Origin: Myxococcota bacterium
GTDB lineage: Bacteria > Myxococcota_C > UBA6777
Assembly (NCBI GenBank): GCA_023150835.1
Contig: JAKLKB010000033.1
Location: 1 to 64,000, forward strand
Length of the DNA: 64,000 bases
Direction: 5' to 3'
Below, piece after piece: positions 1 through 64,000 of this stretch; position 1 is the first letter of the stretch, and the number at the start of each line of letters is the position of its first letter. A program made the position numbers and the translations under genes. The notes beneath the pieces were generated by a model. That model searched no databases. It saw only the letters and a program-made list of their open reading frames with translations, and was not told the DNA's origin.

Positions 1-126
1 CATCGTATCCTCAGCAGGCATCGTATCCTCAGCAGGCATCGTATCCTCAGCAGGCATCGTATCCTCAGCAGGCATCGTATCCTCAGCAGGCATCGTATCC
101 TCAGCAGGCATCGTATCCTCAGCAGG
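1..126 (+). repeat. 18-bp in-frame tandem repeat, 7 copies
   Basis: Seven head-to-tail copies of CATCGTATCCTCAGCAGG with no differences. They are read in frame by the gene that enters from the left and encode a repeated Ser-Tyr-Pro-Gln-Gln-Ala hexapeptide. The array starts at the first base of the window, so its true copy number is not visible. Perfect identity points to recent expansion. Confidence 0.95.
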
Positions 127-1628
127 CATCTCGTGCTCCGCTGACAGGCAGCTTTGAGCCTCATCCTGTGGCACCCGATCCTCACGCGCCCGGACTTCGT
201 TATCCTGTGCAACCTGCTTCTCCAAGCGGTCATTTCTCTGCGGCTTCTTTTGGCGGCCCGTTGCCCTCACAGCACCGCAGCGGCGTTCATCCTGCACCGC
301 CCTTGGGCGGGCTTCCTCTTTCTCATCGCAGTGGGGTTCATCCCGCGCCACAGATGGGCGCCCCCTCTCCGCAGAGCGCTCCTACGCACGCGCCGAATCC
401 TTCCGTTGTTCCGTCTTCTCCACCAAAGCATCCGTCCTTTGGCACCCCTCATCCAAGCACTCCTGCTCCGCGAATGCCCGTTCATTCCACAGGCTCTTTT
501 GCTCCGCTTCCTGCGCACGCTACGGGTTCTTTTGCTCCGCTTCCTGCGCACGCTACGGGTTCTTTTGCTCCGTACGCTCAACCGCCTGCGCCTCATCGAA
601 CGGGTGCGTTTGCGTCTCCGCCCGGCCATTCTACAGGCTCTTTCCCGCCGCTCTCTGCGTTCGCTCCGCAAGCAAACCCCGCACCGACAGCAGCGCCCGA
701 GTTCTTGAGTCCTGTCTTTCAGACTGACTCGCTCGGGGTCAAGCGTTCGACGATGCAAGTCAAAGCCTCTCATGATATCGCTGCTGCGAGGGCCTTGGAT
801 GATGTGCTTTCGGCTTGGGATGACCCCAGCCAAACCACCGCCCGACACCCGGGCTTTTTCAAGCCCAACCTTGATTGGATGGCTGATGAACCTGTCGCAC
901 CTCCCGCTTCTTCGGCCAACTCGCGCTTTCCCGGCGGTGATCCGCTCTTTACCAACAGCCATGCCGCCCCACCTTCGGCCTCGATCGCTTCGCCTGTGGC
1001 CTCGCCGATGCCTGTGGGAGCGCAGCCGGTGAGTGCCTTTTCTGCTTCGCATCAACCGCCTCTTGCGCAAGGGCACAAGACAGGCCCCCCTCTTCGTCCC
1101 GCGCCTTCCAATCTTTCCGTCGGCGACCTGATCTCTCTTTCGGCCTCCCTTCCTGCTGTCTCTTTCAATCCTTTGACGGGTGTTCGTCCTGCCCCGCTTC
1201 AAGACGAAGATGACCACACCCTCAACGAACCACGCGAAGTCACCATGCGCGTCCCTCGGCCTCTTCCCCCTCCCGCCAAGTCGCCAAAAGGTCTGTGGTT
1301 TTTGCGCGCTTTGTTGCTTTTGTTTCTTGGCGTCGCCATCGGTCTTTTTGCTTGGATGCGCTTGCAACACCACACGCCCATCCTCGGAAAAAGTCTACCC
1401 AAAACCCTTTATCAAGCCTATCTTCCCCTCGAATCCCTCTATCAAGAGCAAAGCACACTTAGCTTTGTATTGCCTTCGGGGTGGCACAAGGGGCCGCTAG
1501 GGCGCAACCTAGAGGAGCGTGTCTTTAGCCTTCGCGATAAGCTAAAACAACAACGCGTTCGCCACGTGTTGATCTTTTCCCCGAGAAAGCAACTTCTCTA
1601 TCGTATCGATCTGGACAAACAAATCTGA
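3..1628 (+). CDS. Pro/Ser-rich single-TM protein, 5' end outside window
   Basis: Open from the left edge, so only the last 541 residues are visible. They begin with the Tyr-Pro-Gln-Gln repeat, then about 170 residues rich in Pro, His, Ser and Ala. These include recurrent TGSFAP-type motifs, two of them in a perfect 33 bp duplication near 501-566. A single membrane segment (GLWFLRALLLLFLGVAIGLF, about visible residue 431) precedes about 80 residues with no recognised domain. This layout is typical of the tail of a large regulatory membrane protein such as a Ser/Thr kinase, but no catalytic domain is in the window, so the function is unknown. The stop overlaps the next start by one base (TGATG), which implies co-translation. 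An internal GTG at 168 could be mistaken for the start, but the frame is open and repeat-coding upstream of it. Confidence 0.8.
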   Translation, partial: SYPQQASYPQQASYPQQASYPQQASYPQQASYPQQASYPQQASRAPLTGSFEPHPVAPDPHAPGLRYPVQPASPSGHFSAASFGGPLPSQHRSGVHPAPPLGGLPLSHRSGVHPAPQMGAPSPQSAPTHAPNPSVVPSSPPKHPSFGTPHPSTPAPRMPVHSTGSFAPLPAHATGSFAPLPAHATGSFAPYAQPPAPHRTGAFASPPGHSTGSFPPLSAFAPQANPAPTAAPEFLSPVFQTDSLGVKRSTMQVKASHDIAAARALDDVLSAWDDPSQTTARHPGFFKPNLDWMADEPVAPPASSANSRFPGGDPLFTNSHAAPPSASIASPVASPMPVGAQPVSAFSASHQPPLAQGHKTGPPLRPAPSNLSVGDLISLSASLPAVSFNPLTGVRPAPLQDEDDHTLNEPREVTMRVPRPLPPPAKSPKGLWFLRALLLLFLGVAIGLFAWMRLQHHTPILGKSLPKTLYQAYLPLESLYQEQSTLSFVLPSGWHKGPLGRNLEERVFSLRDKLKQQRVRHVLIFSPRKQLLYRIDLDKQI

Positions 1629-4207
1629 TGCTTTTTTGGGTTTGCACTTCTCGTTTTCGCCGTCTATGGGGCCTCGTCGGAGCTTGCACAAGCAAAGCAG
1701 CAAGGCCCGTGTGGAGGATGTCGTTTCTTCGTGGGGGGGTCGGATGGGTGGGCGGGATCTGCGTCTCTGGAGCGCTCGGATGGGTGGGCGGGATCTGCGT
1801 TTTGTTTGCGACTTCTTCGCGTCTATGGGCGCAATCGCCCCCCACCTCGCGTCCGTCCGTTCTTTCCCCGTTGCCAAGGCGCTCTCCTGCGGCGTCCTTG
1901 CCGGCCTTTCTCCTTCCTGCGCCCCCCCCGAATTCTGCGGATTCTGCGTTGTCTCAACCTGTTGATCCCGTCCGCCAAGCCCAGATCCTTCGGGCTTTGC
2001 AAAGTACCGATCTTGCGGAGCGCTACAAAGCCTTTCGCTGGCTTGCGATCTTGCGCGATCCTTGGGCTACCCAACAACTTCTTTCGTGGAGTTCTCATCG
2101 TGATCCGACCCTGCGTTGGTGGGCTTGGGCTGCCTTGCGCCAACACAAAAGCCCGACTATCCGCAAGCACTTGATCGAAGCTTTGAAAGATCGCGATGAA
2201 AGAGTCCGCTTATTGGCGCTTGATCGAGCCTTTGCCCACGGAAGCCAAACGCAACGTGCCGAGATCATGGGACTCCAACGCGATCCTTCGCCGATGGTGC
2301 GGATGGCGTGGTGTTCTTTGTTTTTGCAGATCCCTTCTCCGCTTGTGCCGATGCTTGCGCCTTGTTTGCAAGATGCGGATCTTCGGGTGCGGCTTGCCTT
2401 TGCGCGGGCTGTTTCCCAATCCCCCCAAGCCCCCGCAGCGTTGCGCTCCCAAGCAGAGGCCGCGATCCTTGACAGCAAACAGCATCGTGCGTGGATGCGC
2501 CGCAGTCGCTTCTTTCGGCGTGGTACGTTGGTTCCGGGGGGAAATCTGCGCGAGCGTCTGCGCATTGAACGCCAACGATTGCGCCGCGCATCGCTCGCCG
2601 TCGGGCGGTGGCTTGCGGTATACCAAGATCTCCAAAGCAAAGAGGTGCTTTGCTTACAAGAAGAACAGAGGCAGATCGAGAAACAAGAAGAAAAGCTCTC
2701 GCGCATACAACCCGATATCCTCGACGCGCTCGAAAAAAACGAGATGGCCCTGTTAGACAAGCATTACTCGCGCTTTTTGTTTGCGCGCAATACAGCGTTG
2801 CGGGTGCATTATGCACGAGCGCAACGTTGCTATACGGCGCTGCATACGCAGTTTGCGCAGCACCATCGTATGCTCTCAAGGGCCATCTGGTTCGAGGAGT
2901 TTCCTCTGCATTACGATCATCCGTCCTTGCGTCGGTTTGAAGCATCGGGTTTGTTTCTCTTCGATAGCTTTGTGGATCAATTGCGTGATGACTTTCACGC
3001 AGCCTACGAACCCGAAAATCGACTCCAGAAGCGGAAGTGGACCCTTGGGACGGGGCTTTCCGCTCGTTTGCTGTACCAGCGCGATTGGCCGAGTGGATGG
3101 CTCGCACGCGTCGACGCACAAGCCGAGGGGCGGTATTATTTTCTTTTGCCGCAGTTAGGCTCTTTTGGGGGCGCGTTGGATCTTCAGCTTTTGCACGGCA
3201 AACGCACGACCTCCTACGAAGGGCTGACCTTTTTCCAGCTACAAGGAGCCTACAGCCAAGCACCTCCCGAAGAGACCGGATGGCCTGAGATGTACGTTGG
3301 CGAGCGCGTGACGGCGCGTGCTGCGTGGGGGATTGCGGGCCGATGGTCTCGTCTGCGCGGAAATACCGTGTCTTTGAAGCTACGAATCGATCACGAGCTA
3401 CAAGCCCCCATCCAAGAACCCGAAGGCCCCGCACTCAGCGCAGGGATGCGCAGTCGCCTCCAAGGGCGCGCCTCGTTTCGTTTCCAACGCGGGATCTTTG
3501 GGGTCTCGCTTTGGCAGCGTTTCGCGTGGTCTCATGCTTTTGAATCGCGCAATCTTTCCGCCAACCAATGGGATATCCTTTTGCGCTTTCAAGCGGGTGA
3601 TCCGCGCCGCGATCTCAGCTTCCAATTGAGCGGTGGTTTGGGGGCTTATTGGCCGATCTCCCAAACACCCGTCCCAACGTGGCCTTCCGCCCTGACACAA
3701 CCGATCTACACGCCGATCTTTGCGATCCGCCTCCAAAGTCCACCAAGTGTCAGCCGTTATCCGTTGCACTGGTTGTTGGCTTTTGAACGCAAGATCTATC
3801 CTGCGTTGCGCTTCGATTCTTCGGCTGTGTTGGAACATTCTTTTCTTGCGCAGATCTCTTTTGGGGCACCTCCCCCCCAACTGGCTCTTTTGCCGTGGAC
3901 GCAGTTTACAGCGGTGTTTGGGATGTCGCTGCATTTCTTGGAGGTCGATGCGCTACAAGCGCCCGTCCAAGTCGCCGCAACACCCGTCAAGATCCCCCAA
4001 CAGCTAATCCGTATCTTTGCCAAAGCTTACCTTCCTTTCGAGCGCTATTGGGGGGTAGAGACGGGGCTTCATCTTGACTTTGTGGCCCAAGGCTTTCGTA
4101 GCTACGAAGATCCCGATAGCCAGCCGCTTCGAGCCTCTCCGCGCAACCACTTTCTTCCGCGTGCGATGGTGTATTTGCGCTTGCACTTTGGCTTGCCGCT
4201 GCGTTGA
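1628..4207 (+). CDS. HEAT-repeat protein with C-terminal outer-membrane beta-barrel-like region
   Basis: 859 residues. From about residue 110 to 290 there are helical pairs of HEAT/PBS-lyase type (for example DRDERVRLLALDRAF). About 300-410 is charged and probably coiled coil. The last 400 residues alternate aromatic and polar positions (YYFLLPQLGSFGGALDLQLL and similar), as expected of an outer-membrane barrel. The start at 1628 overlaps the previous stop. A better secretory start is ATG 1718, giving a signal peptide that ends in LWA before QS. Its hydrophobic core is doubled by a 36 bp direct repeat (GWVGGICV twice). The likely role is a periplasm-facing scaffold anchored in the outer membrane, which is inference only. 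It lies between two co-directional genes and is probably in one operon with them. Confidence 0.75.
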   Translation: MLFWVCTSRFRRLWGLVGACTSKAARPVWRMSFLRGGVGWVGGICVSGALGWVGGICVLFATSSRLWAQSPPTSRPSVLSPLPRRSPAASLPAFLLPAPPPNSADSALSQPVDPVRQAQILRALQSTDLAERYKAFRWLAILRDPWATQQLLSWSSHRDPTLRWWAWAALRQHKSPTIRKHLIEALKDRDERVRLLALDRAFAHGSQTQRAEIMGLQRDPSPMVRMAWCSLFLQIPSPLVPMLAPCLQDADLRVRLAFARAVSQSPQAPAALRSQAEAAILDSKQHRAWMRRSRFFRRGTLVPGGNLRERLRIERQRLRRASLAVGRWLAVYQDLQSKEVLCLQEEQRQIEKQEEKLSRIQPDILDALEKNEMALLDKHYSRFLFARNTALRVHYARAQRCYTALHTQFAQHHRMLSRAIWFEEFPLHYDHPSLRRFEASGLFLFDSFVDQLRDDFHAAYEPENRLQKRKWTLGTGLSARLLYQRDWPSGWLARVDAQAEGRYYFLLPQLGSFGGALDLQLLHGKRTTSYEGLTFFQLQGAYSQAPPEETGWPEMYVGERVTARAAWGIAGRWSRLRGNTVSLKLRIDHELQAPIQEPEGPALSAGMRSRLQGRASFRFQRGIFGVSLWQRFAWSHAFESRNLSANQWDILLRFQAGDPRRDLSFQLSGGLGAYWPISQTPVPTWPSALTQPIYTPIFAIRLQSPPSVSRYPLHWLLAFERKIYPALRFDSSAVLEHSFLAQISFGAPPPQLALLPWTQFTAVFGMSLHFLEVDALQAPVQVAATPVKIPQQLIRIFAKAYLPFERYWGVETGLHLDFVAQGFRSYEDPDSQPLRASPRNHFLPRAMVYLRLHFGLPLR
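1741..1800 (+). repeat. 36-bp direct duplication inside a signal-peptide region
   Basis: CGGATGGGTGGGCGGGATCT recurs 36 bp later (1741 and 1777). The repeat is in frame and doubles a 12-residue hydrophobic stretch of the leader of the HEAT/barrel protein. Confidence 0.85.
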
Positions 4208-4226
4208 TCGCGAAAGGTGGGTTGTG

Positions 4227-7200
4227 ATGTGTGTGCGAATTGGACCGAGATCATCGAATCGATCGGATGCGGCAAGTGCCTGCACCTCGTTATGGGTTGC
4301 AGCCTCCTTGCCCCCGTATCAGCGGGCTGTACAGATGCTTTTTAAACCAACGATGCTGGTGCCTTGTGTGCTGGGGGGGGGAGGGTTTGATCGCGCTGCT
4401 CTTTTGCGGGAGTGGTTTTGCTTCTTTTGGGCCTGTTTTTCCGTAGGGACGGTGCTTTATGTGTCTCGCGTGGAGGCAGAAAACTGGCAGATCCGCCGCA
4501 AAGATCGTTGGGAGAAAGTCGCCCTTCGATGGCGGCAGCTTTTTCTCCAAGATCCACGACGTGATGACGTTGCACAGCAGCTTTGGCTACATTATGCAAA
4601 ACGCGGAACCACCGAACGATTGATCCAAGAGATCCATCAAACGCCTGTTGGCTCCAAAGAGGCTGATCGAAAGATGCTTGCTCTAGCGCAGCTTTATCAT
4701 CGCAAAGCCGCCCATCAACGGGCGTTTGTGTTGTGGACGCTTTTATGGGAAAAACGACAGCGCTTACAAACGTGGCTGCATCCCGCACAGATCGCCCTTT
4801 GGAACAGCCGATCTCTTCAAGCGCAGGCCCGCTTTTCCGAAGCCCTCGTCTTTCTTCAACGCGCCCAACAAGCCTCTCCCCCAAAGCCCCTTCACCTCAA
4901 GATATTGCAGGAGATCGTTGCACTTTCCGCCTCGCGCCAACAGCCTCTACAAGCCCTTCAAGCACTCCAACACCTTGTCCAACTTCTCCCCAACGATCCA
5001 CGCCACAAGATCGCGATGGCGCAGATCCTTCGACAGCTTCGGCGTTATCGCGAGGCCAGTGCGATCTTGCGCGACGCGATCCAAAAAGCACCCAAGCCCC
5101 AACGCCCGATGCTTTGGAAACAGATCGCCGAAGATGCCCTGCGAGCAGGTGAACTGGACACCGCCCTCCAAGCCCTCACGCAAGCTCGCCGCTCGCTCGA
5201 CGCTCAACACTGGCTGCACCGCGAGTTGGACCCTCTCGCCATCCGTACGCATCGGCTCCAAGCGTCTTTGCCTGTGTTGATCCGAGACTACGAACAAGCT
5301 GTTTCGACCGATCCCCAACGCATCCAACCCTTGCTCGCGCAGCTTTACGAAGAGATCGCCCAACCCCAAAAAGCCATCGCGATGTACCAGCAGATCGTGT
5401 CCTCTGATCCGAGCAGCCCGTATTATCCGAAGCTTGCGGGGCTACTTGTTCAACAAGGCCGCACAAAGGAGGCGATCGCGCTGATGCTCCAACGCCAACA
5501 GCGCGCCCCACAAGACGACACCATCGCGATCCAGACCCTTGACTTCTTCTACTCCCTCGACACCAACGAGTCTTCCAGCACGCTCCAAGCCTTTTTGCGT
5601 TCCCCCCTTGGACAACAACCGCGCTTCCTTGAATCCTTGCTTCAACGTGCGACGGCTTGGAAGCTCGAACCCACGCAACAACTCCCCTTTTATGAGCGGC
5701 TGTGTGCGCTGCCTCCGCTGCGGGCCTCTTGCTTTTCTCGCTGGGGCAAACTCTTGTGGACCTTGCATCGACGTGCCGAAGCTTACGCGACATGGCGACG
5801 CATCGAGTCCTTGCATCCGCCTTCTGCGCGGGACTTGTTTGTGTTGGCGCTCTTGCTTCTTCAACATGAACGTGGCACAGACAGCATCCCGATCCTTGAG
5901 CGTGTGCTGGCTCTTGCCCCCAAACACACACGCGCTCGCTTGCGTCTTGCCCAAGAGCTTCTGAAAGCGGGTGACCCCAAAAAACAGGCTGACGCGCTGT
6001 TTCGCCGCGTCTTGCGCGAAAGCCCTCTGGCCTCTTTGCGCGAACAAGCCCGAAAAGGTGTCATCCAAACTGCGTTTCTTCACTACGGAAAAGAAGGCGC
6101 TTGGTTTTTCTTTTCTTCTCGCTCGACTCTTGAACCTTTGTCTCTTTTTCAAAAGAAATTGTATATCGCTTATGCTTTGGAAAGCCAAGATCGCGCCCTT
6201 GCCACTCGCCAACTCCAAGAAGCGCTGTCGTTTTCACCCGACGATATCGAACTGCATCGCATCGCTCTCTTGATCTACGGCCACACTGCCTCTGCCCTCC
6301 CTCATTTTTTTCGCCTGATCGAGCTCGATCCTGCCCATCAGATGCGCTACCTCCCCGATCTGCTCCATCTCGCCGAAACCCACCGCCAACAACACCGCAT
6401 CCTCCCGCTTCTCCAAAGCCTCACCCAACAACAGCCCGATCAAATCAAGCTCTGGCGATGGCTTGGAAAACAAGCTCTTGCTCAAAAGCGATGGCAGCTT
6501 GCCCAACAGGCTTTTTCGGAAGTCTTGCAGCGCGAACCCAACGATACATCGAGCCGCCTCGGGATCGCTCGTCTCCACACACGCGCACAACGCTGGAAAG
6601 AGGCTTATACCCTTCTCTCCACACCCCCCTTTCCGACACAAGAACACGCGCCTTGGCAGACGTTGCTTTTGCGTGTCGGGCAACATCAAAAAGTGCCGCC
6701 TGCACAGTTGCTCTCTGACCTTCAACGATCGTTGCAAGGTCATCCCGCCCCTCTATTCGGCCTGATGCACCATCTCCAAGAGATCCGCCATAGCCCTCAA
6801 CCCTCCAAACTGCGCCAACATGCGCGCACGCTCACAAACCAACACCTCGATACGTGGCACCACATCGTTCTTGATGCGCGCCAGCCGCTTCGTTATCGTT
6901 GGCAAGCCGCTTTGCTGATCCTCGAAGCCAAACAGAAACGTTCTTTGCCCACCCTTAAACGCCTTTTGCTCGATCGCATCGAGCGTTTGCGTGGCGCTGC
7001 TCTGATCGGGCTGGCCTTTATCGATGGCCTCGATCAATACGCATGGATCAACGAAGCACGCACCCAAGAGCGCCATCACACGGTGCGGATCGCGGCCATG
7101 ATCGCGGATGCTTGGGTGCTCAAAGACCCTACCGCTCAACGTTATGCCCTCCAAAGCGCTTGCCATCGGGTGAGCACCCGTTGGCTCCAACGCTTGCTTT

Positions 7201-7523
7201 GGAGTACGCTCGCTCTTCAACCTTCCCTCCAAGAACTCCCCATCCTTGCCTGCCTATTTCGTTACGGAAACGCGGACCTTCAGCGCGACACCCTTCGGCT
7301 TCTTGCGTACATGCCGCCCTCTCTGATCTCTCTCTTAAAAGAGCAGCTCCAACAACCCGGATATTCCCGCTGTTTTTTGTACCAAGCTTTTCGCTACCTC
7401 AGCCGCCACCCCGAAGTCTCCCCTGCTGTTCAACAAGCCGCACGCACACAACCCCTCGATCCTCTCGCTGATCTCTGCCGCAGCGAAACAAATAATCGTA
7501 TCGACCTTCCCGTCTTTCATTGA
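4227..7523 (+). CDS. Large TPR protein with C-terminal HEAT-like region
   Basis: 1098 residues from ATG 4227, chosen because AAAGGTGGG lies 6-7 bases upstream. ATG 4335 and 4353 are in-frame alternatives closer to the membrane segment. One hydrophobic segment (FFWACFSVGTVLYV, about residue 64-84) probably anchors or exports the protein. About 150-820 is an almost unbroken run of TPR helices (ALQALQHLVQLLPNDPRHKI, LAQLYEEIAQPQKAIAMYQQ and others). About 880-1080 shifts to HEAT-like pairs (RWQAALLILEAKQ, RLRGAALIGLAFID). There is no catalytic motif, so a protein-interaction scaffold is likely. The gene starts 19 bp after the HEAT/barrel gene, which suggests that the two superhelical proteins are made together. 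Confidence 0.85.
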   Translation: MCVRIGPRSSNRSDAASACTSLWVAASLPPYQRAVQMLFKPTMLVPCVLGGGGFDRAALLREWFCFFWACFSVGTVLYVSRVEAENWQIRRKDRWEKVALRWRQLFLQDPRRDDVAQQLWLHYAKRGTTERLIQEIHQTPVGSKEADRKMLALAQLYHRKAAHQRAFVLWTLLWEKRQRLQTWLHPAQIALWNSRSLQAQARFSEALVFLQRAQQASPPKPLHLKILQEIVALSASRQQPLQALQALQHLVQLLPNDPRHKIAMAQILRQLRRYREASAILRDAIQKAPKPQRPMLWKQIAEDALRAGELDTALQALTQARRSLDAQHWLHRELDPLAIRTHRLQASLPVLIRDYEQAVSTDPQRIQPLLAQLYEEIAQPQKAIAMYQQIVSSDPSSPYYPKLAGLLVQQGRTKEAIALMLQRQQRAPQDDTIAIQTLDFFYSLDTNESSSTLQAFLRSPLGQQPRFLESLLQRATAWKLEPTQQLPFYERLCALPPLRASCFSRWGKLLWTLHRRAEAYATWRRIESLHPPSARDLFVLALLLLQHERGTDSIPILERVLALAPKHTRARLRLAQELLKAGDPKKQADALFRRVLRESPLASLREQARKGVIQTAFLHYGKEGAWFFFSSRSTLEPLSLFQKKLYIAYALESQDRALATRQLQEALSFSPDDIELHRIALLIYGHTASALPHFFRLIELDPAHQMRYLPDLLHLAETHRQQHRILPLLQSLTQQQPDQIKLWRWLGKQALAQKRWQLAQQAFSEVLQREPNDTSSRLGIARLHTRAQRWKEAYTLLSTPPFPTQEHAPWQTLLLRVGQHQKVPPAQLLSDLQRSLQGHPAPLFGLMHHLQEIRHSPQPSKLRQHARTLTNQHLDTWHHIVLDARQPLRYRWQAALLILEAKQKRSLPTLKRLLLDRIERLRGAALIGLAFIDGLDQYAWINEARTQERHHTVRIAAMIADAWVLKDPTAQRYALQSACHRVSTRWLQRLLWSTLALQPSLQELPILACLFRYGNADLQRDTLRLLAYMPPSLISLLKEQLQQPGYSRCFLYQAFRYLSRHPEVSPAVQQAARTQPLDPLADLCRSETNNRIDLPVFH

Positions 7524-7604
7524 CCTGCGTGAGTTGCCTATGCGGGGATTGAGGATTTTTTGATCTTGCGCTAAGACCTGAGGGCTAGCGGCTGAAACAC
7601 CTAA

Positions 7605-7731
7605 CGATACGAAATCCACCCACCGTGTGATCGTCAAACGTAGGAGCAGCCCCCTGTGGCTGCCCAAGAACAGGGCAATTACAGCGGATCGCGTCAACAT
7701 CGCGATCTCACACCACTCGGATATCGTATGA
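7605..7731. repeat. Dispersed repeat family A, copy 1
   Basis: Begins CGATACGAAATCC and ends CGGATATCGTATGAG. The ends form an imperfect inverted repeat. Between them is a hairpin made of GGGCAGCC, a short loop and GGCTGCCC. The same arrangement recurs at 22059, 36291 and 56548, and in diverged form at 19934. It fills most of the gap in front of the histidine kinase gene and has no coding capacity, so it is MITE- or REP-like. Confidence 0.75.
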
Positions 7732-7743
7732 GCAGGTCGCACC

Positions 7744-10140
7744 ATGCCAAACCAACCCATCCACGCATCGTCTGGCGAATTCCTTGACGCAGCTTTTCCA
7801 TTTGATCTCGCTCAGTTGTTTGAAGATCTTTTGCATGAGTTGTACATCTTCGATCGCGAGTCTCTGCGATTTCTTGTCGTCAACCGAACTGCACGCGAAA
7901 ACCTCGGATACTCTAGCGAAGAATTTCATCAGATCACCCCGCTGCATCTCAAGCTAGACTATACACGCGAACGCTTCGAGGCTCTGATCGCTCCGCTTCG
8001 TGAGGCCCGCGAAAAAAGGGTATGTTTTGAAACTTTGCACACCCGAAAAAACGGGACACGCTACCCCGTCGAAGTCCACTTGCAGACGGGCGAATGGAGC
8101 GGGCGTGTTGTGTTTGTTGCGATGGTTCTGGATACCTCCGAGCGCGTCCAAGTTCAAGAAGCTTTGCGCCTTAGTGAACGCCGCTTGCGCACCATCTTTG
8201 AACAAGTGGGCGTGGGCGTCGCCCTGATCCACACGGAATCTTCGGTGTATCTGAGGGTCAATCAACGTTACTGCGATATCGTGGGCCGCACCCACCAAGA
8301 ACTCATGGCGGGCCTTACCTTCAAAGATCTCACGCATCCAGACGATCTTGCCCGTCAATCGGTCAAGATGGAACAGATGGAACGTGGCGAGATCGCCGAC
8401 TTTACGATGGAAAAGCGTTTTGTCCACAAAGACGGCTCTTGGGTTTGGGCGAGCCTGACGATCTCTCCGGGATGGGAGAAAGAAGACTCTCACCGCCAAC
8501 ACATCGCGATCATCCAAGATATCACCCAAAGCAAGAAAGCCCGCGAAGAACTCCACCAAAAAAGTACGCTGTTGAAAAATATCCTCGATTCTTCCGAAGA
8601 TTTGATCTTTGTGAAGGACTGCGATCTGCGCAACGTGCTTTCTAACCGCTGCTTCGCTGCGATCCTTGGAAAGGAACCTGAAGAGATCGTCGGGACGACA
8701 GACGAAGAAGCGGGATGGGATGTCCAGTTCATCGAGGGCGATCCTGCGCTCGGCATCCGAGGCTACGCCCAAGACGACCGCGAAGCGCTTTCAGGAAAGC
8801 GCGTCCACAACCCCTATGATCCGGCCCCTGTGCGTGGAAAGATGCGGATCTTTGATACGAAAAAATTCCCTCTGCTCAACGAACAAAACGAGATCGTCGG
8901 TGTGTTGGGGATCTCGCGTGATGTGACGGAGCGGCACGAAGACGAAAAACGGCGATTGGAGCTAGAGCGACAAGTACAACACGCGCAAAAGCTCGAAAGC
9001 CTCGGCATCTTGGCGGGTGGGATCGCACATGACTTTAATAACCTACTGACGGGCATCTTGGGATATTCGGATCTTGCGCTTAGTGCGATGATGCCGGGTT
9101 CATCGGTACATGGATATATCGAAGAGGTTGTGAAGGGAGCCCGCCAAGCAGCAGCGTTAACACAGCAGATGCTTGCGTATTCCGGCAAGGGCCGTTTCGT
9201 TGTCAAGGCGTTGGATCTGGCCAAGTTGATCGAGGAGATGGGACGATTGTTGGAGATATCGATCTCCAAGAAGTGCATCTTGCGCTACGAGTTTATCCCG
9301 GGCCTTCCATTGATCGAGGCGGATGCTTCGCAGGTTCGGCAGATCGTGATGAACCTTGTGATCAACGCCTCCGAAGCCATCGGCGATCGCAGCGGGGTGA
9401 TCGCGGTCAGTACGGGCATGATGTTTTGCGACAAGGCTTATTTTTCAGAGACTTATCTCGACGAAAATCTGACGGAGGGGTTGTATGTCTATCTCGAAGT
9501 TTCGGACAATGGGTGTGGTATGTCGCCCGAAACACAAGCCAAGATCTTCGATCCCTTCTTTACAACCAAGTTCACGGGGCGCGGGCTTGGTCTTGCCGCA
9601 GTATTGGGCATCGTGCGTGGTCATCACGGGGCAGTAAAGGTGTACAGTGAGTTGGGCAGAGGCACCACCATGAAAGTTCTGTTTCCAGCTTCAGAACAAC
9701 AAGGAGCGAATGCTCGCATCGCTCCAACATCGCCTGTGGGGTGGCAGACTTCGGGACTGGCTCTGGTTGTGGACGACGAAGAATCTGTGCGGGCGTTGGC
9801 GCGTGTGATGCTCGAAAAAATGGGCTTTTCGGTGATATCTGCCGCAGATGGCCGCGAAGCTGTCGAGGTCTTTCGTCAAAAAGCCGATCAGATCGACCTT
9901 GTTTTGTTGGATATGACGATGCCTCATCTCAACGGTGAGGAAACCTTTCGGGAGATGCGGCGGATCCGTAGCGGTGTATGTACAATCCTTTCTAGCGGAT
10001 ACAACGAGCAATCCGCAACCAATCGTTTCGCTGGAAAGGGCCTCGCAGGATTTATCCAAAAACCGTATCGCTACGAAGGGCTGCGCGATGTCGTTCAAAA
10101 GGCGATCGAGGCGCGGGCACTCTCAACCGAACCCTCTTGA
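7744..10140 (+). CDS. PAS-domain hybrid sensor histidine kinase with receiver domain
   Basis: 798 residues with no membrane segment, so probably cytosolic. There are three PAS modules (about 15-140, 143-273 and 274-400), the second carrying a PAC tail (HKDGSWVWASLTI). The dimerisation/phosphoacceptor helix has H429 in GGIAHDFNNLLTGILGY. The ATPase domain has an N box (NLVINASEAI), a G1 box (SDNGCGM) and GRGLGLAAVLGI. The C-terminal receiver (about 675-795) has acidic DDE, phosphoacceptor D723 in VLLDMTMP, and K in IQKPYR. This is the kinase class in which the HisKA H is followed by DFNN, often with several PAS domains and a receiver on the same chain. The partner and signal are unknown. No response regulator lies beside it, and the next gene is convergent. 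Confidence 0.95.
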   Translation: MPNQPIHASSGEFLDAAFPFDLAQLFEDLLHELYIFDRESLRFLVVNRTARENLGYSSEEFHQITPLHLKLDYTRERFEALIAPLREAREKRVCFETLHTRKNGTRYPVEVHLQTGEWSGRVVFVAMVLDTSERVQVQEALRLSERRLRTIFEQVGVGVALIHTESSVYLRVNQRYCDIVGRTHQELMAGLTFKDLTHPDDLARQSVKMEQMERGEIADFTMEKRFVHKDGSWVWASLTISPGWEKEDSHRQHIAIIQDITQSKKAREELHQKSTLLKNILDSSEDLIFVKDCDLRNVLSNRCFAAILGKEPEEIVGTTDEEAGWDVQFIEGDPALGIRGYAQDDREALSGKRVHNPYDPAPVRGKMRIFDTKKFPLLNEQNEIVGVLGISRDVTERHEDEKRRLELERQVQHAQKLESLGILAGGIAHDFNNLLTGILGYSDLALSAMMPGSSVHGYIEEVVKGARQAAALTQQMLAYSGKGRFVVKALDLAKLIEEMGRLLEISISKKCILRYEFIPGLPLIEADASQVRQIVMNLVINASEAIGDRSGVIAVSTGMMFCDKAYFSETYLDENLTEGLYVYLEVSDNGCGMSPETQAKIFDPFFTTKFTGRGLGLAAVLGIVRGHHGAVKVYSELGRGTTMKVLFPASEQQGANARIAPTSPVGWQTSGLALVVDDEESVRALARVMLEKMGFSVISAADGREAVEVFRQKADQIDLVLLDMTMPHLNGEETFREMRRIRSGVCTILSSGYNEQSATNRFAGKGLAGFIQKPYRYEGLRDVVQKAIEARALSTEPS

Positions 10141-10182
10141 GACGGCAAATCGATCGGTGTATCGGCCTGTTTTGGGGGGAGA

Positions 10183-11931
10183 TCAATCTTTGAATTGGGG
10201 GAAGGTGAAGCTACCGATGGCGCGTTTGAGGGAGAGAGTGGCGACTTCGAGGCTGAGGGTTTCGCGCAGGAGATTGATGCGTGCGGAGTTGAGGGTGTTG
10301 TTGGCGTCGGAGACTTCGAGGGGTGTGGCGACGCCTGTTTTGTAGCGTTCTTCGGTGAGGTTGTAGCTGCGTTCGGCCAAAACGACTTGTTGTCGAGCGG
10401 TTTCGATGGAGGCTTGGGCATTTTTGACGGCGAGCAGGGAGGTGGAGACTTCGTTTTCGACTTGGCGGTGAGTTTTGGCGAGATTGAGTCGGGCTTCGCG
10501 CAGTTTGGATTCATTTTCTTGGAGGGCTGCGTAGCGAGCGCCACCTTCGTACAGGTTGAGGCTTGCGGACAAGGTGATGGACCACGTTGCATTTTGATCC
10601 GTCCCGAAGGCTCGGAAGTTCCCGACACGCAGAGAGGTTGCAAGAGCGATGGTGGGGATGTAGCGCAACCAGACTTCGGTGACGTTTTTTTCGGCGACTT
10701 GGACGGCAAAGCGGGCGGCTTTGACTTCTTCGCGGAGTTGCTTGGCTTGACTCATCCATGTATCAAGTCCATCCGTCATATCGGGCGGTGGAGCGGGGCG
10801 TTTGGGGCGGAAGCGCATATCGCGTTGGTTGAGCAACAAGGCGAGTGCGAGTTTGGTATTACGCAGCCCTGTTTCGGATTGGATCAGTTGTTGTTGTGCG
10901 CTGACCACGTCCAGTTCAGCGCGGGTGACGGTGAGAGAAGGCGTCACTCCTGCGAGATAACGGGCTTGGGCGATCTGCAAGCGTTCTTCGGCGTTTTGGA
11001 GAGTCTGCCGTGCGATATCGACCAAACCATCGGTCAAGAGGACGCTATAGTAGGCGCGGGTGGCTGCAAACATGATCTCGCGTCGGGCTTGTTTGAGGCT
11101 CTCAGCGATCTGATCCACCGATAGATAGGCCGCTTCCAAGATCGGGATGGCGCGAAGGTTAAAGAACTGCCAGTTTGCTTGGAGTTGGAAGATCAATTGG
11201 TCGATGGGGGTGATGATGGTGGGGGGGGCGTTGGCCATCTCTTCGAGTTGCTTTTTGGTTTCGGCTGGGATGGGAAAACCATCGAACAGCTTGAGCAACG
11301 GGCCAAACGAAGAACCTGTAGAGAACGCGGCTTCGACTTGGTTGCGTACATAGATGCCTTGGGCGGAGACTTGGGGCTTCAAGATCGCCCATGTCTTGTA
11401 GCGGATCAGTTCGGCTTGTACCATCCGCTCGCGCAAGATCTTAAGATCCAAGTTGTCTTTGCGAACCATCTCGTACACTTTGGTGAGATCAAGCTCGGGA
11501 TCGCTGGCGTCTGTGCGCGGGCGCAAGGGCGGCTTTTTGATCGCGGTCACTTCTTTGGGGGCGGCGCTCGTGGTTGGCGTTTGCGCCAAGATCGCTGGAG
11601 TTGGTTTGATTTGAAAAGGGCGTGTTCGGCGCGTTTTGGGCGTCTGTGTGGGCTTTTTGAGGATCAACGCCAAGCGTCGACGAAGTTGACGTTTGGACCA
11701 TCGCGCTTTGCTATGGGTGCGATCTCGATCGGCGCGGCGTTTGTTGTATCGCTGTTGCTTCGCTCGGGTGGTTCGCTTCTTTCGATGGATTTCGCGCTTT
11801 GCTTGCTTTCCAAACCTCGTCTGTGTTCGGTCTTTTTGCGATCTTGTTGTGCTGTCTTCCGCCATCGCTGGGCGTCCCCACAAAATGACCGCTACAAAAA
11901 ACATCCACAAAAACAACCTCATCCGCTTCAT
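10183..11931 (-). CDS. TolC-family outer membrane efflux protein
   Basis: 582 residues from the ATG at 11931, which has GGAG seven bases upstream. This start gives a clean signal peptide (MKRMRLFLWMFFVAVILWG, cleaved near AMA-ED). After a basic Lys/Arg/Gln-rich stretch (about 25-125), the rest is two OEP repeats of long amphipathic helices (for example ARRLQIAQARYLAGV-like and RYKTGVATPLEVSDANNTL segments). That is the TolC signature for trimeric outer-membrane channels of type I secretion or RND/ABC efflux. The basic insert between the signal peptide and first OEP repeat is longer than usual. No inner-membrane pump or adaptor gene is nearby, so the cargo is unknown. It sits about 500 bp downstream of the Cys-rich lipoprotein gene on the same strand. 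Confidence 0.9.
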   Translation of the reverse strand: MKRMRLFLWMFFVAVILWGRPAMAEDSTTRSQKDRTQTRFGKQAKREIHRKKRTTRAKQQRYNKRRADRDRTHSKARWSKRQLRRRLALILKKPTQTPKTRRTRPFQIKPTPAILAQTPTTSAAPKEVTAIKKPPLRPRTDASDPELDLTKVYEMVRKDNLDLKILRERMVQAELIRYKTWAILKPQVSAQGIYVRNQVEAAFSTGSSFGPLLKLFDGFPIPAETKKQLEEMANAPPTIITPIDQLIFQLQANWQFFNLRAIPILEAAYLSVDQIAESLKQARREIMFAATRAYYSVLLTDGLVDIARQTLQNAEERLQIAQARYLAGVTPSLTVTRAELDVVSAQQQLIQSETGLRNTKLALALLLNQRDMRFRPKRPAPPPDMTDGLDTWMSQAKQLREEVKAARFAVQVAEKNVTEVWLRYIPTIALATSLRVGNFRAFGTDQNATWSITLSASLNLYEGGARYAALQENESKLREARLNLAKTHRQVENEVSTSLLAVKNAQASIETARQQVVLAERSYNLTEERYKTGVATPLEVSDANNTLNSARINLLRETLSLEVATLSLKRAIGSFTFPQFKD

Positions 11932-12433
11932 CCACATTCTCCACAGTGATCCAACCCACATCGCTCTTGACACGCTCGCCGCATCGTTTTCGGTCGGTGG
12001 ACTCAAAAAAACGTGTGCAACATTAATCCCCTCCCCCCCGCCTGTCAAGCGCAGGAAAACGATCCTGTCAGCGACGATCTTCTTGGATGGATGGGCTTCT
12101 CGAAAAGGTGCGCATCGCATCGTTCAAGATACGGAACACTCTATTGTTCGCAGCCCCTCGAATGGTTTCGTCGTTTGGAAAACGATCGAATCCTTCGTCG
12201 GTATGGGGCCAAGGGGCGACCGTCTATGGCGGAGTGGGTCCCTCGCTCCATTAAAACGATCTGCGAAACTCCTAACAGGACTTACGCAGTCGCCCAAAAA
12301 AGCCGTGTTCGCACCCGTCCAAGCGAGAACATCGAAGTCGGGGGTTTGGAGAAGGGGGTTTGGGGAGGAAGAAGGGGCGAAGGTGTAAAAAGGGCGGAAG
12401 ATTGGGAGGGAAAGATGGATTGTTGGGAGCGGA
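11932..12433. other. 502-bp gap between two minus-strand genes
   Basis: No convincing gene. It should contain the tolC-like promoter on the minus strand, but no clear -35/-10 pair stands out. Near 12275-12325 there is a decayed end of repeat family C. Open frames on either strand here look like chance, with arginine-rich translations and no start signal. Confidence 0.5.
12275..12325. repeat. Decayed one-ended copy of repeat family C
   Basis: AGGACTTACGCAGT, then an A-run and GTGTTCG, matches the inverted right end of the elements at 39321 and 61682. No partner end was found, so it looks like a remnant. Confidence 0.45.
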
Positions 12434-13873
12434 TTAGGGGGCTGTTTGGCAGAAGCCGTCGCTGCCGCATTTTACGCCCGAGGGGCAGTCGCAGTCGGCC
12501 TTGCAAGCGAGTTTGGGTTCATTTTTGGGGGCTTCTGCGCAAACCGAGTCTTGTCCGCACACTTGGCCGGTGGGGCATTCGCAGCTTGCGCGGCAAGATT
12601 TGACACAAGCATTTTGGCGGCAAACTTGACCGGATTGGCAGCCTGCGTCCGAGCTACAGCCCGATTTGCAGGATTTGGTGGCGGCATCGCAGTATTTGCC
12701 GGCTCCACAAGCAGCGTCAGAGGTGCAACCTTCTTTGCAGGACTTGGTGGTGGCATCGCAGTATTTGCCGGCTCCGCAAGCAGCGTCGGAGGTGCAGCCT
12801 GCTTTACAAGTTCCAGCATCGCAGTATTGTCCGGCTCCGCAAGCAGCGTCAGAGGTACAAGGAGCGGTTTTGCACTGTGTATTTTCGCAGACTTGGCTCG
12901 ACCCGCAGTCTTCGTTGCGACGGCAGCCCGTTTTGCAGGTACCGGCTTCGCAGATCTTGCCGGTGCCGCAGTCGGCATCGCGGGTACATTGGGTGGCGGC
13001 ACATTTTCCGTTGGTGCAGGCTTGACCGCGAGGACAATCGTTGGTGCTTTTGCAACCATCGACGCATTGGCTAGAAACACAGATCTGTCCGAGTTTGCAT
13101 TCTTTGTCGCTTGCACAGGAGGGGAGGCGCTCTTTGCACACGCCGCTGGCACAGATCTTTCCGTCGGCACAATCGGCATCACGGCGGCAACCTTCGGCGC
13201 AAGGAGTTCCGGCGGTTTTGCAGATCGTTCCGAGTTTGCAGTCTGCGTCGGTTTTGCAAGCGTCGGTTTTGCAGCCGCCTTGGATACAGAGTTGGCCATT
13301 GCTGCAATCGTTGTCGGTGTTGCATCCTTGGCGGCACTGATTTTGGCTACAGACTTGGCCGCGAGGACACTCGGCATCAGCGCGACAACCTTCGGCGCAA
13401 GTGCCCGAGAGGCAGATCTTGCCTGTGGTGCAATCTTTGTCCGCAGAGCATTGGGGTTTGGGCGGATCGGTCGGAGCGGGTTTGGTTCCGCCGTTAGGAT
13501 AGCAGATACCGTCGCGGCAATCGCAGGGACGATCCAAGCTGCAATCCTTGGCAGTGGTGCAGTTGGGTCGACAGGAGCCTTCGACACAAGATTCGTTGGG
13601 AGCGCAGTGGGTGTTGCGTCGGCATTCTGCGGGAGCGTTGGGATCGACGGTGCAACGGCGCGCCAAACAGACTTGGCCCATCGGGCAATGTGCATCACGG
13701 AAACAATCATTTTGGGTTTGAGGGGGATTGGTTTGTCCACCGCTACAGTAGGGATCCCAAGAATAGATATCGCAGTAGCTTCCGCCGTGATAACCACAAA
13801 AGCAGCCCGTGAACAGGACGGCGGGTGTAAGGAAAAGACTCATCAGTAGAAAACGGATCTTAACGCGGTTCAT
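12434..13873 (-). CDS. Cysteine-rich repeat lipoprotein
   Basis: 479 residues. The start at 13873 is supported by GGAAGGAG about seven bases upstream. The lipobox LFTGC follows a short basic/hydrophobic leader, so export and lipidation are likely. The mature chain is almost entirely about twenty repeats of roughly 18-22 residues with the pattern C-x2-D-x-D-C-x2-G-x2-C-x(4-5)-C (such as CRRDADCADGKICASGVC). These resemble the Dickkopf-N/EB-type Cys modules common in myxobacterial surface proteins. Several adjacent units are near-identical at the DNA level (12666-12840), which indicates recent duplication. Disulfide-rich stalks or adhesins on the cell surface are the likely role, which is inferred. 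The first 60 residues carry extra Cys and a Pro/Gln linker. Confidence 0.85.
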   Translation of the reverse strand: MNRVKIRFLLMSLFLTPAVLFTGCFCGYHGGSYCDIYSWDPYCSGGQTNPPQTQNDCFRDAHCPMGQVCLARRCTVDPNAPAECRRNTHCAPNESCVEGSCRPNCTTAKDCSLDRPCDCRDGICYPNGGTKPAPTDPPKPQCSADKDCTTGKICLSGTCAEGCRADAECPRGQVCSQNQCRQGCNTDNDCSNGQLCIQGGCKTDACKTDADCKLGTICKTAGTPCAEGCRRDADCADGKICASGVCKERLPSCASDKECKLGQICVSSQCVDGCKSTNDCPRGQACTNGKCAATQCTRDADCGTGKICEAGTCKTGCRRNEDCGSSQVCENTQCKTAPCTSDAACGAGQYCDAGTCKAGCTSDAACGAGKYCDATTKSCKEGCTSDAACGAGKYCDAATKSCKSGCSSDAGCQSGQVCRQNACVKSCRASCECPTGQVCGQDSVCAEAPKNEPKLACKADCDCPSGVKCGSDGFCQTAP

Positions 13874-14267
13874 TGTTTTTCTCCTTCCATGTACTGGAGG
13901 TGCCTCGCTGGCAGTGCGGGCCGCGTGAGTGAGTGAGTTGACGCGATTTTTCTTTCCAACAAATATGCCAAAGATTTGCGATCTTCGTTTTCCTCAGATT
14001 TGGCGAAGAACACCTGATCGAGGAGGCAGGATCGTTTGTGTGGCTCAGAACGTTGGAAGGGGGCGTGAGCTTACAGTCGGGGCGTCGAAAGTTCTGGTGG
14101 GGTGGGGTGAAAGGCGGCCCCTTGTTGGGGAAAAGGGATGGAGTATCATGGCCAAGCGTTGTGGATAAGGGTTTATCCACAAGGAAGGCTTTCATCCAAT
14201 CCACCAACGAACGCGGGCATCCAACCCGATCTGTTGCATCGATCCGATATTGTGGGGGCTTTTTGAG
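13874..14267. other. 394-bp divergent intergenic region
   Basis: Separates the minus-strand Cys-rich lipoprotein from the plus-strand TPR pair, so it must hold both promoters. The only strong element is the DnaA-box palindrome at 14159-14182. No credible small gene was seen on either strand. Confidence 0.5.
14159..14182. promoter_or_regulatory. Pair of consensus DnaA boxes in perfect inverted repeat
   Basis: TTGTGGATAA, four bases (GGGT), then its exact reverse complement. Each arm contains the consensus DnaA box TTATCCACA. It lies 86 bp upstream of the TPR gene start at 14268. This could be a DnaA-regulated promoter or a DnaA-titration site. A replication origin is less likely because there is no dnaA, dnaN, gidA or AT-rich unwinding region here. 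Confidence 0.55.
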
Positions 14268-17168
14268 ATGACGATAGAGGAAGAACATCGAGCGCTGTTG
14301 CGTGCTGGACTCTTGCCCGAAGGCGTAGAGATCGAATCCATCTTGTGGGGGGTGATATCGGGTGGGCGCCTCGAAGGGCGCGAGGGGATCTTGTTTTTGG
14401 CGGGAGTGTGGTGGGGGTTTTATGGTCGTGACTTTGTGTATTTGACGATGTATGCGGGCTTTGTGGGCGCATTGTCAGGACTCTCGCGTTGTGAAGGGCC
14501 ACTTGTGACAGGCGACACGATGGAGTCCTATCTTCTCGAAGGGATCGTCGAAGGCGAAGGTCGTTCCGAACAACGCTATTTTTTTACTCCCAACGCAGAG
14601 ACGTATCGCCGTCGCCCCGAAGAGATCGCGGCTTTTTTTGCGGCATTGCGCCAACGTGTGAACAATCAGATCCACCCCGATGCTTTGGGTTTGTTTCGCC
14701 AAGGGATGGCGCATTGGGACGCGGGCCACTTGCGGGATGCCGAAGAGCTTCTTGCCGCAGCGGGTCGCATCGATCCGCGAAGTGCGATACCTGCTTTTGT
14801 GTTGGGGCAGTTGTTATTGGAGCAAGGAGGCCGTAGCCGCGAGGCTTTGCAACAATTACAGATCGCTCAACAACGGCTGTTTGAAGATCCCCCTGCCTTG
14901 TTCCTTGCGTTGGCTCAAGCCCATCAACAAGCCGGCGATCTTCGATCGGCTGAGCGCGAAGCTCGGGCATCTCTCCAACACCAAGAAAGCGCAGAAGCGC
15001 ATTTTTTACTTGCTGAGATCGCCTCGCAACAGTCGAGACTGCGGGAGCGTGCGCAACATTTGAAGCAGGCCGTTGCGCTTGATCCGAACGGACCCTACGC
15101 ACCGTGGCTTGCGTATGATGCCACGCAAGAAAAGGATTGGGGTCACGCACGACAACACCTTTCGCGCCTTTCCAAAGAGCAGCAAAGCCACCCTGCAGCG
15201 TTGCTTTCCCAAGCCTATCTTGCCCATCACGAGGGGCATATCGGTGAGGCGATCGCCCTCGCACGAAAAGCCGCAGCCCAAGATCCCGGACTTGCTGCGG
15301 CGTCGCTCGCCATCGAACGGTGGGATATCTCAAGCGAAACAACGCCAGAACGCACTGCGCCCCAAGAGTCCAGAGAACAAGCAACCGAAACAACTCACCT
15401 CGCTGCGGAGATGCTGATGTGGCTTCATGAACAAGAACAACGTTTGTCGCGTGAAGAGATCCCTCGGATGCTCCAAGAACTTTCCGCACAGATCGAGATC
15501 TTTTCGGAGCAATGGGGTGCTTATTTGGTGATGTGCTTGTTGCGTGGTGAGTCCCTTGATCAAGCGATGGAAGCGTTGCAATCGCGTCTTCGTGAAGGGA
15601 TGACCGAACAAGCGCGGGGGTTTTTGCAGCGAGCGCGAGGCTGGTTGCACGATCAATGGGCGGCTTTCCTCTCACGCGAACAAGAACTGCCCTTGCGCAC
15701 GGTCGTTGACCTCCCTTTCTCGACCGAAGATCCCATCGCGATGACGGGGACATTCACACAACAACAACTGCTGCTGCGTTTGTTTGAACACGCAGAGATC
15801 CGCCTTGAGGCTCTGTTTTCTCAGCTTCTTCAGTGCACGCTGGGTCTTTTGGAGGGGGGGCTGGTGACACTTTTCTTGTTGGAGCTGCAACGTTTCGAGG
15901 AACAGCCCGACGCGGGGCGTCTCGCTTCTTTGCTGCGTGACCGCTTGCGCCCGATCGCACAACGGCTTGCGATCTACCTCAAGGCGTGGATGCACCAACA
16001 TATCGATCTCTTGGAAACGGCGATCGGTCGCCTGTTGGAGCTCCCGATCCCGCCGCACGAACCCTCCCCTCATCTCTCCGAACCTCTGCGGCCTCTCGAT
16101 GCACCGATCCTCGCCGAAACATCGGCTCTTGAGATCCCCATGCACCGAGGTGAAACCACTGCTCTCCCTTTGATCTCCGCCTCCCCAACTCTTCACCCTC
16201 AAACCTCGGCATCTTCGGGAGCCTCGGCATCCTCGGGAGCCTCGGCATCCTCGATCATGTCGGCATCTTCGGCGTCCTCGGCATCCTCCCAAATCTCCAA
16301 TAATCCGCCTGTTTATCGGACCGAGCGTGTAGAGGCCCTTCTCGACGCCCCACCCCTCCAAGCTCCGCCGAGTCCGCCTCCCACAAACGCTCCGCCTTCT
16401 CGAATCGCCAGCAAGTCCTCGATCTCTGTCTCCAGCGCCCCCGGGGGAGGGCTGTTCTTTCTGCCCAAACTACCGGGCGAAGATCAACGCTCCGAAGCGA
16501 TTCCTTCGACACATCGGCCCTCTTCTTCGCCACGCTCGGCTCCTGTGTCCTCTCCCGCAAACACTGTCCCTTCCAAACAGAATCCGCTGTCAGGAGCCGC
16601 AAAAGCCTACCGCGTCTCTGCGCTGTCGCCTTCTGGCTCAAATCCTCTTTTCTCTTCTTCCGCGTCGGGTCCTTCTTCGCATGCGACTCCTTCGCTTACA
16701 GAGCGCGTCTTGATTACCGCGATCCAGCCCGATACTTCGGACGCCTCTTCTCCTCATGCCCCAGCATCCGAGCCAATCGCTGTTTCGTTGATGACTGCTG
16801 CCTCGTCTTCGGTGCCATCCCTGCGCCACGATGAGACGACAGCACTAGACACTTCGACGCTGCGTCCACAGATTGCTGGGGAAGAAACGCCGCCCACTCC
16901 TTTCCCTGCGGTCGCGGCAGACGAGATCCCACCTGATCCACAAGACGACCCCATCGGATGGGCTTATGCGATGTATCGACGCGCTTTTCAATCGCTCGGC
17001 CACGCAGAGCCACCCACTCCCAAAGAGCGTTTTGTGCGGATTCTCGAAACCAAGGTGCATGCTTGGAAACAACGCACCGGCCAAGATCCCGATATCTACG
17101 TGGAGATCGAACATGGACGCCCGCAGATCAAGCTGCGCGAGCGCGAAACCCCGAGGAGTCGAACGTGA
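14268..17168 (+). CDS. TPR and Ser/Ala/Pro-rich protein, possible MXAN_5187-like C-terminus
   Basis: 966 residues from ATG 14268, with GGGGG about 8-10 bases upstream. Residues 1-130 form a compact mixed domain (RLEGREGILFLAGVWWGFYG) that I do not recognise. About 135-360 are TPR helices (LRDAEELLAAAGRIDPRSAI and others). About 360-600 is helical. About 630-890 is disordered with Ser/Ala repeats (18 bp units near 16200). The last 75 residues form a small domain (PKERFVRILETKVHAWKQRT, then IYVEIEHGRPQIKLRE). Its outline recalls the C-terminal domain of MXAN_5187-type myxobacterial proteins, a tentative resemblance. There is no signal peptide, so it is likely cytosolic. The stop overlaps the next start by four bases, so the two products are probably partners. 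Confidence 0.8.
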   Translation: MTIEEEHRALLRAGLLPEGVEIESILWGVISGGRLEGREGILFLAGVWWGFYGRDFVYLTMYAGFVGALSGLSRCEGPLVTGDTMESYLLEGIVEGEGRSEQRYFFTPNAETYRRRPEEIAAFFAALRQRVNNQIHPDALGLFRQGMAHWDAGHLRDAEELLAAAGRIDPRSAIPAFVLGQLLLEQGGRSREALQQLQIAQQRLFEDPPALFLALAQAHQQAGDLRSAEREARASLQHQESAEAHFLLAEIASQQSRLRERAQHLKQAVALDPNGPYAPWLAYDATQEKDWGHARQHLSRLSKEQQSHPAALLSQAYLAHHEGHIGEAIALARKAAAQDPGLAAASLAIERWDISSETTPERTAPQESREQATETTHLAAEMLMWLHEQEQRLSREEIPRMLQELSAQIEIFSEQWGAYLVMCLLRGESLDQAMEALQSRLREGMTEQARGFLQRARGWLHDQWAAFLSREQELPLRTVVDLPFSTEDPIAMTGTFTQQQLLLRLFEHAEIRLEALFSQLLQCTLGLLEGGLVTLFLLELQRFEEQPDAGRLASLLRDRLRPIAQRLAIYLKAWMHQHIDLLETAIGRLLELPIPPHEPSPHLSEPLRPLDAPILAETSALEIPMHRGETTALPLISASPTLHPQTSASSGASASSGASASSIMSASSASSASSQISNNPPVYRTERVEALLDAPPLQAPPSPPPTNAPPSRIASKSSISVSSAPGGGLFFLPKLPGEDQRSEAIPSTHRPSSSPRSAPVSSPANTVPSKQNPLSGAAKAYRVSALSPSGSNPLFSSSASGPSSHATPSLTERVLITAIQPDTSDASSPHAPASEPIAVSLMTAASSSVPSLRHDETTALDTSTLRPQIAGEETPPTPFPAVAADEIPPDPQDDPIGWAYAMYRRAFQSLGHAEPPTPKERFVRILETKVHAWKQRTGQDPDIYVEIEHGRPQIKLRERETPRSRT

Positions 17169-19915
17169 TCGGCCAACCTATCGTTGCTCTCCCCCCTCTC
17201 CAAGACATCCCCTTCTCCGACTTCCCTTTGCAACTCCCTTCCCGCATCCGCGATCCACACGCTCGCTTTCACCACCAAAAAGGCCCCGCTCGTGTCCTCG
17301 CAAGCGAACACCAGTGCTATCTTCATCTGCTCTTGCCCTACCACCAAGGGCTTTTTCCCCGCTGGTGGGCCTTGCGCTGGATGCACGAAGTCGAGGAGTT
17401 GGAAAAACGCCCTGCCCAACAAGAGCTTTTTTTCCAAGTCTGCGCGTTGGATATCCGCCGCTGTCAGGGCTGGGTCGAGATCGAATACACCTTCCCGCTT
17501 GAACACTTTCTCTCCGATGCGCAGATGCGCGCTGCACGCGATCTTGCGGGACTCGATCTGGCTTTGTGGGAGCGCTTTTGCGAGATCGGGGCGACCGATA
17601 TCTGCCAAGACGCCGAAGAAGACGCGCTGATCGCATGGATGGCGCGTTTGCATATGCTGGTTGCCGAGCGCATGATCCATCCCTTGTTGTGCGGAGATGT
17701 CCGCGATCTCAAAGCGATATCGTCCTTTGTGCGCGCAGACCTCGAAAAAATGGAGCGCTTTCGCTCTCCTTCGGGCTTTGTCGAACTGGTCTTCGATCAA
17801 GAAGTCCAACAGTTTTTGTGTGACTTCGAGGAGATGCGCTCACACGGCGACGCTGATCTCGCCCACGATTCTCTCCAAGATATGCTCCACCGCCATCCAC
17901 AACACGCCGCGTTGCTAGAGATCGCCGCACGCGAAGCCCTCGAACAACACAACCCCCGCCGCGCCTTACAACACCTCCAGCACGCTTTGCTCGATGATTG
18001 TTTTCCCCGAAAAGACCGACTTTTTTTACTCCGTGCCAAAGCACACCAATCCCTCCACCAAGACCAAGACGCCCTCCAAGAACTCGAACAAGCTCTACTC
18101 CAAAACCCCGCACAGATGGACGTTTGGTTGATTCGGGCTGAGATCTTTTCGCAACAGCAGCAACACGCTCGCGCCCAACGTTGCCTTGACTCGCTGCGTG
18201 AACAAGCACCCGCATGGCGCGGTCTCCATTTCCAATACGCTCTTCTTGCCCAACATCAGGGACTTCTAAAAGAGGCGCTTGATGCTTTCCGCGCAGAAGT
18301 CGAATTCCATCCCGATCATCAAGAAGCGATCTCTGCTGTGTTGGATCTGGCCCAACAACGGGGAGATCATGCCTTATACAAGCTCTATGCTCGCAAGCGC
18401 GACCGCCTCGCACACAAACAACGAAAAAGCGCTGCCGCGTACACTTCGTCTGTTTCGTTTGAAGATCTCGAGGCGCTTTGTTGCCAAGCCGAAGCGTTGT
18501 TTTCGTCTCCTGTTCGTCGTTGGAGATCAGCGTTTTCTTCTTCGGATGAATCGGATGCTTTTGATGCGGACGCTTATCACGACGACGATATCCCCCTCGA
18601 AGAGGCCCTGTATTGGGCCGATGATACGCCTTGGATAGACTCTGTTCTTGAGTATGGCCCCGCTTCGTCAGATATCTTTTCCTCGGAAGATCCGACCTCT
18701 TCTCGCTTTGATGTTTTTTCTTCGGAAGATCCGACATCTTCTCGCTTTGATGCTTTTTCTTCGGAAGATCCGACATCTTCTCGCTTTGATGCTTTTTCTT
18801 CGGAAGATCCGACCTCTTCTCGCTTTTTGGAAGGCTCTTCACCTTCTGATCGGTATGATACCGCTTGTCGGCCTCGATCTTTTGGGGGCTTTGTCGCCCC
18901 TCAAAAAAAGTACACGCCTGTTCCTGAAAAGCCCGTTGTCAAGCACACGCCTGTTTCTGAAAGGCAAGCCTTCAAGTACGCGCCTGTTTCTCAAAAGCAG
19001 GAGATCGCGTTGCCTGCGGGTTGTTTTGCGGTAGACGATTCGTTTTTTGCGCGTCTCGGCAGTTTTCGCTACCACGGGATCGGGATTGCTTATGAGGGAG
19101 CAACGTACCGTGTCTCGATGGTGTTTCGCCACCTCGATATCCCATTGCCACAACTACAGTCGTTGGCGTTTCGGCGCGATGTTGCGCGGTTGTTGATCGA
19201 ACGAGAAGGCGATGACGTGATCGTGTTGTTGCGCCTTTTTCCAAAACCGCATCTGGATGTGCAGCAGTGGTTGTCTCGATGGGGGCTCGGAGAAGTGCCT
19301 TTGATCGCGGAGTGCCTAGAGCCTTCGGAGATCCGCTGCTCGCCTTCTGCCCGATGGGATCAACTTTATCGACGTCTGCTTGCGGTGATGATGGATGAGG
19401 TACGCGAGGCATTGTTGCGCGGCGACCTGATGCCCTTGCGAGAGATCTCTCTTTGGCTCCAAGGCATCCGCCCAGAGAGCCATCCACAAATCCCTCTCTA
19501 CACGGGACTTTCCACACACGATAGATCTTGTCCCAAGACCCACCCTGTGGCGTTGCACTTTTCTTCCATCCTTGAACAGCTTTTCGCCTACACACCCGCC
19601 GATCAGAGGTTGGCGCTTGGTGTGGAAGACTCTCTCCTTGTCGATGATCTGGGCCTTCTTCCCGGACTTTTCACGCCTCACCCTGAATCAAAACTCTTGC
19701 AGCTCGAAGAGATCCGTTTGCTTGCTTCTCACGATCCCCTCGCCGCGTTCTCTCGCCTTGCCCAATATACGCTCCAATATCGCCTATCTTCCGCTCTGTA
19801 TGCACTCAAAGCTGAGATCTGCGATGCGCTGCTGCGCGCTCTCCCCGCCTCTTTGGAGTCCTCCGCTGTGCGCAACATCCAGTCTCGCGCTCTGTTGTTG
19901 CGAGATTCTTTTTAA
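17165..19915 (+). CDS. Large TPR/low-complexity protein, unknown function
   Basis: 916 residues from GTG 17165, which overlaps the preceding stop (GTGA) and has GAGGAG six bases upstream. The N-terminal ~280 residues are a mixed alpha/beta region not recognised. About 285-430 contains TPR helices (ALLEIAAREALEQHNPRRAL and following). About 475-620 is acidic and low complexity, including four 13-residue units (SSEDPTSSRFDAF) and three degenerate YTPVPEK-type units. The C-terminal ~290 residues form another unrecognised domain (FRYHGIGIAYEGATYRVSMV). There is no signal peptide or membrane span. Tight coupling to the upstream TPR gene suggests a two-protein cytosolic complex. The acidic, Ser-rich centre is a plausible kinase target. 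Confidence 0.8.
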   Translation: MIGQPIVALPPLQDIPFSDFPLQLPSRIRDPHARFHHQKGPARVLASEHQCYLHLLLPYHQGLFPRWWALRWMHEVEELEKRPAQQELFFQVCALDIRRCQGWVEIEYTFPLEHFLSDAQMRAARDLAGLDLALWERFCEIGATDICQDAEEDALIAWMARLHMLVAERMIHPLLCGDVRDLKAISSFVRADLEKMERFRSPSGFVELVFDQEVQQFLCDFEEMRSHGDADLAHDSLQDMLHRHPQHAALLEIAAREALEQHNPRRALQHLQHALLDDCFPRKDRLFLLRAKAHQSLHQDQDALQELEQALLQNPAQMDVWLIRAEIFSQQQQHARAQRCLDSLREQAPAWRGLHFQYALLAQHQGLLKEALDAFRAEVEFHPDHQEAISAVLDLAQQRGDHALYKLYARKRDRLAHKQRKSAAAYTSSVSFEDLEALCCQAEALFSSPVRRWRSAFSSSDESDAFDADAYHDDDIPLEEALYWADDTPWIDSVLEYGPASSDIFSSEDPTSSRFDVFSSEDPTSSRFDAFSSEDPTSSRFDAFSSEDPTSSRFLEGSSPSDRYDTACRPRSFGGFVAPQKKYTPVPEKPVVKHTPVSERQAFKYAPVSQKQEIALPAGCFAVDDSFFARLGSFRYHGIGIAYEGATYRVSMVFRHLDIPLPQLQSLAFRRDVARLLIEREGDDVIVLLRLFPKPHLDVQQWLSRWGLGEVPLIAECLEPSEIRCSPSARWDQLYRRLLAVMMDEVREALLRGDLMPLREISLWLQGIRPESHPQIPLYTGLSTHDRSCPKTHPVALHFSSILEQLFAYTPADQRLALGVEDSLLVDDLGLLPGLFTPHPESKLLQLEEIRLLASHDPLAAFSRLAQYTLQYRLSSALYALKAEICDALLRALPASLESSAVRNIQSRALLLRDSF
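18671..18826 (+). repeat. 39-bp in-frame tandem repeat, 4 copies
   Basis: TCGGAAGATCCGAC recurs at 18683, 18722, 18761 and 18800 with only a few substitutions. It encodes four SSEDPTSSRF-type units in the disordered middle of the TPR protein. Confidence 0.9.
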
Positions 19916-19933
19916 CGCCGACCACACCGAGAA

Positions 19934-20060
19934 GATACGAGATCCGTCCGTGATGTGTGATCGAAGGGTTGTGCGTAGACGCCCTGTTCTTGGGCAGCCC
20001 CTACCTCTTTACGCAGGGGCAGCCCCTACCTCTTGACGTGTACACAACGGGCGGATCTCG
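19934..20060. repeat. Dispersed repeat family A, diverged copy
   Basis: Starts GATACGAGATCCGTCCGTGA and ends with the inverted counterpart CGGGCGGATCTCG. It has two copies of a GGGGCAGCCCCTACCTCTT-type block inside. It fills the convergent gap after the TPR gene pair. Confidence 0.6.
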
Positions 20061-20062
20061 GA

Positions 20063-21859
20063 TTACGGGCTTGGGGCGGTGTCAGCGGGTGAGGGATCGT
20101 AGGGGATGCTGAACATCCCGAGATTGTTGGTGGTATGTCGTCCGATCAGGTGGGCGGGGCTGCGGTCGCCTTCTTGAAAGGCATGCAGTTCGACGGTGGC
20201 ACCTTCGACGGGGAAGCCGTCTGGGGTGATGATCTGGGCAATCAAGAATTGGGCTTTGGGCAAAAGAGTTTGGATCTCGATTTGACCGCGTTGAACACGG
20301 AGATTGCGTTCCACTTTGCGGGCGAGGTCGGAGCCTGTTGGCGGGATGAAGATCAGATCGTAGAGTCCGGGATCGAGCAAAAGCTCGAAGCTACCGTCTT
20401 TTCCAGACAACTGCGTTTGATACTGCGAAGCAGCCGAAGTTTCGGATGTGACTGAAACGCCTTGTGGATTGGAGGAGGCGCGCCAGACTGCGCGGATCTG
20501 CGTGCCAGAGATCATGGTCTTGCATCCGCCTTGTTCGTCTTTGGAGCAGACGCGACCGCGCAGATCGGGTTTGGTTTCGAGGGTGATATCCATGTGATTT
20601 TGCATGATCGAGGAAGATTGGAAGACCGCACGCGCCCAACGGCTCGTGACGTTGGGCCAGACTTCCAGTTCATAACGCCCTTCGATGTAGGGGATCTGGT
20701 AGGCGCCGTTGCTATTGCTGGTCGTATCGAAGCGATAAGAGGCTTGAACGGGGGTGTTTTGGTGCGTACCGACCGAGATCTCGCCCCGCAATTGGAGGCG
20801 ACAAGATGCGCAAGGAGAAGCGCCTTCTTGTTGGGGAGAGCGGATCTGGCCGATCAGATGGCCGGGTTTGGGGGCGCACAAGAAGGGCAGATCGCCGAGT
20901 GAGATCTGGCGGTCTTTGAGGGCCGCCAACTGGCCGAGCGGGATACGGATCTCTGGAATCATCCAAACGAGCGTGTCGTCAGGCTGTCGGCTTTCGTTCT
21001 GGCGAACGCGCAAAAAGGCGGGCTGGGCGATCAATCGGGCGTTTTCAACGGTGGTTTGAAGGCGGATCGAAAACTGGCCGTCCACTCCAAGGTTTTCGAT
21101 GCCCGAGATCGTAAGTCCATGCTCAGAGAGCACATCGACTTGTAGACTTTGCGTGGCAAAGCCCGAAGGCAGGGGGACGAGGCTCTTTGCGGGCAGTAAG
21201 CGTCCTTGGAGGCGGATGTACTGGTCTTTTTCGGCGCTGGTGAGATCGTGTTGTGGGAGTGTGAGCGTGAGTTCTTGTTCACGGGTCACGCTGACTTTTT
21301 CGATGCGAAAGGGGGGCAAGCGCTTGTCTTCGGGGAGGACTTCGATGTCATAGACTCCGAAGGTAAGAGAGAGGGTAAAACGCCCGTCTGTGCGCTTGTC
21401 TTCTTGGTTGTTGACTTCCGAAACAAGGGGTTGCCCCGGGATGGTTTCGGTGTCGGTAAAGCGGAGCTTTGCGGGGACGGGTTGGCCGTTTTGAGTTTGA
21501 ACGACCCCGTGTATCGGGAAGGTTTCGCGCATCCAGATCGGTCGATCGTGGATATCGGCGAGGTGGATGCCGAGGAATTGTTGGCGGATCAGCTTGTTTT
21601 GTTCGGCAGATTTGGGGGAGGCTGGGGGGATGATCTGGAGGCTGTAGCGGTGGCCTGCGGCTGCGCTCGAAGCGCGGCAGTATCGGCGATAACAGCTTTG
21701 TCCTTGTAGGGTGCAATCGGCGTCCGTTTCACAAAGGCCGATGCCCGGGTCTTTGTTGAGATTGCCAGAGGGGGAGGCACAAGCAGCCAAGGACAGCAAG
21801 GCGACGAAGACGCCCCACCATCCGATGTAAAACCATCTTTTTCTTTGAGATTCACGCAT
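20063..21859 (-). CDS. Lipoprotein with carboxypeptidase-regulatory-like domains
   Basis: 598 residues from ATG 21859 (MRESQRKRWFY). A slightly longer start at 21874 is possible, and neither has a strong ribosome site. The leader ends in the lipobox LAAC, predicting a lipid-anchored protein. A short Cys cluster follows (CETDADCTLQGQSC), the same module as in the lipoprotein at 12434. The rest is beta-rich with two or three transthyretin-like/CarboxypepD_reg-type units (PDGFPVEGATVELHA, GVVQTQNGQPVPAKLRF). Such domains serve as structural parts of surface proteins, and there is no catalytic motif. It is the last gene of the minus-strand run that begins with the kinase at 28198. A family A repeat separates it from the previous gene. 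Confidence 0.8.
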   Translation of the reverse strand: MRESQRKRWFYIGWWGVFVALLSLAACASPSGNLNKDPGIGLCETDADCTLQGQSCYRRYCRASSAAAGHRYSLQIIPPASPKSAEQNKLIRQQFLGIHLADIHDRPIWMRETFPIHGVVQTQNGQPVPAKLRFTDTETIPGQPLVSEVNNQEDKRTDGRFTLSLTFGVYDIEVLPEDKRLPPFRIEKVSVTREQELTLTLPQHDLTSAEKDQYIRLQGRLLPAKSLVPLPSGFATQSLQVDVLSEHGLTISGIENLGVDGQFSIRLQTTVENARLIAQPAFLRVRQNESRQPDDTLVWMIPEIRIPLGQLAALKDRQISLGDLPFLCAPKPGHLIGQIRSPQQEGASPCASCRLQLRGEISVGTHQNTPVQASYRFDTTSNSNGAYQIPYIEGRYELEVWPNVTSRWARAVFQSSSIMQNHMDITLETKPDLRGRVCSKDEQGGCKTMISGTQIRAVWRASSNPQGVSVTSETSAASQYQTQLSGKDGSFELLLDPGLYDLIFIPPTGSDLARKVERNLRVQRGQIEIQTLLPKAQFLIAQIITPDGFPVEGATVELHAFQEGDRSPAHLIGRHTTNNLGMFSIPYDPSPADTAPSP

Positions 21860-22193
21860 GACACAAACCATCATCTTTACACAAAAAACAAACCAAAAAA
21901 GAATTCATCCATCCACAACAGATCAACGGTCTCTCCTACGCAACAAACGTCCAACGGATCGCTTTGCTGAACAGGCAGATTGTCGAAAGCTAAGTCGCTG
22001 CTCTCAAACAATCCAGAGAAGGATCAAAGCTTGCCTGAAAAAGTGAAAAAAACAAGGTCATACGAAATCCGCCCGTTGTGTGATCGTAAAAATGTCGGGG
22101 CAGACAGGTGTGGCTGCCCAACCACTGGGCGTCTACACGCTATTTTTCGATCATAGCTCACTCGGATATCGTCTCAGTCCTCTCTGATGGGCG
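21860..22193. other. 334-bp gap within the minus-strand gene run
   Basis: No gene seen. About half is a family A repeat (22059-22176). The remainder (21875-22058) is somewhat A-rich and unremarkable. Confidence 0.5.
22059..22176. repeat. Dispersed repeat family A, copy 2
   Basis: CATACGAAATCCGCCCGTTG at the left and CTCGGATATCGTCTCAG at the right, with GTGTGATCG and GTGGCTGCCC inside as in the other copies. It ends 17 bp before the stop codon of the small lipoprotein gene on the opposite strand. Confidence 0.75.
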
Positions 22194-22743
22194 TTATTCT
22201 TCCACGCGCAAGAGCCAGTACCAACGGACCCATTGTGTGCCTTCGGGCCAATCGATCTCGCCGCGACTGTTGGGGAATTGCCCGATCTGTCGAGGTTGCC
22301 GATCGCCGATGATCAGTTCGAGAAGGACGCGGCTTTTGGGGACAAAGCGGGAGCTTTTGACGTTGATCAGACAAGTGATATCCGCTTCGCGGACGCCCGG
22401 GATGCGACCGAGTTGGCTGCGCAGGCTCGGTTCGACGGGAGGGATGGTTTGAGGGCAGCGGATCGATTCGGGGGGAGCTTGATCGCGGTTGATGAACCAG
22501 TAGGCGTACAAGAGGTCGTCTTCGTCGGGATCGAGCACACGGGGGACGGTGAATGTGACGGTCTCTTGGGCAGGATCGCTGAGCTTGATCGTCAGAAACG
22601 TTTCGGTGGGTGTGATGCCATCAAGCAAGATGCGAGGGGGTTGGTTTTGCGTTTGCTCATAGATCACGGGTGGGATGTACTGCACGCAGCCGAGGGCGGC
22701 AAGCCACAGCACACAAACACCGACACACAGGGAAAAACAAGCG

Positions 22744-22763
<20 letters not shown>
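22194..22763 (-). CDS. Small predicted lipoprotein
   Basis: 189 residues from ATG 22763. That start lies inside the 3' end of the sigma-54 activator gene (20-base overlap), so translation is probably coupled. The leader MIRLNRDACFSLCVGVCVLW ends at the lipobox AALGC. The mature part (about 160 residues) is beta-rich with an acidic DPDEDDLLYAYWFINRD stretch, reminiscent of Ig/cadherin-like folds but not assigned. Upstream reading in this frame is low-complexity Ser/Lys/Pro and is the shadow of the activator gene. The position directly after a regulator suggests an envelope output or sensor of the same system, which is inferred. Confidence 0.75.
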
Positions 22764-24549
<1,786 letters not shown>

Positions 24550-24653
24550 CGATCCTCGCTCCTTGCGCGAACAGCAACACGGCATTCCATCGCTCGGAAC
24601 ATAGCGCAGACGCTTCTTGGTGAAAAGCACCCACCTTGAGAGCAGGTCGTCTT

Positions 24654-25598
24654 TTAAGGGAAGGGTTGGCGGAAGCTGGCACGAAACAGACTGGGGTCGA
24701 CTTTCGGGAGTTCGGGGAGGACGGAGACGCGCTGGCTTTGGTAGAATACCGCACCATCGACGATGCCGTACACCCACAACGCTCCGAAGATCCCGAGCGC
24801 AGAGAACTGGACGATCTGCCAAGCGAATGCGGCGTTGGCATCGGCGCTGGAGCGAAATTGTCCAGCACCCGGGCCGCTTTTGATCACCATCGCATCGACC
24901 ACAAGGAAGCTGGCGACATTCATCGCCAATGCAACAACAGATCCTCCTGCGATCAACGAGGCTTTGAGCAGATGACCGTTCTCAAATTGCGGCACACCAA
25001 ACGGCAGCGGGATCAAAAAGGGGTTTGCTTGTTTGATCTGGCGCGTGACACGCAGCACAAGCACTTGGTTTTGGATGTTTTTTTCAGGCGTTCGGCGGAG
25101 CAGAAAAGGGCGCTCACGCAAAACGTCTTGGCGCAGTTGCGTATAAAAGCGCACCAGATCAGGCGGATAGTAGGCTGGATCAAGGCTTTGCAAAAACGGA
25201 TTGAACAAGATGTATTCTTCGAGAAAGCGGCGGGCTTGTGTGAGGTAGGCTTTTCGGCGCGGATCCGTTGTGGGAAAGCGCTTGCGATCGGAAAAGTAGG
25301 CAAAACCTAAATAACGACTGGCTTGGGCGCGTTGGGCGCGTGTACGCAGTTTGCCCGGGCGAGGAAATAGCAACGCCCGCAATTGTTTGATGGCTTTGGC
25401 CAGATCGCCGTATTCGTAAGAGTTGATCGCATCTTTGAGTTCGTCTTCAGGGGAGCGATCTTGGGCGTAAACAGGGGACTTGACCGAAACACCGAGAAGC
25501 CACACCAAAAAACAACCCAACAGCCAACGCGCCATCCTGTTGTGAGCCTTCGGTCTGATGGGTGTTTTTGCAACGATGTTGTGATCTTTCGGTTTCAT
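24654..25598 (-). CDS. TPR-like protein with two C-terminal membrane segments
   Basis: 314 residues. The start at 25598 overlaps the kinase stop (ATGA). ATG 25535 (MARWLLG) would give a more standard signal peptide ending in VYA-QD. The mature N-terminal part is helical and TPR-like (DAINSYEYGDLAKAIKQLRA). It is followed by a beta region, then two hydrophobic helices (SLIAGGSVVALAMNVASFLV and FSALGIFGALWVYGIVDGAV). This architecture recurs in myxobacterial genes next to Ser/Thr kinases, but no biochemical role is known to me. Overlap with the kinase gene suggests that it acts in the same envelope-sensing unit. Confidence 0.8.
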   Translation of the reverse strand: MKPKDHNIVAKTPIRPKAHNRMARWLLGCFLVWLLGVSVKSPVYAQDRSPEDELKDAINSYEYGDLAKAIKQLRALLFPRPGKLRTRAQRAQASRYLGFAYFSDRKRFPTTDPRRKAYLTQARRFLEEYILFNPFLQSLDPAYYPPDLVRFYTQLRQDVLRERPFLLRRTPEKNIQNQVLVLRVTRQIKQANPFLIPLPFGVPQFENGHLLKASLIAGGSVVALAMNVASFLVVDAMVIKSGPGAGQFRSSADANAAFAWQIVQFSALGIFGALWVYGIVDGAVFYQSQRVSVLPELPKVDPSLFRASFRQPFP

Positions 25599-28198
25599 GG
25601 GCGTTTTTGCAACCGAACGAGCAAAGGTGGGCTAGAAGGAGTAGGGAAGGCAGCACCTGCTTGAAAGGTGATCTGGCGCTGCCAAGGCACATAACCATCC
25701 CGACGCACCTCGATCTGGGCGATGCGCTGAGAGGAACGTTCTTCGGTGATCGGGATCTTAAAAACATAAGTGCCGGTCTCTACGGCCTTTTGAAACTCTC
25801 CCCAGAGTTCGCCGTCCACGCTGAGGGAGGTGGTGTGTTGTTGGCAGTCAAGGCAAACAAGCCGAAGCTGCGCTGCTTTCCAAGGAAGGCGTGTGCGAAA
25901 TGTCGGCATCTCGGGTTCTTCCGACAGCTTTTGAAACGGAAGAGGCCGCCACCCGCGATCTTTTTGGGTGCTTTGCCAGATCATGCCTGTTGCGGGGACT
26001 CGAAGGTAGGTTTGAAAGGATTGGACGGCTTGGAGACCATCCACTTTGAGCAAGAGGATGACGCCTTGGTTGGGGGCAGAAGGTACCGAAAAAATATACT
26101 TTCGACCGCCTCCTTGGGGGGGGACGACAGGATCTCCGTCGAGATTGTAGATGCCGATGTGTTTGGCCCAAGGTAAGACCCAGACGCGCAAAGAACGGGG
26201 CGGTGTGGCGGCTGGCTTGGCTTGGTTGGCTTGCCGGACTTGGAGGCTGTGGGCGGTGGCTGCGAGCAGGCGGAGCTTTGGGCCAAGACGCCGCGCATCC
26301 GAAGTGGTCAGACGCCCCCACAACGTCGGCAGCGCAGCTTCTCCAAAATAGCGAACGGTGCGCAGATCGCGCCAGATACCGCGTTTTGCGCGTGTACTGT
26401 GGCGAACCGATCCGCGTAGCGGGATGCGCAAATAACCGCGATAGGCCAGTTTTCCTTGTCCACCGAGGGCGCGGATCTCGATCAACCGCCCGTCATCAGG
26501 GGCAGAAGGAACTTGGAACACAAAAGCAGCTTGTTGTCCTTGGTGAGGCACGAGCGGCTGGCCTGTTTCATCAAGCAACTCGACGGCATCTGCCCACGGA
26601 CGAAAGATCAATCGTATCCGAACGCTCGGATAGATGGGCAACACAGCAGGCGGTTGTGTGGTCAGACCCGAGGAGGCGACGAGACGAGTGCGTCGCAACG
26701 TGCGTTTGCTTTTGGTGCGTTGGATCTGCTTGCGGTGATCGGCGGTGAGGTGGAGAAGCGTTGGGGGTAAAGAGGGCGGTGGTTGCGGAGAGATCACGCG
26801 CACACGGCTCGGTTCGGTGGGGCGAGGCAAGAGGGTGGGGCGAGGCGAGAGGGCGGGGCGCGTGGAAAGAGACAACGCAGAGGGCGAGAGGGCGGGGCGC
26901 GTGGAAAGAGACAACGCAGAAGGCGAGACGAGGACACGATGTTGGAGAGGGGATGTGCGGATGGAGGTCCACCAAAACCACGTTCCACCCGCGCAAGACA
27001 ACAGAAGAATGGCTGCCGTTGTCCAGAGCCAAGCAGAGCGCGGATACGAAGTGTGCGCAGAGAGGCTCCGTACCACCTGCAAGATATCGGGATCGCCGGG
27101 GCGCAAACCCAGCAAGCGATTGCACAGATCGAGGGCTGCGGCGATCCGCCCTTGGGATCGAAGGGAGCCGATGCGACTTTTGAGGTGCGCTTCGATCTGC
27201 TCTTGGAGTCGCAGCGCGGCTTCGCGTGGAGCGCAAAAGTAATCACGGATCAATCGCTGAGGGTCAGAGATCCCCGAACCTTCCAGATATCGTGTGATAT
27301 CTTCGCGCATCTTGGCGATCGATTCATAACGATCCGATGGATCGCGTGCCATCGCTTTGTGCAAGATCGCCGATAACTCCCGTCCCATCGCAGGTTTCAA
27401 CATCTCAGGCTCGGGAAATTCGCACAGCGTGACAGCTTGTAAGATCGCCGCAGGACTGCTGCGGCCTCGCAAAAACGGGTGTTTCTGGCAAACCAAGCGA
27501 TAAAGGATCACACCCAAAGCAAAGATATCCGCACGATGATCTCCGAGCATCCCGTCTACTTGTTCGGGGGCCATATAAGCAGGCGAGCCCAGCACCGTCC
27601 CTGTGCGCGTCATCGACTCGCCATCCATCACCCGCGCCAAGCCAAAGTCTGTCAGTTTGATCTCGCCGTCTTCTTGGAGCATGACGTTTTCGGGCTTGAG
27701 ATCCCGATGGATGATCTGTTGTGCGTGAGCGTGTTCGAGTGCGGGGAGCAACGTCGCAAGCAACGCCACGCCGATCTCGCACAGCGGGAGTTCTTGCTCT
27801 TCGAGAAATTGTTGCAGCGTTCGCCCGCGAATGTACTCCATCACCAAAAAAGCAGGGGCGGTGGAAAAGGTCTCTTTGTTGCCCTTGCTGTCTTTGAGAT
27901 CTTTGCTGTCTTTGTTTTCGGCGGATGGAGCGAGATTTGAGGCGGTGTCGCCAGAAAAGTCGAACACTTCGACGATCCCGGGGTGGCGGAGACGTGCGAT
28001 GGCTTGGGCTTCGCGGCGGAAGCGCTCGCGGTGAGCGCGATCACGGGCAAGATGAGGATGCAGGATCTTGATGGCGACGTCGCGTTGGAGAAGCCGATCA
28101 CGCCCTCGGTACACCGTGGCCATGCCGCCTTGACCGATCTCGTCAAGCAGTTCGTAGCGCTCAGTCAGGGTGTGGGTGTGAAAGGGTGGAGATAACAA
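25595..28198 (-). CDS. Membrane Ser/Thr protein kinase with extracytoplasmic repeat domains
   Basis: 867 residues from TTG 28198, chosen because AGGGGA lies six bases upstream. ATG 28228 is the nearest ATG alternative and lacks a ribosome site. The Hanks kinase domain (about 15-290) has GQGGMATVYRG, VAIK, HRDLKPENV, DFG and APEQ. A Lys/Asp/Ser-rich insertion (KDSKDLKDSKGNKE) interrupts the region before the hinge. One membrane span follows (TTAAILLLSCAGGTWFWW), then a Pro/Ser/Arg linker. Outside are two homologous ~95-residue beta modules, each with VPSAP and a STxxxGWR/GIWR tail, and a C-terminal PEGA-like module (VRRDGYVPWQRQI). It is the first gene of the run leading to the FHA sigma-54 activator, so it may phosphorylate that activator's partner. 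Confidence 0.92.
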   Translation of the reverse strand: MLSPPFHTHTLTERYELLDEIGQGGMATVYRGRDRLLQRDVAIKILHPHLARDRAHRERFRREAQAIARLRHPGIVEVFDFSGDTASNLAPSAENKDSKDLKDSKGNKETFSTAPAFLVMEYIRGRTLQQFLEEQELPLCEIGVALLATLLPALEHAHAQQIIHRDLKPENVMLQEDGEIKLTDFGLARVMDGESMTRTGTVLGSPAYMAPEQVDGMLGDHRADIFALGVILYRLVCQKHPFLRGRSSPAAILQAVTLCEFPEPEMLKPAMGRELSAILHKAMARDPSDRYESIAKMREDITRYLEGSGISDPQRLIRDYFCAPREAALRLQEQIEAHLKSRIGSLRSQGRIAAALDLCNRLLGLRPGDPDILQVVRSLSAHTSYPRSAWLWTTAAILLLSCAGGTWFWWTSIRTSPLQHRVLVSPSALSLSTRPALSPSALSLSTRPALSPRPTLLPRPTEPSRVRVISPQPPPSLPPTLLHLTADHRKQIQRTKSKRTLRRTRLVASSGLTTQPPAVLPIYPSVRIRLIFRPWADAVELLDETGQPLVPHQGQQAAFVFQVPSAPDDGRLIEIRALGGQGKLAYRGYLRIPLRGSVRHSTRAKRGIWRDLRTVRYFGEAALPTLWGRLTTSDARRLGPKLRLLAATAHSLQVRQANQAKPAATPPRSLRVWVLPWAKHIGIYNLDGDPVVPPQGGGRKYIFSVPSAPNQGVILLLKVDGLQAVQSFQTYLRVPATGMIWQSTQKDRGWRPLPFQKLSEEPEMPTFRTRLPWKAAQLRLVCLDCQQHTTSLSVDGELWGEFQKAVETGTYVFKIPITEERSSQRIAQIEVRRDGYVPWQRQITFQAGAAFPTPSSPPLLVRLQKRP

Positions 28199-28465
28199 TG
28201 TTCTTCCCCTTGTGTTAAGGCGGCCCATCTTACAGGATGCCGTAGGGCCTCGCAAGTTCAGATTCTGTTCTTTCCCCTCTTTCCGCTGCGTGCGCTGCCT
28301 TGCTTGTTTCTGTTCGAGGTCTTGTTCTTGGCGCGCTAGGTTGCTTGGACGCAACATCAAGCCAAAAGCTTGCATGGCTTTGCGATGTCAACGCTGCGCC
28401 AGATCAAAAAAATTATCGGACCTTCTTGTGTTTTTGAGGCTTATTTTTTGGAGGCCTGTTTGATC

Positions 28466-30898
28466 ATGGACGCATCCAAGCTTTTTTGTTTTCGACGCAT
28501 TCTGGGGATCTTGTTGCTTCTTGGGGGCGTGGGCGTATGGTTTTCTTTGTTGGCTTGTGACGATTATCTCGGTGGTAGCGAAACAAACACAGAGAAAACC
28601 GAGAGCGCCACCGAAGCCAACCCACCCGAAGAACAGGCTAACCCACCCGAAGAACGCATCCAAAACCCCGAAGAACAGGCCAACCCACCCGAAGAACAGC
28701 CCCAATTCCCCGAAGATAGTGGAATCGAGCAAGGCCCCGAAGAGTCCGTCCTCACCGAGCCTCTTCCTGAAAAAGGACCCGCACAAGAGCGTTCTTGCGC
28801 TCGCACGATCCGCCTCGATACGCGCAAGTTGCCCGGGATGTGTGATGGCGCTTTACCCGATACCATCACTCGCGTCCAAGCTGCGGGCGAATTCAACGCT
28901 TGGAACAAAACCGATCCGTTGTATGCCCTCCAAGATGCCGACAACGACGGTGTGTTTGAAGGATCGATCTCTCCCCCCGCTGGATCGCACGCTTACAAGT
29001 TCGTTTTGAACGATAGCGTCTGGTGCATCGATCCCGGAAACCCACAAGAAAAATATGACAACAACATCCGAAACTCTTTGTTGTTAGTCGACGATTGCAA
29101 GATGCCTTCCTTGACATTGGAGCGCCTACACACACCCGCAGGAGCCAAAACGCTCGAAGCCGACGTGCGTTTCTGGCGAGGACAGGGCGGCGGAGACTTT
29201 GACAGCCGATCCGTTTCGATCACCCTCAACGGTCAGCCTTATACCCAAGCAAGTGTACAGACTGACGGGACGATCCAGATCCGTATGCAAAATGCGGCTT
29301 TTGATCGCTACACTTTCCGCATCGACGCCAAGGACAAAGACGGTAAAAGCGCAAAGCAGCTTTATTTTTATGGATGGGTCGAAGAAAAAGCCTTCGACTG
29401 GCGCGATGGGGTAATGTACTTCGCATTTGTCGATCGCTTTCACGACGGCGATCCCAAAAACAATGCACCTGTCAACAACATCGCCACACTCGCAAACTAC
29501 CAAGGCGGCGATCTCAAAGGAGTTCTCAACAAGATCCAAGACGGCTACTTTGCCTCGCTTGGTGTCAACGTGATCTGGCTTTCGCCTTTGTATGCAGGCC
29601 CAAACCAAGGAGAACTGGGGTTTGATGGGCGGCGATACAGCGGATATCACGGTTATTGGCCGACCGCTGCACGCAGCATCGAACCCCGCTTTGGAGACTG
29701 GGAGCTTTTGCGCCAAGTCGCACGCGCTGCTCACAAACAAGGCATCCGTCTTCTCGTCGACCTCGCCTCCAACCACGTCCACAGCCAACACCCCTACTTT
29801 CAAAACAACCCAAGCTGGTTCTTTCCCCGCGAGCTTTGCACCGATATCAATTGGAGCAAGCCGATCTCTTGCTGGTTTGATCAATTCCTTCCTGATATCG
29901 ACTATCAAAAATTTGATGCTGCCGCTGCAATGACCGCTGATACGGTGTTTTGGGCGCAAGAAGGCGAGCTCGATGGCTTCCGCGTCGACGCCGTCAAACA
30001 CATGATCCACCTATTCACCCGAAACGTTCGTGCTGCTCTTGAGCGCGAAGTCACACACCAACAACACCATTTCTATCTCGTCGGCGAGACCTTTACTGGC
30101 GCGTGGGATTCGGGCGGTGGGCAGATCATCAAGGATTATGTCAGCCCCGAAGAGCTTTCTGGGCAGTTTGACTTTCCGATCTTTTGGGAGTTTGTCGGCT
30201 TATTTGCGCGACGCGAAGCCAGCTTCAATTTTTACCGACTGGACGGCGTGATCAAAGAAGTCATCGACAAAAATTATTACGGCAGCGCAAGCATCATGAG
30301 CAACTTTATCGGAAACCACGACGTTCCGCGCTTTGTCTCCCAAGCTGCGGGGCAGATCAGCAATATGTTCAGCGGTGATCGCGGTCGTGCGTGGGATTCC
30401 CCTCCCGCTCTCCCCCAAGACGCCACTCCCTTCAAACGCCTTCGCGTCGCCTTTACCCTATTGATGGGGCTTCCCGGTATCCCCTTGATCTATTATGGCG
30501 ATGAAGTCGGACTCCCGGGCGAAACCGATCCCGACAACCGCCGCATGATGCCTTGGAGCGGCTACTCCGCACAACAGCAAGCCACACTCGATCACCTGAA
30601 AAAAGTCGCCAGTCTACGTCGATCTCACCCCGCCCTCCGCTCTTATCAACGACAAACCTTGTTCGTCGACAATGAACGCTACGCCTACCTTCTCACCGCA
30701 GGAAAGCAACGCATCATCGTTGCCTCCCGTCGTTCGGGCGATGCCACTCTTTCGATCCCCGTCCAAGGCATCGTCGCCGACGGAGCCTCTGTCCAAGACC
30801 TCCTCCGCCAAAGCAGCCTTTCCCCGCAAGGTGGACGCTTGGCCCTCCCGCTGGACGAAGACGACGCCACCTACCTCTTGCTCCCCGATCTCCCCTGA
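28466..30898 (+). CDS. GH13 alpha-amylase-family lipoprotein
   Basis: 810 residues from ATG 28466, with GGAGG ten bases upstream. The leader ends in the lipobox LLAC before DD. The lipoprotein stalk has repeated PEEQANP units. Next is a CBM48/isoamylase-N-like domain (GEFNAWNKTDPLYALQD, YKFVLND), then a second beta domain. The catalytic (beta/alpha)8 barrel starts near DGVMYFAFVDRF. The GH13 triad is complete: nucleophile D508 (DGFRVDAVKH), acid/base E541 (VGETF) and D619 (GNHDVPR). It hydrolyses or transfers alpha-glucans at the cell surface. Exact specificity (amylase, neopullulanase or glucosyltransferase) cannot be read from motifs alone. Its last codons (LLPDLP-stop) are repeated downstream in the 58 bp array. 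Confidence 0.92.
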   Translation: MDASKLFCFRRILGILLLLGGVGVWFSLLACDDYLGGSETNTEKTESATEANPPEEQANPPEERIQNPEEQANPPEEQPQFPEDSGIEQGPEESVLTEPLPEKGPAQERSCARTIRLDTRKLPGMCDGALPDTITRVQAAGEFNAWNKTDPLYALQDADNDGVFEGSISPPAGSHAYKFVLNDSVWCIDPGNPQEKYDNNIRNSLLLVDDCKMPSLTLERLHTPAGAKTLEADVRFWRGQGGGDFDSRSVSITLNGQPYTQASVQTDGTIQIRMQNAAFDRYTFRIDAKDKDGKSAKQLYFYGWVEEKAFDWRDGVMYFAFVDRFHDGDPKNNAPVNNIATLANYQGGDLKGVLNKIQDGYFASLGVNVIWLSPLYAGPNQGELGFDGRRYSGYHGYWPTAARSIEPRFGDWELLRQVARAAHKQGIRLLVDLASNHVHSQHPYFQNNPSWFFPRELCTDINWSKPISCWFDQFLPDIDYQKFDAAAAMTADTVFWAQEGELDGFRVDAVKHMIHLFTRNVRAALEREVTHQQHHFYLVGETFTGAWDSGGGQIIKDYVSPEELSGQFDFPIFWEFVGLFARREASFNFYRLDGVIKEVIDKNYYGSASIMSNFIGNHDVPRFVSQAAGQISNMFSGDRGRAWDSPPALPQDATPFKRLRVAFTLLMGLPGIPLIYYGDEVGLPGETDPDNRRMMPWSGYSAQQQATLDHLKKVASLRRSHPALRSYQRQTLFVDNERYAYLLTAGKQRIIVASRRSGDATLSIPVQGIVADGASVQDLLRQSSLSPQGGRLALPLDEDDATYLLLPDLP

Positions 30899-31128
30899 TC
30901 CTCCCCCCGCTGCGTACAACCCTGAGCCTTCGTCCTTGCTTCCCGATCTCCCCTGATCCACCCCCCGCTGCGTACAACCCTGAGCCTTCGTCCTTGCTTC
31001 CCGATCTCCCCTGATCCACCCCTCGCTGCGTACAACCCTGAGCCTTCGTCCTTGCTTCCCGATCTCCCCTGATCCACCCCTCGCTGCGTACAACCCCGAG
31101 CCTTCGTCCTTGCTTCCCGATCTCCCCT
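30877..31128 (+). repeat. 58-bp tandem array carrying copies of the GH13 gene tail
   Basis: GCTGCGTACAACCC recurs at 30909, 30967, 31025 and 31083, an exact 58 bp period with few substitutions. Each unit ends with the LLPDLP-stop coding end of the upstream amylase gene, so the array looks like serial duplication that began at the gene's 3' end. The period is not a multiple of three, and all copies after the first are untranslated. Confidence 0.9.
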
Positions 31129-31420
31129 CGCCCTCGCTCCCCCACACCACACCCAAACAACATGACACGGATGTCATGCTTTGAACTTCTCCCCTCCCTT
31201 TCCAACACCTCGCCGAAACCTCTCTCTTTCTTTAACTCTTTGTCTTTTCTTGCTTTCTTATAACCTATTTCAAATGGAACACGATTTGCCCTACGGCCTT
31301 CTCGTCAAAACAAAGCGTTGCATCGCTTGTTGCTCCTCGAAAGAAATGTTTGTTTTTTTCTTGTGTTCTTTTTTGTTTGCTTGTATCTCCTAGCCACTTT
31401 TGTTGAATCGCTTTTGTTTG

Positions 31421-31550
31421 TTGTGATGGTTTGTGTGTTTCTTGTGTTGTGATGGTTTGTGTGTTTCTTGTGTTGTGATGGTTTGTGTGTTTCTTGTGTT
31501 GTGATGGTTTGTGTGTTTCTTGTGTTGTGATGGTTTATGTTGGTTGTTTG
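31421..31550 (+). repeat. 26-bp T/G-rich tandem repeat, 4-5 copies
   Basis: TTGTGATGGTTTGTGTGTTT begins at 31421, 31447, 31473, 31499 and 31525. The last unit degenerates. The strand is almost free of A and C, unlike the surrounding genome. Confidence 0.92.
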
Positions 31551-31777
31551 GTTTGTGAGTTGTGTGTTTCTTGTGAGTGATGGATTCTTTTTTTGTTGAT
31601 TTGGGTGTTTGTGCTTTTTGTTTGAGCCAATTGCCTATTTGAATGTTGTTTCTTTGTGACGTTGTTTTGTGTGTTGGATTTGTTCGGAAGCATCTTTGTT
31701 TTGGTAAGTGTTGTGTTTGTGTTTTTTTGAAAGAATATGTTGGTGACTTGTTCACCGCGTTGAAATGTGAGAGATCG

Positions 31778-31804
31778 GCCACGCAAATGCGTGGCTTTTT
31801 TTTT
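31778..31804 (+). terminator. Strong intrinsic terminator
   Basis: GCCACGC, loop AAAT, GCGTGGC, followed immediately by nine T. It has a seven-pair GC-rich stem and a T-run on the plus strand. It lies about 880 bp after the amylase stop, so it ends either a very long 3' UTR or an independent RNA from the T/G-rich region. Confidence 0.85.
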
Positions 31805-31899
31805 GTGCATTTGCGGCTTTGTTGGAGTGCAGAAGCCCAAAGGGCGGCCAATGTAGGCGGTTGCAAAGAGAAGCGGCGCAGTAGACAAAACCCCCGTCA

Positions 31900-32030
31900 T
31901 CGCGCACTTTCAAGCGGAGCCGCTGTGGGTTTGAAAAGCGTCAGATCGGTCCGCCAACACGGGGTCAAGGGGCGACAGTCCCTTGTGGGGAGTGGGGCAA
32001 AGCCCCACAACATCTATCCAACAAGTGACA
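31900..32030. repeat. Dispersed repeat family B, copy 1
   Basis: Contains TTCAAGCGGAGC, CCGCCAACACGGGGTCAAGG, the stem CAAGGG...CCCTTG, and GTGGGG...CCCCACA followed by ATCCAACAAG. The same blocks in the same order occur at 35918-36290, and the last block also at 32866-32905. Confidence 0.7.
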
Positions 32031-32098
32031 CCTTTGCAAAGAGAAGGCTGCTGTAGCGTAGAGGCTGTTGTGGAGCTGCAAAAACAGGAGCGTGGGTG

Positions 32099-32806
32099 AT
32101 GTGGAGCAATGGGCATTGGGCGGCGTGGCGCAGGGCATGGTTGTGCGGGTTGTGGTTGTGGGTTGGGGGATGGCAGACGAGCGCAAAGGCGGAGACCAGT
32201 ACAGCTTTTGGTGGCGCGTTGTTGCGAGGCGGTGAAGTGATCTTAGCGGGTGGAGTGGGGTTTCCAGAGGCTTTTTTTCATTTTGATTTTGCGAACTCTT
32301 CGCAGCTCAATTTAGCGTTTCAAGCGCGGGTCAACTACAATCTGGGGCTGCCGTTTTTTGGGGGGTTTGGTTTTGTGAGCATCCCGATGCGGATCGGGAT
32401 CGTGCAAGATCCCAAGTTTTCTTTTGCGCTCAAGCTTGATCCCGGCGGATTCTTGGGCGGAAGTGGAAACGTCTTGCCGTTTCTTGCGGGAGTGCAGCTT
32501 GGGATCGGTGCGTTGTTTACGTTGCACGTCGTCGAGCGTTTCAATCTGAATTTTGGTGTCGAACTGCCGATGTTGTTGAGTTTTGATGTGGAGAATCGTT
32601 CTCGGGTGGTGGGTTTTCACCTTCCCATCGAGCTTTTGATCGGAGGGGAGGTCGAGATCAACGAGCGCCTTTCGTTGTTTGCGAATGTGAGCGGCGGGCC
32701 GTATCTGTACGTCGGCAACTTGGCGCGGCGCTTAACTTTTGGCATCGGGGATGTGGTTGTCTCGGGTTCGTTTCGGTTTTTGGTTGGGGTGATCTGGCGG
32801 CGCTAG
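32099..32806 (+). CDS. Predicted outer membrane beta-barrel protein
   Basis: 235 residues from ATG 32099, with CAGGAG eight bases upstream. A tryptophan-rich signal peptide ends at SAKA-ET. The mature protein is glycine- and phenylalanine-rich with regular alternating strands (LNLAFQARVNYNLGL, FSFALKLDPGGFLGG, LSLFANVSGGPYLYV) and ends with a Phe/Arg-containing strand (FRFLVGVIWRR). An eight- to ten-strand outer membrane barrel fits length and pattern. No named family is recognised. It is followed about 130 bp later by uvrC on the same strand, with a fragment of repeat B between them. Confidence 0.75.
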   Translation: MWSNGHWAAWRRAWLCGLWLWVGGWQTSAKAETSTAFGGALLRGGEVILAGGVGFPEAFFHFDFANSSQLNLAFQARVNYNLGLPFFGGFGFVSIPMRIGIVQDPKFSFALKLDPGGFLGGSGNVLPFLAGVQLGIGALFTLHVVERFNLNFGVELPMLLSFDVENRSRVVGFHLPIELLIGGEVEINERLSLFANVSGGPYLYVGNLARRLTFGIGDVVVSGSFRFLVGVIWRR

Positions 32807-32865
32807 ATCGGTGGGGTGGGTACCTGTTTTTTTGCATAGGTTGTAGTTAGGATGGGGGGCGTTGT

Positions 32866-32905
32866 TTGTGCGTGGGGGGGAACCCCACACAAACCATCCA
32901 ACAAG
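32866..32905. repeat. Fragment of repeat family B
   Basis: GTGGGG...CCCCACA hairpin followed by AAACCATCCAACAAG. It matches only the right end of family B and lies just upstream of the uvrC ribosome site. Confidence 0.5.
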
Positions 32906-32934
32906 TCCATTCGACAAGCAAAAGGAGTGTGAGG

Positions 32935-34959
32935 ATGTTTGATTGGGCGTCACGTTTGCAGCGTATCCCTGCATCGCCGGGGGTGTACATCATGAAGGAT
33001 CAAGAAGGAAAGATCCTGTACATCGGAAAGGCGAAGGAACTCAAGCGGCGGGTGCGTCAGTATTTTCAGGAGGGCGCAGATCCAAGGCCCTTTGTGCGGC
33101 GTTTGCCCGGTCTGTTGGGGGAGATCGATGTGTTGTTAACGCACACCGACAAAGAAGCGATGTTGTTGGAGGCGTCGTTGATCCAGCAGCATCAACCGCC
33201 TTTTAACATCCTTTTGAAGGAGGAGCAGCGTTATCTGTGTTTGCGTCTGGATCTTTCGCATGCCTACCCGCGCTTGCATGTGATCCGCCGTTCGACACGC
33301 GATCCTGCGCCGCGAGCAAGTGAGCGGATCTTTGGGCCGTACCTATCGGGGTTTGCGGTGCGGCAGACGATGGAGTTGATCGAGCGGCACTTTCGATTGA
33401 GGACGTGCAATGATCAAGAGATGCGGAATCGTTCGCGGCCTTGCTTGGAATATCAGATCAAGCGCTGCGTGGGGCCGTGTTGTTTGCCTGTGGAAACATC
33501 GGAGTATCGGGAGCATGTGGACGAAGTGATCTTGTTTTTGGAAGGCAAGCATCACGAGTTGGTCGGGATGCTCAAGCAGCGGATGATACAGGCCGCCGAA
33601 GAGCGGCAATATGAGTTGGCGGCACGCTTTCGCGATCAGGTCGGAGCCATCGAGCAGATGATGGAAAAACAGCACGTCGCCAGCGAACAAGACCGCCAAG
33701 ATCGAGATATCTTCGGATTCTTTCGGTATCATCTACGGGTCGAGATCCAGTTGTTGACGGTGCGACGGGGCCATCTCTCGGGGGGACGGTCGTTTTCGTT
33801 TGATCAACAAGAGTTCGAGGACGAGGAGATCTTGGAGCGATTTTTGGGGGCCTACTACCTGCGGGCGGCGGTCGATATGCCGCACGAAGTGTTGTTGCCT
33901 TTTGCGATCGAAGCGCCCGAAACCTTGGCTGATCTCTTGAGCGAGCGGGTGGGGCGCTCTGTGACGGTCTCGACGCCCGAAGAAGGCCATGCTGCCGAAC
34001 TGATCGCGATGGCAAACAAAAATGCCGAACAAGGCTTTTTGGAAAGCCAAAAGACCGAAGATAGCTCGTTGTCGTTGTTGCAACGGTTGCAAGCGCGGTT
34101 GCGTTTGGCGCGGCTGCCGTATCGGATCGAGTGTGTGGACAACTCACATCTACAAGGCCGTCACGCGGTGTCTGCGATCGTGGTGTTTGAAGGCGGGTTC
34201 CCCAATCGCTACGCTTACCGACGTTATCATCTCAAAGAGGCCGAAGGTGGCGACGACTTTGGAGCGATGAAAGAGATCTTGACCCGACGTTTTAAGCGCG
34301 GCATCGCGGATGGCGATCTGCCCGATCTGATGGTGATCGACGGCGGGGTGGGGCAGCTAAAAATGGCTCTCACCGCACTCGAAGAATTGGGACTCGATGG
34401 TGTCGAAGTCGTTGCCATCGCCAAAAAGCGCCTCGCCAAAGCCGAAGCCCAAGGACGCGACGATCTGATGGAAGATCGGATCATCGTCCCCAGTCGCAAA
34501 AATGCCGTCCCTGTCAGGCTCCCACACCGTGAACTGTTCTTGATCTCCCAGATCCGTGATGAAGCCCATGCCACCGCCATCGCATTCCATCAAAAGACCC
34601 GTGACCGCGACCAATTGCGCTCCGTACTCGACGAGATCCCTCACGTCGGACCCGCCCGCAAACAAGCCCTGCTCAAAGCCTTCAAAAGCCCCAAGCGTGT
34701 CGCCCAAGCCTCTCTCCAAGAACTCCTTAAGGTTCCCGGGATCACCGAAACTGTCGCCTTGTCCATCCAAGATTTTTTTCGTGAGCATCCGAAATACACC
34801 GAAGAAGAGTCCACAGAAGGCACAGAAAGCACAGAAGGCACAGAAGGCACAGAAGGCACAGAAGGCACAGAAGGCACAGAAGGCACAGAAGGCACAGAAG
34901 GGGATGAGGATATCGAGGCAGAAGAGGCAGGGGGGCGCACTACGAGAGCGGAGGGATAG
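32935..34959 (+). CDS. uvrC: UvrABC system protein C
   Basis: 674 residues from ATG 32935, with AAAGGAG about eight bases upstream. It is the dual-incision subunit of nucleotide excision repair. The N-terminal GIY-YIG nuclease (GVYIMKDQEGKILYIGKAKE) makes the 3' cut. A UVR helix (about 205-240) contacts UvrB. The RNase H-like 5' nuclease has VDNSHLQGRHAVSAIVVFEG and GGDDFGAM. The helix-hairpin-helix repeats begin IPHVGPARKQALL. After residue 620 the chain ends in an unusual acidic tail encoded by ten 9 bp repeats (Thr-Glu-Gly) plus an Asp/Glu stretch, absent from ordinary UvrC. The 3' end overlaps the convergent hypothetical gene by 20 bp. Confidence 0.96.
   Translation: MFDWASRLQRIPASPGVYIMKDQEGKILYIGKAKELKRRVRQYFQEGADPRPFVRRLPGLLGEIDVLLTHTDKEAMLLEASLIQQHQPPFNILLKEEQRYLCLRLDLSHAYPRLHVIRRSTRDPAPRASERIFGPYLSGFAVRQTMELIERHFRLRTCNDQEMRNRSRPCLEYQIKRCVGPCCLPVETSEYREHVDEVILFLEGKHHELVGMLKQRMIQAAEERQYELAARFRDQVGAIEQMMEKQHVASEQDRQDRDIFGFFRYHLRVEIQLLTVRRGHLSGGRSFSFDQQEFEDEEILERFLGAYYLRAAVDMPHEVLLPFAIEAPETLADLLSERVGRSVTVSTPEEGHAAELIAMANKNAEQGFLESQKTEDSSLSLLQRLQARLRLARLPYRIECVDNSHLQGRHAVSAIVVFEGGFPNRYAYRRYHLKEAEGGDDFGAMKEILTRRFKRGIADGDLPDLMVIDGGVGQLKMALTALEELGLDGVEVVAIAKKRLAKAEAQGRDDLMEDRIIVPSRKNAVPVRLPHRELFLISQIRDEAHATAIAFHQKTRDRDQLRSVLDEIPHVGPARKQALLKAFKSPKRVAQASLQELLKVPGITETVALSIQDFFREHPKYTEEESTEGTESTEGTEGTEGTEGTEGTEGTEGTEGDEDIEAEEAGGRTTRAEG
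34812..34901 (+). repeat. 9-bp repeat (CACAGAAGG), 10 copies, in uvrC
   Basis: Ten consecutive nonamers, one with a G-to-A change, encode a Glu-Gly-Thr run in the UvrC C-terminal tail. Confidence 0.95.
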
Positions 34960-35671
34960 CGAGCAGCATCTGGATCATCATCTTGACGAGGTTTTGGCGT
35001 ATGGTGTGGCATCCGTGAGCGGTACGGACTTTTTCGTTGACAGCGGGTTTGTTGAGGAAGGCTTGGTGTTTGAGCAGATAACGAGCGGCCTTTTTTTGAT
35101 CGGGGGTAGCTTTGGGGTTGCCGAGGATGCTTTGGAGGCGTTTGGGATCGAGGGGATTTGTTTTTTGGTTGGAAGGGTCGATGCCAAGGGCATCCATGCA
35201 GCGGAAGATATCGTCAAGTGTGGGCGGCGGTTCTTTTGAGGCCGAAGATGCGCTGTTTGTGGTTTGCTTCGTTGTGCCAGAACAAGCGTTGTTTGTTGTG
35301 GCGTTGTTTGCAGAGGTGTTGTGTTGGGCGGAAGACTCTTGTTTTTTGGAGGCGGAAGAAGCCGTGGCTTGGGGGCCAAGGGCTTCTGTGATGTAGCGGT
35401 CTAATTCGTCAGAGAGGCTGCTGTTTTTTTCCTCGGTTTTTTCGGAGGTGTTGGGCTTTTGGGGAGCGGTGTTGTTGGATTTGTTTTCGGCTTTGTGCTT
35501 GTTGACAGCGGCGCGCAAGATCGGTCCAGCGGTGCAAGCATACAGTTTTTTGGATTCGGTTTTGTTGTTTGCGGCTTGCTGGATCTTTTCTTTGAAAGCA
35601 TCGGCTGTGGGTGGGTTTGCGGGGGCTGTTTGTGCGGCGATCTTGTTTTGGAGGGCGGATACCTTGAGCAT
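34940..35671 (-). CDS. Ala/Asn/Thr-rich hypothetical protein
   Basis: 243 residues from ATG 35671, with AAGGAG eight bases upstream. The N-terminal 60 residues are helical (LKVSALQNKIAAQTAPANPP) with no signal peptide. About 60-140 is low complexity (Asn, Thr, Ala, Ser, Lys, Gln). The last 100 residues look folded (PPTLDDIFRCMDALGIDP, ARYLLKHQAFLNKPAV, HTIRQNLVKMMIQMLLAIPP). No family is recognised. Small Ala/Asn/Gln-rich proteins with a helical C-terminus occur among secreted proteins, but there is no direct evidence for that here. Its end overlaps convergent uvrC by 20 bp. Composition with many AAC/ACC/GCC codons differs from its neighbours. Confidence 0.75.
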   Translation of the reverse strand: MLKVSALQNKIAAQTAPANPPTADAFKEKIQQAANNKTESKKLYACTAGPILRAAVNKHKAENKSNNTAPQKPNTSEKTEEKNSSLSDELDRYITEALGPQATASSASKKQESSAQHNTSANNATTNNACSGTTKQTTNSASSASKEPPPTLDDIFRCMDALGIDPSNQKTNPLDPKRLQSILGNPKATPDQKKAARYLLKHQAFLNKPAVNEKVRTAHGCHTIRQNLVKMMIQMLLAIPPLS

Positions 35672-35917
35672 AGCGTTTCTCCTTACGGTGTGGGTGAAAC
35701 AAATCGTATCGTTTTGTTGGCGAGCGCGGCGAAACGCAAAGGGTGGGCCAAGGCGTGAGAGGGCAAGGTGAGGCTTGTGCGACAAGGCAAAAGCAAGAGA
35801 CGACAAAAAAGAGAGTGGGTGGATACGTGCAGGATCTGGACAGAGGCCGACGATGAAAAACAGACGAGGGCGAAGGATTGGACGGAGGCTTGGTGCAGAA
35901 AGAAAAAAAGCCGCGTT

Positions 35918-36290
35918 CGGGGCGTTCAAGCGGAGCGGACATTGGTTTGTGAAACCTCTGTTCATCCCGCCAACACGGGGTCAAGGGGCCACAGGTCCCT
36001 TGTGGGGTGACACCCCATAGGCGTTAGGTTAAGCTATGGTTGGCCCCCCACCCCTGCCAAAGACCGTGAACAGGGGAGGGAGAGAAAGTCGGAGGCAGCG
36101 AGGTTTTGGTGTTCCATACCGCACGCTGTTTGCACGAGAGAGCGTCTTTGCCTGCTCCAACTTCCCCCCGTTGGCCGGGGGGAATGAGGGGGGGCGACAA
36201 AAGAAAGAGCAATCATCCTCGATTCTCCGATATTTCCGCCTTAACAAGGCGCGTATGGGGTGACACCCCACAAAAACCATCCAGACGTGC
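35918..36290. repeat. Dispersed repeat family B, copy 2, split by an insertion
   Basis: Left part 35918-36017 has TTCAAGCGGAGC, CCGCCAACACGGGGTCAAGG and CCCTTGTGGGG. The right part resumes at 36271 with CAAAAACCATCCAGACG. The order matches copy 1 at 31900 once the 238 bp insert and one copy of the duplicated 15-mer are removed. Confidence 0.65.
36018..36255. mobile_element. 238-bp MITE-like insertion with 15-bp flanking duplication
   Basis: Flanked on both sides by TGGGGTGACACCCCA (36003-36017 and 36256-36270). Element ends are imperfectly inverted: TAGGCGTTAGGTTAAGC on the left and, read inward from the right, TACGCGCCTTGTTAAGG. It contains a large hairpin made of TTCCCCCC and GGGGGGAA. No coding capacity. 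The flanking 15-mer is itself palindromic, so it could be part of a stem and not a true target duplication. Confidence 0.6.
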
Positions 36291-36408
36291 GATACGAAAT
36301 CCGCAGGGAGCGTGATCGTAAAAATGTAGGGGCAGCCCCCTGTGGCTGCCCTATTACAGGGCGTCTACGCACTCTCCATTGCGCACACATCATCCGGATA
36401 TCGTATAA
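36291..36408. repeat. Dispersed repeat family A, copy 3
   Basis: GATACGAAATCCGC at the left, CCGGATATCGTATAAG at the right, with GGGGCAGCCCCCTGTGGCTG hairpin and GGGCGTCTACGC inside. It lies just after the bioY stop. Confidence 0.78.
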
Positions 36409-36427
36409 GTCGGATAGCCCGAAAAGA

Positions 36428-37012
36428 TCAGCGGGGAGGTTGTCCGAGGAGTTTCCAAGCCGAAGGGAGGAGGACGGCGGCGAGAGCGATCTTGAGGACA
36501 GCGCCCGGGAGGAAGGGGAAAAGGCCGAAGGCTAGGAGGTTTTTGGGGGGAACAAATGCGGAAAGCCAAGCGAGACCGCAGAGAAAGATGACGGTGGTCG
36601 AGAGGGTCATGGCGAAGACGGTGGACAGGGGAGAACGATCCCATCCGCGTTCGGCGAGACGCCCTGCAAGCCATGCCGCCAAGACGAAACCGATCAGATA
36701 GCCGCCTGTGGCTCCGAATAATAGGGCGCTTCCTGCTTTTCCGCCTGCGAGAACAGGCAAACCGACGGCGGCTTCGGTGAGATACAGCAGGACGCTTGCA
36801 GCGCCCCGCCAAGCGCCAAGGGCCATACCGACCAGCAAGACGGCGAAGGTTTGGCCCGTGACGGGTACAGGTGTAAAGGGCAGAGGGAAGGCGATCTGTG
36901 CGCAGACGGCGATCAGAAGGCTACCTGTGAGGACCAGTCCGAGATCGTAAGTGCGCGCATGACGTTGGGTCTGAGGTCGCCAGAGGTCGGCCAAGGCGAG
37001 AGAAGAAAGCAT
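36428..37012 (-). CDS. bioY: Biotin transporter BioY
   Basis: 194 residues from ATG 37012, with GAAAGGAA upstream. This is the substrate-binding S component of the biotin ECF transporter in the inner membrane. Six hydrophobic helices are visible. Family motifs include PLPFTPVPVTGQTFAVLLVG near the N-terminus and GSALLFGATGGYLIGFVLAA in the middle. Solo BioY without the energising BioM/BioN subunits can take up biotin or can share a general ECF module. No ecfAT genes are in this window. It starts 31 bp after the acetoacetyl-CoA synthetase stop on the same strand, so the two are probably co-transcribed. That suggests a link to biotin-dependent acyl-CoA carboxylation. Confidence 0.93.
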   Translation of the reverse strand: MLSSLALADLWRPQTQRHARTYDLGLVLTGSLLIAVCAQIAFPLPFTPVPVTGQTFAVLLVGMALGAWRGAASVLLYLTEAAVGLPVLAGGKAGSALLFGATGGYLIGFVLAAWLAGRLAERGWDRSPLSTVFAMTLSTTVIFLCGLAWLSAFVPPKNLLAFGLFPFLPGAVLKIALAAVLLPSAWKLLGQPPR

Positions 37013-37043
37013 CTGAAAAAGTTCCTTTCGTCTGGGTTGCGGT

Positions 37044-39005
37044 TTAGAGCGTGATCTTTTTAAGTTGAGGGAGATTGCGGTACAAGTCGAGCGCTTGGGG
37101 GTTGGCGAGGGCGTCTTTGTTGGGGACATCTTGGCCGTGAAGGATGCGACGGACAGCGATCTCGACCTTTTTTCCGCTGATGGTGTAAGGGATATCGCTG
37201 ATCGGCAGGATGTGCGTGGGGACGTGGCGGGGAGTGGTTTCTTGGCGGATGGTGTCGCGGAGCTTTTTGGCGAGTGCTTCGGAAAAGGCGGTATCTTGGG
37301 CAAGTTTGACGAAGAGGATCACTTCGACATCGTTATCGGCGTCGCGTCCGACGACAAGGCTGTCAAGGATCTCGGGAAGGGGTTCGATGGCGCGGTAGAT
37401 CTCGGCAGTTCCGATGCGGACGCCGCCCGGGTTGAGTGTTGCGTCGGAGCGCCCGTAGATGGTGACGCCGCCGTGTTCGGTGATCTCGATCAGATCGCCA
37501 TGACGCCAGATGCCCGGGAAATGGTCAAAGTACGCATCGCGATAACGTGAGCCGTCTTCGTCGTTCCAAAAGCCCACAGGCTGGGAAGGAAAGGGGCGCA
37601 CGCAGACGAGTTCGCCTTTTTCTTGGGTGACGGGCTTGGCGTCATCCGACCACGCTTGCACATCCATCCCAAGGCCGGGGCATTGGATCTCTTCGGAGAA
37701 GACGGGGAGAGTGGGGTTTCCGAGCATAAAACAGGAGACGATATCGGTTCCCCCCGATATCGAAGCGAGATGTAGATCGCTTTTGATATCGCGGTAGACG
37801 TAGTGAAAAGAGGCGTCCGAAAGTGGCGAACCTGTCGAAAGCACGGCATCTAACGAACTGAGATCAAAGCGGTCTTTGGGGCGCAAGCCTGTTTTTTCGA
37901 GAGCCGCGAGGTATTTTGCGCTGGTGCCAAAGAAGCGGAGGCGTTCTTGTTCGGCGATCTTCCAGAGGATCTCTTCGTTGGGATGGAAGGGCGAGCCTTC
38001 GAAGAGGACAAGGGTGGCTTGTGAGGCAAGGCCGCTGACGAGCCAGTTCCACATCATCCAGCCGCAAGTGGTGTAGTAAAAGAAGCGGTCCCCTGCGCGT
38101 AAGTCGGTGTGTAGGCGCTGTTCTTTGATATGTTGAAGCAGCGTCCCGCCGACGCCATGCACGATGCACTTGGGGATGCCCGTCGTTCCAGAGGAATAAA
38201 GAATATACAGCGGGTGATCAAACGGCGTTGGTGTAAAGGCCAAAGGCGCGGGATCACCCGCAAGCGCGTCTTGCCATGCGGTGGCTTTGGGGAGGTCTGA
38301 GATCGCGGGGATATCGTCGATGTATTCGACCACAAGGACATCTTGGATGGATGGGATGGCATCCAACAAGCGCGGGATGCGCTCAAGCGATCGCACTGGT
38401 TTGCCTTTGTAAGTGTAGCCGTCCGTCGTGACCAACAGCTTGGGCTCGATCTGCCCGAAACGATCGAGGACACCGCGCTCGCCAAAGTCAGGCGATGTCG
38501 AAGACCAGATCGCTCCAAGAGAAGTCGCCGCAAGCATCGCTGCGATGGTTTCGGGGATGTTGGGCATGTACGCAGCAACGCGATCACCTAACCCAATACC
38601 TTTCTGGCGCATCCATCGAGCGATCCGAGCGACGGTCTCTCGAAGTTGCCCGTAAGTAAGGGTACGGCGCTGTCCGATCTCGTTGTGAAATACAACCGCC
38701 TCGGCGTGTTCGTCGCCTTGCAACAAGTTTTCAGCAAAGTTGAGGCGGGCATCCAAAAACCATCGACTCGACATCATGTCTTTGCCCGGCTTCCAGACCT
38801 CGGTGTAAGGCTGCGTTGCGCGGATCGAACCCATCCGCCAGATCGACTCCCAAAAAGCCCCCGTCTCGCGAACCGACCAAGCATGAAGATCCCAATAGTT
38901 TTGAAAAGACAGACCTGTCTGGGCTTCTATCTCGCGGGTATATCGAGTGATCTGCGCTTCCGCGATCCGCGCAGGGGAAGGACACCACAAGGCTTGTTTG
39001 CTCAT
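37044..39005 (-). CDS. Acetoacetyl-CoA synthetase
   Basis: 653 residues from ATG 39005 ([11 protein letters not shown]). Upstream in-frame reading is only the 42 bp repeat array. It is an ANL-superfamily enzyme that activates acetoacetate with ATP and CoA to acetoacetyl-CoA. Signature motifs are the P-loop [16 protein letters not shown]5-like [10 protein letters not shown], the hinge region [20 protein letters not shown], and the catalytic lysine region [15 protein letters not shown] near the C-terminus. The length and the N-terminal ACAS-type domain match AcsA/AACS rather than acetyl-CoA synthetase. The product feeds sterol, PHB or ketone utilisation. The messenger leader carries the hairpin-rich 42 bp array, which could affect expression. 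bioY follows 31 bp downstream. Confidence 0.93.
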
Positions 39006-39043
39006 CGTTTCAATTCTCGTCTGTCTTGTCGCAGACACTACAG

Positions 39044-39312
39044 GATGCCGACATCCTCTCAAGTGCGTTTTTTTGTGAAAAGGAGGATGCCGACATCCTC
39101 TCAAGTGCATTTTTTTGTGAAAAGGAGGATGCCGACATCCTCTCAAGTGCGTTCAAGTGTGAAAAGGAGGATGCCGACATCCTCTCAAGTGCGTTTTTTT
39201 GTGAAAAGGAGGATGCCGACATCCTCTCAAGTGCGTTCAAGTGTGAAAAGGAGGATGCCGACATCCTCTCAAGTGCATTTTTTTGTGCAAAGGAGGATGC
39301 CGACATCCTCTC
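39044..39312. repeat. 42-bp palindrome-bearing tandem array, 7 copies
   Basis: GATGCCGACATCCTCTC starts at 39044, 39086, 39128, 39170, 39212, 39254 and 39296. Each unit contains the palindrome GAGGATG-CCGA-CATCCTC, a seven-pair stem. The interval between palindromes alternates between two near-identical types (GTTTTTTTGTG and GTTCAAGTGTG), so it is not a CRISPR with unique spacers. The array sits in the 5' leader region of acetoacetyl-CoA synthetase. Confidence 0.93.
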
Positions 39313-39320
39313 CGATACAG

Positions 39321-39438
39321 AAAGGACCGATGCGGTTGAAAAGGAAAACCCTGAGATATCAGAACGTTGTAGGGGCGGTTCGCGAACCGCCCACGCCCGA
39401 ACATCTGCCTTTTTCGTATCGAACTGCGTAAGTCCTAT
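39321..39438. mobile_element. Family C MITE, copy 1
   Basis: The right end, GAACTGCGTAAGTCCTAT, is well preserved. The left end, AAGGACCGATGCGGTTG, is degenerate. The interior shares TGAAAAGGAAAACCCTGAGA, a perfect palindrome GGGCGGTTCGCGAACCGCCC, and CTTTTTCGTATC with the copy at 61682. Confidence 0.75.
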
Positions 39439-39458
39439 ACAGACTTTGGTGGAAAGGA

Positions 39459-39920
39459 TTACTTGAAGCGAACCCACGTTTGGTCGCGGTAGAAGAAGGC
39501 CAACCATCCGCGAACTTTGAGGTTGTTGGGGTTTTTGTCATCCAGCCAGATGGAGCAGCCATATTCTTTTCCGTTGGCGGGATCGAGGATCTTGCCATGT
39601 CCCCATGTGATGTTGTCTTTGGCGGTCATGCCCCAGATGATGGTCATGCCGATGATCTTTTTGTCTTTGCGATCGCCCGTGCATTTGTCGCAATTGGGAT
39701 CTTGGTTTTCTGTTTTTTTGCGAAACAGCCGAAGGATGGTCCCTGTGAGCTTGCCGTTGACAAGCTTGATCTCGACGATCGACTTGGGTTGTTTGGTTTT
39801 GTCGTCGATGGTGGTCCACTTTCCAAACACGCGCGTATCGCCCTTGGCGAAGGCGGTGGCGTGGAAAGCAAAGGCAAAAGCAAGAGTCAAGAAGAGATTG
39901 CGAAGGGAAAACAAACGCAT
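39459..39920 (-). CDS. DUF2147-family periplasmic protein
   Basis: 153 residues from ATG 39920, with AAGGAG seven bases upstream. The signal peptide ends at TAFA-KG. The mature ~127 residues match the DUF2147 pattern: GKWTTIDDKTKQPKSIVEI, GKLTGTILRLF, a CDKC pair followed by TGDRKDK, GMTIIWGM, and ILDPANGKEYGCSIWLD. The fold is a small beta-barrel resembling lipocalin-like proteins. The biochemical role is not established. The two Cys are spaced like a disulfide loop. It stands alone between repeat DNA and the cytochrome peroxidase gene on the same strand. Confidence 0.88.
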   Translation of the reverse strand: MRLFSLRNLFLTLAFAFAFHATAFAKGDTRVFGKWTTIDDKTKQPKSIVEIKLVNGKLTGTILRLFRKKTENQDPNCDKCTGDRKDKKIIGMTIIWGMTAKDNITWGHGKILDPANGKEYGCSIWLDDKNPNNLKVRGWLAFFYRDQTWVRFK

Positions 39921-40073
39921 TGGGCGCTCCTTCTTATTTTGCTAGAGAGCAATGTTGGGAGAAAACGAGGGGATCCCTCAAGAAACGGGGTTAACGTATT
40001 CGCTTTTTGGATCGCGATCAAGAGGGGACGGTGGGCGTTGCGAAACGCACGGAAAAAGGAAGAAAGACCCGGA

Positions 40074-41189
40074 TCAGTTGGGATCGGGTTTGGGAGTGGA
40101 GGGGGAGGAAGGTGGGAGGGCAGGTTCTTTGATGTAGCGGAGGTCGATGGTACCCGTGAGGGCGTTGAGGAAGGTGACGATCTCAGCGACGTCTTGTTTG
40201 GAGAGTTCGCGTGCGAGTTGATGGCGAGCCATGAGGAGGACGGCTTCTTCGAGGGTTTTGACGGAGCCGTCGTGCATATAGGGGGCGGTTTTGGCGATAT
40301 TGCGGAGGCTAGGGACTTTGAAGAACATATCGAAGGTGCTGTCTTTGAGGAGGGTGCCACGACCTTTGTCTTTTTGGTTGGGCCAAGGCTTGATCATGCC
40401 GAGTTTTTGGTACATATGGCCGCCGAGTTGGGGTCCGATGTGGCAGGTGAGACATCCGCTGGTGACGAACTTGATGAAGCCTTGTTTTTCGGGGTTGGTT
40501 AGCGCATCTTTCTTGCCGTTGAGGAAGTCATCCCAACGCGAGGGGGTGACGAGGCCGCGTTCAAAAGCCCCGATGGCATCGCCCATATTTTTGTAAGAGA
40601 CGGGATCTTTGTCGGAGGGATAGGCTTTTTTGAAGGCTTCGACGTAGCCCGGGATGGATTTGAGGAGGGTCTCGACTTGGGCAGGGCCGGAGATGGCCAT
40701 CTCGACGGGGTTTACGACGGGCTGTGTGGCTTGGTGTTCGACGTGGGGGGAGCGGCCATCCCAAAATTGAACGAAATGCCCAGCGGCATTGTAGACGGTG
40801 GGCGAGTTGCGATCTCCGCGTTGTTTTTTGTGCCCGGGCGAAGTGGGTTCATGGTCGACACCAAATTTGTCGAGTTGGTGGCAGGAGTTGCAGGAGACAT
40901 CGTGGTTTTTGGAAAGGCGTTTGTCGAAGTAGAGCATACGACCGAGAGCGATCTTGTTGGGATTTCGGCTCGAAGGGGTGTGGTAGTCGGCGGGGAGGGC
41001 TTTGTAAGCCATCAAAAAGCCTTCTGGGACTTCGACTTGAGGGGCGGGAGGGTTGGCTTGAGCGACACGCAGCGGCTGTTTGTGGGTGGAGGGGAAGGGC
41101 AGAGGCTTGATCGACGGGGCGGGTTTTTGAAAACCGACGAGCAGGGTGCCGATCGAAAGGAGGGTGGTGGCGAGTGCGATCTTCCGCAT
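40074..41189 (-). CDS. Dihaem cytochrome c peroxidase / MauG family
   Basis: 371 residues from ATG 41189, with AAGGAG upstream. An N-terminal hydrophobic leader exports it to the periplasm. Two c-type haem sites are present, CNSCH in the first domain and CLTCH in the second, with the family blocks LGRMLYFDKRLSKN, RNSPTVYNAAGHFVQFWDGR and KVPSLRNIAKTAPYMHDGS. Members reduce hydrogen peroxide with electrons from small cytochromes or act in MauG-like oxidations. Which of the two is not decidable from motifs. The C-terminus is Pro/Ser-rich. It is transcribed divergently from rel across a 250 bp region. Confidence 0.92.
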   Translation of the reverse strand: MRKIALATTLLSIGTLLVGFQKPAPSIKPLPFPSTHKQPLRVAQANPPAPQVEVPEGFLMAYKALPADYHTPSSRNPNKIALGRMLYFDKRLSKNHDVSCNSCHQLDKFGVDHEPTSPGHKKQRGDRNSPTVYNAAGHFVQFWDGRSPHVEHQATQPVVNPVEMAISGPAQVETLLKSIPGYVEAFKKAYPSDKDPVSYKNMGDAIGAFERGLVTPSRWDDFLNGKKDALTNPEKQGFIKFVTSGCLTCHIGPQLGGHMYQKLGMIKPWPNQKDKGRGTLLKDSTFDMFFKVPSLRNIAKTAPYMHDGSVKTLEEAVLLMARHQLARELSKQDVAEIVTFLNALTGTIDLRYIKEPALPPSSPSTPKPDPN

Positions 41190-41286
41190 AAAGAATCTCT
41201 CCTTGATGTAGGGTTGTGGGAGTGTGCCGTCTGAGGGCTGTGTGTGCCTTGTGGGACAAGCCGAGACGCTTGTCGTTGAGCGAAAG

Positions 41287-41300
41287 CATCTTGCAAGATG
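41287..41300. promoter_or_regulatory. Palindrome between divergent ccp and rel genes
   Basis: CATCTTG followed directly by its reverse complement CAAGATG. It is a perfect 14 bp dyad in the divergent intergenic region and could be an operator. No matching known site is recognised. Confidence 0.25.
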
Positions 41301-41439
41301 GGCAGCGGGCTTGTCAATCCATCAAGCACGGTGCGCTTTTTTGAAGATGCAGGGATGAGGGAAAACGAAGCAGAAAACGATGGAGAGAGCATCGGTGGTG
41401 TAGAGCCGATGTTCGATGCGTGCGGAAGGAAGAGAGTCG

Positions 41440-43611
41440 ATGTTAAGGGAACTGGAAAGCGCGATCGAGCCGATTCGCCAGACCATTTCAGCGTCGGGAT
41501 GGAAGAAGTTGCGGGAGGCTTGGGCCTTGTATCGGCGGGTGAGCGAGCGCGCTGTCCAAACGCAACGGCCTGTGGGTGTGGAGATCCCCGATTATGGGGC
41601 AGAAGTCTTGCAGATTGCGGCGCGGATGCACTTGGACGGGGATTCGCTGTGTGCGGCGTTGCTTTCGCGGGTGTATGAGCAGGGCTGGGTGACACAAGAA
41701 GAGATCGCGGGGGAAGTGGGGGAAGAGGCGGGATTTTTGTGCGAGACGATCAAGAGTCTGCCGTTGTTTCGTTTTCCGGGGAGGATGGAAGCGGAACGGA
41801 TGGGAGAGGCGTTGGTGGCAGAACAAGCGGAGAGTTTTCGCAAGATGTTGTTTGCGATGGCGCGGGATCTGCGGGTGTTGTTGATTCGGTTGTGTGATCG
41901 GCTGCATGGGTTGAGGGTGCTGGAGTTTTTGCCTGTGGCGCAGCAGAGCCAGATCGCGCACGAATGCCGAGAACTTTACGCGCCGTTGGCGAATCGTTTG
42001 GGGATCTCGTGGTTAAAAAACGAGTTGGAAGACTTGTCGTTGCGTTATCTGCATCCTGTGGCCTTTTATGATCTTGTGGACAAGATCGACGCGACCAAGC
42101 GGGAGCGGGAGCGTTATATCGAAGAAGTGTTGGATATCTTGCGGGAACTGATGGAGAAACATCAGCTACGCTGCGAGGTGTACGGTCGCTCAAAGCATCT
42201 CAACAGCATCTATCGCAAGATGGCGCGGGGAGGGGTGAGCTTTGAACAGCTTTACGATATCCTTGCGTTTCGCGTGCTGTGCGAGACACGCGATCAATGC
42301 TACCAGATCCTTGGAGCGGTGCATGATCGGTGGAAGCCGATACCCGGGCGTTTCAAAGACTACATCGCGATGTCGAAAAACAACGGTTATCAGTCTTTGC
42401 ATACGACGGTGTTGGGGCCACGCAACAAAAAGATCGAGATCCAGATCCGCACGCATCACATGCACCAAACCGCCGAAGAAGGGATCGCGGCCCATTGGCT
42501 GTACAAAGAAGGCAGTGATCCACAAGCCCGCGTGGTCGAGCAGTTTCGTTGGTTACGCGAGTTGTTGCGGCTTCAGGACGAAAAAGAAGATGCTTCGGAG
42601 CTTTTGGCGACAGTTCGGGACAGACTGCACGAAGGGGATGTGTTTGTGTTCACGCCCAACGGTGCGGTGCGTGAACTTCCGCAGGGTTCGACGCCTGTGG
42701 ACTTTGCGTATGCCATCCATACCGAAGTGGGAAATCAGTGTGTGGGGGCCAAAGTCAACGGCAAGATTACGCCGCTGCGAGCCGTCCTATCGACGGGTGA
42801 TATCGTCGAGATCTTAACGCAACCGAACTCGCACCCCAACCGCGACTGGTTGAAGTTTGTGAAGACCAATCGTGCCCGTTCAAAGATCCGCAGCTTTTTG
42901 CGTTTGGAGCAGCGCGAAAAAGCGAGTGTGTTGGGTCGTGAGATGTTGGAAAAAGCCCTACCTGCGGGGCAAAAGTTAGGGAAGCTGTTAAAGAGCGGCG
43001 CGATCGAGGCGCTTTGTTCGGCAGTAGGAGCGGCGACCGCAGAAGAAGTGATCATGAACGTCGGCTACGGAAAGCTCGATGTAAGCGAGGTGATTCGACT
43101 GTTGTTTCCGCCTGAAAAGCCCGAGCCTGTGGTGATCGACGAGGTGGTCAAGCGTCCCTCCGAGAACAAGGGCAAGAGTACCATTTTGGTGGGAGGGATG
43201 CGGGATATCTTGGTGCGTTTTGCAGGATGTTGTAAGCCGATTCCGGGAGATCCGATCGTGGGGTTTATCTCGCGTGGGCGGGGAGCCGTGATCCACAGCG
43301 CGGATTGTGCGAAGGTGCAAAGCAGCGATCCTGCGCGGTGTATCGACGTGCAGTGGGATGTGGCTCCAAAGGGCGCACACTCGGTGCTTTTGCGTGTGAT
43401 CGCCGACAATCGGTCGGGGCTGCTGACGCAGATGACCAAGGCTTTTTCGGATCTCAGCATCAACATCTCCGCCGCACGATGCACCACCGTAGACAACCAA
43501 GCCGTCAACACCTTTGAGTGCCAAGTCCGTGACCTTGAACAGCTTCATCATCTGGTGCAAAAGTTGGGTCGAGTCAAAGGCGTGACCGAAGTCAAGCGCG
43601 TCCGAGACTAG
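41440..43611 (+). CDS. rel: RelA/SpoT-family (p)ppGpp synthetase with degenerate hydrolase domain
   Basis: 723 residues from ATG 41440, with GGAAGGA upstream. ATG 41416 is in frame but lacks a ribosome site. The N-terminal region aligns with the HD hydrolase domain. Where active enzymes have the HD and ED metal ligands, this one reads AALLSRVYEQGW, so hydrolase activity is probably lost. The synthetase domain is intact: GRSKHLNSIYRKM (from residue 249), YDILAFRVL, and the R304-F-K306-D307 signature followed by YIAMSKNNGYQSLHTTV. That is the RxKD type usually found in bifunctional enzymes, not the ExDD type of RelA. TGS (about 399-460), a Cys-containing CCKPIPGDPIVG block (about 595) and a C-terminal ACT domain (about 645-722) follow. 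It makes the stringent-response alarmone. Confidence 0.93.
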   Translation: MLRELESAIEPIRQTISASGWKKLREAWALYRRVSERAVQTQRPVGVEIPDYGAEVLQIAARMHLDGDSLCAALLSRVYEQGWVTQEEIAGEVGEEAGFLCETIKSLPLFRFPGRMEAERMGEALVAEQAESFRKMLFAMARDLRVLLIRLCDRLHGLRVLEFLPVAQQSQIAHECRELYAPLANRLGISWLKNELEDLSLRYLHPVAFYDLVDKIDATKRERERYIEEVLDILRELMEKHQLRCEVYGRSKHLNSIYRKMARGGVSFEQLYDILAFRVLCETRDQCYQILGAVHDRWKPIPGRFKDYIAMSKNNGYQSLHTTVLGPRNKKIEIQIRTHHMHQTAEEGIAAHWLYKEGSDPQARVVEQFRWLRELLRLQDEKEDASELLATVRDRLHEGDVFVFTPNGAVRELPQGSTPVDFAYAIHTEVGNQCVGAKVNGKITPLRAVLSTGDIVEILTQPNSHPNRDWLKFVKTNRARSKIRSFLRLEQREKASVLGREMLEKALPAGQKLGKLLKSGAIEALCSAVGAATAEEVIMNVGYGKLDVSEVIRLLFPPEKPEPVVIDEVVKRPSENKGKSTILVGGMRDILVRFAGCCKPIPGDPIVGFISRGRGAVIHSADCAKVQSSDPARCIDVQWDVAPKGAHSVLLRVIADNRSGLLTQMTKAFSDLSINISAARCTTVDNQAVNTFECQVRDLEQLHHLVQKLGRVKGVTEVKRVRD

Positions 43612-43617
43612 GCGAGA

Positions 43618-44664
43618 CTAGAGCCCGTTGGATTGGGCGACGGGGAGTGTTTCGGCGATGGGGAGAAAGCGGTGGGTGTGTTGGATGGTGAGGAAGGCGT
43701 CTTTGAGGCGTTGAATTTTGCGAGTGAGAGAGAGGCGGAGATCGGGTTGGTGAGGCAAAAGGGCGGAGGCTCCGGGATCATTGTAGGCATCGAAAAAGTC
43801 GAGAGCATGGAGTTCGAGGTTCAAGAAGGGAGATTGTCGGAGGGCGAGGTGGAGCATGGTTTGGACGAGCGGGGCGGGGTAGAGCAAGAGGGAGGTTCCG
43901 ATCAGGGGGAGTTGGAGTCCGGGGACGACGGCGATGGGAAGCTGCCAGATATCGGAGTGAACGGGGGCTTTGTGGGGAGTGTGTGGGTCGTCGCTGGGCT
44001 GGTAGGGATGGTGTGGTGCGAGGAGAACCTTGGGGGAGCCGAGGAGTGCGCGGCTTGGGCGGCCACGTAGCTGCATGAGGGCCATGATGGTGGCTTTTGC
44101 GAGATAATAGGGTGCGCAAGGAAAGACGGACGAATCGTAGCGATAACCGCGTTTTCGGAGGATGTGAAGCAGGTAGGGGTGGGTATTGTAGCCGGGACTG
44201 CGAAAGCCAACGATGCGCTGTCCGGCCCGAAGGAAGGGCTGGAGTGTAGATTCGGCTTGAGCGATCTCGTCTTCCATCTCTTCGGGGGAAAGGACGGTGA
44301 GACGGTAGGGATGGTGTTGGGTGTGGTTGGCGATCTCGTGCCCTTCTTCGACGAGTTGTTGAAGGATGGCGCGATGTGCGGGGACATGGGCATCTTCGCC
44401 GATCAAGAAGAAGGTGCCACGGATGCCGAGTTGTCGAAACAATTGGAGGATGCGGGGCATCGCGTGAGTGTAGATCGCGTCGGTTTGGTCGGCAGATGGG
44501 GCGGGAAGTCCGTGTATGTCGTGGTAAAAGCGCAGCGTATCGACATCCACACTCACAGAACAAAGGGGCTGGGCGGTCACACACCACCTCCATACAGCAA
44601 GAGAGCAAAGAGCGCACAACAGGATGCCTTTGCTGCCTAGAACGGATAGGGTCAAACACCACAT
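43618..44664 (-). CDS. Polysaccharide deacetylase (NodB-homology) family protein
   Basis: 348 residues from ATG 44664. A GTG six bases upstream is also possible, and there is no strong ribosome site for either. The hydrophobic N-terminus suggests export or anchoring. The carbohydrate-esterase-4 core has the first-motif aspartates in SVDVDTLRFYHD, IRGTFFLIGE, the metal-binding NHTQHHPY histidines, and VGFRSPGYNTHP. Such enzymes remove acetyl groups from chitin-like oligomers, peptidoglycan or exopolysaccharide. The last 120 residues are typical of the subgroup with a DUF3473-like end. The gene ends seven bases from the convergent rel stop. Confidence 0.88.
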   Translation of the reverse strand: MWCLTLSVLGSKGILLCALCSLAVWRWCVTAQPLCSVSVDVDTLRFYHDIHGLPAPSADQTDAIYTHAMPRILQLFRQLGIRGTFFLIGEDAHVPAHRAILQQLVEEGHEIANHTQHHPYRLTVLSPEEMEDEIAQAESTLQPFLRAGQRIVGFRSPGYNTHPYLLHILRKRGYRYDSSVFPCAPYYLAKATIMALMQLRGRPSRALLGSPKVLLAPHHPYQPSDDPHTPHKAPVHSDIWQLPIAVVPGLQLPLIGTSLLLYPAPLVQTMLHLALRQSPFLNLELHALDFFDAYNDPGASALLPHQPDLRLSLTRKIQRLKDAFLTIQHTHRFLPIAETLPVAQSNGL

Positions 44665-44862
44665 CCACACAAAGAGAAAGGGTGTTGCTTTGCGCGTCGG
44701 GGGGGTGTGGTAGCGCGAAGCGTGCGTGCCGTCAAGGGCGGAGGAACGGTCGCGAAGTGAGGGGGCTATTGTTTTTGAAGTAGGCTTCGGTCTAAGATGC
44801 GGCGCAGAGGCAAGCGAAGTCAGTTGTTTTTGTCGAGTGGAAGGGAGCTATCGCAGATCGGG

Positions 44863-47800
44863 ATGAAGAACGTGGACGTGGTGATCGCAGGTCGTTACCG
44901 TTGTGCGCGGCTGATAGGTCGGGGTGGCTTTGCCGAAGTGTACCTTGCCGAAGATCTGCGCCTTGCGAATCGCCGCGTTGCGCTGAAAGTGTTGGTGGAA
45001 CACGTTGCGGATGATCCCGATCGCCTTCAAAAATTTCGCCAAGAAGCCGAGATTATCGGCCATTTGACCAGCCCTTATACGGTGCGGGCTTTCGATTATG
45101 GCTACGATGAGCAAGGGCGTTATTACATCGCGATGGAGTTTGTGCAGGGGGAAACCTTGCACGAGTTGCTAAAGCGGCAGGAGCGGCTTTCGATCGATCG
45201 GGCGTTGGAGGTGGCGATCCAGATATTGGACGCCCTCGAAGAAGCCCATCAGATGGGGATTATCCATCGGGATCTCAAGCCAAAGAACATCATGATCAGC
45301 CCGCAGCGCCAAGGCGATATGGTCAAGGTGCTGGACTTTGGCGTTGCGCGGATCTTGCGACAAGCAGAAGAACAAGACGAGTGGACATTGGTGGGGACGG
45401 CGACGTACATGGCCCCCGAACAAGCGCAAGGTCTGCCGGTTTCTCCTGCGAGTGATCTGTACTCTGTGGGGGTGGTCCTTTATCACATGTTGGCGGGAAG
45501 ACCGCCGTTTTTGTCACAAGAAGACCCTGTTGCGGTGATGATCCATCACGCAACCAAGCCTGTGGTCTCGTTGCGCGAGTTACGCCCAGAGCTTCAGATC
45601 CCCGAAGATGTCGAACAGGCCGTATTGAAGGCGTTGGAGAAACAACCTCAGTACCGCTACCAACAGGCGGGCGCTTTTCGTCGGGCGTTGGAGCGCGCTT
45701 TGGCACGCTATCTTGAAGCTCATTATGGCGAACCAGAGGGCGATAGCACGCTGAGTACATCGATCACGCTCAAGGATGTCGAAGAAAAGCTCCGTGCCCA
45801 AGAGGCCGACGCCCAAGCCTCAAGGGCACCTGCTCGCGAACGTGGCGTGATGCCTTCCACTTTGCAAAGCGGAGAGATCCGCGCCCAAGCTGCTTTGCTC
45901 GACGATCTGCACCGTGTCAACGCTTCTCATACATCGCAAGATCCGATGGCTTCGACTCTCGAAGGCTCTTTCGCGCAAGAAATCGCTTCCCAACACGCCT
46001 CGGCGCAAGGCCCCCAAGCGACACCCTTTGCAGGGGCCGAGTACATCGAGCAGGAAGAAGATGAGGATCAATCCACACAGCGGTTGTCAGGTATCCAAGC
46101 CGCTCCCGAAAAGACAGCGGTACGAAAAACACCGACAGATCGGCCTCGACAGATTACCGATTATGATCTCTTGACGCCGGACTTCCCCGCGATCGAAGAG
46201 ATCAAAGTCAACGAGCAAGGAGCAGGGACGCGCTCGGGGTATTATGCAGCGTCGGGTGATGCTCTGCCTGCGGCAAAGCCGCCTGTGCGCGTTTCTGCGG
46301 AAAAAGCGAAAACTTCACCACGTCAAATGGCGGTGTCGGATCTTCGGGGGCCCTCCCCGAAAGGTGGAGAGTACAGCGACGAAGACGGCGACGAGACGTC
46401 GCTGAGTTTGCAGGATGTGGCGGCGCGTGCGTTGGCCGCCAAGGCCCGCAGCGGAAAGACCACAACAACTCGGGCTGCTTGGTCCGAAGAACAGATCGGC
46501 GTCGAAGAACGCGATGAGATGACCTTTTCCGAAGAAGACAGCGAGCTTCTCGAAGAAGTCGAAGAGTTGGATGAACACGGCGAAGATGCAACGCTCAAGC
46601 CCGGGATGTCTTCGGAAGAGTTGATCTACGGCTCCAAAGGGGCCGAGATGCGGGATTCTTCGCTGCCAACAGATCGCTCCGATGCTTTTCAATCGGCTCC
46701 TGCTTCGGTTTGGGGGACTGGCGAAGAAGAAGGCTCGACCCAAGTTGGACCCTCTGTGATGGATATCGCGGAGGCTCCGATCTCCCAGACGTATCCGAAC
46801 TCACAACATCCTCCGCTCTACGCAGCCCAACACAACGCAGCCCCAGCAGCGGGGCCTACCCAAAACAACGCGATGTCAGGGGCCTTTTCACCACAAAACA
46901 ACGCGATGTCTGGAGCCTTTTCGCCGCAAAACAATGCGATGTCAGGGGCCTTTTCACCGCAAAACAATGCGATGTCAGGGGCCTTTTCACCACAAAACAA
47001 CGCGATGTCAGGGGCCTTTTCACCACAAAACGGTCCAGCTTCGGGGATGTATGGAACGCCGCCAAAGCAGATGTCCGGGGCGTTTTCTGCCCAAGGTTCG
47101 ACAAAGCCGACGAGCATACCGCCCGCCTTTGGAGAGCATCGATCAGGCGATCAGATCCGCACGATGGCCCCGTCAGGCCCCTCGGCTGCGCAACCGTCGC
47201 CCTCAGCGATCTTTCAGCCGATCCCCTCCAAAACGTCGGCTCCACCGATGTATGTGAGCAACGGGGCTGTGATGGGTGGTGCCGCAGCTTCGCCTCCCCC
47301 GTCGCCGCCGCCGATCTATCCTGTCCAGCCCACGACAGCGGGGTATCCGCCGCAAGAGCCGACAAATCCTCTTGCACCGCTTCCTGACACGCGGATGTTG
47401 CCCATGAACGAAGTTTCGCCACCTCGGATGCCCAAGGCGGCTTCGCCTGTCCAATCGCTGCTGTCGACGGGTGGCGAGTCTTTGCGCGGGGGGCGCAGCG
47501 AAAATGCGTCGACGATGGAACTCAAAACGGCGTTGATGAAACGTCGATGGTTTGGCTTGATCGGTGCGGTGGTATTTTTGGGGGGGCTGGCGATCTTTTT
47601 GATCAGTGTTGGCGGCGAATCCCAAAAAGATATCGAGAAACGGCAGGCCCAACAGCTTCAAGCCGAGTATATGCGCTCTTTGCAAGAAGGGGATCGGGCG
47701 GTGGCGACGGGCCGTTATCGCGATGCGTTGTCTTCTTACAAGACGGCCTTATTGCACAAAGCCGAGGATCCTGTTGCCACACAACGAATGCAGCAAGTGG

Positions 47801-48114
47801 TGGTGGACTTGGAAGCGATGAACGCTTTGCGGATCGCCCAAAGCTGGCAAAAGCGAAAAAATTATGCGATGGCCCACCACGTCTTGCAAAAGATCCCTCA
47901 GAAAAGCTCGCTTTGGGAAGAGCGCAACAAAGCAATGAATGATCTTGTGCCGATGTATTCGGCCTCTTTGCGTGCGGATATCTTGATCGCACAGCGCCGC
48001 CGCCAATGGAGAGAGGCTTCGCGTGTGTGTGTGCAACTTCAACAGATCGCTCCCCAAGATCGGTTTTTGAATCGATGCCGTCGGGTATGGCGGAGCTATC
48101 CGCCCCCACGTTAG
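44863..48114 (+). CDS. Membrane Ser/Thr protein kinase with long disordered linker
   Basis: 1083 residues from ATG 44863 (MKNVDVVIAGRY). ATG 44797 would add 22 residues of uncertain value. The kinase domain (about 10-275) has IGRGGFAEVYLAED, VALKV, HRDLKPKNIM, DFGVARIL and GTATYMAPEQ. About 290-880 is acidic then Pro/Ser/Gln-rich. It includes five exact QNNAMSGAFSP units (46861-47025) and further MSGAFSAQ motifs. One membrane helix follows (WFGLIGAVVFLGGLAIFLIS). The last ~150 residues outside are helical, TPR-like (EGDRAVATGRYRDALSSYKTA). The substrate is unknown. It stands alone between oppositely oriented genes. The motif in its linker resembles repeats in the protein ending at 1628. Confidence 0.93.
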   Translation: MKNVDVVIAGRYRCARLIGRGGFAEVYLAEDLRLANRRVALKVLVEHVADDPDRLQKFRQEAEIIGHLTSPYTVRAFDYGYDEQGRYYIAMEFVQGETLHELLKRQERLSIDRALEVAIQILDALEEAHQMGIIHRDLKPKNIMISPQRQGDMVKVLDFGVARILRQAEEQDEWTLVGTATYMAPEQAQGLPVSPASDLYSVGVVLYHMLAGRPPFLSQEDPVAVMIHHATKPVVSLRELRPELQIPEDVEQAVLKALEKQPQYRYQQAGAFRRALERALARYLEAHYGEPEGDSTLSTSITLKDVEEKLRAQEADAQASRAPARERGVMPSTLQSGEIRAQAALLDDLHRVNASHTSQDPMASTLEGSFAQEIASQHASAQGPQATPFAGAEYIEQEEDEDQSTQRLSGIQAAPEKTAVRKTPTDRPRQITDYDLLTPDFPAIEEIKVNEQGAGTRSGYYAASGDALPAAKPPVRVSAEKAKTSPRQMAVSDLRGPSPKGGEYSDEDGDETSLSLQDVAARALAAKARSGKTTTTRAAWSEEQIGVEERDEMTFSEEDSELLEEVEELDEHGEDATLKPGMSSEELIYGSKGAEMRDSSLPTDRSDAFQSAPASVWGTGEEEGSTQVGPSVMDIAEAPISQTYPNSQHPPLYAAQHNAAPAAGPTQNNAMSGAFSPQNNAMSGAFSPQNNAMSGAFSPQNNAMSGAFSPQNNAMSGAFSPQNGPASGMYGTPPKQMSGAFSAQGSTKPTSIPPAFGEHRSGDQIRTMAPSGPSAAQPSPSAIFQPIPSKTSAPPMYVSNGAVMGGAAASPPPSPPPIYPVQPTTAGYPPQEPTNPLAPLPDTRMLPMNEVSPPRMPKAASPVQSLLSTGGESLRGGRSENASTMELKTALMKRRWFGLIGAVVFLGGLAIFLISVGGESQKDIEKRQAQQLQAEYMRSLQEGDRAVATGRYRDALSSYKTALLHKAEDPVATQRMQQVVVDLEAMNALRIAQSWQKRKNYAMAHHVLQKIPQKSSLWEERNKAMNDLVPMYSASLRADILIAQRRRQWREASRVCVQLQQIAPQDRFLNRCRRVWRSYPPPR
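46861..47025 (+). repeat. 33-bp in-frame repeat, 5 copies, in kinase linker
   Basis: Units begin at 46861, 46894, 46927, 46960 and 46993 and encode QNNAMSGAFSP each time, with only silent differences. Confidence 0.93.
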
Positions 48115-48134
48115 GGGGAGATGAGGACGTAGAG

Positions 48135-48210
48135 GGGGGGAGGAGGATGTAGCGGGGGGAGGAGGATGTAGCGGGGGGAGGAGGATGTAGCGGGGGGAGG
48201 AGGATGTAGC
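48135..48210. repeat. 19-bp G-rich tandem repeat, 4 copies
   Basis: GGGGGGAGGAGGATGTAGC four times in succession, between the kinase stop and the convergent psd stop. Each unit carries three G-tracts, so the plus strand could form G-quadruplexes. A 16 bp duplication (CTGCGTCAGCGATCGG) follows and extends into the psd 3' end. Confidence 0.92.
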
Positions 48211-48226
48211 GGGGGGCTAGGCTGCG

Positions 48227-49075
48227 TCAGCGATCGGCTGCGTCAGCGATCGGCTGCCCAAGGCGGATGGCGTCGCCGAGCCGAAGGGGGCGGAGTCGGA
48301 TGTGGGGTTCGAACAGCAAAACCACGGTGGAACCGAGTTCAAAAACAGCCAATTCTCCGCCACGCTCGATGGATGGGGGGGTGGCAAAGGTGTGCGTGTG
48401 AGCGTGCGGACTCGCCCATCGGTTGGAGGTAAAGTCGTGGTAGTAGAGGTGCATTCTACCAACGTTGGTGGCGCCGACTTTGACGAGGGCGACGTGTCCG
48501 AGTTGGGGATGGTGAAGGTAAGAAGTGAGGCGCTCGTTTTCCACGAACAGGCGGGGGAAAAAAGCTACGCTTGGTGGGTTGACGGGAAGCAAGCGCCCGG
48601 GGATGTAGCGGTAGGCTTGGACAGTCGCCTGCAAGGGCGTGTGGATGCGGTGATAATCTTTGGGGCTGAGGTAGATCGTCAGAAATGACCCGCCCCGAAA
48701 GCGCTGTGCGGCGTCAGGGTCGTCAAGAAATTCTTCGAGGCTGTAGGAGATACCTTTGGCTTGGATGGCTTGTGTTCCATCCAAAGGGCCGTGCATGGCG
48801 ATGGCTCCGTCGACAGGAGAGATCAAGGTGTTGGGATCGGGATCGAGGGGACGCAGCCCGGGTTTGAGGCGGCGAGTAAAGAAATCGTTGAAGCAAGCGT
48901 AGTGTTCGAGGGGGTGTTCGGCTTCATCGAGGTTGACACCGTAGCGGCGGGCATACCAGCGCAAAAAGGGGTGCATGAAAAAACGCGGCCATCGTGTGCG
49001 AGCAAAGTGTCCGACCAGTCGGCTGATCAGACGGGTGGGGGCAACGGATAGCAAGTGAAGCATGAGGCTCAACAT
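48227..49075 (-). CDS. psd: Phosphatidylserine decarboxylase proenzyme
   Basis: 282 residues from ATG 49075, with GGGAG ten bases upstream. It is an inner-membrane enzyme that decarboxylates phosphatidylserine to phosphatidylethanolamine. Family blocks are present: FNDFFTRRLKPGLRPLD, the ISPVDGAI aspartate motif, YLSPKDYHRIHTP histidine motif, and the self-cleavage site LGST in FELGSTVVLLF. Cleavage before that serine gives the pyruvoyl alpha subunit. The C-terminus (RLGQPIADAADR) overlaps a short DNA duplication, so the last few residues may be recently altered. It is divergent from the rhomboid-like gene across a 190 bp region with a dyad at 49120. Confidence 0.95.
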   Translation of the reverse strand: MLSLMLHLLSVAPTRLISRLVGHFARTRWPRFFMHPFLRWYARRYGVNLDEAEHPLEHYACFNDFFTRRLKPGLRPLDPDPNTLISPVDGAIAMHGPLDGTQAIQAKGISYSLEEFLDDPDAAQRFRGGSFLTIYLSPKDYHRIHTPLQATVQAYRYIPGRLLPVNPPSVAFFPRLFVENERLTSYLHHPQLGHVALVKVGATNVGRMHLYYHDFTSNRWASPHAHTHTFATPPSIERGGELAVFELGSTVVLLFEPHIRLRPLRLGDAIRLGQPIADAADR

Positions 49076-49119
49076 CGATCAGGATCTCCCATCGTTGGAA
49101 GTACGCGCAAAGAAAGCGA

Positions 49120-49134
49120 TTTGGCGTCGCCAAA
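49120..49134. promoter_or_regulatory. Perfect dyad in psd / rhomboid divergent promoter region
   Basis: TTTGGCG, one base, CGCCAAA. It is a 7+1+7 inverted repeat about 45 bp from the psd start and 130 bp from the plus-strand start. It could be an operator for a dimeric repressor. No known regulator is assigned. Confidence 0.3.
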
Positions 49135-49267
49135 CTGGTGGGTAGGGTGCAAGATGTCAAGGCCGCAAAACGGCACCGCTCAAGGATGTCTTGCCTTTTC
49201 GAGTACTCTCCGTCACAATGCCGTTCTGTTTGGGATGTTCCACGACGCGAGACAGAGGGAAAAAAGA

Positions 49268-52200
49268 ATGTTCTGGCCACTCACGGAACGCGCATCGAAG
49301 GGAAAACCAGAGTTTGGGCGTATGCCTTGGTTCACCATCGGCTTGATGACAACGTTGTTTTTGGTGTTTGTGTGGACGCGCATCGGGCTGTCTGCGGCAG
49401 ATCAACGCGTCGAACAAGCGCGAGAAGCGCTGTCTTGTTATTATTTAACGCACGATTATACACGCATCCCGCCGAAACATCGGGATCTTTTTTCGTCGCG
49501 TGTGCTGGCGCATGCGCGGCGTGCCGAACTCGCGGTGCAGGCTTATTTGACCGACGAACTTGTCCAAAAGAAGGCCCAATCGCTCTTGGGGGGGGGTGAA
49601 GAGGGAACGGACGAGTGGCGGCAAGAGATGGCTGCCCGCCCCAAAGGGCAGTCTTGCCTTGCGTATGCTTTGCGCCGACGGTTTTTGTCGCGCTCCCCCA
49701 ATGCGCGGGTGTATGTGTCGATGGCGCGATTGTACCAAGCGTCTGCACGCAAATACCAAGAAGAACAAGACCAGCTTGTCGCGCATATCCAGCGCATCTT
49801 GGACGCCGAACAGGCCCATCCTTTGGCGGGATGGGGAGTGCGACCTGCCGTCAACGGGGCAGAAACGATCTTGACGGCTCCTTGGATCCAGCCAAATGTG
49901 TTCTCGTTGTTGTGGTTGTTGTTGTTGCTGTGGCCGATCGGAAAGATGCTCGAAGATCAGTGGCGTTTTCCGATCTGGGGGGCTTGGTGGCTCGCTTCTG
50001 CGCTGCTGTGCAACGGCGTGTTGTGGGTGGTGTTGTCGAGCAGCAAAAGCTTGATCTTGGGGGCGCATGGTGCATTTGCAGGGGTGTTTGCGCTGTGGAC
50101 GATCGTCTATGGCGTAGAGACGGTTCGATGGGCCGTTTGGCTGCCCAAACAGCCCGAACCTCGGGTGTTTGCATTCCAAGGATATTACCTGATCGTGGCG
50201 TGGTTTGTGTTGCAACTTTTCGATACGCTGTTGTTGCAGCGCGCCTCTCCGATCGTTTTTCTGATCCATGTCCTGAGCTTCGGCTTGTTTGCAGGAGCGA
50301 CTTATTTCTTGCAACAACAGCGCTGGTTAGAAGTGGTGTTGGGCGAGCCGGTGGCTCCGACCGAAACAGAGATCGCTCAACAAACATGGCGCACCGATGG
50401 GCAGATCAAGCAGATCCAAGAGCAGCACCGTCAAAAACAACTCAAACATGCAGAAGCCTTGGAGCGCAGCAGCCGTTGGAAAGAAGCTGCGCAGATCTAC
50501 AAAGAACTGATGCAGATGGGCCAACCCTCGCTCGAATTGATGTCTTTCTTTATCAGCACCCGTGAAAAGTCTGGTGATCCCGCTTCGATCGAAGAATACT
50601 TACAAGCTACGCGCTTGGCGTTGTTTGAGCAAAAGCACGCCCAGATGAAGGATCTGTATCTGCGTATGTGTGCAGCCCACGATATCAAACAGCTTTCGCA
50701 ACGCGAACATGTCGCCCTTGCCGGTGAACTCAAGCGCGCAGGATGGCTGCTTGAAGCTGCCGAAGAGGCCGATGCTGCGTCGGAAAAAGGGCAAGACTCC
50801 CCGTTGTTTATGAAAGCGCTGATCATCCGAGCGGAGTCTCTGCTCGAATACGGCGAAGATCCCGAAGCCGCCATGCGTGTGTTTTATCAAGCCAAAAACT
50901 TTTTGCCTTCCTACCCCGACTTTGAAGAAGCGGTGGTGAAAGGTATGCAAAAAGCACAAGCCGCCGTCGACGCCGAACAGATGGGGCCGCCTGTCTTACC
51001 AGCTTCCGAGCTAGAAGCCGCAACTCCCGCCTTTGGAAGCACCTCGACAGGTCTCAACGCCATCTCGGGAACTTCCGCAGGTCTCAACGCCATCTCGGGA
51101 ACTTCCGCAGGTCTCAACGCCATCTCGGGAACTTCCGCAGGTCTCAACACGCTGCGGATGCAAGGACTACCTCGTTCGGCGGCCAAAGTGCCGGTCGCAA
51201 CAGCCAAAACATCATCCTCCACCGCCAAAGCCCCCCCAAGCACGACGCCCATTCCCCAAGGCCCACCCGGAGCCATCCCCCAAGGCCCACCCGGAGCCGT
51301 CCCCCGCCGAGCGGATGCTGGCCTTCCGTCTGACTACGTCCAGCCTCCCCCCGGACTTGACGGCGAAGAAGCCTTGTTTGGTCGAAGCTTTGATGATCCC
51401 TACAAAGAACTCAACGAAGCCCCTGCCTCGGGTGCTTCGTGGGAAGAGATCCCAAGCCTTTTGCTTGCTCGTGCTTCGGAGTATGCTGGAAAGTCTGGCT
51501 TCGTCAAAGAAGATGACGCGAAACTTGAACAAGCTGCCGAAGCCCTCAAAGAAAAAGTCGATAACCTCAAAAAAGTTGATGAAGCGTGGCTTTCCGATGA
51601 CGCAAAGCCCTCCCCAAATAAAGTCTTTTTTGGTGGTGCCGCCGCAGATCCCAAACGAAACCCCTCGTCAGGTGCCTTTTCCCTTGTCCCCAAACCACCC
51701 GTGTCGCCGCTCGCTTCTTCTTCTGCATCCGTGCCTCCTCGACCCGCTCCTGCCGTCTCATCTACCACTCCTGCCGTCTTATCTACCGCTCCTGCCGTCT
51801 TATCTACCACTCCTGCCGTTTTATCTACCGCTCCTGCCGTTTTATCTACCGCTCCTGCCGTCTCATCCCCCGCTCCTGCCGTCTTATCCCCCGCTCCTGC
51901 CGTCTTATCTACCACTACTGCCGTCTCATCCCCCGCTCCTGCCGTGTTTACAGCTACACCACACGCAAAAAGCCCCTCAACATCCCCCAAAAAATCCGAG
52001 GGATGGGACTCTTGGAGCGACGACGCCTTGCCTGCTTCTGAACCTGTCGCTCCTGTGCAGCCCACGCCGCAAGCCGCTCCAAAAGCATCGAATTTCTTTT
52101 CAACCGAACTTTTTTCTCAAGACGCCATCCCTTCGGCGACATCGCTTCCGCCGTTGACCTTTGAAGAACCTTCTTTTGTCTCGTATCCACCGATGCAAGG

Positions 52201-52684
52201 TGAAGTCTTGCAAGGTGAAGTCTTGCCACAAGGGGATGGGGCCGTTGATCTGTTTGGCGATCTGACCTCTGATATCGAAGAGGCCCACCGCCTTGCGAAC
52301 GAATCCGCTTCTTCGGATGCGTTGTTTTCTGTTTTGGAGGGAGGGGCGTTCGATGCCGATGGACTGGGCGGCTCGAACGTCTTGCAGGGAGAAGTCTTGC
52401 AGGGAGAAGTCTTGCAGGGAGAAGTCTTGCAGGGAGAAGTCTTGCCTTTTGCGGAGTCACCTGCTGTGTTTGGCGGATCGCTTGTGCGCGAACAGCCGTT
52501 GTTTGGCGAGGCTGCGTTGCTTGGTGAACAGCCGCTTTCGGGCAGGCCGATGCTTGGGGGGGCGTCTGCTCCCAAAGATCCCCCGCCCTTGTCGCTGTCT
52601 TTTCAGAAGCCACTTGCTCCAAAAGAAGGCGAGAGCCTCTTTGCGCGTTTGCGTCTGCAAGACGACAAAGACGAGAAAAAGTGA
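49268..52684 (+). CDS. Rhomboid-like (probably inactive) membrane protein fused to TPR and disordered region
   Basis: 1138 residues from ATG 49268, with AGAGGGA seven bases upstream. After one N-terminal span (WFTIGLMTTLFLVFVWTRI) and a soluble helical part, about 215-360 forms a rhomboid-like multi-span domain (FSLLWLLLLLWPIGKMLEDQ). The catalytic-serine loop reads GAHGAFAGVF, with H267 where rhomboid proteases have Ser. A later histidine (H334, IHVLSFGLFAG) is kept. It is therefore probably a pseudoprotease. About 385-570 is TPR-like. From 600 on the chain is disordered with in-frame repeats: GLNAISGTSA units, Thr/Ser-Pro-Ala-Val units near 51740-51950, and LQGEV units. It is the first of four plus-strand genes that may form one unit. 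Confidence 0.82.
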   Translation: MFWPLTERASKGKPEFGRMPWFTIGLMTTLFLVFVWTRIGLSAADQRVEQAREALSCYYLTHDYTRIPPKHRDLFSSRVLAHARRAELAVQAYLTDELVQKKAQSLLGGGEEGTDEWRQEMAARPKGQSCLAYALRRRFLSRSPNARVYVSMARLYQASARKYQEEQDQLVAHIQRILDAEQAHPLAGWGVRPAVNGAETILTAPWIQPNVFSLLWLLLLLWPIGKMLEDQWRFPIWGAWWLASALLCNGVLWVVLSSSKSLILGAHGAFAGVFALWTIVYGVETVRWAVWLPKQPEPRVFAFQGYYLIVAWFVLQLFDTLLLQRASPIVFLIHVLSFGLFAGATYFLQQQRWLEVVLGEPVAPTETEIAQQTWRTDGQIKQIQEQHRQKQLKHAEALERSSRWKEAAQIYKELMQMGQPSLELMSFFISTREKSGDPASIEEYLQATRLALFEQKHAQMKDLYLRMCAAHDIKQLSQREHVALAGELKRAGWLLEAAEEADAASEKGQDSPLFMKALIIRAESLLEYGEDPEAAMRVFYQAKNFLPSYPDFEEAVVKGMQKAQAAVDAEQMGPPVLPASELEAATPAFGSTSTGLNAISGTSAGLNAISGTSAGLNAISGTSAGLNTLRMQGLPRSAAKVPVATAKTSSSTAKAPPSTTPIPQGPPGAIPQGPPGAVPRRADAGLPSDYVQPPPGLDGEEALFGRSFDDPYKELNEAPASGASWEEIPSLLLARASEYAGKSGFVKEDDAKLEQAAEALKEKVDNLKKVDEAWLSDDAKPSPNKVFFGGAAADPKRNPSSGAFSLVPKPPVSPLASSSASVPPRPAPAVSSTTPAVLSTAPAVLSTTPAVLSTAPAVLSTAPAVSSPAPAVLSPAPAVLSTTTAVSSPAPAVFTATPHAKSPSTSPKKSEGWDSWSDDALPASEPVAPVQPTPQAAPKASNFFSTELFSQDAIPSATSLPPLTFEEPSFVSYPPMQGEVLQGEVLPQGDGAVDLFGDLTSDIEEAHRLANESASSDALFSVLEGGAFDADGLGGSNVLQGEVLQGEVLQGEVLQGEVLPFAESPAVFGGSLVREQPLFGEAALLGEQPLSGRPMLGGASAPKDPPPLSLSFQKPLAPKEGESLFARLRLQDDKDEKK
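51050..51148 (+). repeat. 30-bp in-frame repeat in rhomboid-like gene
   Basis: GGTCTCAACGCCATCTCGGG recurs at 51050, 51080 and 51110, with a partial fourth at 51140. It encodes GLNAISGTSA units. Confidence 0.9.
52381..52440 (+). repeat. 15-bp in-frame repeat, 4 copies
   Basis: CTTGCAGGGAGAAGT four times, encoding LQGEV. Two diverged units occur upstream at about 52196-52226. Confidence 0.92.
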
Positions 52685-52890
52685 GAGCGCAGAGGACAAG
52701 TTGTAGGGAGGGTACACGGGCCGTATTGACGCCGCGTGGGATTCGTGGTTGATTGAGAAGCTTGAAAATCAAACGGAGCTACCGACAGCAGCGTGCGAGA
52801 GGCTGTTGGGATGCACAAAAAAGAAGCCATTCGGCCCTTCTTGTCGAGGTCGGAGGCTTGTGGTTTGAGTCAACCTTGAAGGAGCGTTGG

Positions 52891-53460
52891 ATGCCTTCGG
52901 CGCAGCTTTGCGTGGTGTATGTTTTGTGTGCGTGCTTGATGGGCGGGGTATGGATGCAACGGATGGCTTCGCAAGCCGAAGCACAACGCGAACGGGGACC
53001 AGCAAAGATCACACGAAAAGCCCCGACTCTGCGGCTCGAAGCTGAGGGTGGGCAAGCTTTTTCGTTGGAGCCGTATCGTGGGCGTTGGCGGATGATAAAC
53101 TTTTGGGCGACGTGGTGCGAGCCGTGTCGCCGAGAGATGCCAGCGCTGGAGCGTCTGGCACGTTCCTTCCCACAAGAAAAGCTGCCGATCGTGTTGTTGG
53201 CGGTTTCTGTGGATCAAGAGTGGTCGCTGATCCATGATTTTTTGCGAAAGCATCCGTTTTTTCGGGGAACCAGTCTTTCCATGCGGATCGTTCGCGATGC
53301 GGGGGGTGTGATGGCCCTGCGTTACGGTACACAAAAATTTCCCGAGACGTATTTGATCGATCCCAACGGGCGTTTGCGTGCCAAGTGGGTGGGCGCGCTC
53401 GAATGGGACTCTCCCCAGATCTTGGCGCAACTGCGTCGACTTGTGGGGCGTGCGCAGTAG
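52891..53460 (+). CDS. TlpA/ResA-like membrane-anchored thioredoxin
   Basis: 189 residues from ATG 52891, with AAGGAG six bases upstream. An uncleaved-looking N-terminal hydrophobic segment (LCVVYVLCACLMGGVWM) tethers the domain in the periplasm. The thioredoxin fold has the redox site WCEPC in INFWATWCEPCRREMPALER and the cis-proline loop in KFPETYLIDPNGRL. Such proteins reduce disulfides, for example apocytochrome c or other exported thiol proteins. The presence of a dihaem cytochrome peroxidase and Cys-rich lipoproteins in this window gives possible clients, which is inference. It is followed 21 bp later by the kinase-FGE gene. Confidence 0.9.
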   Translation: MPSAQLCVVYVLCACLMGGVWMQRMASQAEAQRERGPAKITRKAPTLRLEAEGGQAFSLEPYRGRWRMINFWATWCEPCRREMPALERLARSFPQEKLPIVLLAVSVDQEWSLIHDFLRKHPFFRGTSLSMRIVRDAGGVMALRYGTQKFPETYLIDPNGRLRAKWVGALEWDSPQILAQLRRLVGRAQ

Positions 53461-53481
53461 TGGTTTAGAGGAAGACGGGCG

Positions 53482-55647
53482 ATGAGTCATCGACGCGATC
53501 GCGATTGGTCACAGGATGAGCAAGCACTGCGTGCGGCTCCTCCCCATCTGTCGGAGGGTACACAACTCTCCGCACACGCCATCGCACGTCAAACGTCGCA
53601 GACACCGAGCGGAACCTTTGATACAGCAAAGCGCATCGGGCGTCACTACGTTGTCGAGCGCGTGATCGGTCAAGGAGGGATGGGGCACGTCGTCAAAGCT
53701 GTCCACGATCTGACTGGTCAGATCGTCGCGATCAAGACGCTGTCGCCGCATCTCGCCGAAGATCCGGGATTACGGCAGCGTTTCATCCAAGAAGCCCGAA
53801 CTCTCGCATCGTTCGATCATCCTAACCTTATCCCGTTGTACACATTCCTCGAAGAAAACGGCCAATTCTTCTTGGTGATGCAGTTTATCGACGGCCAAGA
53901 TCTCGACAGTATGTTTCGCGGAACCCGTGGGCTGGATATCTCGTTTACAGTCTCCGTCTTTTATCAAACCCTTGATGGTTTGGCTTACGCCCACCGTCAC
54001 GGCGTGGTCCATCGCGATATCAAACCAGCCAATATCCTTGTGATGCAAGATGGCCGCGTTAAATTGACGGACTTTGGGATCGCTCGGATCTCTGGGGGCA
54101 ACCGCTTAACGAAGGCGGGTGTGCCGGTGGGGACGGTGTTTTACATGGCCCCCGAACAAGTCCAAGGAGTCGAAGCAGAGCCACGTGCGGATCTGTACGC
54201 TGCGGGCGTCAGTCTGTTTGAAGTCCTGACAGGCAGGCTTCCTTTTGAAGGCGATGATTATGCCGTTCGCAAGGGGCATGTCGAAACTCCCCCTCCTGAT
54301 CCCCGCATCTATCGGCCCGATATCCCGCCCGATCTCGTCAATATCATCCAAAAAGCCATGGCAAAACGTCCCGAAGAGCGCTTTCAAACCGCAGAAGCGT
54401 TCCGCGACGCGCTCGGATTGATCGCGGAGAACATGGGATACCAAGACGGTCTCCCTTGGGACAATGAAGAACGCCCCACCATGCAAGAAGTGCCAGCCGT
54501 CGTGATCCCCGCAGCGCAAGCCCGCCCGATCCCTGTGGGGGCGACCGCACAGCATACACTCCAAGCCAAACCACCCGCCCCGATTCCTGCCGCAGAAGCG
54601 CGTAAACGTCCCGAACTTCCGCTGCTTCAAGCCAACAGTGGCCTGCCCCACGCACTCGCGGCACAGCCTGTTGTGCCGGGGCATCCTGCTCACCCTGCGG
54701 TGTCTCCCGGGTCTGGGTCTTATCCAGCAGCCCAGAGAAATGCCCCGCAACGCACTGCCTCTGCCACACCAAACCATCCCTATCCCACCGCCGAACATGC
54801 CGCACGTTCGGCCAAAAACAACCTTCCTCCCCAAGCTTACGCTGCCTCTTCGGCTGTTTTGCCCAAAGCTCCGCTGTTTTTGTCTTCACCGCCTGCGCGC
54901 CCGACCCATACTGCCGCCCCCGCTCGTATCCTTACGCGTGATGGAGCCGAGATGATCTTGATCCGCGCAGGCTCTTTTTGGATGGGACACAACAAGCTCG
55001 ATCCCGATGCAAGGCCGCTTCGGGAGCTTTACCTCAACGACTTCTACGTCGACCGTTATCCCGTGACCAACGAACTGTACCAGCGCTTTGTCAGCGAAAC
55101 AGGTTACCCACCGCCGACGCACTGGTGGGACCCTCGCAAACACAACGGATTGTTCTATCCCCTCGAACAGTCGATCCATCCGATCACCAACATCCGCTAC
55201 GAAGATGCTTTGGTCTATTGTCAATGGGCTGGCAAGCGCCTTCCGACCGAAGCTGAGTGGGAAAAAGCCTGCCGACACACCGATCAACGCCTCTTTCCTT
55301 GGGGAGATCATTGGCAAGAAGGCCGTGCCAACTTTGGCCGCCCTGCGACTTCCCCTGTCAACCAATTCCCTCAAGGGCAAAGCCCTTATGGCGTGTTCGA
55401 TCTGCTCGGAAACGTCTGGGAATGGGTGGCCGATTGGTACACGGTGGATGCTTATCGACATCTTCCACCCAAAAATCCAAGAGGCCCAGCACACGGGCAA
55501 TATCGAATCGTGCGTGGCGGATCACATAGCGATCGGCCCGGCACGATCCATGTGATCACAAGGGGGTTTCGACCGCCCGATCTGCCCGGGTCTTCGCTGG
55601 GATTCCGTTGCGCAATGGATATCCCCGATCTCTCGACTCCTCCCTAA
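53482..55647 (+). CDS. Ser/Thr kinase fused to FGE-sulfatase-type domain
   Basis: 721 residues from ATG 53482, with GAGGAAG upstream. The kinase domain (about 50-310) has GQGGMGHVVKA, VAIKTL, H177-R-D179 in HRDIKPANIL, DFGIARI and YMAPEQ. A Pro/Ala/His linker (about 330-480) follows. The C-terminal ~230 residues match the FGE/SUMF1 fold (IRAGSFWMGHNKLDPDARPL, RLPTEAEWEKACR, DLLGNVWEWVADWY, RIVRGGSHSD). The cysteine pair used by true formylglycine-generating enzymes is not evident, so this is probably a non-catalytic binding module, as in other bacterial kinase-FGE fusions. No membrane span was seen, so it is likely cytosolic. It lies 21 bp after the thioredoxin gene. Confidence 0.93.
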   Translation: MSHRRDRDWSQDEQALRAAPPHLSEGTQLSAHAIARQTSQTPSGTFDTAKRIGRHYVVERVIGQGGMGHVVKAVHDLTGQIVAIKTLSPHLAEDPGLRQRFIQEARTLASFDHPNLIPLYTFLEENGQFFLVMQFIDGQDLDSMFRGTRGLDISFTVSVFYQTLDGLAYAHRHGVVHRDIKPANILVMQDGRVKLTDFGIARISGGNRLTKAGVPVGTVFYMAPEQVQGVEAEPRADLYAAGVSLFEVLTGRLPFEGDDYAVRKGHVETPPPDPRIYRPDIPPDLVNIIQKAMAKRPEERFQTAEAFRDALGLIAENMGYQDGLPWDNEERPTMQEVPAVVIPAAQARPIPVGATAQHTLQAKPPAPIPAAEARKRPELPLLQANSGLPHALAAQPVVPGHPAHPAVSPGSGSYPAAQRNAPQRTASATPNHPYPTAEHAARSAKNNLPPQAYAASSAVLPKAPLFLSSPPARPTHTAAPARILTRDGAEMILIRAGSFWMGHNKLDPDARPLRELYLNDFYVDRYPVTNELYQRFVSETGYPPPTHWWDPRKHNGLFYPLEQSIHPITNIRYEDALVYCQWAGKRLPTEAEWEKACRHTDQRLFPWGDHWQEGRANFGRPATSPVNQFPQGQSPYGVFDLLGNVWEWVADWYTVDAYRHLPPKNPRGPAHGQYRIVRGGSHSDRPGTIHVITRGFRPPDLPGSSLGFRCAMDIPDLSTPP

Positions 55648-55678
55648 ATCTTTCCCTCACCAAACAAAGATAGACGTG

Positions 55679-56542
55679 ATGCAACATACGGATGCGTTGA
55701 TTGAATTGCTGTACACCGATCGATTTGCAGAAGCCCTGCGGTTGTGCGGCTTGGGTTATGAGCCGATCGAGTGTGCTTATGGGGGCGATGGCTCGGTGCT
55801 TGGAGCGTTTGCGATGGACCATCACGGCAGCGAGTCATGGCGAGAAGGCGTGGCTCTGCGCGCTTGCCGCGATCACTACGCAGCAAGGAAGCAAGATCCG
55901 AGATTCGTTGTGACGGGAACCCCCGACGCAGACGCCGTTTTGGCGATCATCGCCTTGGCGGGGTTGGTCCCTGCTTCACAGATCCCCGAGGCCTTTTACG
56001 AACTGGTCAACTTGCACGATGTGGATCCTGTCCCGCTGGATCTGTTGTCTTTGCCGTTTGGCGAAGAGCTGTTGTTTTTTCAACAGCTCGAACACCTACG
56101 ACGCGATCAAGCCTCTTTTTTCCGTGCGATCGACGAGATGCGTCGCTTGTTGTTGGGGGGCTTGCAGTCCAAGCAACGCACGATGGTGCGACGGCGCGAA
56201 GAACGGCGGATCGAGATGGCCGAGACCTCTTCTCTCGAACCGATCGGGGATGCCGTGTTGTTGGTGGAAAGCCGCGTGTGGGGATTTGATCGTTGGTATC
56301 GAAAAGCACCGTTGGTCGTGTCTTATAGTCAACGAGGTGCTTCGATTACGGTGGGATGTCGCAGCGTCGAGGTGGCCGAAGCATTGTGCGGAGAAGGCGG
56401 ACTGATGAGGGTTTTTGCACATCTGGGCTACGGATGGGGAGGCCGAGAGTCGATCGGAGGAAGCCCGCGAGGCGTGGTGTTTTCCTTCGATCAAGCCCGC
56501 GAAGCCGCCCACAAGATCGCTGCGTGGCTTGAGCAAAAGTGA
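55679..56542 (+). CDS. Hypothetical protein with DHH-like motifs
   Basis: 287 residues from ATG 55679. The ribosome site is weak, and translation may be coupled to the kinase-FGE gene 31 bp upstream. The protein is soluble and alpha/beta. Two acidic/histidine clusters, GAFAMDHHGSES (about residue 45) and VTGTPDADAVLAIIALAG (about 80), resemble metal-binding motifs of DHH-type phosphoesterases but come in the reverse order. The C-terminal half has YGWGGRESIGGSPRG, a glycine-rich loop like the DHHA1 nucleic-acid/nucleotide-binding segment. A divergent DHH-superfamily hydrolase is a reasonable guess and unproven. Confidence 0.75.
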   Translation: MQHTDALIELLYTDRFAEALRLCGLGYEPIECAYGGDGSVLGAFAMDHHGSESWREGVALRACRDHYAARKQDPRFVVTGTPDADAVLAIIALAGLVPASQIPEAFYELVNLHDVDPVPLDLLSLPFGEELLFFQQLEHLRRDQASFFRAIDEMRRLLLGGLQSKQRTMVRRREERRIEMAETSSLEPIGDAVLLVESRVWGFDRWYRKAPLVVSYSQRGASITVGCRSVEVAEALCGEGGLMRVFAHLGYGWGGRESIGGSPRGVVFSFDQAREAAHKIAAWLEQK

Positions 56543-56547
56543 TCTGT

Positions 56548-56726
56548 GATACGAAATCCGCCCACTGTGTGATCGTAGGGGCAGCCCGATGTGGCAGCCC
56601 AACCACAGGGCATCTACGCACGACTGATGGAGTCCTTTGACTTTATCGTGTTTGCGATGTGGCAGCCCAACCACAGGGCATCTACGCACGACCCTTCGAT
56701 CATACATCTCTCGGATATCGTCTGAG
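56548..56726. repeat. Dispersed repeat family A, copy with internal duplication
   Basis: Ends GATACGAAATCCGCC and TCGGATATCGTCTGAG as in other copies. It is about 60 bp longer because a block containing GATGTGGCAGCCCAACCACA and GGGCATCTACGCACGA is present twice. It lies between convergent genes. Confidence 0.75.
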
Positions 56727-56750
56727 CCAAAGAAAAAGAGTGGAGGGGGA

Positions 56751-57701
56751 TCAGAAGGGACGAAAGTCGATGGTGGTGTTGATCTTGACGGGCCAGTTCA
56801 TCTTGGGCGGAACGTTGGGGGCTTTGCTAGAGACTTGGATGGTGCCTTGGAGAAATTGCTTGCTTTTTCCGCGCATGGGGAAGCCGCTTTCGATCTGCAA
56901 GAACAGCGTGCCTGTTTGATGGCCGGTCAAGTTGTAGCGTAGTTCGAGCGGTCCCATGCGCAGGGGCGGGCTGTTCTTGTTCGGAAGGATATCAGCTTTG
57001 ACACGCAAAAAGGCGTAGCCACCGCGCACAGCGATAAGTGTCCATTGGCGCTTGAGGGTCATCGGGACGGCACCGCCCATCTGGAGCGTCTTGTTCCAGC
57101 TTTCACCGATCTTCACGCGCCGACCGGGATAAAGCGCCATCATCTGTTCCATCATTTGTCGCAACGCCTCGTTACCGAATTGTTGTTTCAGTTGAAGCTG
57201 AAGCTGAGCGCGTTGTTGGGCATCTCCCGCCTTCAGCGAACCCATCACGTCCTCGATCATCTTGTCGACACCATCGAGCGAAAGAACCTTGCCTTGGCTG
57301 TTGATCTCCATCGTAAACTGGCGCCCAAGCAAGGCTGCAAATCCTTGCGCGAGCGGGGGCACTTGTTGGGGCGGCTTTTCGGAGTTGTACTCAAGAACGC
57401 CTTGGGGCGTTTGCACCTTAAAGTAGATGCGCTTGAAGCCCACAAGCACACGCGCAGTACCCGCCGTGTCGACGCTGCGCGTTTCAAACGTGTAACCTGT
57501 CCCGATGGTTTGTTGGATCTGGGTCTTTTGGCCCATCGCTTCTTGATCGATGAATTGCTCGGTATTCCAATAGATCTGAAAGATCTGCCCTTGCTTCCAA
57601 CGCAAGTGCAGATCGATCGCTTGTGCATCAAAGCTCCACCCTACACAACAAAGGCTCCACAAAAGCCCGAACCATCGGCTTATCTTCTTGCTTGCTTGCA
57701 T
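56751..57701 (-). CDS. Secreted DUF6263-like protein
   Basis: 316 residues from ATG 57701, with AAGGAG close upstream. The signal peptide MQASKKISRWFGLLWSLCC is cleaved near AQA-ID. The mature chain is beta-rich with FQIYWNTEQFIDQEAMGQKT, LGRQFTMEINSQGKVLSLDG, a Gln-rich helical insert (QLQLQLKQQFGNEALRQMM) and VKIGESWNKTLQM. The pattern of two long beta sheets around a helical segment recalls DUF6263/lipoprotein-localisation-like folds. Assignment is tentative. It is the second gene after rlmN on the minus strand (121 bp gap), so it may share the rlmN promoter. Confidence 0.75.
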   Translation of the reverse strand: MQASKKISRWFGLLWSLCCVGWSFDAQAIDLHLRWKQGQIFQIYWNTEQFIDQEAMGQKTQIQQTIGTGYTFETRSVDTAGTARVLVGFKRIYFKVQTPQGVLEYNSEKPPQQVPPLAQGFAALLGRQFTMEINSQGKVLSLDGVDKMIEDVMGSLKAGDAQQRAQLQLQLKQQFGNEALRQMMEQMMALYPGRRVKIGESWNKTLQMGGAVPMTLKRQWTLIAVRGGYAFLRVKADILPNKNSPPLRMGPLELRYNLTGHQTGTLFLQIESGFPMRGKSKQFLQGTIQVSSKAPNVPPKMNWPVKINTTIDFRPF

Positions 57702-57822
57702 CTTTTCTCCTTCTTTGGGGGCAGTCATGCCGCGTCGAGGGCGATCCTTGATCGTTTGGTGCGCGCTATCTTGGCGCTTTGACGAGATAGGCGCAAGGAT
57801 CTTTTCGCAAAGGAGGGTTGGC

Positions 57823-59016
57823 TTAGCGGGGAGGGAGGGGACGGCGTGTCTTCTTGGCTTCGCCATCCAGAGCGAGCTGCCCGCAAGCGGCGAGGATATC
57901 ATCGCCTCGGGTTTGGCGTTCGGTGGCGAGGACGCCCGATTCTTGGAGGATGCGAAGAAAGTCAGCGATCGCCTCTTGGGATGGGCGTTTGTAAGGGGCC
58001 CCCGGATGCTCGTTGTAGGGGATCAGGTTGATCTTGGATCGCACCGAGCGAGACAGCTTGATGAGGCGTTTGGCATCTTCGGGGCTGTCGTTGATATCTT
58101 GGATCAGCGTGTATTCAAGCGTTACAGGGAGGCTCTGTTGGGTGGGGAGTTTTTGGAAGGTACGGAGCGTATCGAAAAGAGTTTTGAGATTGTAGCGTTG
58201 GTTGATGGGCATGATCTGATCGCGTTGTGCGTCGGTGGTGGCGTGCAGAGAAACGGCGAGGCGAACAGGGAAAGTTTCGCCAAGCTTGAGGATCTGTGGA
58301 CAAAGGCCGGCAGTGGAGACGGTGAGGCGGCGCGCTCCGAGCTTTGGGCCAAGTTCATCGGTCAGGACAGACAGCGTGCTGATCAAGTTTTGAAAGTTGA
58401 TCAAGGGTTCGCCCATGCCCATGAACACGACGTTGGTGATGGTCTTGCCTTCGGGCAGAAGCTTGGCAGACCCGAGAAATTGCCCCATGTATTCGGCGAT
58501 CGTGAGATTGCGTCCCGGCCCCATGGTGGCGGTATAACAGAAGCGGCATCCGAGCGCACAGCCGACTTGCGAAGAGATGCACAGCGTAATTCGCCGACCA
58601 ATAGGGATCAAGACAGCTTCGACTTGCGCACCATCTTTGAGGCGAAACAGGATCTTTTTGGTACCGTCGATCGAATCCATAACGCGTACGACGCCAAGAC
58701 TCGATATCGTCGCAAACTCAAGAAGATGCTCACGCATCGCACGCGAAAGATCCGTCATCTGCGCGATATCCGTCACGCCTTGCTTATAGATCCAGCGAAA
58801 GATCTGGCGCGCACGGAAGGCTTTGTCACCTTGCTCAACGAAGTACTGTTCGAGCGCTTCACGCGTAAAGTCGAGCAAGTCGATCCGCTCGTTTGGCGCG
58901 GTAGAGACCGATGCTACGGCCTGCAAAGCGGCTGGTGCAGCGGTCACTTCGGTGGCAGGGACCAGTTGGGTGTCAGAGAGATGGATGGCTTCGGTATCGT
59001 GATGGATGGCGGACAT
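57823..59016 (-). CDS. rlmN: 23S rRNA/tRNA adenine-C2 methyltransferase RlmN
   Basis: 397 residues from ATG 59016, with AAGGAA eight bases upstream. It is a radical-SAM enzyme that methylates C2 of A2503 in 23S rRNA and A37 in some tRNAs. The cluster-binding motif CALGCRFC (C-x3-C-x2-C) is present, with GMGEPLINF, VSTAGLCPQI, LAVSLHATTD and the catalytic C-terminal cysteine region RGDDILAACGQL. The N-terminal 45 residues are an extra, poorly conserved extension rich in Ala/Thr/Val. A good promoter lies about 60 bp upstream (59074-59102). Confidence 0.96.
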   Translation of the reverse strand: MSAIHHDTEAIHLSDTQLVPATEVTAAPAALQAVASVSTAPNERIDLLDFTREALEQYFVEQGDKAFRARQIFRWIYKQGVTDIAQMTDLSRAMREHLLEFATISSLGVVRVMDSIDGTKKILFRLKDGAQVEAVLIPIGRRITLCISSQVGCALGCRFCYTATMGPGRNLTIAEYMGQFLGSAKLLPEGKTITNVVFMGMGEPLINFQNLISTLSVLTDELGPKLGARRLTVSTAGLCPQILKLGETFPVRLAVSLHATTDAQRDQIMPINQRYNLKTLFDTLRTFQKLPTQQSLPVTLEYTLIQDINDSPEDAKRLIKLSRSVRSKINLIPYNEHPGAPYKRPSQEAIADFLRILQESGVLATERQTRGDDILAACGQLALDGEAKKTRRPLPPR

Positions 59017-59073
59017 ACGCAAGATTCCTTGTGATGGACTGTGGGGTGAAAGAAAAAATCTTTCAAGCGCCGA

Positions 59074-59102
59074 AGTATAGACACAGCGCAGGTCGTTTTC
59101 AA
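59074..59102 (-). promoter_or_regulatory. Sigma-70-type promoter for rlmN
   Basis: Read on the minus strand: TTGAAA (59102-59097), a spacer of exactly 17 bp, then TATACT (59079-59074). The predicted start lies near 59067, giving a leader of about 50 bases before the rlmN ATG. Confidence 0.65.
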
Positions 59103-59308
59103 CACAAACCCCTTTCTTTTCGTGGAGCGCGAGTTCGACAATCGGCGCGTCTTGCAGACGCAAGCCACAGACAAAGGTGCGTTCAAAGGCTGCCTCACCT
59201 TGACAGCACTGAGGGGTCTTGGCAATTTGCCGCTCCATCCACGGTGGGGTCATCTGCCCGAAGCCGTTTCTTTTGTGTAGTCAAGGGTTTAGAGAGTTGA
59301 GGTGAAGG

Positions 59309-59953
59309 ATGGGTCGAGCATTTATTATCGGAATCGCCGGTGGGACGGGCTCAGGGAAGACAACGGTGGCACGCCGGATCGCCGAGATCTTTCGTGTGGA
59401 GGAGGTCTTGTTGTTGGATCAAGACGCCTACTACAAGGATCTCTCACATCTTTCGTTTGAAGAACGCAAGCGCGTGAACTTCGATCATCCCGACGCTTTT
59501 GACACCGATCTTTTGGTTGAACATCTGCGCGCCTTGCGCAAACGCTTGCCGATCCAAAAACCCGTGTATTCGTACAAAGAGCATCGCCGAAAAGAAGAAA
59601 CTGTTCGGATCTCCCCTGCACACATCATCTTGCTCGAAGGCATCTTGGTTTTGGAGATGGAACCCTTGCGTGAATTGATGGATATGAAGATCTTTGTCGA
59701 TACAGATGATGATATCCGCCTGATCCGTCGGCTGACGCGTGATATCAAAGAGCGAGGACGCGATCTTGAGCAATCGATCATCCAATACGAACAAACGGTT
59801 CGCCCGATGCACCTTGCTTTTGTTGTTCCTTCGAAACGTTACGCCGATGTGGTCATCCCCCACGGGGGTGAAAATCGCGTCGCAATTCAGATGATCGAGG
59901 CCACCTTGCGCGAACGCTTGCGCCAAGTCGACAACGAAGAACCCCAACTCTGA
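59309..59953 (+). CDS. udk: Uridine kinase
   Basis: 214 residues from ATG 59309, with GAGG and GAAGG upstream. It phosphorylates uridine and cytidine with ATP or GTP in pyrimidine salvage (cytosolic). The P-loop is IAGGTGSGKTTVARR. Other family blocks are LLLDQDAYYKDLSHLSFEER, NFDHPDAFD, EGILVLEMEPLRELMDMKIF, DDDIRLIRRLTRDIKERGR and PSKRYADVVIPHGGEN. The length matches bacterial Udk. It is followed 16 bp later by the GYF_2-like gene, so the two are probably co-transcribed. Confidence 0.96.
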   Translation: MGRAFIIGIAGGTGSGKTTVARRIAEIFRVEEVLLLDQDAYYKDLSHLSFEERKRVNFDHPDAFDTDLLVEHLRALRKRLPIQKPVYSYKEHRRKEETVRISPAHIILLEGILVLEMEPLRELMDMKIFVDTDDDIRLIRRLTRDIKERGRDLEQSIIQYEQTVRPMHLAFVVPSKRYADVVIPHGGENRVAIQMIEATLRERLRQVDNEEPQL

Positions 59954-59969
59954 CCAAGGAGTACCACAA

Positions 59970-61604
59970 ATGCCAGTCTATCGAATCGAACGGGATGGGA
60001 AAACAATCGAAGTACCGGACTTTTCGACGCTGCGAGCATGGGCCGAAGGGGGACGGATTCGAGCGGAAGATAAGGTGTGGTCACAAGGTTGGAAAGAGCC
60101 TGTGCGCGCTTACGATGTGAGCGGCCTGCGCGAGATCTTCAAAACGCGCAGTGCAGCGCCAAATGCAACCTCCTACGCCAGTGGTCCCGTATACATCGTC
60201 TTTGATGGGCGCGAACAAGTCAGTGCCCCCAACTTTTCTTCCCTTCAACAGCTTACGGCGACGGGGCGTGTGCGTGCGGATGATCTTGTTTGGACCGAAG
60301 GATGGGAGGCTTGGGCGCGAGCTTATGATGTCAGCGGCTTGCGCGATATCTTTAAAAAGCGCAATGAACAGCCCGCAGCAACGATGCGAATGCCGATCCC
60401 GCCCTTGCCTTCAGTAAGCACGAGCGCAGCCTCTTCTTCCTCACCACAAGCCCCTCGCCAGCGCGCACATCGCCGTGCTTCATCGCAAGCCCCGTCCCAC
60501 CCACAATCTCAGCCTCAAAAGCCCTCGTGGGTGGCTCAGGTGGGCGAAACCTTCAAAGAACTGAATTCGCTCGCCAAAGAAGGCTTTGAAAAGATGGGCT
60601 TTTCGCGAACAGGACAACCCAATGCGCGAACATACGCCTCGACAGGGCGGATGTATCAGGCCGATCCTGATCAAGACAGTGCCCCTTCCAACCACACCGC
60701 ACAATCTCGCAACCACCGCCAAATCAACGCTTCTGCCTACCGCCACACTGACGCTGCTCTTTGGCACAAAGAACCTTGGCGCTATCGCCGCGAACAAGGC
60801 CCTTTTACTTTGGCTGACTTGCTTTCTCCCGAACATCTCCAGAGCTATCTTTCTTTGCGACGCCACCGCAAGATCGAGGTCCCTTTGCGCAAGATCCTTC
60901 CCAACATCGCGCCATCAAGCTTGTTTCAAGCCCTCGTACCTGACGCGAGGATCTTGCGTGGGCAAGATGACCGCCTTGTTGCGGGCCTTTTGGCACAGAT
61001 GAGTGCGGCTTTGGTGTTGCCTGCGCCTGTGGATATCTATGTTTCTGCCAAAAATGCGTGGGAGATGTCTTTGCTCGGAAATCGCCAACAATCCGCGATC
61101 TTGGTGGGCGAAGGATGGCTTGAAGAACTCTCCGAAGTCGGCGTGGCTGGGTTGTTTGCGCAGTTATTGAGTCAATCTTACCTACAAGACGCGCCGTTGC
61201 GGACGTTGGCTTGGTTGCTTTGGAAGCCTGAAGACTTTTCGCGGATCGGAGTTCATTCGATCCCTGCGGTGGATTCAACGTTTTTGCTTGATTGCTTGAT
61301 GGAGGCGGATCACCTCGGCGACCTGATCTCTTTGATGCTTTTGGGACACGAAGACGCTGTGATCGATGCGCTCGAAGAGATGGTCGAAGTCTCGGAAGCA
61401 CCGCGTGCCTTGGAACGCTCCAAGGCTGTTCAGTCGATCCAAGCTTATTTCGATACTCCCGCCCCTGCTCTTGCGGAGCGCGTTCCTGCGCTCGAACGCT
61501 TCGCAAAAAGCCATCGCTTCCAAAATCTCACAAGAGGCATCGCCGCTTTCCCTTCGGTGCGCTCAGCCATCCTCGACGTCCAGCGGATCGCAGGCATCGC
61601 CTAA
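59970..61604 (+). CDS. Tandem GYF_2/DUF4339-like protein
   Basis: 544 residues from ATG 59970, with CAAGGAG eight bases upstream. The first ~130 residues hold two related ~55-residue modules (IRAEDKVWSQGWKEPVRAYD and VRADDLVWTEGWEAWARAYD), each ending SGLRxIFK. They fit the GYF_2 type that binds proline-rich peptides. About 135-270 is a Ser/Gln/His/Arg-rich linker. The C-terminal ~280 residues form an unrecognised alpha-helical domain (LADLLSPEHLQSYLSLRRHR, VDIYVSAKNAWEMSLLGNRQ). There is no signal peptide or span. A binding partner for the many Pro-rich proteins of this genome would be a sensible role, but this is inference. Confidence 0.8.
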   Translation: MPVYRIERDGKTIEVPDFSTLRAWAEGGRIRAEDKVWSQGWKEPVRAYDVSGLREIFKTRSAAPNATSYASGPVYIVFDGREQVSAPNFSSLQQLTATGRVRADDLVWTEGWEAWARAYDVSGLRDIFKKRNEQPAATMRMPIPPLPSVSTSAASSSSPQAPRQRAHRRASSQAPSHPQSQPQKPSWVAQVGETFKELNSLAKEGFEKMGFSRTGQPNARTYASTGRMYQADPDQDSAPSNHTAQSRNHRQINASAYRHTDAALWHKEPWRYRREQGPFTLADLLSPEHLQSYLSLRRHRKIEVPLRKILPNIAPSSLFQALVPDARILRGQDDRLVAGLLAQMSAALVLPAPVDIYVSAKNAWEMSLLGNRQQSAILVGEGWLEELSEVGVAGLFAQLLSQSYLQDAPLRTLAWLLWKPEDFSRIGVHSIPAVDSTFLLDCLMEADHLGDLISLMLLGHEDAVIDALEEMVEVSEAPRALERSKAVQSIQAYFDTPAPALAERVPALERFAKSHRFQNLTRGIAAFPSVRSAILDVQRIAGIA

Positions 61605-61681
61605 GAACGTCAACGCTCGCTAAAAAAGACAGTCGTTTCCGGCTAACGCTCGGGTGGCCCCACTTGTTTTGCTGATTCGAA

Positions 61682-61800
61682 ATAGGAGTTACGCAGTTGA
61701 AAAGGAAAACCCTGAGATGTCAGCACATTATTAGGGGCGGTTCGCCAACCGCCCGCGCCCGAACATGGCCCTTTTTCGTATCCAACTGCGTAAGTCCTAT
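61682..61800. mobile_element. Family C MITE, copy 2 (intact)
   Basis: 119 bp with inverted ends ATAGGAGTTACGCAGTTG and CAACTGCGTAAGTCCTAT, which match at 17 of 18 positions when inverted. The interior has GGGGCGGTTCGCCAACCGCC and no ORF. It lies directly before the NHL gene. Terminal repeats of this kind indicate mobilisation by a transposase supplied in trans. No copy with its own transposase is in the window. Confidence 0.85.
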
Positions 61801-61865
61801 CGAAATATATTTGTTTTCGGACACCTTGAACCCGAGCTGTTGCCATCGGGGAGACGGAGAGCAAG

Positions 61866-63062
61866 ATGCCAAAAACGCGGGAGTATATACTTACGCTTTT
61901 TCTATCCGCCCTGTTTTTTTCTTTTGCTCTCGCGCATGGTTGTGGAGAGTCAAAAATTCCAGAAAAAATGGAGCCAGATTCAAGTGTTTCTGAACATTTT
62001 ATGGATAATATAAATAAAGAAAGTAGTCATTCTTCTGAAGCAATCTGTACAAGTTTGTGTGTTCAGGTTTTTGCAGGAGCGCCCGATCAATTTGGAGATT
62101 TGGATGGCCTATTAAATGCTGCAAGATTCAACTATCTGACCGATCTCCTCGAAACGAAAGACGCGATCTATCTGGTTGATCGCAATAACCACAAGATCAA
62201 AGTGATCAAGGACGGAAAAAGTAGGACGCTGGCAGGAACGGGACAGGAAGGGTACAAAGACGGCGCAGGAAACGAGGCCATGTTCAGTTTTCCCTTCGGC
62301 GCGGCATTAGACTCCAAAGGAAATCTGTTTGTCACAGAGTTGGGAGCAGGCCGGATCAGACGGATCTCTCCAAACGGGGTCGTTTCTACACTCGCGGGCG
62401 GACGTTCCTTTGGATTTCAAGACGGGTTCGGAGACGAAGCACTCTTTTCTTACTCGATGGCTGATATTTCTATTGATCATCAAGATAACCTCTATGTTTC
62501 AGATTCCTATAACGTTTCTATTCGAAAAATTACACCAGACGGAGACGTCACAACCATCGGATACGGCAAATCTATTTTTTTGAAAAATAAAGAAAAGCAG
62601 TTGCGTGGTCAGCCTGTTGAGTTCCCGTTGCAACAACCCACGTCTTTAAAGTTCGACACGGAAGGTCGGTTGTACATCGCTGATTGGGAAGGAAACTCGA
62701 TCTGGCGTATCGAGAAATCGGGAGAGGTTGCTCGGTTCGCAGGGACGGGAGAGCGAGGAGATAAAGACGGTCCGAGACAGGAGGCCGAGTTGTTCCGCGT
62801 TAATTCGCTTGCGTTCCATCGAAACGGTGAATTGTTCTTTGCAGAATCTGGCAATCGTAAAATCAAAAAAATTGATACCGCAGGACAAGTGAAAACTGTT
62901 GTTTCATCAGTTACAGGAGTTCTTCGTGGTGCATTACCCATCCCAATAGGAAACATTTTGGATATGGAGTTCGCCGAAGATGGCTCCCTTTATTTCATCG
63001 AAGCGAATTTCCATGTTGTGCGTAAGCTATGGCTGAATTGTGATTGTCCTTTACGGCTCTAA
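61866..63062 (+). CDS. NHL-repeat lipoprotein
   Basis: 398 residues from ATG 61866, with GGAGAG upstream. The leader ends in a lipobox-like AHGC, so a lipid-anchored surface protein is predicted. After a short polar linker come about five NHL-type beta-propeller blades (DAIYLVDRNNHKIKVIKDGK, GNLFVTELGAGRIRRISPNG, GRLYIADWEGNSIWRIEKSG, GELFFAESGNRKIKKIDTAG). The family usually binds proteins or ligands. Codon use is more AT-rich (many AAA, GAA, ATT, TTT) than in the neighbouring genes. It is bracketed by a MITE and an IS982-type transposase, so recent acquisition is likely. The two C-terminal Cys (CDCPL) are unusual. Confidence 0.85.
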   Translation: MPKTREYILTLFLSALFFSFALAHGCGESKIPEKMEPDSSVSEHFMDNINKESSHSSEAICTSLCVQVFAGAPDQFGDLDGLLNAARFNYLTDLLETKDAIYLVDRNNHKIKVIKDGKSRTLAGTGQEGYKDGAGNEAMFSFPFGAALDSKGNLFVTELGAGRIRRISPNGVVSTLAGGRSFGFQDGFGDEALFSYSMADISIDHQDNLYVSDSYNVSIRKITPDGDVTTIGYGKSIFLKNKEKQLRGQPVEFPLQQPTSLKFDTEGRLYIADWEGNSIWRIEKSGEVARFAGTGERGDKDGPRQEAELFRVNSLAFHRNGELFFAESGNRKIKKIDTAGQVKTVVSSVTGVLRGALPIPIGNILDMEFAEDGSLYFIEANFHVVRKLWLNCDCPLRL

Positions 63063-63104
63063 CGAGAGTCCTTCGAAAAGAGAGCGAAATGGAACTTTCA
63101 TACT

Positions 63105-64000
63105 TCGAAACGTGAGTTCGAGCTAAAAAGGTAAGCATTTCTGTTCAGTTACACGAATATTAAGAGAAGGTTTCTCGGGCATCATCGAATAACAGACCAA
63201 ACCAGACAGAAGATTGACGAAAAAATTGTAAGGGCTACGGTGGCGCGTGTGGTCGATTTGGCAAACGTGTTTCAGATGTTCGTTGACCGTTTCAATAAAT
63301 ACCCGCTTTCCAAGAACAAGCGAGTCAAACAAAGTCATCAAACGAGGTTTCATGTTCTTACGCATCGTCGTCACAAGAGAGATTCCTTTTGCGTATAAGT
63401 CCTCGAATAAATCTTGCGAGATGTATCCACGATCCCCATAGAGTCGGCCAAAAAGACCGTGCATCATATCGGGGACAAGGCTGCGGTCATCGACGTTGGC
63501 TTTTGTGATGCGAAAAGCAAGCAGCTCGCCAATGTCGTTGACAACGAGGTGTAGCTTGAAGCCAAAAAACCAGCCCACGGAATCTTTGCTCCACGAAGCC
63601 AACCCTGCGAAGGTTTTATGGGATTTCGCACGTTTGACATACGAGACGACGAGCTTGGTCGAGTCGACAAAAGAGATGCCGCTGCATTCCCCGAGCAGGG
63701 AATGGGCGAGAAAGTACATGGGGATCATCGCCTCCTTCTGGAGTTCGACAAATCTTTGATAACTTGGAAGATTTGGGAAGCAGGAAGCCCATGCCACGCA
63801 AACATGACGAAGGTAAAAGCCCTTGAGATCGCGATATCGGCTTTGGTGGAACATCACAAGTACCGTCATGACTTCACTTGTGTGCATCTTCCGCTTTCTT
63901 TTTGCGACGGAAAACTCCATCTCTTCGACGTAATCCGTCCAATCCTTCTCGAAGGCTTGATAAAAATCATCGACATGGCAAAAGATTTCGGTTAGATCCA
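63105..64000 (-). mobile_element. IS982-family insertion sequence, right edge outside window
   Basis: Consists of the transposase gene and a short 3' flank. The left boundary is approximate: a conserved-looking AGCTCGAACTCACG (minus strand) lies 6-20 bases after the stop, and sequence beyond it resembles nothing in the element. The other end is outside the window. Confidence 0.6.
63123..64000 (-). CDS. IS982-family transposase, 5' end outside window
   Basis: 291 residues are visible and the frame is still open at the right edge (DLTEIFCHVDDFYQAFEKDW onward), so only the first few residues are missing. The DDE nuclease is complete: first Asp in ISFVDSTKLVV, second Asp in GDRGYISQDLF, and Glu in FIETVNEHLKHVCQIDHTRH. 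Family-specific HKTFAGLASWSKDSVGWFFG identifies IS982. No frameshift or internal stop was found, so the element could be active. The gene ends 61 bp from the convergent NHL lipoprotein gene. Confidence 0.95.
   Translation of the reverse strand, partial: DLTEIFCHVDDFYQAFEKDWTDYVEEMEFSVAKRKRKMHTSEVMTVLVMFHQSRYRDLKGFYLRHVCVAWASCFPNLPSYQRFVELQKEAMIPMYFLAHSLLGECSGISFVDSTKLVVSYVKRAKSHKTFAGLASWSKDSVGWFFGFKLHLVVNDIGELLAFRITKANVDDRSLVPDMMHGLFGRLYGDRGYISQDLFEDLYAKGISLVTTMRKNMKPRLMTLFDSLVLGKRVFIETVNEHLKHVCQIDHTRHRSPYNFFVNLLSGLVCYSMMPEKPSLNIRVTEQKCLPF

Follow-up and report, generated by a model that had tools for sequence, protein, structure and literature searches.

To our knowledge, rhomboid pseudoproteases such as the iRhoms and Derlins have been studied almost exclusively in eukaryotes. 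In the animal pseudoproteases iRhom1 and iRhom2 (RHBDF1/2) the rhomboid core lacks catalytic residues, a large cysteine-containing extracytosolic domain separates TM1 from TM2, and binding motifs are carried on a long cytosolic region (PMC6451368). An inactive rhomboid fold is also found in the Derlins and TMEM115 (DUF1751). In the open-licence literature on bacterial rhomboid pseudoproteases the main case is Bacillus subtilis YqgP (GluP), a rhomboid with C-terminal TPR motifs and a protease-independent adaptor role (PMC7231995).

The protein described here is encoded in the window, the 64,000-nucleotide stretch of DNA that was analysed (Table 1). Like the iRhoms, it combines a dead rhomboid core with a cysteine-containing domain in loop 1 and a long region that is predicted to be cytosolic. 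The details differ, however. Its cytosolic extension is predicted to be C-terminal, whereas that of the iRhoms is N-terminal; six transmembrane helices are predicted, compared with seven; and loop 1 has two invariant cysteines in the window family, against 16 conserved cysteines in the iRhom IRHD. The GPx signature of iRhoms is absent from the window protein, which has GAHG, the proline being found only in one relative, G003a, which keeps the serine. Unlike those of the iRhoms, its extra domains have no family match.

The likeness to YqgP would lie in the joining of a bacterial rhomboid to C-terminal TPR motifs, to which the window protein gives weak matches. YqgP is an active protease with an extracellular TPR domain and an N-terminal cytosolic sensor domain, and neither the loop-1 domain nor the low-complexity tail of the window protein has been described for it. 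Two members of the window family give weak matches to DUF1751 (best E 0.01), but Derlins and TMEM115 are eukaryotic and unlike the window protein in architecture. Homology to the canonical GlpG-type rhomboids covers TM2–TM6. Two paralogs from the same genome, L034 and L044, carry a TPR fusion but keep the full H/H/N/S/H catalytic set, and are not matched by the loop-1 profile. By the sequence features compared, the window protein is a member of neither the iRhom nor the YqgP type.

Table 1. Features of the pseudo-rhomboid gene, its product and its neighbours (residue numbers refer to the window protein).
Feature	Coordinates	Strand	Basis
psd, phosphatidylserine decarboxylase, divergent neighbour	48227..49075	-	PF02666, E 2.3e-57
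Pseudo-rhomboid gene, 1138 aa	49268..52684	+	stop-free open frame; orthologs in 5/5 phylum genomes
TM1 (residues ~20-41)	49325..49390	+	hydropathy peak, 6/6 members
Loop-1 domain (~44-203), predicted periplasmic	49397..49876	+	between TM1 and TM2
Rhomboid-like TM2-TM6 (~206-349)	49883..50314	+	hhalign 98.5%, E 1.6e-15
GAHG at GxSG position (265-268), His267 for catalytic Ser	50060..50071	+	hhalign, hmmalign
His334, counterpart of TM6 catalytic His	50267..50269	+	hhalign, hmmalign
Helical TPR-like region (~385-575), predicted cytosolic	50420..50992	+	weak profile matches, dN/dS
Low-complexity, repeat-rich tail (~576-1138)	50993..52681	+	composition, tandem repeats
Conserved tail motif SWEEIPSLLL (724-733)	51437..51466	+	family alignment
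21-bp tandem repeat, 9.6 copies, encoding A/P/S/T-rich heptads	51744..51945	+	repeat analysis
Second tail motif WDSWSDDALP (913-922)	52004..52033	+	weak; related W-rich motif in most members
TlpA/ResA-like membrane-anchored thioredoxin (WCEPC), downstream	52891..53460	+	conserved gene order
Ser/Thr protein kinase with C-terminal FGE-sulfatase domain	53482..55647	+	PF00069, E 2.8e-54; PF03781, E 1.1e-55; synteny
Conserved protein further downstream, no match in Pfam or NCBIfam	55676..56542	+	conserved gene order

Gene family and rhomboid ancestry

The phylum of the window genome (G000) is represented in the GTDB-based collection by five genomes, all from one family, and each of them carries the pseudo-rhomboid gene; G003 has two copies, bringing the number to six. 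A profile built from TM1 and the loop-1 domain matched nothing in the 381 other genomes; among the 386 genomes the loop-1 domain is confined to this phylum. Protein and DNA pattern searches found no further members in viral_contigs. The second G003 copy (L025) is a paralogous pseudo-rhomboid with GMGG and a glutamine for the TM6 histidine; it lies outside the conserved gene cluster, with a RecN-like gene nearby. The window genome also has four further rhomboids on other contigs (L034, L044, L040 and L030) with intact catalytic residues, several of which carry fused TPR-like or zinc-ribbon (TFIIB-type) domains, and G003 has about seven rhomboids.

Frame and translation confirm the open reading frame, the GAHGAF loop and the later histidine as they were first reported. 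A GAGGG sequence precedes the ATG at 49268, and the family alignment begins at or near this methionine; a GTG upstream, at 49055, is a possible longer start. A shadow ORF was ruled out for 49268-52684, stops interrupting the reverse frame, and a promoter scan gave results at chance level. Against a closely related ortholog, which matches at 92% along the first 644 residues, dN/dS is 0.18 for the whole gene: loop 1 and TM2-6 both stand at 0.13, residues 351-575 at 0.115 and the tail at 0.24. From the overall value and that of the membrane core, we conclude that the gene is maintained by purifying selection; the overall value, together with the presence of the gene in five genomes, rules out a decaying pseudogene.

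On its own, the window protein scores 17.6 bits against the Pfam rhomboid model, below the cut-off of 22.6, and its polytopic segment could be thought a helical membrane domain of other descent, whose likeness to rhomboids is one of composition. Three orthologs do reach the cut-off, however (G003a, 34.0 bits; G002, 29.2; G003b, 22.7), and a profile of the family TM2-6 aligns with 24 canonical bacterial rhomboids at a probability of 98.5% (hhalign, E 1.6e-15) over 156 columns. The probability is 98.4% when G003a, the most rhomboid-like member, is left out and 93% for the window genus alone, whereas a reversed control gives 0.8%. This alignment pairs GAHG with GASG and His334 with the canonical TM6 histidine, and hmmalign gives the identical register. 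Structure prediction contributed nothing usable: AlphaFold, for which the input rows were the window protein and L017 only, 92-93% identical, gave a mean pLDDT of 45.8 for residues 1-585 and 49.3 for residues 185-358, and a Foldseek search with these low-pLDDT models returned no match. Sequence searches of the PDB with the rhomboid segment or the loop-1 profile found no meaningful relative. Because the two-sequence AlphaFold models are of such low confidence, the assignment of the rhomboid fold rests on the profile evidence, and with both landmarks in register and a negative reversed control, a resemblance by composition is highly improbable. We conclude from the profiles that TM2-6 of the window protein descend from rhomboids. 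The preliminary description had named residues 215-360 for alignment with GlpG; the domain is there, but its span is corrected to about 206-349, and the loop-1 domain in front of it had been missed.

Loss of the catalytic residues

Both alignment methods place His267 at the position of the GxSG serine, as had been proposed. The loop L264-G-A-H-G-A-F-A271 holds no serine, which excludes, at the level of sequence, an alternative serine in the catalytic position. The loss extends further than was at first claimed: the TM2 HxxxN positions are occupied by Ser213 and Leu217 in the window protein, and H145, H150 and N154 (GlpG numbering) are kept in none of the six family copies. Alignment to the rhomboid profile thus identifies the window protein as a rhomboid that has lost its catalytic serine and the His and Asn residues of TM2.

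A survey of the loop residue gives a sharp contrast. We read the positions equivalent to GlpG H145, H150, N154, G199, S201 and H254 in 52 rhomboids, comprising paralogs from the five genomes and the best scorers of other bacteria; in this set, which leans towards high Pfam scores, all 52 keep the serine and every other position read, save H145 in one truncated sequence, which does not reach that position. In the family copies G000, G001, G002, G003a, G003b and G004, in contrast, the S201 position is H, H, S, S, G and H respectively, so that the histidine of the window protein is no family hallmark. The H254 position, in the same order, is H, H, Q, H, Q and Y, the three non-histidine readings being taken from the family alignment since hmmalign left this stretch unaligned in those copies. 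The persistence of the later histidine therefore holds for the window protein, as His334, but for only three of the six copies. A metal site formed by His267 and His334 was considered and ruled out, as the pair is not conserved in the family.

In the tree of the family copies two pairs have full support, G000/G001 and G002/G004, and the S201 and H254 states are scattered over it; we conclude that the dyad has been damaged more than once. The Ser-His pair is retained in G003a alone, as Ser260, within GPSG, and His327. This copy, which also scores highest of the six against Pfam, raises the question whether the family is partly proteolytic: G003a would then be active through a minimal Ser-His dyad, whereas the window protein would have become inactive recently or would use another mechanism. 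We regard this as quite unlikely, given that G003a, too, lacks H145, H150 and N154, that serine is missing at 201 in four of the six copies and histidine at 254 in three, and that no serine is present in the window loop.

Bacterial pseudo-rhomboids fused to such domains had been called scarcely described. This needs qualification on two counts: TPR-rhomboid fusions are known from YqgP (PMC7231995) and are present in the intact L034 and L044, and, among low scorers from two unrelated genomes, the second ORF of L086 and L085 are rhomboid-like but without catalytic residues. Dead rhomboids therefore exist elsewhere in bacteria. The inactive ORF of L086 (from base 1155) lies directly 3' of an intact rhomboid, in the manner of a tandem active/inactive pair.

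Added domains and gene neighbourhood

The loop-1 domain comprises ~160 residues. Cys57 and Cys130 are invariant in all six copies, the remaining cysteines being variable, and this pair is compatible with a periplasmic disulfide. Since no further hydrophobic segment follows TM6, the rest of the protein is predicted to be cytosolic, and it is on this topology that the cytosolic place given to the TPR region in the preliminary description depends. Residues ~385-575 are TPR-like, though weakly so by Pfam, in which the window protein matches TPR_16 at E=1.3; TPR models are matched by three of the six family members (best E 0.005), and the family profile matches designed TPR-derived proteins (E 2.5e-4).

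The tail, initially described as about 550 disordered residues, is indeed low-complexity and repeat-rich over residues ~576-1138, with 56% P/S/T/A/G/Q and several repeat arrays; disorder is suggested by this composition. The arrays are not conserved from genus to genus, and we do not regard them as functional units. One short motif, SWxELPSLLL, is conserved, with W725, P729 and L731 invariant in the family alignment. A search of the five genomes with a profile of this motif found only the pseudo-rhomboid family, the next match having E 0.2, and sharing of the motif with other proteins encoded there is thereby ruled out.

The gene keeps its neighbours. All five genomes have a psd gene near it on its divergent side; a 5'-nucleotidase gene intervenes in G002, and a homologue of that gene occupies the same place in G004. 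Downstream, the contig continues in four genomes, and each of these preserves the order pseudo-rhomboid, TlpA-like thioredoxin, kinase and family-less protein. The FGE-sulfatase domain of the downstream kinase is SUMF1-like, and the G003 counterpart aligns in the kinase part only. A second Ser/Thr kinase is encoded at 44797-48114 (+). It has a transmembrane segment around residues 917-942, and a region rich in QNNAMSGAFSP repeats that resembles the pseudo-rhomboid tail in style. Purifying selection and the conserved neighbours together indicate a functional pseudoprotease.

One such function would be that of a quality-control adaptor for the membrane AAA protease FtsH, by analogy with catalytically dead YqgP, whose S288A mutant presents MgtE to FtsH uncut (PMC7231995). 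Both proteins carry TPR-like regions, but that of YqgP is extracellular whereas that of the window protein is predicted to be cytosolic, and no ftsH gene lies in the conserved neighbourhood; we consider this role unlikely.

A proposed role as membrane adaptor or scaffold

Taken at the level of sequence, the gene probably encodes a rhomboid pseudoprotease that acts as a client-binding membrane adaptor or scaffold. Its nearest analogues would be the iRhoms in layout and, in principle, YqgP in its adaptor role. Both termini would lie in the cytosol (N-in/C-in), loop 1 would form a disulfide-bonded domain on the periplasmic side, and the six-helix bundle could still bind the transmembrane segments of clients without cutting them. 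Loop 1 may sense or bind in the periplasm, while recruitment of cytosolic partners may fall to the TPR-like region together with the conserved motif of the tail. Gene order suggests that the loop-1 cysteines may be a target of the TlpA-like thioredoxin, and the tail a substrate for phosphorylation by the co-encoded Ser/Thr kinase. A more specific version, in which the family is an independently arisen bacterial counterpart of the iRhoms, a phylum-wide scaffold that connects a redox-controlled periplasmic domain to cytosolic kinase signalling and has one dyad-bearing relative, is possible but rather doubtful.

If the adaptor or scaffold reading is true, a bacterial family that has both dyad-bearing and dyad-less copies, and in which TM1 and TM2 are separated by an extra domain, would represent a separate conversion of protease to scaffold in bacteria. 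Comparison of the two kinds of copy could dissect that conversion, and the gene cluster, with its thioredoxin, kinase and phosphatidylserine decarboxylase, offers a concrete place in which to search for partners.
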